A stretch of DNA of 32,712 nt from Prevotellaceae bacterium (GTDB taxonomy: Bacteria > Bacteroidota > Bacteroidia > Bacteroidales > Bacteroidaceae): the NCBI GenBank assembly GCA_022508665.1, contig JAFLUT010000018.1, forward strand, positions 1 to 32,712, written 5' to 3'. The position numbers and the translations under genes are program-made. Positions 1-32,712 of this stretch are shown piece by piece (the stretch's first letter is position 1; each line of letters begins with the position of its first letter). The notes below the pieces were generated by a model. That model was not told the DNA's origin, did not search any database, and saw only the letters and a program-made list of their open reading frames with translations.

Positions 1-4
1 AAGC

Positions 5-1963
5 ATGTATAATTTAGAGGAACTAAACCGCAAGGAAATGAGCGAACTGCTCAGCATTGCATCTGAATTGGGCATCAAGAATGCTGACAAGATGGAAGCA
101 ACGATGTTGCGTCTGTCTATAATTGACGAACAAGCAAGCGCTTTCGCTTCCGGCGCTTTGGAGAAGACGGCACGCAAGCGTTCACGTGTCAGCGTAAAGA
201 GTGTTGACAGGGTATATACAGCCAGTCAAGATAAGGCACAGAAAGTTGATAAAGCCATGAAGGTGGCAAAAGACGACTCTCTGTTTGCCGACCTCTCAGA
301 CGAGGAAAAGGCTATGCTTACACCAACAGAACAGACCACAGAAAATGACGTAACACCTGCACCTAAAAAGCGTGGACGCAAACCTAAGGCTGTCACCGAA
401 AATGCAGAAGTTGCAGTTGTGGAAGAGGCTGTGAACACAGAGGAGGAAGCACCTGCGCCCAAGAAACGCGGACGCAAGCCAAAGGCTGCCACAGAAAATG
501 TTGAAGTGGAAAGTACAGAGCAAACCTCAGAGGTTAAGCCACAGGAAGAAGTTGAGGTCACCAATATCACAAGCGAAGAAAATTCTGCATCTGACAATGT
601 GGTAAGCAATGAAGCAATGACACCAAACGTGGCAGAGGAAGAGCATATAAACTACTCTACTCCCGACTTCATCATTTTGCAGGACATATCAAACGCATTA
701 GAATTCCGTATGCCCGAAGATGCTTTCAATAATATGGCGAGTGAACTGTATCAGCCACAAAATTTTGAGCCACAGATTTACGAGGAAGAGCCGAACAACG
801 AGCTGTATGTTAAAAAGGAAAAGCCTGTTAAGGAAAAAACATACGACTTCGACAATATCATACGTGTCAGCGGTGTGCTTGAAATGATTGACAATTACGG
901 TTTCCTCCGTAGCAGCGACTACAACTATCTCCCTTCCCCAGATGACGTGTATGTAAACCTTCAGCAGATAAAGCACTATGGACTCAAAACGGGCGATGTT
1001 GTTGATGGATTTGTACGTCCTCCCAAAGACGGAGAACGCTTCTTCCCATTGGCAAGCGTGGAGAAAATCAACGGATGTGAACCAACGATAGTGCGTGACC
1101 GTGTAGGCTTTGAGTTCCTTACCCCACTCTTCCCCGACGAGAAATTCAAACTCTGCAAAGGCTTCGAGGACAGCAACTCGTCACGCATTGTTGATTTGTT
1201 CTCACCTATCGGCAAAGGACAGCGCGCCTTGATTGTTGCTCAGCCAAAGACTGGTAAGACAATGCTGATGAAGGACATTGCTAACTCTATCGCAGCCAAC
1301 CACCCTGAGGCATACTTGATGATGCTGCTCATTGACGAGCGTCCAGAGGAAGTTACCGACATGGCTCGCACCGTCAATGCCGAGGTAATAGCAAGCACTT
1401 TCGACGCACCGGCAGAAAACCACGTGAAGATAGCAGGCATCGTGCTTGAAAAGGCTAAACGCATGGTGGAATGTGGACACGATGTAGTGATTTTCCTTGA
1501 CTCAATCACTCGTCTTGCACGAGCATACAACACTGTATCTCCTGCATCGGGCAAAGTGCTTTCTGGAGGTGTGGATGCCAACGCATTGCACAAGCCCAAA
1601 CGTTTCTTCGGTGCGGCACGTAACATAGAAAACGGCGGTTCGCTGACAATAATTGCTACGGCTCTCATCGACACAGGCTCAAAAATGGACGAAGTGATTT
1701 TCGAAGAGTTCAAAGGAACAGGAAACATGGAACTGCAACTCGACCGCAGCCTTGCAAATAAGCGCATCTTCCCGGCAGTTAATCTCACAGCATCTTCTAC
1801 TCGTCGTGACGACCTGCTGCAAGACCCGACAACTCTCAACCGCATGTGGGTGCTTCGCAATCACATTGCCGACATGACTTCAATAGAGGCTATGGAGTTC
1901 CTTATGAAACGGATAGAAATGACGAAGACCAACGAAGAATTTCTTATAAGCATGAATGGATAG
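5..1963 (+). CDS. rho: Transcription termination factor Rho, with a long disordered insertion
   Basis: ATP-dependent RNA helicase that ends transcription at Rho-dependent sites in the cytoplasm; expected to be a hexamer. The start MYNLEELN at position 5 fits the family N-terminus. Residues 1-45 form the Rho N-terminal helical domain. Residues about 50-270 are low complexity, rich in Glu, Lys, Pro and Ala, and hold two copies of KKRGRKPKA (residues 121-129 and 153-161), which resemble AT-hooks. A cold-shock-type RNA-binding domain follows (about 283-355). The ATPase core has a Walker A loop QPKTGKT with Lys418 and a Walker B strand VVIFLDS. At 652 aa it is far longer than the roughly 420 aa of E. 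coli Rho, and the difference is the insertion. Comparable insertions are known in Bacteroides Rho, where the disordered segment has been reported to drive phase separation. The last codons are part of a hairpin (1945-1980). Confidence 0.97.
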
Positions 1964-1980
1964 CCCCATTCATGCTTATA
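1945..1980 (+). terminator. Perfect 15-bp hairpin spanning the rho stop codon
   Basis: TATAAGCATGAATGG (1945-1959) is followed by a 6-nt loop and by its exact reverse complement (1966-1980). The rho stop codon TAG (1961-1963) lies in the loop. Only a weak T-rich stretch follows (TTTATG), so this is not a classic intrinsic terminator. It could be a terminator, an mRNA 3'-end stabiliser, or a protein or Rho-related control site. A 15-bp perfect stem is unlikely to be chance. Confidence 0.6.
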
Positions 1981-2027
1981 TTTATGCATGCACATATATT
2001 CTACACCATATTTTCTGGCTATAAACA

Positions 2028-2058
2028 TTTGTGTTTTACAAATAAATGTGTAACTTTG
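2028..2058 (+). promoter_or_regulatory. Bacteroidota-type promoter for corA
   Basis: TTTG at 2028-2031, a 19-bp spacer, and TAACTTTG at 2051-2058 match the phylum consensus TTTG-N19-21-TAnnTTTG. Transcription would start near 2065, leaving a leader of about 190 nt before the corA ATG at 2253. Confidence 0.7.
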
Positions 2059-2127
2059 CACACGATTTCCGAAAGGAAGTCAATCAAACCAACTAAAAAG
2101 AGAGTATTAAATAATTTAGAAACTACT

Positions 2128-2169
2128 ATGGACGATTATCCGGCGAATAGTATCAATTGCCTGGGATAA
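2128..2169 (+). other. Possible 13-codon leader ORF upstream of corA
   Basis: ATG at 2128 opens a 13-codon frame (MDDYPANSINCLG) ending in TAA at 2169, inside the predicted corA leader. Short leader ORFs are known upstream of corA in enteric bacteria, where translation of corL controls Rho-dependent termination. Here the resemblance is only positional and no sequence similarity is claimed. The ORF could be chance. Confidence 0.25.
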
Positions 2170-2252
2170 GACGCACCTCTCAAGCGGAGTTGAATGAGTC
2201 TTTGCCCCGATTTTTACTGTTCATACATAGACAAGCAAAGGTTCATACAACA

Positions 2253-3179
2253 ATGCGAACATTCTGGAATTTCAATGGTGGCATCAAGCACATCGACGAG
2301 TGGGAGCCACATTGCTGGGTACAAGTAACATGCCCAGTGGACGACGATAGAGATTTTTTGGAGCAGGAACTAGGAATGCCCGATTATTTCATGGAGGACG
2401 TTGCCGATGCAGACGAGCGCGCCCGATATGATATGGACGAAGGTTGGCTTATGATTATCTTGCGTATTCCGCACTTAAAGAGTGTGACGTCTCGTAGCCC
2501 TTATACTACAATACCGCTTGGCATTGTATTGAAAGGAGATAAAATCATCACGATATGTAATGAGGAGACACGCATGATGCTGGACTTTGTCAATCATCAG
2601 ATGCGCCGTGCCGATGGCTTTACCGATGCAGCCGACTTGGTGTTCCGCCTCTTCCTTAGTGCCTCTGTGTGGTATCTGAAATATCTGAAACAGGTGAATG
2701 GCATTATAGAGAAAGCAAAGCGTGACCTCGACAAGCACATTGATAACAAAGACCTTATCAGTCTCTCTCGCCTGCAAGACTCTCTTACATATTTCGGCAC
2801 TTCAATCCGTGGCAACGAGTCGCTGCTGAGCAAGTTGAAGTTTCGTCTGCCAGTCGATGAACTGGATGCGGAACTCATCGAAGACGTGAACATCGAAATG
2901 AATCAGGCGCGTGAAACAACAGCAATCTATATAAACATCCTCGATTCCACGATGGATACTTACGCCAACATCATCAACAACAACATGAACACGGTGATGA
3001 AACTCCTCACATCGCTCAACATGATTATCCTTTTCCCAACATTCATCACGAGCATGTTCGGCATGAACCTTCTGAACGGCATGGAGACATGGACATGGGG
3101 ATTTCCTATCGCCATATTCGCTTGCGTGCTTTGTACTGCCGTTTCACTCTTGTGGTTCAGAAGGAAGAACTGGCTGTAA
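2253..3179 (+). CDS. corA: CorA-family magnesium/cobalt transporter
   Basis: Inner-membrane divalent cation channel (Mg2+, Co2+), expected to be a pentamer. The protein is 308 aa, normal for the family: a large acidic cytoplasmic domain, a long helix, and two C-terminal membrane segments. The family signature GMN is at residues 270-272 (ITSMFGMNLL), directly after TM1, and the protein ends in the basic RRKNWL. The frame stays open upstream to a TTG at 2157, but those 32 residues do not look like CorA, so I use the ATG at 2253 (MRTFWNFNGG). The gene lies 290 bp after rho with its own predicted promoter and a long leader, which suggests post-initiation control. Confidence 0.93.
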   Translation: MRTFWNFNGGIKHIDEWEPHCWVQVTCPVDDDRDFLEQELGMPDYFMEDVADADERARYDMDEGWLMIILRIPHLKSVTSRSPYTTIPLGIVLKGDKIITICNEETRMMLDFVNHQMRRADGFTDAADLVFRLFLSASVWYLKYLKQVNGIIEKAKRDLDKHIDNKDLISLSRLQDSLTYFGTSIRGNESLLSKLKFRLPVDELDAELIEDVNIEMNQARETTAIYINILDSTMDTYANIINNNMNTVMKLLTSLNMIILFPTFITSMFGMNLLNGMETWTWGFPIAIFACVLCTAVSLLWFRRKNWL

Positions 3180-3247
3180 AGTAATGTTTGTAGTTCCGAT
3201 TTGATATATTTTAGGCGTACCATAAGCGATAATCTTTTATTTTTTGC

Positions 3248-3255
3248 TAACTTTG
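3248..3255 (+). promoter_or_regulatory. Promoter -7 element (TAACTTTG) before the DUF6057 cluster
   Basis: TAACTTTG, 25 bp before the ATG at 3281, matches TAnnTTTG. No clear TTTG is seen 19-21 bp further upstream, so the -33 part is weak or absent. It is the only promoter-like element I see for the genes from 3281 to 10532. Confidence 0.55.
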
Positions 3256-3280
3256 CCCAAAATTTCTACGTTTTAAGAAA

Positions 3281-5236
3281 ATGGCAAAAAAACATAAAGA
3301 GAAAAAGGTGGCTGCGGTGAATAAGTCGCAGTCGATAGATAAAACAACAGTTTCATCTTCTATAAGCCAAGGACTGGCTGACGAAGAGAAGAAGCAAGGA
3401 AAGTCTACCCCAATAATCATAAGCGTAGCCGTCACGTTGGCTATGGCGGCATTGAGTGCGTTCCACCTCATTGTTCGCAACAGTGACGTGCTGTTTATGG
3501 CTCAGAGCAAGAGTTTTTTCACGACCAATGAACAGTTTTTGAGGGAGTGCATGGAGTTGCCCGGTGGAATGATCACATACATTGCAGCGTTTTTAACACA
3601 GTTCTTCTATCATCCTTGGCTTGGTGCATCTATAATGATTGGCATTTGGGTGGCGAGCCTATGGATAAGCAAATTTGCTTTCAGAGTGAAAACTACATGG
3701 TTTGCAGTGTTGGCAATACCTGTAATATGCCTGCTGGTCAGCATGATAGACACGGGCTACTGGATATATCTGATGAAGCAGGAGGCGTATTGGTTTTACG
3801 GCACAATAGGATATTTCATTGTAGTTGTTTTGGTGCTGATATATAGTAGGTTTAGAAAGTTTACTGACAAACTGATGATGACGGTATTGATTGCCATGTC
3901 GTACCCTTCTTTGGGCTGGTATTCGCTACTTGCCATGCTGTATACGGCAAGCATTACTCTGTCGGAATATAAAAAAGAAAAGAAATTCAAGGAGAAATTT
4001 GTACAACCCATTCTGGCTGTTGTTCTTGCTGTTGTTGTACCACCATTAGTTTGCCAATTCTACTCTGCTATTCGCATAGAAGAGTGCTGGACGGCGGGCT
4101 TTCCTTATTTTGTCAACGATACGGTTCATAGCATCACACCAGAAATACCATTCATCATTTTTGCTATCGTGCCATTGATATTCCCATTCCTACCCCAAAA
4201 AGAATGTAAAACATGGGTGGCATACGTTGTGACAATAGCGGTCATAATTTTTTCATGTATTTGGACTGAGAAGAGTGATTTTCAGAATTATAACTACCAC
4301 GCTGAAATAAAGATGTATCGTGCAGCGGAGGAGCAAGACTGGAACAAGGTGCTTGATGAAATGACAGGCATACCGGGCGACGCATCCCGACAAATGGTGC
4401 TACTGAAAAACATTGCTCTGTTTAACGATGGGGGTGTAGGAAACAAGATGTTCCGATACAATAATATGGGCGCGACTCCTGACAATGGATTTGATACCCT
4501 CCATATACACATGGTGCAAACAGCGGCTCCACTCATTTATTATTATCACGGCAAGACAAATTTTGCTTCTCGGTGGTGCATAGAGAATAACGTAGAGTTC
4601 GGATGCGACTTCGACAATCTGAAGATGCTCGCACGTTGCGCCCTTGTAGGAGGAGAAATGGATGCGGCTCGCAAATATCTTGATATACTGAAAACCAGCA
4701 TATATTACAAGGATTGGGCAGAACGACTGATGCCTATCACGAAAAATCCGAAGTTGATAACAAAATACCACGAGTTTGACAGCGTGCGTGAAATGCGTGA
4801 CCACATGGGTAGCGTACTAGACGGCGACAATGGGCTGGTGGAAATGTATCTGCTCAACTATTTTAGCAACACCATGAATAAGGACAGCAAACTTCTTCAA
4901 GAGGTTACGCTTATTTATGCTATGGTGCAGAAGGACATCAACTTGTTCTGGCCTCGCTTTTTCCTATACGCATCGTTGCATTCAGGAGAGGATATGCCGA
5001 TACATTATCAAGAAGCGGCATATCTGTATGGACAACTCGAACCTAACAACGTAAGCACCAAGGGAATGCCTTTCGACCAACAGGTGATAGACCGATACAA
5101 CAGTTTCCAGCAAGTGTCTCAGTCGCTATTGAAGCAAGGCATGGACACTGCTGCCGTTGGCGAGGCGATGAAGGGAGCATTTGGCGACACCTTCTATTGG
5201 TTTTATTTCTTCTGCCGAGACATTCATTCTTACTAA
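3281..5236 (+). CDS. DUF6057-like polytopic membrane protein (long paralog)
   Basis: Function unknown. The sequence resembles proteins annotated DUF6057 in Bacteroidota. After a Lys-rich cytoplasmic start come about 10 hydrophobic segments (roughly residues 45-340), then a soluble C-terminal half of about 310 aa that looks helical and TPR-like. Signatures shared with the gene at 6825 include LTQFFYHPWLG, DTGYWIY, MVLLKNIAL, AAPLIYYYHG, FDNLKMLARCA and ILKTSIYYKDWA. It ends in an aromatic cluster (FYWFYFFCRD). The next gene, a lipoprotein with a CXXCH motif, starts 29 bp later, and a shorter paralog follows, so all three probably act in one envelope complex. Recognition of the domain name is moderate; the membrane topology and the paralogy are clear. 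Confidence 0.8.
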   Translation: MAKKHKEKKVAAVNKSQSIDKTTVSSSISQGLADEEKKQGKSTPIIISVAVTLAMAALSAFHLIVRNSDVLFMAQSKSFFTTNEQFLRECMELPGGMITYIAAFLTQFFYHPWLGASIMIGIWVASLWISKFAFRVKTTWFAVLAIPVICLLVSMIDTGYWIYLMKQEAYWFYGTIGYFIVVVLVLIYSRFRKFTDKLMMTVLIAMSYPSLGWYSLLAMLYTASITLSEYKKEKKFKEKFVQPILAVVLAVVVPPLVCQFYSAIRIEECWTAGFPYFVNDTVHSITPEIPFIIFAIVPLIFPFLPQKECKTWVAYVVTIAVIIFSCIWTEKSDFQNYNYHAEIKMYRAAEEQDWNKVLDEMTGIPGDASRQMVLLKNIALFNDGGVGNKMFRYNNMGATPDNGFDTLHIHMVQTAAPLIYYYHGKTNFASRWCIENNVEFGCDFDNLKMLARCALVGGEMDAARKYLDILKTSIYYKDWAERLMPITKNPKLITKYHEFDSVREMRDHMGSVLDGDNGLVEMYLLNYFSNTMNKDSKLLQEVTLIYAMVQKDINLFWPRFFLYASLHSGEDMPIHYQEAAYLYGQLEPNNVSTKGMPFDQQVIDRYNSFQQVSQSLLKQGMDTAAVGEAMKGAFGDTFYWFYFFCRDIHSY

Positions 5237-5265
5237 ATATACACAATCCTTTTCAATCCAAGAAT

Positions 5266-6774
5266 ATGAAAACCAAGAATATACTCTACACATTAGCCCT
5301 CGCAGTCATCATGGCATCATGCACAGGGCATCCGTCAGTGCCTACCGACGCACAGAGGGAATCAAGACTGCCAAAAATCTTCCCCGACTACACAGAAGTC
5401 ACTATCCCGTCAAATATCTGCCCAATGAACTTTGCCGTACAGGAGGGGGCAACGGATGTTGTGGCACGCCTGACCTACCCTAACGGCGAGATAACTTACG
5501 GTGATGGACAGAAAGTCATCATTGATGAGGAAGAATGGACTGGCATATTGAAAGCATCAAAAGGCAAGAGCATCACTGTTGAGATCTATGCCAAGATTGA
5601 CGGCAAGTGGAAGGTTTTCAATCCGTTCAACATCAATGTTGCCGAAGAAGCGATTGACCCATACATTTCATATCGTGTCATTCAGCCGTCATACGTGGCG
5701 TATGAGAAGTTGAGCATAAATCAGCGTAACCTTACGAATTTTGATGAGAAAGAAATATACAACAACATGTCGGTAAGTACTGAAAGCACAGGGCAGTGCA
5801 TCAACTGTCATTCTTATCAGAACTACAAGACGGACAACATGCTGTTTCACATGCGTCAAGGTTACGGAGGCACAATGATTGTCTCCAACGGAGAATTGAA
5901 GAAGGTTGACTTAAAGACAGAGGAGACCATTAGCGCAGGTGTATATCCAGCATGGCACCCAACAAAGAATTATATAGCATTCTCCACAAACTCCACAGGT
6001 CAGTCGTTCCACACAAAAGATTTGGCGAAGATAGAGGTGCAGGACACAGAAAGCGACCTCATACTCTATGACGTTGACAAAAACGAGGTGAGCATAATCT
6101 CAGAACTTGACGATGAACTGGAGGTGTTCCCAACATGGAGTCCAGACGGCAAGAAACTGTTTTTCTGTTCTGCTCATTTTGAGTTTTACAATGACAGCAT
6201 TTCTAAGGAGACTGAAATGATAAAGCGATACAAGGAGGTGAAATATAGTCTCTATTCAGCCGATTTCGACCCTGAGACAAAGCGATTCAGCAATATGCAA
6301 ATGATTTTCGATGCGGCAGATTCGCTTGGTCAGAGTGTCACTCTGCCTCGTGTTAGCCCTGACGGAAGATACCTTCTTTTTGCCAAGGCTGAGTTCGGGT
6401 GTTTCCATGTATGGCACCACGATGCAGACATCTACCTAATGGATTTGAATACTGGCAAGACGGAGGATTTGAAAGCGGTAAACAGCGACCGTTCAGAGAG
6501 TTATCCTACATGGTCAAGCAACGGCAGGTGGATAATGGTGGCTTCACGGCGTGACGACGGCAACTACACCCGACCATATATCGCCTACTTCGACAAGAAT
6601 GGCAAAGCACACAAGGCATTTGAAGTTCCGCAGAAAGACCCTTATTTCTACACGTTCTTCTTGCGCTCATTCAACAGACCAGAGTTTATGGTTGAACCTG
6701 TAACTATCTCGCCACAAGAGTTTGCAAGGAAAGCGAAAGAAGAGGCTGTAAAGGCTAAGTATGTGAAAAACTGA
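5266..6774 (+). CDS. TolB-like beta-propeller lipoprotein with one CXXCH haem-c motif
   Basis: Predicted lipoprotein of 502 aa facing the periplasm or outer membrane. The start MKTKNILY at 5266 gives a proper signal peptide ending in the lipobox MASC (Cys19); the frame is open 69 bp further upstream without a signal-like start. An N-terminal beta domain (about 40-150) is followed by C178-I-N-C181-H182, the consensus for covalent haem c, with nearby Met residues (NMLFHM) as possible axial ligands. The rest contains PD40/TolB-type blades (FPTWSPDGKKLFF, LPRVSPDGRYLLFA, YPTWSSNGRWIMVAS). One haem site inside a propeller lipoprotein suggests electron transfer or redox sensing, but this is inference. 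It sits between two DUF6057-like paralogs at gaps of 29 and 50 bp. Similar proteins are often labelled only as TolB-like. Confidence 0.85.
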   Translation: MKTKNILYTLALAVIMASCTGHPSVPTDAQRESRLPKIFPDYTEVTIPSNICPMNFAVQEGATDVVARLTYPNGEITYGDGQKVIIDEEEWTGILKASKGKSITVEIYAKIDGKWKVFNPFNINVAEEAIDPYISYRVIQPSYVAYEKLSINQRNLTNFDEKEIYNNMSVSTESTGQCINCHSYQNYKTDNMLFHMRQGYGGTMIVSNGELKKVDLKTEETISAGVYPAWHPTKNYIAFSTNSTGQSFHTKDLAKIEVQDTESDLILYDVDKNEVSIISELDDELEVFPTWSPDGKKLFFCSAHFEFYNDSISKETEMIKRYKEVKYSLYSADFDPETKRFSNMQMIFDAADSLGQSVTLPRVSPDGRYLLFAKAEFGCFHVWHHDADIYLMDLNTGKTEDLKAVNSDRSESYPTWSSNGRWIMVASRRDDGNYTRPYIAYFDKNGKAHKAFEVPQKDPYFYTFFLRSFNRPEFMVEPVTISPQEFARKAKEEAVKAKYVKN

Positions 6775-6824
6775 AAGCATCACCCATTGGCAACCAACCC
6801 AAAATCTGATTAACGACCTGCAGA

Positions 6825-8357
6825 ATGAAGGTAAAACTTGAACACATATATATAATAGTATTCATCGCCATAGCATACCTTTTGCTACCGGCGATGAATA
6901 GCGATTATCTGTTTGCCATTCAAGAAAATAGCGTGTTCATTAAGGGGCGGACGTTCATGTCGGACATAGTGAGCGACACTCACGGTGGCTGGATTGCATG
7001 GGTATCATGTTATCTCACGCAGTTTTTCTATTATCCATGGCTTGGCAGCAGCATTATCATTGCCATTTGGTCTGTTACTTATTTACTGCTGCTGCGGACA
7101 TTCAACCTCAAAGGCAAGTGGAGTTTTATTGCTATCATCCCAACCTTATTCCTCTTCGTCAGGCTGCTTGACTATGGTTATTGGATATATTACACAAAGA
7201 ACATTGGATATGCGTTTTCTGGAACTTTACTATTGTTTGCTATTGCCTTTGTTTCGTGCTTGCTGACAGAGATTTTGAGGAGGAGACTCAAAGATAAATG
7301 GCATAAGAATTACTCTTATGCGTTATTTGCAGTCTGCTTCATTCTCGGCACATGGACGTCGAAAGGCTGGAATCTGCGTGACCACCAAAGCGAGTTGTCT
7401 GTCACAATAAGAGACAAGAATTTCAAGCATGAACTGCGTATGTATCGTGCCATTGATGAGTTCAGATATGAGGATGCACTAAAAGAAATGCAGTTTGAAG
7501 ACGGAGAGCCAACCAATTTAATGGTGCTGCTGAAAAACATTGCCTTGATGCACACGGGACGCATAACCGACATGTTCAAGACAAACAACTGCGGTGTAAT
7601 GCCAAATACTGGCGACTCTATCAAAATACACATTTCACAGCTTGCCGCCCCTCTTGTTTACTATCAGTTCGGTCAGATGAACTATGCCTACCGTTGGGCA
7701 ATGGGCAACGCTGTGACATACGGGCAGAGTTTCCGCAATCTGAAAATGATGATACGCAGCGCTATTTTCAGCGGAGACTTTGACGTTGCGAAGAAATACA
7801 TCGCCATGCTAAAAACCAGCACTTTTTACAGCGATTGGGCAAAAGAGCATGAGGAATGGGTATATAATAGCACAAAATTTGTGCAGAGCATTGACAACCA
7901 GCATATAGGGCAACTCGTAAACGATGATGTAAATATGCTTGACAATGACAATGGGCTATGTGAGAAGTACATAATAGACCATTTTTCTGACCTCCTGTAT
8001 CCTACCACGCCATTGTTAGAGGATTTGATAATGTGCATGTCTTTATGGGGAAAAGATGAATACGCTTTTGCCATACACTTTTACAACTATATGCAAAGGC
8101 ATCCCAATGAACCTATTCCAGAGTTGTATCAAGAGGGAGCAATACTGCTGTGCAACAGCGAAAGGTCGCCTATCGAACTCTACGATTTTCCTTTTGACCA
8201 AATAGTTTCTGACAAGTTCAACCGTTTTGTGCAAGACTACAACACTCTATCTCAGCAAAATGTTAGCGATGCAGAAATGGCAAAACGCCTGAAAACTCTC
8301 TATGGCGGAACATATTGGTGGTATTACTATTTTTACAACGAATTCAACATCTATTAA
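6825..8357 (+). CDS. DUF6057-like polytopic membrane protein (short paralog)
   Basis: Function unknown. At 510 aa this is a clear paralog of the 651-aa protein at 3281. It shares YLTQFFYYPWLG, LDYGYWIYYTK, RMYRAIDEF, MVLLKNIALM, AAPLVYYQFG, FRNLKMMIRSA and MLKTSTFYSDWA in the same order. It lacks the Lys-rich N-terminus and about 130 residues of mid-membrane region, so it has about six hydrophobic segments before the soluble C-terminal half. The end is again aromatic (YWWYYYFYNEF). Reading frame and conserved blocks are intact, so it is a shortened paralog and not a pseudogene. It lies 50 bp after the haem-motif lipoprotein and 33 bp before the S9 peptidase. Confidence 0.8.
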   Translation: MKVKLEHIYIIVFIAIAYLLLPAMNSDYLFAIQENSVFIKGRTFMSDIVSDTHGGWIAWVSCYLTQFFYYPWLGSSIIIAIWSVTYLLLLRTFNLKGKWSFIAIIPTLFLFVRLLDYGYWIYYTKNIGYAFSGTLLLFAIAFVSCLLTEILRRRLKDKWHKNYSYALFAVCFILGTWTSKGWNLRDHQSELSVTIRDKNFKHELRMYRAIDEFRYEDALKEMQFEDGEPTNLMVLLKNIALMHTGRITDMFKTNNCGVMPNTGDSIKIHISQLAAPLVYYQFGQMNYAYRWAMGNAVTYGQSFRNLKMMIRSAIFSGDFDVAKKYIAMLKTSTFYSDWAKEHEEWVYNSTKFVQSIDNQHIGQLVNDDVNMLDNDNGLCEKYIIDHFSDLLYPTTPLLEDLIMCMSLWGKDEYAFAIHFYNYMQRHPNEPIPELYQEGAILLCNSERSPIELYDFPFDQIVSDKFNRFVQDYNTLSQQNVSDAEMAKRLKTLYGGTYWWYYYFYNEFNIY

Positions 8358-8390
8358 ACATAGCATATTAACTAAACATATTATAGAACT

Positions 8391-10532
8391 ATGAAAAAGA
8401 CCATTCTTCCTTATATCCTACTGTCTTTAACAACGACAGTGTGCATGGCTCAAGGTACGGTGCAGGACTATAAAAACGCTTTTGCCATTCGTGGAAAGTA
8501 CAGCAACAAAGTGGCAAATGGCAGCGTCAACATCATGCCTGTACGAAACGACAGCACAGGCGTTTTCAGATATTCCACGTTCAATGGCGACAGCACAGTA
8601 TGGTACGAAGTCGACATCAAGACAGGGTCAAAGACACAGACCTCTGCCCCACCTCGACGCCATAATGAACGACGCGGCGGTGGAGATGGTCACCACTGGA
8701 TGGAGGTGCGTGACGAAAAAGACGGACGTGCAGAAAATCCCGTAAACAAGAACACCTTTATTGTCCACAAAAACAATAACTTATACCTTGTCAATGGCAA
8801 CGATGACGAACATGCCACAGCCATTACGGCTGACGGCGTTGACACTTGCTATTACTCCTCATGGGGCAGTTGGTCGAAAGACGGTAAGTATTATGCAACG
8901 GTGCTTATCAAGCCTGCACCAAAACACTATGTTACCTACACTCTTTCGTCGCCAACCGACCAAGTGCAACCCAAATACTCCCAGCAGGAATATGCCAAGC
9001 CGGGCGATTCGCTCAACTACCGCATTCCTGTCGTGGTAGATGTGGAGAACAGAAAGACAATCTACCCCAAATCTACTGATTTGTTCAAGAGCCAGTATCA
9101 GGTGACAGTACCACGATGGGATGAGAATGGCAAGACATTGACCTTCGAGTTTAATGAACGTGGACACAAGACCTACCGTGTGCTGGAAATGAATTTGGAG
9201 GGCGATGTTAAGACGCTCATCGAGGAAAAGAACGACAAATATGTGGCTTACTCTCGCAACTGGCGTAGAGACCTCAACGATGATTATATCCTGTGGAAGA
9301 GCGACCGCGACGGACACGCACACATATATTTATATGACAGGAAAAAAGACAGACTGACCCAAGTAACCAAAGGCGACTACTGGGTGCGTGGCGTTCAGCA
9401 CAGCGAGATTGACGAGAAAGGAAAGGGATATATCATCTTCTCTGCTAACGGTATGAACTACAAGAATATGGGAAGGGTTGCTTCAAGTCTTGATGGAGAA
9501 ATAGCGGAGGAAGACCCATATAACGTACACTACTATCGCATTGACCTCAACGGAAAGAACCTTGTGGCACTCACTCCTGAACGTGGCAACCACAGCATCA
9601 CGCTAAGTGCCGACAAGACAGCACTCGTTGACACATATTCATCTGTTGACAAAGCACCTGTGACTGTGCTTCGCTCTGCCGTCAATGGGAAAATCATCAA
9701 CACTCTCGAAACAGCAGACATATCAAGATTGGAAGCCAATGGATGGAAAGCCCCCGAAGTGTTCGTTGCTCCCGGCCGTGACGGAAAGACCGACATGTGG
9801 GGCATTATTCAGCGACCATCAAACTTTGACCCAAACAAGAAATACCCAGTCATTGAGTACATCTATTCTGGTCCCGGCGACCAGTATGTTCCCAAGTCAT
9901 TCACTCCGTGGCTTTGGAATCTCGCAGACCTCGCCGAGTTAGGTTTTATCGTTGTTCAACTCGACGCTATGACCACATCGTTCCGTTCACTCGACTTCGA
10001 GCAGGTGTGCTATAAGAACTTGAAAGACAGCGGTTTCCCTGACCGCATCGAATGGATAAAGGCGGCAGCAGAGAAATATCCATACATGGACATAAGCAAC
10101 ATGGGCATCTATGGCTGTTCGGCAGGAGGACAAGAGGCTCTCGGCGCTCTCCTATTTCATCCCGACTTCTACAAGGTTGCTTACGCTGCCTGCGGATGCC
10201 ATGACAACAGAATGGATAAAATCTGGTGGAACGAGCAATGGATGGGTTACCCTGTGGACAACAGTTATATAGAATGCTCAAACGTGGAGAATGCCAAGAA
10301 CCTGCAAGGCAAACTCATGCTGCTGGTGGGCGAAATGGACGATAACGTTGACCCTTCGTCATCTTACCAAGTGGTCAATGCCCTCATCAAAGCAAACAAA
10401 GACTTTGAATTTATCCTCATCCCCGGCGCTCGCCACACTATGGGCGAGACATTCGGCGAACACAAACGCTATGACTTCTTCGTAAAGAATTTGCATGGCG
10501 TTGAACCGCCAGCATGGGAGGATGTGAAATAA
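8391..10532 (+). CDS. Secreted S9 family (dipeptidyl peptidase IV-like) serine peptidase
   Basis: Predicted periplasmic prolyl-type peptidase of 713 aa. An N-terminal signal peptide ends near VCMAQ (about residue 21). A beta-propeller domain fills about 40-440, and the alpha/beta-hydrolase domain follows. The catalytic triad is visible: Ser577 in GCSAGG, Asp650 or Asp651 in GEMDDNVDP, and His682 in GARHTM. Length and order match the DPP-IV branch. Such enzymes release dipeptides from peptide N-termini, often after Xaa-Pro, but the specificity here is not proven. The gene is 33 bp behind the short DUF6057 paralog on the same strand, so it may be co-transcribed with that cluster. An imperfect direct repeat of GATTTCTATA (10541 and 10560) lies in the gap after it. 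Confidence 0.92.
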   Translation: MKKTILPYILLSLTTTVCMAQGTVQDYKNAFAIRGKYSNKVANGSVNIMPVRNDSTGVFRYSTFNGDSTVWYEVDIKTGSKTQTSAPPRRHNERRGGGDGHHWMEVRDEKDGRAENPVNKNTFIVHKNNNLYLVNGNDDEHATAITADGVDTCYYSSWGSWSKDGKYYATVLIKPAPKHYVTYTLSSPTDQVQPKYSQQEYAKPGDSLNYRIPVVVDVENRKTIYPKSTDLFKSQYQVTVPRWDENGKTLTFEFNERGHKTYRVLEMNLEGDVKTLIEEKNDKYVAYSRNWRRDLNDDYILWKSDRDGHAHIYLYDRKKDRLTQVTKGDYWVRGVQHSEIDEKGKGYIIFSANGMNYKNMGRVASSLDGEIAEEDPYNVHYYRIDLNGKNLVALTPERGNHSITLSADKTALVDTYSSVDKAPVTVLRSAVNGKIINTLETADISRLEANGWKAPEVFVAPGRDGKTDMWGIIQRPSNFDPNKKYPVIEYIYSGPGDQYVPKSFTPWLWNLADLAELGFIVVQLDAMTTSFRSLDFEQVCYKNLKDSGFPDRIEWIKAAAEKYPYMDISNMGIYGCSAGGQEALGALLFHPDFYKVAYAACGCHDNRMDKIWWNEQWMGYPVDNSYIECSNVENAKNLQGKLMLLVGEMDDNVDPSSSYQVVNALIKANKDFEFILIPGARHTMGETFGEHKRYDFFVKNLHGVEPPAWEDVK

Positions 10533-10591
10533 AGGTGATAGATTTCTATAGACTCTATGGATTTCTATAAAATCCTATAAAAAACACAACA

Positions 10592-12007
10592 ATGCAACAC
10601 AACAATACAAAAGAACTTGGCACAGCCCCGATAGGCTCGTTGCTGATGAAATATGCTGTGCCGTCCGTTGTCGCCATGACCACTTCGTCGCTCTACAACA
10701 TGGTCGACCGCATCTTCATAGGGCATATCCCCGACGTGGGAACTCTCTCCCTCGGCGGACTTGCCGTCACCTTCCCCATTATGAACCTTAGCGCCGCTTT
10801 CGGAGCAATGGTAGGTGTGGGAAGTTCAACATTGATGTCCATAAAACTTGGTCAGAAAGACTACAATACAGCCGAGCGTGTGCTTGGCAACCTTGTGTCG
10901 CTCAATATAATCATTGGCATTCTCGTAGGTGCGTTAGGGCTGCTATTTATCGACCCTCTTCTTTTATTTTTCGGAGCGTCGGAAAACACAATCCAATATG
11001 CCCGTGACTATATGTTTATCATACTTTTAGGCAACGTCATCACCCACCTGTTCCTTGGCATGAATGCGGCCCTGCGAAGCACAGGACATCCACACGTTGC
11101 CATGATAGCCACTATCGCAACAGTTGTGATAAACTCCATTCTCGACCCTATTTTCATCTTCACATTCGGCATGGGCATCAAAGGTGCAGCATACGCAACA
11201 ATCCTCGCACAAATTGTCGCCCTCATATATGTGATAACGGTATTGTCCAACAAGAACGACTTCATACACCTGCACGCAGGCATATATGGGCTGAAAAAAC
11301 GCCTCGTGAAGAACATCCTGTCTATAGGACTCTCACCCTTCTGCATGCAACTATGCGCATGCCTTGTCGTCATCTTCATCAACAAAGGACTGACAAAGCA
11401 CGGAGGCGACCTTGCCATAGCCGCTTACGGCATCGTCAATGGCATCACGTTCCTCTTTGTCATGGCAGTGCTTGGCATCTGTCAAGGAATGCAGCCGATA
11501 GCAGGATATAACTTCGGCGCTCGTCATCTGAACCGTGTCACAGAGGTGCTGAAGAAAGCCATCCTTTTTGCCACAATCATTATGTGCTGTGCATTTATTC
11601 TCTGCGAGTTCTTCCCCCGATACCCAGTGCTACTGTTTACCGAAGATGAGGCATTGGTTTCTCTCGCTGTTTCGGGCATGCGCATCATCGTCTGCATGTT
11701 CCCTGTCGTAGGCTTCCAGATTGTCACAAGCAACTTCTTCCAGAGCATCGGCATGGTGAAGAAGAGCATCTTCCTCTCCGTCAGCCGTCAACTCGTGTTC
11801 CTTGTGCCGTTCCTCATCATCTTCCCCGAGATATGGGGAACTAACGGAGTGTGGATAAGCATTGCGACAGCCGACGGCATCGCCACCATCACGGCATCCA
11901 TCATGCTATGGCATTTCTACCGCAACCAATCCACTCTGCATGTGCCGAGCATACGCATGAAGAGCATCCTTCATCGTGTGTTTTTCCACAATCGTGTAAC
12001 CCCATAA
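10592..12007 (+). CDS. MATE family efflux transporter
   Basis: Inner-membrane multidrug/toxin exporter driven by H+ or Na+. The 471-aa protein has the expected 12 hydrophobic segments. The N-terminal MATE pattern is clear: [31 protein letters not shown], written here only as a region (residues 15-45), with the [10 protein letters not shown] element of helix 1-2. The repeat-half signature [13 protein letters not shown] marks the second half. The substrate cannot be read from sequence. It is followed 10 bp later by truA on the same strand, which suggests one transcript. Confidence 0.93.
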
Positions 12008-12017
12008 TCCGCACATT

Positions 12018-12761
12018 GTGAGATACTTCATTTATCTTTCCTACGACGGCACACGCTATCACGGATGGCAGATACAGCCCAACGGCATCAGCGTACAGGA
12101 AGTGCTGAACAAAGCACTCTCCACCTTGCTTCGTGAGCCAACCGAAGTGACAGGAGCAGGTCGCACCGATGCAGGGGTGAACGCCTCGCTAATGGTGGCA
12201 CATTTCGACACATCACACACAGTGGATGGCAACCTTCCATACAAACTCAACAAGTTTCTGCCTCAAGACATCGCCATCCACTCCATACGTCCTGTGCGAG
12301 ACGATGCCCACGCACGTTTCTCAGCCACCTCACGCACATATAAATACTATATAATCACAGAGAAGTCACCTTTCGAGCCATACGCCTACCGCTTTCCCCA
12401 ACCTCTTGATTTCAACAAGATGAATGAGGCGGCACAAACTCTCCTCGACTACACCGACTTCACCTCTTTCTCAAAACTCCACACCGACACAAAGACTAAC
12501 AACTGCCGCATCACTCATGCCCGGTGGGAGCAGCTCACCCCCACCAAATGGCAGTTCACCATCACCGCCGACCGCTTTCTCCGTAATATGGTAAGAGCCA
12601 TCGTCGGCACTCTCCTTGATGTGGGTCGTGGCACACTAACCATCGCTCAGTTCCAGCAGGTCATAGAGAAAAAAGACCGTTGCTCGGCAGGTTCATCTGT
12701 CCCCGGCAACGCCCTCTTTCTCACCGACATAACATATCCTGAAGAACTGTTTAATGAGTAA
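12018..12761 (+). CDS. truA: tRNA pseudouridine synthase A
   Basis: Cytoplasmic enzyme converting uridines 38-40 of the tRNA anticodon arm to pseudouridine. The 247-aa length is normal. The start is a GTG at 12018 ([12 protein letters not shown]), only 10 bp after the MATE stop. The catalytic Asp51 lies in GAGRTDAGV. The following residue is Asn (GVNA), where I expect His in many TruA proteins. Other family elements are YHGWQ near the N-terminus, [20 protein letters not shown] and [17 protein letters not shown]. Its codon use is C-rich, like the MATE and EamA genes around it. Confidence 0.95.
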
Positions 12762-12802
12762 ATCAACATAAAAGATTATATATAACATAAGATATTGAAT
12801 AT

Positions 12803-13267
12803 ATGAATCCGAAAGACTATAAAGATCTTGTCTATCAAATTATCGGAGCAGCGATGAAAGTACACAGTGAATTAAATTGGGGACTATTAGAGCCTATTTA
12901 TAACGAGGCTTTACATTTAGAGTTACAGGATAAAGGAATTGAGAATGAAACAGAACAACATCTTCCGTGTTACTATAAACATCATTTGTTAGAAAAGCAT
13001 TATCAAATGGATATGGTGGTAGATGATGTCATTGTGGAATTAAAATCTGTCAAGAAACTCATCTCCTCACATCGTTATCAGTTATTCAATTATTTACGAT
13101 TAACAAAGAAACCTATTGGCATATTGATAAATTTTGGTTCGCCACGATTACAAGGTGAACGATACGCCTATATTGAAGAAACCAACGAGTGTGTTTTGCT
13201 TGACAAAAACATGAATATCGTGTATTCCACTCCAAACGATTGGAATAACGACGAAGAAGAAATATAA
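12803..13267 (+). CDS. GxxExxY family protein (PD-(D/E)XK nuclease-like)
   Basis: The 154-aa protein carries the family signature G27-L-L-E30-P-I-Y33, preceded by AAMKVHSELNWG. A nuclease-like core follows, with Asp70, Glu79 and Lys81 (QMDMVVDD, VELKSVKK), then HRYQLFNYLRLT and IGILINFGS. This is the usual full-length GxxExxY protein. Its biochemical role is not established, but the core resembles PD-(D/E)XK nucleases. The gene is clearly richer in A/T than truA and EamA on either side, which suggests transfer or insertion. A 130-bp imperfect palindrome starts about 10 bp after its stop. ATG at 12803 is the only sensible start. Confidence 0.9.
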   Translation: MNPKDYKDLVYQIIGAAMKVHSELNWGLLEPIYNEALHLELQDKGIENETEQHLPCYYKHHLLEKHYQMDMVVDDVIVELKSVKKLISSHRYQLFNYLRLTKKPIGILINFGSPRLQGERYAYIEETNECVLLDKNMNIVYSTPNDWNNDEEEI

Positions 13268-13276
13268 CAATTAAAA

Positions 13277-13406
13277 ATTCATGGACATTCGTGGACATTA
13301 TATGGTAATTCGTGTTAAAATATAAAAAAAGCGTGAGTTTGCAAACTCACGCTAAGAGAGTCTTAAACATATAATGTCCATATAATACCCACGAATTACC
13401 ATAAAT
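13277..13406. repeat. 130-bp imperfect palindrome behind the GxxExxY gene
   Basis: Arms 13277-13311 and 13372-13406 are imperfect reverse complements placed symmetrically about 13341.5, the same centre as a perfect 24-bp core palindrome (13330-13353). Paired blocks include ATGG (13281-13284) with CCAT (13399-13402), ATTCGTGG (13287-13294) with CCACGAAT (13389-13396), and ATTATATGG (13297-13305) with CCATATAAT (13378-13386). The heptamer ATTCGTG occurs twice in the left arm. The structure looks like a mobile or cruciform-forming element tied to the GxxExxY gene. Confidence 0.75.
13324..13353 (-). terminator. Strong hairpin with A-tract on its left, terminator-like for leftward transcription
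   Basis: AGCGTGAGTTTG (13330-13341) is directly followed by its exact reverse complement (13342-13353). Seven A residues (13324-13330) flank the left side, so on the - strand the hairpin is followed by a T-tract. The right side (AAGAGAG) gives no T-tract for + strand transcription. All genes nearby except DUF4369 run rightward, and DUF4369 is 1.2 kb away. The hairpin may still slow rightward transcription. Confidence 0.6.
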
Positions 13407-13463
13407 ATTTTTTGTGAACTTATCGTATTAAAAGTTATAGTTTAATTGCAATAAGAAAACCCT

Positions 13464-14381
13464 ATGTGGCTCATCCTCGCCTTCACCTCCGCTTGCCTTC
13501 TCGGCTTCTACGACGTATTCAAAAAGAAATCGCTCAAAGGCAATGCCGTCATACCCGTGCTGTTGCTCAACACACTCTTCTCCTCCCTCATCTTCCTGCC
13601 TTTCATCATCCTCTCCTCACAAGGCATCATCAGCGAAGACAGTCTTTTCTACACCCATTCCTACGGATGGGCAGAACATAAATACATCCTCATCAAGTCG
13701 TGCATCGTGCTGAGCAGTTGGCTTTTCGCCTACTTCGGACTGAAACATCTGCCTCTCACCATCGTTGGTCCAATCAATGCCACACGCCCAGTCATGGTGC
13801 TTATCGGCGCACTTACCTTCTTCTCCGAGCGCCTAAATCTTTGGCAATGGATAGGTGTCGTCGTCGCCATGATAGGACTCTATATGCTCTCACGCTCAAG
13901 CAAGAAAGAGGGCATCGACTTCAAGCACAACAAATGGATTGTCTTCGTCATCCTCGCCAACGTACTCGGCGCAATATCAGGACTTTACGACAAGTTCCTC
14001 ATGGCATCGCCCGAAAACCACGGTGTTGGACTTGACAAGATGGCGGTGCAGTCGTGGTACAACATCTATCAGTTCTTCATGATGCTCCTCATGCTCTTCC
14101 TTCTTTGGCTGCCAACACACAAACGCACCACCCCATTCCATTGGGACTGGTGCATCATCCTCATCTCCATCTTCCTCTCCGCCGCCGACTTCGCCTATTT
14201 CTATGCCCTCGGTCTCGACGGAGCAATGATTTCCATCGTCTCCATGATACGCCGAGGCTCAGTCCTTGTCAGTTTCCTCTTCGGAGCAATGGTATTCCAC
14301 GAGAAAAACCTCAAATCGAAGGTCGTCGACCTCGCCCTCGTCCTTCTCTCCATGCTGTTCCTGTTCATTGGAAGCAGGTAA
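13464..14381 (+). CDS. EamA/DMT family transporter
   Basis: Inner-membrane drug/metabolite-type transporter of 305 aa with about 10 hydrophobic segments in two EamA repeats. The first repeat ends with the usual WQWIGVVVAMIGLYML helix and the second with VVDLALVLLSMLFLFIG. Motifs such as LPLTIVGPINATRPVMV and GAMISIVSMIRRGSVLVSFLFGAMVFHEKNL match the family pattern of helix 3-4 and 8-9. The substrate is unknown. The gene follows the GxxExxY palindrome; its C-rich codon use matches truA and MATE, so truA and this gene may once have been adjacent. A tandem repeat array lies downstream. Confidence 0.9.
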   Translation: MWLILAFTSACLLGFYDVFKKKSLKGNAVIPVLLLNTLFSSLIFLPFIILSSQGIISEDSLFYTHSYGWAEHKYILIKSCIVLSSWLFAYFGLKHLPLTIVGPINATRPVMVLIGALTFFSERLNLWQWIGVVVAMIGLYMLSRSSKKEGIDFKHNKWIVFVILANVLGAISGLYDKFLMASPENHGVGLDKMAVQSWYNIYQFFMMLLMLFLLWLPTHKRTTPFHWDWCIILISIFLSAADFAYFYALGLDGAMISIVSMIRRGSVLVSFLFGAMVFHEKNLKSKVVDLALVLLSMLFLFIGSR

Positions 14382-14567
14382 CATTCATATCCTATACATT
14401 AAAATTAGGAAGAAGCATCGTGTGCTTACCCTTTGCAGGGCTGACAAGCGACGTGGTGAAGGTACGAAGATTTGGAAGATTGTCAAACATTTTATTCTTT
14501 TTCTATTGATTGTCGGTTATATTCCTTGTGTTATCTGGAAGGCTTATCGCATTCGCATTAAAATATA
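14382..14567. other. Gene-free stretch after the EamA gene
   Basis: I see no convincing gene, terminator or promoter here. One frame continues open to 14568 and would encode a small hydrophobic segment (FILFLLIVGYIPCVIW), but it has no ATG after the EamA stop. The tandem array starts at 14568. Confidence 0.5.
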
Positions 14568-14883
14568 AGTTATATTTTATAAAACATAGGTTATATTTTA
14601 TAAAATTCAAGTTTAATTTTATAAAATATAAGTTTAATTTTAAGGTGGCACACGGCTGGGCATCAGTAAGAGCGATGGTTGGGCATTGACAAAGCGTTTG
14701 GTTAGGCGCAAAATAAATGCACGGTGCTTTGCTAATGTTATGCACCGTGTATCACAATATCGCTGAGCCGTTTATCGATGTTTCGATAAACCGTTTATTG
14801 ATGTTTCGTCAAGCCGTGTATCGCCGTTGTGTTGAGTTGTGTTTCTCGTGGTGTGTGAATGGTTTTATTCTCTTGCACACAGC
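14568..14883. repeat. Degenerate tandem array, 14 units at 21 then 23 bp
   Basis: Units begin at 14568, 14589, 14610, 14631, 14654, 14677, 14700, 14723, 14746, 14769, 14792, 14815, 14838 and 14861. Spacing is 21 bp for the first three steps and exactly 23 bp for the other ten. Every unit has G at position 2, and 13 of 14 have T at position 3. Starts read AGTTATATTT, GGTTATATTT, AGTTTAATTT, AGTTTAATTT, GGCTGGGCAT, GGTTGGGCAT, GGTTAGGCGC, GGTGCTTTGC, CGTGTATCAC, CGTTTATCGA, CGTTTATTGA, CGTGTATCGC, TGTGTTTCTC and GGTTTTATTC. Neighbouring units are most alike, as expected of local duplication. Unit 10 forms a hairpin (GTTTATCG 14770-14777 with CGATAAAC 14784-14791), and CACGGTGC/GCACCGTG pair across units 7-9. 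The last unit runs into the end of the DUF4369 gene. Confidence 0.8.
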
Positions 14884-15560
14884 CTCATGTATTCCTCAAC
14901 GTCTTTGTTTTTCTTGAATTCTTCGGGGGCTTTGCTGTAGATTTCGTCAATTTGCGGGGTGGTTGTGGCATATCCGAACTGGTTGAAGGCGTTGTCGCAG
15001 AGGACGAGGAAATAGGTTATTCCCAAGACGTTGTTGTAGTTGTCCATAATAAAGTCCGTCTCCAACTTATCGACAGCCATTCTCAGCGTACCTTCTTCCT
15101 CGCCAAGTTGACGCAGGATGTTGTCATGGTCATACCCTTCCAATATCATGGCGCTCTCTTTGCGAGGCAGTTCTGCCAAAAGGAACATCAGCGAATCGCG
15201 TTCTGTCATAAAAGAATAGAACTTGTCGTTCAGCGGTGTGCCTTCCACTTTCATTGCATTAGGCAAAACGCTGACCCTGATGTCACCCTCTTCAAGGATA
15301 ATGGGTATATTGTCTCCGCTTTGTCCGAAAAACATCCGCACACACATCACAGAATCTACAGAACCGCTCATTTTGAACCCTCCATGCAAAATCTTGCATG
15401 AGTCAACAGGCTTGGCGTCCTCCATGCCGAGCGGACGCAGATACACCAAATCGCCATCGTAAATGGACTGCAATGACGTACCCGTTATGTTATAACTGCT
15501 CGAACATGATGATGCCAGCAGCATCCCTGCAATACATATATAATGTATAAATCCTTTCAT
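14865..15560 (-). CDS. DUF4369-type lipoprotein
   Basis: The only leftward gene in the window. The chosen start (MKGFIHYICIAG) gives a 231-aa precursor with a signal peptide ending at ASSC (Cys19), so it should be a membrane-anchored lipoprotein. ATGs at 15566 and 15590 are alternatives; an A-rich stretch before 15566 makes that one plausible too. After the signal come beta-rich elements (DGDLVYLRPLG, CKILHGGFKMSGSVDS, IPIILEEGDIRVSV) like the DUF4369 domain found before thioredoxin-like domains in Bacteroidota. Here no CXXC thioredoxin motif follows; the remainder is a helical tail. Function unknown. It has a consensus promoter on the - strand and converges on the EamA gene across the tandem array. 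Confidence 0.82.
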   Translation of the reverse strand: MKGFIHYICIAGMLLASSCSSSYNITGTSLQSIYDGDLVYLRPLGMEDAKPVDSCKILHGGFKMSGSVDSVMCVRMFFGQSGDNIPIILEEGDIRVSVLPNAMKVEGTPLNDKFYSFMTERDSLMFLLAELPRKESAMILEGYDHDNILRQLGEEEGTLRMAVDKLETDFIMDNYNNVLGITYFLVLCDNAFNQFGYATTTPQIDEIYSKAPEEFKKNKDVEEYMRLCARE

Positions 15561-15622
15561 CCACATTTTATGTTCATTGGCGCTCAGCATGGTTAGCCAA
15601 GATGCCTTTCAATAAAGTATTG

Positions 15623-15655
15623 CAAAAATACAAATCCTTTTCCAACTGACACAAA
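15623..15655 (-). promoter_or_regulatory. Bacteroidota-type promoter for the DUF4369 gene
   Basis: Read on the - strand, TTTG (15655-15652), a 21-bp spacer and TATTTTTG (15630-15623) match TTTG-N19-21-TAnnTTTG. The predicted start is near 15616, about 50-56 nt before the start codon. Confidence 0.65.
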
Positions 15656-15767
15656 TATTTCCTCTATTTTTAGGGTATATTAAGATATTTTTCTGTTGTG
15701 GATGTTGTTTTTGGCACAATTTTATCACATTTTTATGGCAAACGGTCTGAAAGTTGGGGATTTTTTT

Positions 15768-15775
15768 TAACTTTG
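15768..15775 (+). promoter_or_regulatory. Promoter -7 element (TAACTTTG) for slyD
   Basis: TAACTTTG follows a T-tract 40 bp before the slyD ATG. No TTTG is seen at the -33 position, so the upstream half is weak. Confidence 0.55.
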
Positions 15776-15815
15776 CATATAAATGAAATCACGAACAGTA
15801 AAAAACGTGTAAAAT

Positions 15816-16391
15816 ATGGAAATAAATCACAAATACATCTCTGTTGAATATAAATTGTATGCAATAGAGGACGGCGAAGAAGATGAAGAGCCTGTAGAGG
15901 TGTGCAACAAGCGCCACCCGTTCCAGTTTGTCAGCAATCTCGGTCTGGTGTTGCCCGATTTCGAGGCGGCTTTGGTAAACCTTGAGCATGGCGATGAGTT
16001 CGACTTCATCATTCCGTGCGAAAAGGCGTATGGTGACTTCAACGAGGAACTGATGTTTGACGTTGACCAGTCAATCTTCTTGAACAAGGACGGAAAACTG
16101 GACTTCAACTATGTGTATGAAGGTGCTGTTGTGCCTATGCAGGGCGAGGATGGCAACAGATTTCTTGCCACTATCATAGAGATTAAGAAGGACACGGTAA
16201 CGATAGACTTGAACCACCCGAGGGCTGGACAAGACCTGCATTTTGTAGGCATGGTGGTAGAAAACCGACCTGCTACCAATGAAGAAATCTCCGAGGTGCT
16301 GAATGCGTCAAGCGGATGCGAAGGGTGTGACGGCGGCGACTGCGGCAATGGCTGTGGAGGCGGCAGTTGTGGTGGTTGCGGAGGCAGATGA
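15816..16391 (+). CDS. slyD: SlyD-like FKBP-type peptidyl-prolyl isomerase with Cys/Gly-rich tail
   Basis: Cytoplasmic proline isomerase and chaperone of 191 aa. The FKBP fold with its inserted flap domain is recognisable by [21 protein letters not shown] and the SlyD signature [13 protein letters not shown] (residues 131-143). The C-terminus (168-191) is almost only Gly, Cys and Asp, with Cys at 168, 171, 176, 180, 185 and 188, so it probably binds nickel or zinc. E. coli SlyD has a His/Cys/Asp-rich tail; this one has no His. The TGA stop at 16389-16391 overlaps the ATG of aroC, which suggests translational coupling. Confidence 0.93.
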
Positions 16392-17467
16392 TGAGAAACA
16401 CCTTCGGACATATATTCACGCTCACCACGTTTGGCGAAAGTCACGGAGCCGGAGTTGGCGGTGTAGTGGACGGCTTGCCTGCTGGAATTGAGATAGATAC
16501 GGACTTTATACAGTCGGAACTCGACCGACGCAAGCCGGGGCAGAGCCGCATCACCACGGGGCGGCAGGAAGGCGACGTGGTGGAGTTGCTGTCGGGCGTG
16601 TTTGAGGGCAAGAGTACGGGATGCCCCATTGGTTTTCTCGTCCGCAACACCAATCAGCATTCGAGCGATTATGAGAATGTGCGTAACGTGTTCCGCCCTT
16701 CTCATGCGGATTTTACTTATACGCAGAAATATGGTTTGCGCGACCACAGGGGCGGAGGGCGGTCGTCTGCCCGTGAGACGATTTCCCGATGCGTTGGCGG
16801 CGCGTTGGCAAAACTGGCTTTGAGACAGTTGGGAATAGAGGTTACGGCATACACATCGCAGGTTGGCACGATTGCCCTTGACCGTGACTACACAAGGTAT
16901 GACCTGACGCAGATTGAACGTAACCCAGTCAGATGCCCCGACCAGCAGGTGGCAAAGCAAATGGAGCAGTTAATCCTTGATGTGAAACGTGACGGCGATA
17001 CTATCGGGGGCGTTGTTACATGCATCATAAAAGGGTGTCCGACAGGTCTTGGCGAACCTGCATTTTCGAAGTTGCATGCCGAACTTGGTGCTGCTATGCT
17101 GGGAATAAACGCTGTGAAGGGCTTTGAGTATGGCGAAGGTTTCGACGGAGTAAGCCAGAGAGGGTCGGAACAGAACGATATTTTCTTTTCCGACAATGGG
17201 CAAATCTCAACTCGCACCAATCACTCGGGAGGCATTCAAGGTGGCATATCCAATGGGCAGGACATCTATTTCCGTGTGCTTTTCAAGCCTGTTGCCACGC
17301 AGTTGCGACCGCAGCCAACAGTGACCATGCAGGGAGAGGAGACGGAACTGGAAGTGAAGGGAAGGCACGACCCGTGCGTATTGCCTCGTGCTGTGCCAGT
17401 GGTTGAGGCTATGGCGGCAATGACGATATTAGACCATTATTTAATAAATGAGACAGTAAAGTTATGA
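16391..17467 (+). CDS. aroC: Chorismate synthase
   Basis: Last step of the shikimate pathway: converts 5-enolpyruvylshikimate 3-phosphate to chorismate using reduced FMN. The protein is 358 aa, normal for the family. Signatures include FGESHG near the N-terminus, [13 protein letters not shown], and the C-terminal [17 protein letters not shown]. The frame is open 24 bp further into slyD; I choose ATG 16391 (MRNTFGHIF), with 16388 as an alternative. Its TGA (17465-17467) overlaps the ssb ATG (17464) as ATGA, so slyD, aroC and ssb are probably translated from one message. Confidence 0.96.
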
Positions 17468-17877
17468 ATAAAGTAATGCTTATAGGCAACGTGGGCGCTG
17501 ACCCGCAGGTGAAATATCTTGATCAAGGCGTATGTGTGGCGCAGGTACGTCTTGCCACAACCGAGCGTGGCTATACGCTGCAAAACGGTACTCAAGTTCC
17601 CGACCGTACAGAATGGCACACCTGCATTTTCTGGCGGAAGTTGGGAGAGACGGTGGAGAAGTATGTGCATAAGGGCGACAAACTGTATGTGGAAGGCAAA
17701 ATTCAGAGCCGCGACTGGACAGACCGACAAGGTGTAAGTCGCAAGGCGATAGAGATAATGGTGGACAACATGGAATTGCTATCTCCCAAACCGTCGACAC
17801 AGCAGCCGGCTCAGTCTCAGCCAGAAACTCCACCAGCGGTAACTCCGTCACAGAATAATGGCGAATATCCATTCTGA
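17464..17877 (+). CDS. ssb: Single-stranded DNA-binding protein
   Basis: Binds single-stranded DNA in replication, repair and recombination. An OB fold covers about residues 1-105 ([49 protein letters not shown]). A Gln/Pro/Ser-rich linker follows, and the protein ends NGEYPF. Most bacterial SSBs end in an acidic tip such as DDLPF that recruits partner proteins; here only one acidic residue precedes the final PF. Length is 137 aa. It is coupled to aroC by an ATGA overlap, an unusual partner for a DNA-replication protein. Many Bacteroidota carry more than one ssb, so this may not be the only copy. Confidence 0.95.
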
Positions 17878-17951
17878 TGAAGGAAGAAGAAGGTTTACAT
17901 ATATTTATAAGACTTTTCCATAATCTTTAATAGATAAAAAATCAAATTCTT

Positions 17952-18704
17952 ATGCCTACAATTATTGCAGGGCCATGTGTCATAGAGACGATGGAATGCC
18001 TTGAACAGGTTGCTCAAGAGATTGTGCGTCTTAATGAGAAATATGGCATCGACATCATCTTTAAGTCCTCTTTCGACAAAGCCAACCGCACAAGTATACA
18101 CTCTTTCCGTGGCCCGGGGCTTGAGAAAGGGATGCAGATGCTTGCTGACATAAAGGAGAAGTATTCTCTCCGCATACTTACCGACATACACGAGAGTTAT
18201 CAAGCGCAAGCAGCAGGTGAAGTGGCTGATGTTCTGCAAATTCCTGCTTTCCTATGCCGTCAGACAGATTTGCTGGTGGCGGCTGCTCGAACAGGGCGTA
18301 TCGTCAATATCAAGAAGGCGCAGTTCCTCTCGGGGCTTGACATGGAGTTCCCCGTGCAGAAGGTGCGTGAAAGTGGCAATGACAATGTGTGGCTGACTGA
18401 GCGTGGCAATATCTATGGCTATAATAACCTTGCCGTGGATTTTCGTAATATCGCCGATATGCACCACTTTGTGGACACCGTTATAATGGACTGCACTCAC
18501 TCCGTACAGCGCCCGGGAGCGGCTGGCGGAAAGACTGGCGGCAACCGTGAATTCGTTCCTGCTATGGCACTGGCAGCCAAGGCGTTTGGTGCTAACGGGT
18601 ATTTCTTTGAGGTACATCCCGATCCCGATAATGCCATGTCCGACGGCCCTAATATGCTGCACCTTTCTGATTTGGATAAAGTGGTCGCTACATTGGTAGA
18701 TTGA
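17952..18704 (+). CDS. kdsA: 3-deoxy-8-phosphooctulonate synthase (KDO-8-P synthase)
   Basis: Condenses phosphoenolpyruvate with arabinose 5-phosphate to KDO-8-phosphate for the inner core of lipopolysaccharide. At 250 aa it is short compared with E. coli KdsA (284 aa). Motifs: IIFKSSFDKANRTSIHSFRGPG, split here as FKSSFDKANR and SIHSFRGPG; PAFLCRQTDLL; IMDCTHSVQRPG; and FEVHPDPDNAMSDGP. Residue Cys9 in IAGPCVIE occupies the place of the E. coli Asn26, which marks the metal-dependent class. The gene lies 74 bp after ssb and is closed by a strong terminator. LPS synthesis fits a Gram-negative host. Confidence 0.95.
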   Translation: MPTIIAGPCVIETMECLEQVAQEIVRLNEKYGIDIIFKSSFDKANRTSIHSFRGPGLEKGMQMLADIKEKYSLRILTDIHESYQAQAAGEVADVLQIPAFLCRQTDLLVAAARTGRIVNIKKAQFLSGLDMEFPVQKVRESGNDNVWLTERGNIYGYNNLAVDFRNIADMHHFVDTVIMDCTHSVQRPGAAGGKTGGNREFVPAMALAAKAFGANGYFFEVHPDPDNAMSDGPNMLHLSDLDKVVATLVD

Positions 18705-18753
18705 CAAGGTTGTTTTGACGCAATAACTACTTCTGAAAAATAGCATTATACAT

Positions 18754-18797
18754 TCCCTTTTCCTCAAAAAACATTAAGAGAGGAAAAGGGATTTCAT
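18754..18797 (+). terminator. Intrinsic terminator after kdsA
   Basis: TCCCTTTTCCTC (18754-18765) and GAGGAAAAGGGA (18780-18791) form a perfect 12-bp stem with a 14-nt loop, followed by T-rich sequence (TTTCATATTTTTGG). The A/T tracts inside may let it work in both directions. Confidence 0.8.
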
Positions 18798-18848
18798 ATT
18801 TTTGGAAATTTATCGGGATTTATAATAAATAAACTGAAAATAATTCCG

Positions 18849-18856
18849 TAACTTTG
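18849..18856 (+). promoter_or_regulatory. Promoter -7 element (TAACTTTG) for glmS
   Basis: TAACTTTG lies 22 bp before the glmS ATG and just after the kdsA terminator. No good -33 TTTG is present at the usual spacing. The predicted leader is only about 15 nt, too short for a glmS ribozyme. Confidence 0.55.
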
Positions 18857-18878
18857 CATAATAATTACAATATATAGT

Positions 18879-20723
18879 ATGTGTGGAATAGTAGGATATA
18901 TAGGCAAGCGAAATGCTTACCCAGTTTTGATAAAAGGACTTAAACGTCTGGAATACAGAGGATATGACAGTGCAGGCGTGGCACTCTTGACCGATGGTGG
19001 TGATTTGAGGGTGTATAAGACAAAAGGCAAGGTTGCTGACCTTGAGAATTACGCTGCCGACAAGGACGCAAGTGGCACTGTGGGGATTGCACACACTCGT
19101 TGGGCTACTCACGGAGAGCCTAACTCTACAAATGCTCATCCTCATATTTCATATTCGGGCAATTTGGCAATCATACACAATGGCATTATTGAAAACTATG
19201 CCTCGCTGAAAAAGCATTTGCAAGATAACGGCATTGAGTTCAAGAGCAATACAGATACAGAGGTGTTGGTGCAGTTGGTTGAATATATCCGTACAAAAAG
19301 AAATACGGATTTGCTGACCGCTGTGCGTATTGCCTTGCGTTCTGTCATTGGAGCATACGCAATTGCCATTCTTGACAAGAATGACCCCGACCAAATCATT
19401 GCTGCACGAAAGAGCAGCCCACTCGCTGTGGGCATTGGAGAGGATGAGTTTTTCCTTGCCAGTGATGCCAGCCCGATAATTGAATATACAAATAAGGTTA
19501 TCTACTTAGACGACAAGGATATTGCGGTTATCCGCAGAGGCGAGGAGGTTGAGATTGTAGACTTCTACAACGAGAAAATGGAGCATGAGGTTCAGACAAT
19601 AGATTTGGACTTATCGCAAATAGAGAAAGGTGGATTTCCGCACTTTATGCTCAAAGAGATTTTTGAGCAGCCTGAGTGCTTAAGAGATTGCATGAGGGGG
19701 CGTATCAATGTGGAGGCAAATAATGTGGTTCTTTCGGCTATAATTGACTATCGAAAGCACCTCATCAACCCTCGTCGCATCATTATCGTAGCGTGTGGCA
19801 CAAGTTGGCATGCGGCATTGATTGGCAAGCAGTTGATAGAGGACTTCTGCCAGATACCTGTTGAGGTGGAATATGCCAGCGAGTTCAGATACAGCAACCC
19901 TGTAATCAATGACCAAGATGTTGTGATAGCAATCAGCCAGTCGGGCGAAACAGCCGATACGCTTGCTGCCATTGAGTTGGCAAAAAGCAAAGGGGCGTTT
20001 ATCTATGGCATCTGCAATGCTATAGGTTCAAGCATTCCTCGTGCTACTCACACAGGGTCTTACATACATGTTGGACCTGAAATTGGTGTGGCATCTACAA
20101 AGGCATTTACTGGTCAAGTGACTGTGCTGACGATGCTTGCTCTCGCCCTTGGCAAAGAAAGAGGCACAATAGACAATGTGCGTTACACCAAAGTGATAGA
20201 GGAACTGAATGCGATACCTACCAAAATGGAGGAACTGCTGAAACAAGGAGAGAAGATAAAGGACATCAGCCGCATATTCACGTACGCTCATAATTTCTTG
20301 TATCTTGGACGCGGATACAACTACCCAGTTGCCCTTGAAGGTGCATTGAAACTGAAAGAAATATCTTATATTCATGCAGAGGGCTACCCTGCAGCAGAGA
20401 TGAAGCACGGCCCTATCGCATTGATTGACGAAGAAATGCCAGTGGTGGTTGTGGCAACGAAGAATATGCTGTATGACAAGGTGCTTAGCAACATCCAAGA
20501 AATCAAGGCACGTCATGCAAGGATTATCGCCATTGTTTCGGAAGGCGACGAAACGGTGAGGAAAATGGCAGACTCTGTGATTGAACTCCCTCACACAGAA
20601 GAATGCCTCGAACCGCTGTTGGCTTCCATTCCGCTGCAGATGCTGGCATACTACATAGCCGTGGCAAAGGGGAAGGATGTTGACCAACCACGAAACTTGG
20701 CAAAGTCGGTGACAGTTGAGTAA
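18879..20723 (+). CDS. glmS: Glutamine-fructose-6-phosphate aminotransferase (isomerizing)
   Basis: Makes glucosamine 6-phosphate from fructose 6-phosphate and glutamine, the entry step to peptidoglycan and LPS amino sugars. The 614-aa protein starts MCGIVGYIG, with Cys2 as the N-terminal nucleophile after Met removal. The glutaminase domain covers about 1-240 (RLEYRGYDSAGVA, HTRWATHGEP). Two SIS domains follow: CGTSWHAALIGK and AISQSGETADTLAA in the first, and YPVALEGALKLKEISYIHAEG, given here as ALEGALKLKEISY, in the second. The C-terminal NLAKSVTVE carries the substrate-binding Lys609. Complete. It heads a run of glutamine amidotransferase genes on the same strand. Confidence 0.97.
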   Translation: MCGIVGYIGKRNAYPVLIKGLKRLEYRGYDSAGVALLTDGGDLRVYKTKGKVADLENYAADKDASGTVGIAHTRWATHGEPNSTNAHPHISYSGNLAIIHNGIIENYASLKKHLQDNGIEFKSNTDTEVLVQLVEYIRTKRNTDLLTAVRIALRSVIGAYAIAILDKNDPDQIIAARKSSPLAVGIGEDEFFLASDASPIIEYTNKVIYLDDKDIAVIRRGEEVEIVDFYNEKMEHEVQTIDLDLSQIEKGGFPHFMLKEIFEQPECLRDCMRGRINVEANNVVLSAIIDYRKHLINPRRIIIVACGTSWHAALIGKQLIEDFCQIPVEVEYASEFRYSNPVINDQDVVIAISQSGETADTLAAIELAKSKGAFIYGICNAIGSSIPRATHTGSYIHVGPEIGVASTKAFTGQVTVLTMLALALGKERGTIDNVRYTKVIEELNAIPTKMEELLKQGEKIKDISRIFTYAHNFLYLGRGYNYPVALEGALKLKEISYIHAEGYPAAEMKHGPIALIDEEMPVVVVATKNMLYDKVLSNIQEIKARHARIIAIVSEGDETVRKMADSVIELPHTEECLEPLLASIPLQMLAYYIAVAKGKDVDQPRNLAKSVTVE

Positions 20724-20744
20724 TACACGATTTAAGGATAAGAG

Positions 20745-20790
20745 GAGAGAGGTGAAAGGTAACCAAGTTACCCTATAACCCCTAACCTCT
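20745..20790 (+). repeat. Structured intergenic element before the PurF-family gene
   Basis: GGTAAC/GTTACC (20758-20763 and 20767-20772) form an inner stem, and AGAGGT (20748-20753) pairs with ACCTCT (20785-20790). GAGAGAGGT, ACCAA-T-ACC and an ACCT run recur in the same order before carB (23896-23930), so the two may be copies of one dispersed element. Confidence 0.5.
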
Positions 20791-20838
20791 AACCTGCAAA
20801 TAAAAAGAACACGAACACAAATACACATAATTATATAT

Positions 20839-22749
20839 ATGGAACCACTCAAGCATGAATGCGGCATAGTAATGATTCGTCTGCGTAAACCGTTGGAACA
20901 CTACCAACGAAAGTACGGGACATGGATGTATGGCCTCAACAAACTCTATCTTATGATGGAGAAACAGCATAATAGAGGGCAAGAAGGAGCAGGCATCAGT
21001 TGCGTGAAACTGGCGGCAAATCCCGGGGAAGAGTATATGTTTCGTGAGAAAGCCCTTGGGTCTGGTGCTATCACGGAGGTTTTTGCCAATGTCTACCAAC
21101 ACTTTCAGTATTACTCCCCTGAGAAAGTAGCCGATGCCGCTTATGCAAAGAAATCCCTCCCCTTCGCTGGGGAGCTCTATATGGGCCACCTCCGGTATTC
21201 AACCACCGGCAAGAGTGGTCTTTCTTTTGTGCATCCGTTCCTGAGACGCAACAACTGGAGAGCCAAGAACCTATGCCTGTGCGGAAATTTCAACATGACA
21301 AATGTGGATGAGTTTTTTGCAGAGATAGCGAAGACAGGACAGCATCCACGGATATATTCCGACACCTACATCATGCTTGAGCAGGTAGGGCATCGCCTTG
21401 ACAGAGAGTCCGAGAGATTGTGGCAAGAGGCAGACGAGAAAGGACTTGAAGGCTATGACATAACTGACTATATCGAGGAAAACATAAGGATGGAAAACGT
21501 GCTTAGTACATCTGCTCCTCTGTGGGACGGCGGATATGTGGTGTGCGGTCAGACAGGGTCGGGAGAGATGTTCTCCATGCGCGACCCATGGGGCATACGC
21601 CCAGCCTTTTGGTATATGGACGATGAAATCCTCGTTGTAGCATCGGAACGCCCTGCCATTCAGACTGCACTCGACCTCGACGTGGAGCAAATACATGAGT
21701 TGGAGCCGGGGCAGGCAGTCGTATGCAATAAATATGGCGATGTTCGTTTTTCTCAGATTATAGAGCCAAAAGAAAACCAAAAGTGTTCTTTTGAGAGGAT
21801 TTATTTCAGCCGAGGAAGCGACCAAGACATATACAAGGAACGCAAGGCATTAGGACGTCAGTTGCTCGATCCTATTTTGAAAGCAATAGACGGAGATGTG
21901 GCTCACACTGTATTTTCGTTCATCCCCAATACGGCAGAGGTGGCGTTTTTCGGAATGCAGGAAGGATTTAAGAACTATCTGCATGAACAAAAAATCCAGA
22001 AACTGATGAATCTTGACCACAAGCCAACGGAGGAAGAACTGCGTGCCATTATCACGCAACAAGTCCGCACGGAAAAGGTTGTGCTGAAAGACATAAAACT
22101 GCGTACATTCATCACGGAAAGCGATTCTCGCAACGACCTCGCCGCCCATGTGTATGACATTACATACGGAAGTTTAGAGCCTTACGTAGACAATCTTGTG
22201 GTCATAGACGACTCTATCGTCAGAGGTACGACACTGCGAGAAAGCATCATACGCATTCTCGACCGTCTGCACCCAAAGAAAATAGTTATCGTTAGTTCTT
22301 CTCCACAGGTAAGATACCCTGATTATTACGGAATTGACATGTCGAAGATGAGCGAGTTCATTGCTTTCCGAGCAGCCATAGAACTCTTGAAAGACCGTAA
22401 TAAGGAGCAGGTTATCTACCGAGTGTATCAGAAGTGCAAGGCACAGGTAAATCTCCCCAAAGAGAAGATGAGCAACTATGTGAAAGAGATTTATGCTCCA
22501 TTTACCGAGCAGGACATTTCTAACAAAATGGCGGAAATGCTTCGGGCCCCGGGGGTCACCTCTGACATAGAAATAGTTTATCAAAGCATTGACGGACTGC
22601 ACAAGGCATGCCCAAATCATCCCGGAGACTGGTATTTTTCAGGTGACTACCCTACCCCCGGCGGTGTTCGGCTCGTCAATCAAGCATTTATCAACTATGT
22701 TGAACAGGTCTATCTTAACGAACCGGGCAGACTTAATTTTAAGGAATAA
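20839..22749 (+). CDS. Amidophosphoribosyltransferase-like protein (PurF family, long form)
   Basis: Glutamine amidotransferase of the PurF type: would transfer glutamine nitrogen to PRPP, giving phosphoribosylamine for purine synthesis. The 636-aa protein is longer than classic PurF (about 470-510 aa). A seven-residue propeptide (MEPLKHE) precedes Cys8, the probable nucleophile (ECGIVMIRL). Glutaminase elements include HNRGQEGAGI and GHLRYSTTG. The phosphoribosyltransferase domain has the PRPP loop VVIDDSIVRGTTL. The extra length lies in inserts around the glutaminase domain and between 350 and 430, plus a C-terminal extension. Bacteroidota often also have a standard PurF, so whether this one serves general purine synthesis or a side role is open. 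Spacing to carA is 29 bp. Confidence 0.88.
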   Translation: MEPLKHECGIVMIRLRKPLEHYQRKYGTWMYGLNKLYLMMEKQHNRGQEGAGISCVKLAANPGEEYMFREKALGSGAITEVFANVYQHFQYYSPEKVADAAYAKKSLPFAGELYMGHLRYSTTGKSGLSFVHPFLRRNNWRAKNLCLCGNFNMTNVDEFFAEIAKTGQHPRIYSDTYIMLEQVGHRLDRESERLWQEADEKGLEGYDITDYIEENIRMENVLSTSAPLWDGGYVVCGQTGSGEMFSMRDPWGIRPAFWYMDDEILVVASERPAIQTALDLDVEQIHELEPGQAVVCNKYGDVRFSQIIEPKENQKCSFERIYFSRGSDQDIYKERKALGRQLLDPILKAIDGDVAHTVFSFIPNTAEVAFFGMQEGFKNYLHEQKIQKLMNLDHKPTEEELRAIITQQVRTEKVVLKDIKLRTFITESDSRNDLAAHVYDITYGSLEPYVDNLVVIDDSIVRGTTLRESIIRILDRLHPKKIVIVSSSPQVRYPDYYGIDMSKMSEFIAFRAAIELLKDRNKEQVIYRVYQKCKAQVNLPKEKMSNYVKEIYAPFTEQDISNKMAEMLRAPGVTSDIEIVYQSIDGLHKACPNHPGDWYFSGDYPTPGGVRLVNQAFINYVEQVYLNEPGRLNFKE

Positions 22750-22778
22750 GAAACAATACACAAATAATATATACGGCA

Positions 22779-23879
22779 ATGAGAAATGTAACACTTATCT
22801 TAGATGACGGAACAGAATTTCACGGCAAATCATTTGGCTATGAGAAGCCTGTAGCAGGAGAAGTGGTATTCAACACAGCCATGACAGGCTATCCCGAAAG
22901 TCTGACAGACCCGTCATACGCAGGGCAACTCATGGTGCTGACATATCCGCTTGTTGGCAACTATGGCGTACCTGCTTTCAGCATTGAGCCTAATGGCATA
23001 GCCACTTTCATGGAGAGTGACAAGATACACGCAGAAGCAATCATAGTAAGTGACTATAGCACAGAATTTTCGCACTGGAACGCTAAGGAAAGTCTTGCCG
23101 ACTGGCTGAAACGAGAGCAAGTGCCGGGAATAACAGGCATTGATACCCGACAACTGACAAAGGTGCTACGTGAGCATGGTGTGATGATGGGAAAGATTGT
23201 CTTTGACGATGCAACGGACAATGCTCCAACTGCTCAATATGAAGGTGTTAATTATATAGCGAAAGTATCGTGCAAGGAGGTCATACGCTATAACGAAGGC
23301 AAGGAGAAAAAGGTTGTCCTTGTTGATTGCGGAGTGAAAAACAACATCATCAGATGTCTGTTAAATCGTGATGTGGAGGTTATTCGTGTTCCGTGGAATT
23401 ATGATTTCAACACAATTGAATTTGACGGTCTCTTCCTTGCGAATGGCCCCGGCGACCCTGACACGGCGACAGAGACGGTGGCTAATATCAGGAAGTTCAT
23501 CAGTGCCGAAATAAGCAAGGCAGAAAAAGGCGGTGCAGTTCGTCCGTGCATGGGTATTTGTATGGGAAATCAGTTGCTTTCAAAGGCAGCAGGTGCTTCT
23601 ATATACAAACTGAAATACGGTCATCGTTCACACAATCAGCCCGTTCGTCAAGTGGGTACAACAAAGTGTTTCATCACATCGCAAAACCACGGATATGCAG
23701 TCGATAACAGCACATTACCTGCCGATTGGGAACCACTTTTCATAAATATGAACGATGGGTCAAACGAAGGCATACGGCACAAGAAATATCCATGGTTCTC
23801 CGCACAGTTCCACCCAGAGGCAGCCAGCGGGCCTGTAGATACAGAATTTTTGTTTGACGAATTTGTAAACCTTTTGTAA
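22779..23879 (+). CDS. carA: Carbamoyl-phosphate synthase small (glutaminase) subunit
   Basis: Splits glutamine and passes ammonia to CarB for carbamoyl phosphate, the precursor of pyrimidines and arginine. The 366-aa protein has the N-terminal small-subunit domain (LILDDGTEFHGKSFG, VVFNTAMTGYPESLTDPSY) and a class I amidotransferase domain with nucleophile Cys261 (GICMGNQLL) and His345/Glu347 (FHPEAASG). Complete, and starts at ATG 22779. It is followed by carB after 71 bp that contain a structured repeat. Confidence 0.97.
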   Translation: MRNVTLILDDGTEFHGKSFGYEKPVAGEVVFNTAMTGYPESLTDPSYAGQLMVLTYPLVGNYGVPAFSIEPNGIATFMESDKIHAEAIIVSDYSTEFSHWNAKESLADWLKREQVPGITGIDTRQLTKVLREHGVMMGKIVFDDATDNAPTAQYEGVNYIAKVSCKEVIRYNEGKEKKVVLVDCGVKNNIIRCLLNRDVEVIRVPWNYDFNTIEFDGLFLANGPGDPDTATETVANIRKFISAEISKAEKGGAVRPCMGICMGNQLLSKAAGASIYKLKYGHRSHNQPVRQVGTTKCFITSQNHGYAVDNSTLPADWEPLFINMNDGSNEGIRHKKYPWFSAQFHPEAASGPVDTEFLFDEFVNLL

Positions 23880-23895
23880 TATAAAAGGCGAGAGG

Positions 23896-23919
23896 GAGAG
23901 AGGTCACCAAATCACCTCT
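23896..23919 (+). repeat. Structured intergenic element before carB
   Basis: AGAGGT (23899-23904) and ACCTCT (23914-23919) form a stem with a 9-nt loop. The segment starts GAGAGAGGT and continues ACCAAATCACC, matching the order of blocks in the element at 20745-20790. It could be an mRNA processing or attenuation site between carA and carB, or a dispersed repeat. Confidence 0.5.
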
Positions 23920-23950
23920 ATCCCCAAACCTTGTAACCAAAGCAAAAATT

Positions 23951-26900
23951 ATGAAAAAAGAAAATATAAAGAAAGTTCTGCTTCTCGGTTCAGGAGCATT
24001 GAAGATTGGCGAAGCAGGAGAGTTTGACTATTCTGGTTCTCAGGCTCTTAAAGCATTGAAAGAGGAAGGCATCGAGACTATCCTCATCAACCCAAACATT
24101 GCCACGGTGCAGACATCTGAGGGTGTTGCCGATAAGATATATTTCCTTCCTGTCACTCCATTCTTTGTCGAAAAAGTCATTCAGAAAGAACAGCCACAAG
24201 GCATACTTCTTGCCTTTGGTGGACAGACGGCATTGAACTGTGGCGTGGCATTGTATGAGCAGAAAATTTTAGAGAAATACAATGTAGAAGTTCTTGGAAC
24301 ACCTGTTCAAGCAATCATAGATACCGAAGACAGGGAACTGTTCGTTAAGAAACTTGACGAGATAGATGTAAAGACAATCAAAAGCCATGCTTGCGACAAT
24401 ATTGCAGATGCTCGTAAGGCAGCATCAGACCTCGGCTATCCAGTCATTCTGCGTGCCGCATACGCACTTGGTGGTCTCGGTTCTGGTTTCTGTGACAATG
24501 AGGAGGAACTGAACAAGTTGGCAGAAAAGGCATTTTCATTCTCTCCACAAGTGCTTGTAGAGAAGTCTCTGAAAGGCTGGAAAGAGATTGAGTATGAGGT
24601 AGTTCGCGACCGCTTTGACAACTGTATCACAGTCTGCAACATGGAGAACTTCGACCCTCTCGGCATCCACACGGGCGAGTCTATTGTTATCGCTCCATCT
24701 CAGACTCTTACCAACAGCGAATATCACAAACTCCGTGCATTGGCTATCAAAATAATCCGCCATATCGGTATTGTCGGAGAGTGCAATGTGCAGTATGCTT
24801 TCGACCCTGAAAGCGAAGATTATCGCGTGATTGAGGTTAATGCCAGACTTTCACGTTCTTCCGCATTGGCTTCAAAAGCAACGGGTTACCCATTGGCATT
24901 CGTTGCGGCTAAACTCGGACTGGGATACGGACTGTTTGACTTGAAGAACTCCGTTACCAAGACTACATCCGCATTCTTTGAACCAGCACTCGACTACGTT
25001 GTCTGCAAGATTCCTCGTTGGGACCTCGGCAAGTTCCGTGGTGTTGATCGTGAACTCGGTTCGTCAATGAAGTCGGTAGGCGAAGTTATGGCTATTGGTC
25101 GCACATTCGAGGAGGCGATACAGAAGGGACTTCGTATGATTGGACAAGGTCTGCATGGATTTGTCGGCAACAAGGAATTGAAGATAGAAGATGTTGATGC
25201 AGCCCTCAAAGCCCCAACCGACAAGCGTGTGCTGGTCGTTGAGAAAGCCCTACAAATGGGATATACCGTTGAGCATATCCACGAACTGACGAAGATTGAC
25301 AATTGGTTTTTGCAGAAACTTCAGAACATTCGCAACACATACACAGAACTGCAGAAATGCGGTGCCATTCAGCACGTTAATGCAGAACTGATGCGGACGG
25401 CAAAGGTGCAGGGTTTCACCGACTTTCAAATCTCTCGTGCCGTTGGTCTTGAAAGCCTCATTGACAACGAAATCGCCATCAAACTTGTGCGAGAACTGCG
25501 AAAACAAATGGGCATCATTCCTGTTGTAAAACAGATAGATACCCTTGCTGCCGAGTACCCAGCACAGACAAACTACCTTTATCTTACTTATAGCGGCATC
25601 GCACACGACATCGACTATGAGAATGACCGCAAGTCTATCATCGTTCTCGGTTCTGGAGCATACCGAATTGGCTCAAGTGTGGAGTTTGACTGGTGTGGTG
25701 TTCAGGCACTTAACACAATCAGAAAAGAGGGTTATCGCTCTGTGATGATAAACTACAACCCTGAGACAGTATCAACCGACTACGACATGTGCGACCGTCT
25801 CTATTTTGACGAACTGACATTTGAACGTGTCATGGACATTATAGAGTTGGAGAATCCACACGGTGTCATAGTTTCTACTGGCGGTCAAATTCCGAACAAC
25901 CTCGCCATGCGACTTGACGGAGAGCGAGTGCCAATTCTCGGAACATCGGCTAAGAGCATCGACAATGCCGAAGACCGCGACAAGTTCTCAGCCATGCTCG
26001 ACCGCATCGGAGTGGACCAGCCAGCATGGGCGGCACTCACCAGCATGGACGACATCAACGAATTTATCAACAAAGTCGGTTTCCCTGTGCTTGTGCGTCC
26101 GTCTTACGTTCTTTCAGGTGCAGCGATGAACGTATGCTCCAACCAAGAAGAACTGGAACGATTCCTCCAACTCGCTGCCAACATCAGCAAGAAACACCCT
26201 GTGGTCGTCTCCAAATTCCACGAACACAACAAGGAGATAGAGATGGACGCTGTGGCAAAAGACGGAGAAATCATCGCCTATGCAATCTCCGAACACATAG
26301 AGTTTGCAGGAGTGCATTCGGGCGATGCCACCATCCAGTTCCCGCCACAGAAGATATACATCGAGACAGTTCGTCAGATAAAGAAAGTGTCAAGAAAGAT
26401 TGCGAAAGAACTCAACATTTCAGGACCTTTCAACATACAGTTCCTTGCCGAACAGAACCACCTGCGAGTAATTGAGTGCAACCTCCGTGCATCCCGCTCA
26501 TTCCCATTTGTAAGCAAAGTTCTGAAGATAAACCTCATTGAACTTGCAACAAAGATAATGATAGGCTTGCCAGTTGAAAGACCAGAGAAAAACCTCTTCG
26601 ACCTCGACTATGTGGGCATCAAAGCGAGTCAGTTCTCTTTCAACCGATTGCAAAAAGCCGACCCTGTGCTTGGCGTTGATATGGCATCAACAGGCGAGGT
26701 TGGTTGCATTGGCGACGACACCTCCTCTGCCCTACTCTGCGCCATGCTTTCAGTCGGTCATCGCATTCCTCAGAAAGGCATACTGTTGTCCACAGGTCAA
26801 GGCAAACAGAAGGCAGACATGCTCCGTGCCGCAAAACAACTTGTGGAACATGGATATACTATCTATGCCACAGGCGGGACATCACGCTATCTCGATGACA

Positions 26901-27175
26901 ACAACATCCCCAACACTCTTGTGTATTGGCCGAGCGAGGAAGGCAAAATACCTCAAGCACTCGACCTCCTGCATAACCACGAGATAGACATGGTGGTTAA
27001 CGTTCCGAAAAACCTCTCTGTTGGCGAACTGACAAACGGTTACAAAATACGCCGTGCAGCAATCGACCTTAACATTCCGCTGATAACAAATTCGCGCCTC
27101 GCATCAGCATTCATTGATGCTTTCTGCAACAAAACATTGGATGATATAGAAATCAAGGCGTGGAATGAATTTTAA
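23951..27175 (+). CDS. carB: Carbamoyl-phosphate synthase large subunit
   Basis: Makes carbamoyl phosphate from bicarbonate, ammonia and two ATP. The full 1074-aa length is present. The N-terminal half (about 1-400) is the carboxyphosphate ATP-grasp unit (LLLGSGALKIGEAGEFDYSG, split as LLLGSGALKIG and AGEFDYSG). An oligomerisation region follows. The second ATP-grasp unit starts near residue 562 (IIVLGSGAYRIGSSVEFDW). The C-terminal MGS-like allosteric domain begins near 942 (GILLSTGQGKQKADM, YATGGTSRYL). Repeated signatures such as EINPR-type VIEVNARLSRSSALASKATG (given as VIEVNARLSRSS) and VIECNLRASRSFPFVSK are intact. Last gene of the amidotransferase run. Confidence 0.97.
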   Translation: MKKENIKKVLLLGSGALKIGEAGEFDYSGSQALKALKEEGIETILINPNIATVQTSEGVADKIYFLPVTPFFVEKVIQKEQPQGILLAFGGQTALNCGVALYEQKILEKYNVEVLGTPVQAIIDTEDRELFVKKLDEIDVKTIKSHACDNIADARKAASDLGYPVILRAAYALGGLGSGFCDNEEELNKLAEKAFSFSPQVLVEKSLKGWKEIEYEVVRDRFDNCITVCNMENFDPLGIHTGESIVIAPSQTLTNSEYHKLRALAIKIIRHIGIVGECNVQYAFDPESEDYRVIEVNARLSRSSALASKATGYPLAFVAAKLGLGYGLFDLKNSVTKTTSAFFEPALDYVVCKIPRWDLGKFRGVDRELGSSMKSVGEVMAIGRTFEEAIQKGLRMIGQGLHGFVGNKELKIEDVDAALKAPTDKRVLVVEKALQMGYTVEHIHELTKIDNWFLQKLQNIRNTYTELQKCGAIQHVNAELMRTAKVQGFTDFQISRAVGLESLIDNEIAIKLVRELRKQMGIIPVVKQIDTLAAEYPAQTNYLYLTYSGIAHDIDYENDRKSIIVLGSGAYRIGSSVEFDWCGVQALNTIRKEGYRSVMINYNPETVSTDYDMCDRLYFDELTFERVMDIIELENPHGVIVSTGGQIPNNLAMRLDGERVPILGTSAKSIDNAEDRDKFSAMLDRIGVDQPAWAALTSMDDINEFINKVGFPVLVRPSYVLSGAAMNVCSNQEELERFLQLAANISKKHPVVVSKFHEHNKEIEMDAVAKDGEIIAYAISEHIEFAGVHSGDATIQFPPQKIYIETVRQIKKVSRKIAKELNISGPFNIQFLAEQNHLRVIECNLRASRSFPFVSKVLKINLIELATKIMIGLPVERPEKNLFDLDYVGIKASQFSFNRLQKADPVLGVDMASTGEVGCIGDDTSSALLCAMLSVGHRIPQKGILLSTGQGKQKADMLRAAKQLVEHGYTIYATGGTSRYLDDNNIPNTLVYWPSEEGKIPQALDLLHNHEIDMVVNVPKNLSVGELTNGYKIRRAAIDLNIPLITNSRLASAFIDAFCNKTLDDIEIKAWNEF

Positions 27176-27191
27176 TTAGGCAGGAAATTCG

Positions 27192-27199
27192 TAACTTTG
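27192..27199 (+). promoter_or_regulatory. Promoter -7 element (TAACTTTG) before the ATP-grasp gene
   Basis: TAACTTTG lies 17 bp after the carB stop and 25 bp before the ATG at 27225. It would give the downstream ATP-grasp/CDP-alcohol/HAD/DUF5686 genes their own promoter. No clear -33 TTTG. Confidence 0.55.
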
Positions 27200-27224
27200 C
27201 AGTGCTTTTATAGGCTTGACACCG

Positions 27225-28079
27225 ATGAAGATATTAGGAATTAGCAGGGGAAACAAGTATTCTCCCAACATGGCAGGAAACGATGCGGCCATTTTCAATG
27301 CCGTGGCCGAGAGGCTAAGGAGAATGGGGCATGAGGTTGAAACAATTTCCGAAATCGAAATGCTCAGCATTGATTACGATATATACGAGAGAGTATTCAC
27401 TATGGCACGTGACGTTGCCTCGCTTGTACTGCTCGAGAAAGATACAGACTTGACAATCCGAAAGAAATTCATAAATTCCATTGACGGAATACTCTCTTGC
27501 ACCAACAAGGCTTCGGTTGCAAACCACATGTTGGAAGCAGGTATACCTCAGCCAGAGTTTCTTGTGGGGGAGAAAAGGAACATCCTGTTTTTCTCGACGG
27601 AAAGCAAAGAGGACATAGCCACACCGCTATGGCTGAAGAACTGTGACGGATGCGCTGTTACGGCGGACGACACAATGTTTTGCTCCACCAAAGATGATTT
27701 TGACATGGCTTTCAAGAACATAGAGGATAGAGGAGTAAACATTTGGATAGCGCAAGAGCATCAGCAAGGCGACTTGATAAAGTTTTACAGTGTTGAGGGG
27801 ACGGACTTCTTCCATTGGAACTATGCCAGCGGAGGCCATTCAAAGTTTGGATTAGAAAGCATAAACGGAAAGGAAAAGGGGTATGCTTTTGACGCACAGA
27901 GAATAAAACTATATGCAGACATGATTGCCAAAAGACTGAACGTGCCTATTTATGGAGGCGACGCTGTTATTGACGAGAATGGGGATTTCTACTTCATAGA
28001 CTTCAATGACTTTCCAAGTTTCTCCTGCTGTCGAGAGTCTGCGGCAGACGCCATTGCACAAAGAATTGTACAACTATAA
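27225..28079 (+). CDS. ATP-grasp domain protein of unknown substrate
   Basis: Predicted soluble ATP-dependent ligase or kinase of 284 aa. The N-terminal part (1-95) looks like a Rossmann-type pre-ATP-grasp domain (MKILGISRGNKYSPN). ATP-grasp elements follow: a nucleotide-binding strand with Lys138 (LWLKNCDGCAV), AQEHQQGDLIKFY (177-189), GGDAVIDENGDFYFIDFND (244-262) with Asp259 and Asn261 as likely metal ligands. The frame extends to a TTG at 27216; ATG 27225 is preferred. The nearest families I can suggest are RimK-like ligases or inositol-phosphate-kinase-like ATP-grasp enzymes, with no firm choice. It starts a tight cassette with a CDP-alcohol phosphatidyltransferase (26 bp downstream), so its product may be a head-group precursor. 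Confidence 0.8.
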   Translation: MKILGISRGNKYSPNMAGNDAAIFNAVAERLRRMGHEVETISEIEMLSIDYDIYERVFTMARDVASLVLLEKDTDLTIRKKFINSIDGILSCTNKASVANHMLEAGIPQPEFLVGEKRNILFFSTESKEDIATPLWLKNCDGCAVTADDTMFCSTKDDFDMAFKNIEDRGVNIWIAQEHQQGDLIKFYSVEGTDFFHWNYASGGHSKFGLESINGKEKGYAFDAQRIKLYADMIAKRLNVPIYGGDAVIDENGDFYFIDFNDFPSFSCCRESAADAIAQRIVQL

Positions 28080-28105
28080 AAAATATACAATAAAAATCTA
28101 TTTTT

Positions 28106-29083
28106 ATGAACGATATTCAATCAACCTACAAGTCAAACGACACGGAAGAATGGCTTGACACCGTGTGGACACGCCCCATTGGCTACCGTTGGGCATTGCT
28201 GTTTAAGAAATATGATGTCCATCCGAACACGGTGACAGTCCTTTCAATGATTCTTGGAGCGCTGGCGGGGCTTTTCTTCATGCATGGGAGTTACCGAACA
28301 GAAGGAATGACCGGGTTGATATACAACATCATCGGTGTACTGCTGCTCTCGTGGGCAAACTTCTACGACAGTGCGGATGGGCAGTTGGCTCGCATGACAG
28401 GGAAAAAGACCTTGCTCGGTAGAATACTTGACGGCACAGCAGCAGATGTGTGGTATTTCTTTCTGTACTTTGCCATTGTCATACGCTTCTATTTCCACCA
28501 CGAACTTGAGTTTCAATGGCTTGGCATTGCTGACACAGAACGCAACTCTTTCATAGCGTTTGCCGTTTTATTTGTCGCAGGTTGGGTGTCTGGCATCTGC
28601 TGCCATGGCTGGCATTGCAGACTTGCTGACTATTATAGGCAGATACACCTTTTTTTCCTTAAAGGCAAAGAAGGCAGCGAATTTGACAATTCCATACAGC
28701 AGCAGAAGATGTATGAGAGCATACCTTGGAAAGGTCATCGGTTAGAGAAATGTTTCTATAAGATATATACCAACTACACACGCAGCCAAGAAAGGCTTAC
28801 ACCTTCTTTCCAAACACTTATGGCAAAACTGAAAGAGAAATATGGTGACACGGAACACATTCCGCAAGAGTTCCGTGATGAATTCCGCTCATTGAGCCTG
28901 CCACTGATGAAATACACCAATATACTTACGTTCAACACCAGAGGCATAGCCCTCTATGTCTTTTGCCTTATAGACTTTCCGTGGATGTACCTCCTGTTTG
29001 AAATGGTCGTGTTGACATCCATATACTTATATATGAAGGCAAAGCACGAGGACATGTGCAAGATGTTGCTGACAAGGTTATAA
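28106..29083 (+). CDS. CDP-alcohol phosphatidyltransferase family protein
   Basis: Integral membrane enzyme that joins a CDP-linked lipid or head group with an alcohol. The 325-aa protein has the family signature at 88-114: D88-x2-D91-G92-x2-A95-R96-x8-G105-x3-D109-x4-D114. In the consensus the last two Asp residues are three residues apart in between; here there are four, so the spacing deviates. About six hydrophobic segments are split by a soluble stretch of about 100 aa (190-290) not present in minimal family members. Substrate unknown: neither phosphatidylserine, phosphatidylglycerol nor inositol specificity can be claimed. Flanked at 26 and 31 bp by the ATP-grasp and HAD genes. Confidence 0.87.
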   Translation: MNDIQSTYKSNDTEEWLDTVWTRPIGYRWALLFKKYDVHPNTVTVLSMILGALAGLFFMHGSYRTEGMTGLIYNIIGVLLLSWANFYDSADGQLARMTGKKTLLGRILDGTAADVWYFFLYFAIVIRFYFHHELEFQWLGIADTERNSFIAFAVLFVAGWVSGICCHGWHCRLADYYRQIHLFFLKGKEGSEFDNSIQQQKMYESIPWKGHRLEKCFYKIYTNYTRSQERLTPSFQTLMAKLKEKYGDTEHIPQEFRDEFRSLSLPLMKYTNILTFNTRGIALYVFCLIDFPWMYLLFEMVVLTSIYLYMKAKHEDMCKMLLTRL

Positions 29084-29114
29084 AAATCCTCTATCCCACT
29101 CTATTAGACAAAAC

Positions 29115-29849
29115 ATGATTAAAGGTATCATATTCGATTACGGCGGCACAATTGACACGAACTCTCTGCATTGGAGCGAGGTGCTTTGGGAGGGATATAG
29201 AAATGTCGGTATACCTGTCAGCAAAGATGAGTTTCGTACCAGTTATGTATTTGCTGAAAGGGCGTTGGCTCGGCATCCGTACATAAAGCCAGAGCATAAC
29301 TTCCTTGACCTGCTTAGGATAAAATGTGACCTTGAAACTTCCGACCTCACTTCACGTGGAGTGTGGTTGGCATCTGACGAGGAACGCAAGAGTAAAAGCG
29401 ACGCAGTGGCACAGTACTGCTACAACTATGTATTGAAAGTGCTGAAAGTGAGCCGTCCTATCATAGCAAGGCTGTCAGAGAAATATCCTCTTGTGCTTGT
29501 CAGCAATTTCTATGGCAACATAGAAACGATACTTGAAGATTTCAACCTGCAATACTTCCGTCGCATCGTAGAAAGCGCTGTGGTGGGTGTTCGCAAGCCA
29601 GACCCTAAGATCTTTCAACTCGGTGTTGATGCTTTAAGAGAGGTTATGGACAAGACAGAAAAAGAACTGCCTGCAAGCGACATCGTAGTCGTAGGTGACA
29701 GTTTCTCAAAAGACATCATACCTGCCACACAAATAGGTTGCCAAACAGTATGGATAAAAGGCATCAGCTGGGGCGACGAAAAGTCAGATGAGAGCATACC
29801 AACACATGTTATTGACAGCATAGAGAAGTTGGAAAGTGTCATCGGCTAA
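29115..29849 (+). CDS. HAD superfamily hydrolase
   Basis: Predicted cytoplasmic phosphatase of 244 aa with a helical cap between motifs I and II. Motif I is FDYGGT: nucleophile Asp8 is present, but position 10 is Gly where most HAD phosphatases have the acid/base Asp. Motif II is Ser130 (LVLVSN), motif III Lys161 (VGVRKPDP), motif IV Asp195 and Asp200 (VVGDSFSKDI). Active HAD enzymes with a non-Asp residue at this place are known (for example YihX with DLGN), so loss of activity is not implied. Located 31 bp after the CDP-alcohol transferase, it may dephosphorylate that enzyme's product or precursor. Confidence 0.88.
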   Translation: MIKGIIFDYGGTIDTNSLHWSEVLWEGYRNVGIPVSKDEFRTSYVFAERALARHPYIKPEHNFLDLLRIKCDLETSDLTSRGVWLASDEERKSKSDAVAQYCYNYVLKVLKVSRPIIARLSEKYPLVLVSNFYGNIETILEDFNLQYFRRIVESAVVGVRKPDPKIFQLGVDALREVMDKTEKELPASDIVVVGDSFSKDIIPATQIGCQTVWIKGISWGDEKSDESIPTHVIDSIEKLESVIG

Positions 29850-29897
29850 CATAATGACAACCCCACATCACGGGTAAAGGTAAAAAGATTCACTGAA

Positions 29898-32519
29898 ATG
29901 AAACATATCATCCCCCAATACATAACTCTGCTACTTCTGTTTTTCGTTGCCTCTTCACTCCATGCACAAGTGACAGGCAAGGTCATAGACAGCAAAACGA
30001 GAGAGCCGCTCGACTACGTGAACGTCTTTTACGAAGGCAAGAACACGGGAGAGCAGACGGATGAAAACGGGCGTTTTGTCATAAAGGAGGATAGCACATG
30101 GAAGGAGTTGACAATCTCCTCAATGGGCTATCAGACACAGAAGATAAAACTGAAAGACTTCGGGCGTAACAAGGATATTACCGTCCGATTAGTTCCCGAC
30201 GCTAAAACCCTTTCGGGAGTTACTGTCTCTGCAAAGAAAGCCAGATACAGCAGAAAGAACAATCCTGCGGTGGAACTGATGAAGAAGGTCATTGCTAACA
30301 AGAAAAACAGTGACTTACATTCGAGAGACTTCTTCACATATACAAAATACGAAAAGTTGACTTTCTCTCTCAACGAAGTCAGCGACAAGGTGTTTGACGA
30401 AAACGAATACAAACGTTTTGCTTTTCTGAAAGACCACGTGGAAACATCGCCTCAAACAGGCAAACTCATTCTTCCTCTCACTGTTGACGAAACACTCTCA
30501 GAGGTATATTACCGCAAGAATCCAAAATCAGAAAAGACTGTCATCAAAGGAGAAAGCAACAAGGGAATAACGGAGTTGGTGAACACAGGAGAGATTTTGA
30601 CAACCACCCTCAAAGACGTCTTCACAGAAGTCGACATATACGAGAATGAGTGCCGGCTTCTTCAATATCCTTTCAAGTCTCCTATCGCTGACAACGCAAT
30701 ATCTTTCTATCGTTACTATCTGCAAGACACTATTTTCATCGGCCAAGACAAAGTGGTTGATGTAGGTTTCTTGCCTAACAATCAGCAGGACTTCGGCTTT
30801 TCAGGGCATTTGTTCATCCGTCTCGACCCCGACTCTACATTTCAGGTGAAGCGTGTGGAACTGAGCATACCTCGACGAAGCGACGTTAATTTCGTTGAAA
30901 ATATGCTCATTGCGCAGGATTTCACCGAGTTGGAGAATGGCGACCGCTTTGTTTCCAACAACGACATGCTGGTGGAAATGCAGATAGTCAACACGTCATT
31001 GGGCAAATACAATGTTCAGCGAGTATCAAGAATTACCGATGTCAGTTTTGATGAAATTCCACGCTCGCTGTTCAAAAACATAAAAGGCAACACATTCCGT
31101 GAGCCAGACGCAAACATGCAAGACGAGAGTTTCTGGAAGAATTATAGGCAAGTGGAACTCTCATCATCAGAAGGAAAGATGGACAGTTTCCTCGACCGCC
31201 TCACACACATCAAAGGCTTCAAATATGTGCTGTTCGGCTTTAAGGCTTTGGTGGAAAACTTCGTGGAGACAAGCGACTCTTTGCAAACAAACTATGTGGA
31301 TATAGGACCTGTCAACACCATGATTTCTGGAAATGACTACGACGGTCTCCGCCTACGCATTTCCGCATTGACCACCGCAAACCTTTCGCCTCATCTGTTC
31401 GGCAGCGGATATGTGGCATACGGAACAAAAACTAAGAACATCTATTGGAGAGGGCAACTGACCTATTCCTTCAACAAGAAAGCGTATCTGCCGAGAGAAT
31501 ATCCTCAGCACAACCTCACCGTCTATTGGCTCGATGACATTGTCTCTCCTTTCGACAAATTCATGCCAACCGACAAAGACAACATGTTCACGGCATTGCA
31601 CGCATCGAAAGTAGACCAATACAACCACACAAAAGAGTTGCGTATTGACTACACACGTGAATTTGAGGACGGATTGAAACTAAATGCCCAGTTCACACGC
31701 ACACACAACAAGGCTGTTGACGCCCTCTTCTACCAACCTCTCGACGGAGTAGGCACACCTATGAATGACCCAACACATTGGATTCCGAGCATCACTACAA
31801 CGGAGTTCAAGATAGGCGTATCATACGAACCAAACGTTACATACATCAACACCAAGCAACGCCGAGTGAAGGTCAATCACGATGCCCCTATCCTATCCCT
31901 CAGCCACACGCGAGGCATCAACGGGTTCTTGGGAGGAGAATACAATTACAACGTGACTGAAGCAGGCATATATAAGCGGTTGTGGCTTGGCAAATTCGGC
32001 AAATTAGACATCGACATCAAGGCTGGCGCACAATGGAACAAAGTGCCGTTCCCATTGCTCATCCACCCTGCTGCCAACACGTCATACATCATTGAGGACT
32101 ATACTTTCTATCTCATCTCAAACCTCGAGTTCCTCAACGACCGCTACGCATCAATGCTCACCGAGTGGGACTTGAACGGCTGGCTGTTCAACCGTATTCC
32201 ACTGCTAAAGAAACTGAAATGGCGTGAATTGATTGGCGTAAATGTCTTATGGGGGAAATTGACAGACAAGAACAACCCAGCAGCATCAAATTACAGCGAC
32301 AACAACCTGTTCTATTTCCCAGGACATTTCCTGTCTGACGGAACATACGAACAGAATACCGTTTGCATGAATGCACGCCGCCCATACATCGAGTGGCGTG
32401 TAGGCATCCACAACATCTTCAAACTTATCGAGATAGACTATGTACGCCGCTTCAACTATCTCAACGACCCCAACACCAACAAATGGGGAATACGTCTGAA
32501 AGCAAGAATGACTTTCTAA
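29898..32519 (+). CDS. DUF5686 outer-membrane protein with carboxypeptidase-like regulatory domain
   Basis: Predicted outer-membrane beta-barrel protein of 873 aa. A signal peptide ends at SSLHAQ (about residue 24). A CarboxypepD_reg-like beta-sandwich follows (about 25-105: VTGKVIDSKTREPLDYVNV, TGEQTDENGRFVIKE). The rest is the DUF5686 region, ending in beta-strands and a terminal Phe (LKARMTF), the usual outer-membrane insertion signal. It lacks a plug domain and a TonB box that I can recognise, so it is not a standard SusC/TonB receptor. Role unknown. The start is 48 bp after the HAD gene, and a terminator follows. Confidence 0.88.
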   Translation: MKHIIPQYITLLLLFFVASSLHAQVTGKVIDSKTREPLDYVNVFYEGKNTGEQTDENGRFVIKEDSTWKELTISSMGYQTQKIKLKDFGRNKDITVRLVPDAKTLSGVTVSAKKARYSRKNNPAVELMKKVIANKKNSDLHSRDFFTYTKYEKLTFSLNEVSDKVFDENEYKRFAFLKDHVETSPQTGKLILPLTVDETLSEVYYRKNPKSEKTVIKGESNKGITELVNTGEILTTTLKDVFTEVDIYENECRLLQYPFKSPIADNAISFYRYYLQDTIFIGQDKVVDVGFLPNNQQDFGFSGHLFIRLDPDSTFQVKRVELSIPRRSDVNFVENMLIAQDFTELENGDRFVSNNDMLVEMQIVNTSLGKYNVQRVSRITDVSFDEIPRSLFKNIKGNTFREPDANMQDESFWKNYRQVELSSSEGKMDSFLDRLTHIKGFKYVLFGFKALVENFVETSDSLQTNYVDIGPVNTMISGNDYDGLRLRISALTTANLSPHLFGSGYVAYGTKTKNIYWRGQLTYSFNKKAYLPREYPQHNLTVYWLDDIVSPFDKFMPTDKDNMFTALHASKVDQYNHTKELRIDYTREFEDGLKLNAQFTRTHNKAVDALFYQPLDGVGTPMNDPTHWIPSITTTEFKIGVSYEPNVTYINTKQRRVKVNHDAPILSLSHTRGINGFLGGEYNYNVTEAGIYKRLWLGKFGKLDIDIKAGAQWNKVPFPLLIHPAANTSYIIEDYTFYLISNLEFLNDRYASMLTEWDLNGWLFNRIPLLKKLKWRELIGVNVLWGKLTDKNNPAASNYSDNNLFYFPGHFLSDGTYEQNTVCMNARRPYIEWRVGIHNIFKLIEIDYVRRFNYLNDPNTNKWGIRLKARMTF

Positions 32520-32552
32520 CAAATAACCATTCACATATCAACCATTCCTTTT

Positions 32553-32583
32553 GGGGCATACTTGTAAAAAGCATGCCCCTTTT
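32553..32583 (+). terminator. Intrinsic terminator after the DUF5686 gene
   Basis: GGGGCAT (32553-32559) and ATGCCCC (32573-32579) form a stem with a 13-nt loop, followed by TTTTC. It closes the 27225-32519 gene run. Confidence 0.75.
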
Positions 32584-32625
32584 CATGCTTAATGATGACG
32601 CCCTTTCCCTTAAAAATTTAACAAC

Positions 32626-32712
32626 GGCGAAACGAACTAGCAGACAACCGCTGACAGAGATAATCTGCATTGGCTGACTATTATAATTTGCCACGGCTGA
32701 CTATTGTAATCG
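32626..32712. repeat. 23-bp tandem array, cut by the window end
   Basis: Units start at 32626, 32649, 32672 and 32695, each 23 bp apart. Starts read GGCGAAACGA, CGCTGACAGA, GGCTGACTAT and GGCTGACTAT; the last two are nearly identical (GGCTGACTATTATAAT and GGCTGACTATTGTAAT). Units 1 and 3 end in AC (GACAAC, GCCAC), as do several units of the array at 14568-14883. Three of four share NGCTGAC. The array probably continues past the window. Confidence 0.65.

Follow-up and report, generated by a model that had tools for sequence, protein, structure and literature searches.

The nearest described system to the arrays reported here is the BrickBuilt MITE of Porphyromonas gingivalis. In the parts of PMC4596501 that describe it, BrickBuilt consists of imperfect 23-nt tandem repeats without spacers, always lies between genes, occurs 19 times in ATCC 33277 with 1 to 22.8 repeats, carries a leader and a tail with IS5-type terminal repeats, and is reported only from Porphyromonas. 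According to section 8 of that source, the predicted stem-loops of BrickBuilt are formed by the repeats; this implies dyad symmetry, so BrickBuilt may belong to the same class as the arrays here; the two are compared by description only, not by letters. They share a 23-nt tandem repeat, dispersal, an intergenic position and dyad symmetry. In contrast to the 1 to 22.8 repeats of BrickBuilt, the arrays here have about four sites, fall into several families and step by 21-23 bp. REP and BIME elements, as treated in the relevant parts of PMC3733652 and PMC6006769, are likewise extragenic palindromes in high copy, clustered and in mixed orientation, and are tied to Y1 (RAYT) transposases. The arrays here are also extragenic palindromes in high copy (none of 53 arrays with readable context inside called genes; 40 places for one family, T, and about 46 for another, B), but the source genome has no match to PF01797 and the sites, of about 17 bp, lie at exact two-turn steps. 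PINSR of Prevotella intermedia is described in part of PMC4755523 as a 188-bp intergenic repeat of up to 184 copies, species-group specific, without terminal inverted repeats, of unknown function and linked to rearrangement. It resembles the arrays here in being intergenic, in high copy, specific to a species group and linked to rearrangement, but it is one 188-bp sequence for which that part of PMC4755523 reports no phased palindromes; it is set apart by description, not by letters. Arrays of palindromes spaced by two helical turns were not found described in Prevotella or its relatives in open-licence PubMed Central text (subscription papers lay outside this scope), and the same search turned up BrickBuilt, PINSR and REP work.

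The operators of phage lambda are 17 bp long and lie about 23-24 bp apart. The Lrp-type proteins Sa-BarR and St-BarR are predicted to use four to five sites at regular intervals of two helical turns, and Ah-BarR is an octamer (PMC10201364, in the part that deals with these proteins). Such operators resemble the arrays here in having several semi-palindromic sites in helical register, and the arrays here do consist of palindromic sites in helical phase. The BarR and lambda operators are single regulatory loci, in contrast to the dozens of dispersed copies seen here.

The window, the whole stretch of 32,712 nucleotides that was analysed, is an entire contig (G000:C60) of a 2.67-Mb draft genome in 149 contigs, referred to below as the source genome. 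It contains two members of an intergenic class, each a row of about three to five (here mainly four) near-palindromic sites 21-23 bp apart, and its end contains the start of a third array. The features are as follows.

13464..14381, plus strand: flanking gene for an EamA-family transporter (PF00892, E 4e-20)
14558..14643, no strand: T element, four A/T-rich palindromic units at 21-bp steps with AASTT or AGGTT centres; ends TTAAAA and TTTTAA; 40 places in the source genome, 28 complete
14644..14737, plus strand: tail of T, CACACGGCTGGGCATC plus about three more 23-bp units, in a phase common to T and B
14715-14731, within the tail of T: weak fifth B-like site (11/17 consensus positions)
14738..14823, no strand: B array, four 17-bp near-palindromes with 6-bp spacers at 23-bp steps; sites start at 14738, 14761, 14784 and 14807 and match 13, 14, 16 and 14 of 17 consensus positions
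14824..14864, no strand: degenerate extension of the 23-bp phase, reaching the stop of the following gene (9/17 consensus positions, not counted as a site)
14865..15590, minus strand: flanking DUF4369 gene (PF14289, E 2e-17), which converges on the array
32634..32712, no strand: start of a 23-bp array of family C, GGCTGACTATTRTAATYTG, the third array, cut by the contig end

An earlier note on this DNA had described 14 units from 14568, with three steps of 21 bp followed by ten of 23 bp. The array is real and its steps are as claimed, with G at position 2 in 14/14 units and T at position 3 in 13/14. Autocorrelation against 500 dinucleotide shuffles ranked lag 23 first in 14382-14900 (z 6.2) and in 14644-14860 (z 9.0), and lag 21 first in 14560-14643 (z 6.8); no shuffle reached the observed value in any of these intervals. 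The limits of the array needed revision. The last unit listed, 14861-14883, overlaps the 3' end of the minus-strand gene, and the A/T-only end with 21-bp steps, which does exist, begins at 14558 and is one 86-bp element. Where the two parts meet, the centre of the last 21-bp unit lies 22 bp from the centre of the unit that follows. The suggestion that the 21-bp and 23-bp ends are two parts was borne out, each being found alone elsewhere in the source genome. The window array is thus two separate dispersed elements in one phase, linked by the 23-bp units of the T tail: the last T centre lies 114 bp (22 + 4 x 23) from the first strong B centre. Two other neighbouring pairs of T and B were placed by hand, and one is in phase (contig C149; 91 = 22 + 3 x 23) and one is out of phase (contig C57; 111).

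A CRISPR, already discounted in the earlier note, is ruled out by the lack of unique spacers, the 6-bp spacers and the degenerate repeats. Coding was also rejected, with the arrays lying between called genes and 23 not being a multiple of 3; as an argument from period, this holds for the 23-bp part but not for the first part, whose period of 21 is such a multiple. An 80-aa minus-strand open reading frame (14503-14745) crosses T, and a 100-aa open reading frame at 14266-14568 gave no Pfam match. A phage or plasmid origin was disfavoured, as the region 14545-14900 had no match in the collections of either kind. Three exact array patterns were not found in viral contigs, a result that is weak against a phage origin because exact patterns are strict.

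The T element runs from TTAAAA through four 11-bp cores around AASTT or AGGTT, separated by 10-bp joints, to TTTTAA, 86 bp in total. A search of the source genome gave 82 matches on both strands, which merged into the 40 places. Completeness was judged on an ungapped 86-bp template with at least 34 of 38 fixed positions, and all 28 copies that were readable whole fit this frame with four units. The 12 places that fail the template sit at contig ends, where the halves of one copy may count twice, and three loci that repeat others (L014, L020 and L030) were left out of the copy reading. Contig ends hold 14 of the 40 T places (e.g. C57:1-85, C89:1-85 and the end of C147); the assembly therefore breaks at T repeats, and some of its joins may be unreliable. 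Mean pairwise identity between T copies is 0.87, and the outer joints, TTTTATAAAA, are invariant in 22 aligned copies while the middle joint varies. The ends of T are symmetric; the tail is mostly on one side, and most copies carry such a one-sided tail of 23-bp units, like GRATGCACACGGCTGAG followed by TTGGGCATTG. Since the copies share sequence beyond the sites, spread of T by copying is certain, and the conservation of sites in place is argued from B. The T pattern is matched by a Prevotella sp. MAG record (HAN019), and the congener G020 has a T-like element of three, four or five 21-bp units (L031-L044), compared with the fixed four in the source genome.

B sites are 17-bp near-palindromes with the oriented consensus CGATAAACGGTGTATCG. 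A sequence-only model of three B sites gave 130 matches on both strands, which at a cut-off of E 1e-4 fall in about 46 separate places, and the B family model matched the window array at E 2e-14. From these roughly 46 places we read 29 arrays, made up of 26 of the best-scoring 30 loci (duplicates removed) and three from the sample. Four sites are present in 25 arrays, three sites in three, and five in one, that of the window; all four sites point one way in ten arrays, and one end site is reversed in twelve. Over the 29 arrays, sites have a mean pairwise identity of 0.718, spacers of 0.466 and flanks of 0.288 (information content 1.23, 0.65 and 0.22 bits), a contrast that is open to ascertainment, as the arrays were found with a site-plus-spacer model and most of the 29 are its best matches. 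Each pair was compared in whichever orientation scored better on sites. In the scored arrays, whose spacer identity is about 47%, spacer length is constant at 6 bp. Beyond the B sites, conservation is confined to single positions near -2 and -13: of 58 flanks, 37 have T at -13 and 42 have A at -2, about one helical turn apart.

Covariation was examined in the B arrays. The arms of oriented sites do not covary (0.617 paired compared to 0.625 in shuffles, 829/1000 shuffles reaching the observed value), and a standing A-G mismatch lies between the arms in 68/107 sites. Unoriented arms pair less well than shuffles, both within sites and across spacers, and no covariation was detected between B spacers 1 and 3 (273/1000 shuffles reach the observed value). 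As the B arms lack covariation, base-paired hairpins are not what is kept. In other families the half-sites mix freely, with 9 matched and 11 mixed in G032, a count that takes in two overlapping loci, and 5 matched and 11 mixed in G018, G035 and G020. Such mixing fits protein monomers reading double-stranded DNA better than it fits a hairpin. The predicted RNA fold of 14640-14880 is strong (z -5.1, 0/200 shuffles as good), as that of any row of palindromes must be. An Rfam search of the region gave no match at gathering scores, and a known structured RNA was disfavoured on this ground.

The feature that recurs is the spacing. Tandem periods were scanned in 433 kb of the source genome (20 stretches plus the window, lags 12-69, 60-bp windows, at least 38 matches), and 16 were found at 21, 15 at 23 and 14 at 42. 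Lags 22, 46 and 63 came up twice each and lags 32 and 69 once each, with none at the rest. The result was less clean with 46-bp windows, where lag 22 gave 12 and lag 24 gave 8 matches. A run of N in contig C57 (L066 from 2059) gave a false match at every lag. A second scan was blind to the letters and looked for three palindromes in a row, with 7-nt arms (at least 6/7 matching) at spacings of 14-60. It covered 1.37 Mb from 12 genomes, namely the source genome, eight congeners and three from other families. Six of the congeners contributed 100 kb apiece, G003 and G025 contributed only 16 and 20 kb, and G051 (1.3 kb) was unused. All 13 strong triples lie at 21, 22 or 23 bp and none at the other 44 spacings; nine are at 21 bp, all of them copies of the one family T in the source genome, two at 22 bp in G016 and two at 23 bp in G032. 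A looser scan gave 37, 10 and 24 triples at 21, 22 and 23 bp and mostly 1-9 elsewhere, with small excesses of 10, 11 and 12 at 14, 24 and 28 bp. The letters found at these spacings include the following sets.

CGTACCC-CTC-GGGTACG: G035, G020, G018, G002
CGATGTG-GGG-CACATCG: G018, G035, G020
CGATGTC-GGG-GACATCG: G032
CGGTSTG-AGT-CASACCG: source genome, G032
GTTCATAASTTATGAAC, 21 bp: G032
GAACATATGTTC and GAGTTAACTC, 22 bp: G016

What is constant is the spacing and the palindromy, and the letters are replaced between families and between genomes. The earlier note's idea of a spacing held near two helical turns agrees with this, as the spacing recurs across unrelated letters. Family C also forms 23-bp arrays, and the one at the end of the window follows an outer-membrane-type gene (29898-32519). 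Similar C arrays lie at L051:8255, L053:725, L056:10849, L057:5635, L060:14824 and L063:2310.

The arrays extend beyond the genus. G076, of another genus in the same family, has six triples at 22 bp in 100 kb, in several letter sets, including GAAACAATATTGTTTC and CTAAGTATAATACTTAG, as well as triples at 33 and 44 bp. One of its families gave 212 forward and 211 reverse site pairs compared to 0 in a backward control. G242, of another genus, has its own four-unit 21-bp AASTT element, in stretches that were chosen around T-like matches and hence are not an unbiased sample, and G073, also of another genus, has one array. The 22-bp triples of G077 look like A/T-rich chance, and so the case for this genome rests on autocorrelation. 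No lag-23 arrays were found in three genomes of other families at 100 kb each, and in each of these the looser scan gave one or two triples that look like chance; G060, of another family, gave four lag-21 matches of a 7-bp repeat type. The earlier note had staked its reading on similar arrays turning up in related genomes, and they do so in several congeners and in other genera.

Among arrays with readable context, none lies inside a called gene (0/26 T, 0/27 B); genes were called with a custom hexamer script, and their starts are approximate. T lies between convergent genes in 9/26 cases compared to 18/128 among intergenic regions 100 bp or longer (Fisher p 0.02), and no T array comes closer than 86 bp to a called start. 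B shows no clear bias, with 1/27 between convergent genes (p 0.20), and at least one adjoining gene starts away from the array in 26/27 cases. Pfam searches covered 20 of 24 B-neighbour genes; a family was assigned to 18 of the 20 nearest genes tested, many of them of core function, in a tally that has no control set. These neighbours include PGK, class II aldolase, PPDK, starch synthase, gyrase/topo IV subunit A, FtsH, Hsp90, RF-1, PurH, FtsW/RodA and AraC.

Downstream of EamA, an array with 21-23 bp spacing is present in 7/28 congeneric orthologues with usable flanks, compared to a decoy-spacing expectation of 0.43. The arrays of G002, G003 and G064 are of one family, and those of G020, G068, G009 and G065 are of others, that of G065 being weak. 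At the same end of other genes an array is found in 2/20 (L059 gene), 2/29 (L062 gene, neither palindromic) and 0/27 (control). All orthologue counts are restricted to alignments that reach query base 850 and to flanks of at least 250 bp. The L059 gene is the convergent neighbour of EamA in many congeners, and its count is therefore not independent. From these counts, the EamA 3' end is a recurrent site and not yet a rule, and we rejected as a general rule that arrays are kept at the same gene end, for which EamA alone speaks. In the source genome, EamA and the L059 gene are on different contigs and each has T at its 3' end, the arrangement expected after a rearrangement mediated by T or from an erroneous draft join. 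The orthologous arrays of G064 and G003 differ by one unit. In the one pair of its kind, G014 lacks the EamA-end array present in G003; the array is absent between AACACC repeats, and because one arm of the outer inverted repeat remains, the absence looks like a deletion. The G020 array beside EamA is of TTCATCGACGATGAA, and no second array was seen around the transposase gene of that genome (described below) within L224. Upstream of EamA in the window, a PDDEXK_3 gene (12803-13267) is followed at 13277-13410 by a hairpin, GCGTGAGTTTGCAAACTCACGC, with inverted words like CATGGACATTCGTGG and ATGGTAATTCGTG on its two sides. Words similar to CATGGACATTCGTGG and ATGGTAATTCGTG occur downstream of EamA in G002 (L208).

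Could the arrays be selfish, non-autonomous mobile elements of MITE or REP type, with the palindromes conserved for copying as sites of a transposase acting in trans? We consider this unlikely, although T copies share 86 bp plus a tail at 87% identity on average, families differ by species, and the T-like elements of G242 and G068 lie within longer inverted repeats. B has no conserved sequence past its sites apart from the two flanking positions, and the sole filled/missing pair (G003 and G014) looks like a deletion. The transposase search was for PF01797, which had any match in 20 and a match over the cut-off in 14 of 45 congeneric genomes, the source genome included. There were none in the source genome, G032, G018, G035, G002 or G016, all of which bear arrays. 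The lack of a match in the source genome disfavours a REP driven by a RAYT; the counterpoint is a Y1 transposase gene in G020 (PF01797) about 1.25 kb from the 21-bp array beside EamA (G020:C9:93559-93900 and L224:2440-2530). Ordinary regulon operators, each family marking promoters under one transcription factor, are a poor prospect. They would suit the 26/27 B arrays that adjoin a gene starting away from them and the assigned neighbours (18/20), such as PGK, class II aldolase, PPDK and starch synthase, but the neighbours are a broad mix that runs from gyrase/topo IV subunit A and FtsH through Hsp90, RF-1 and FtsW/RodA to AraC, and T stays 86 bp or more away from called starts, often with convergent genes on its two sides (9/26). 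Promoter-like boxes pointing at B are at chance (10/29, about 9.5 expected). By the same count, B as a leader just downstream of promoters was rejected, a few loci having been suggestive.

RNA or single-strand hairpins, such as terminators or mRNA 3'-end structures, would account for the strong predicted fold, the outer inverted repeat that encloses some arrays after a gene (G003) and the preference of T for gene 3' ends. Hairpins have no need for a fixed 21-23 bp spacing, however, and with B arms and spacers that do not covary, mixed half-sites as common as matched ones and no Rfam match in the region, we find this reading very improbable. Plain tandem-repeat slippage and drift without function can scarcely be the explanation. 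The arrays are tandem and imperfect, orthologues in G064 and G003 are one unit apart, and the T-like element of G020 varies from three to five units; in the source genome, however, unit number is near fixed (four in 28/28 T and 25/29 B), spacer length does not change at about 47% spacer identity, and palindromy and the 21-23 bp rule hold across unrelated letters. The near-constant unit number also led us to reject a slippage minisatellite or VNTR, and the earlier note's proposal of many slippage rounds from one short unit fails on it, both parts being dispersed elements. We place architecture or insulation ahead of mobile-element spread, followed by regulation and then hairpins.

We lean towards reading each array as a row of sites for cooperative DNA-binding dimers that sit on one face of the helix, the rows having spread as intergenic repeats. 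Layout, copy number, the spacing rule, the contrast of B sites over spacers and the turnover of letters in relatives are directly observed. Each palindrome would be bound by a dimer of a putative sequence-specific DNA-binding protein, and adjacent dimers on the same helix face may cooperate or wrap the DNA. The elements would have spread as non-coding repeats, after which sites and spacing were presumably kept as spacers and flanks drifted; since sites and spacing were kept in this way, the elements probably act where they sit. Their most likely role would be in DNA architecture or insulation, around gene ends for T and more generally between genes for B, and different families may pair with different or diverged putative proteins. 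The related arrays with the same layout and other letters suggest landing strips for candidate DNA-binding proteins. A wider reading, which we hold to be possible but doubtful, is a family-wide genome-architecture system of Prevotella and its relatives in which letters turn over between species and geometry stays. Candidate cooperative proteins, or one protein reading palindromic shape, would then organise or insulate the chromosome around gene ends, and site and protein would co-evolve as pairs.

Bacterial repeats are grouped by their letters. Here the geometry is constant, with 21, 22 or 23 bp between palindromes, and several unrelated letter sets share this spacing within one genome and across genera. 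If these are protein-binding arrays, they would rank with the commoner non-coding sites in a group that is abundant in gut and mouth, and would serve as a direct bait for the proteins. They would also help explain why such drafts break, with 14/40 T places at contig ends, and rearrange at repeats, and would give a wider setting for BrickBuilt, the 23-nt repeat of unknown function.
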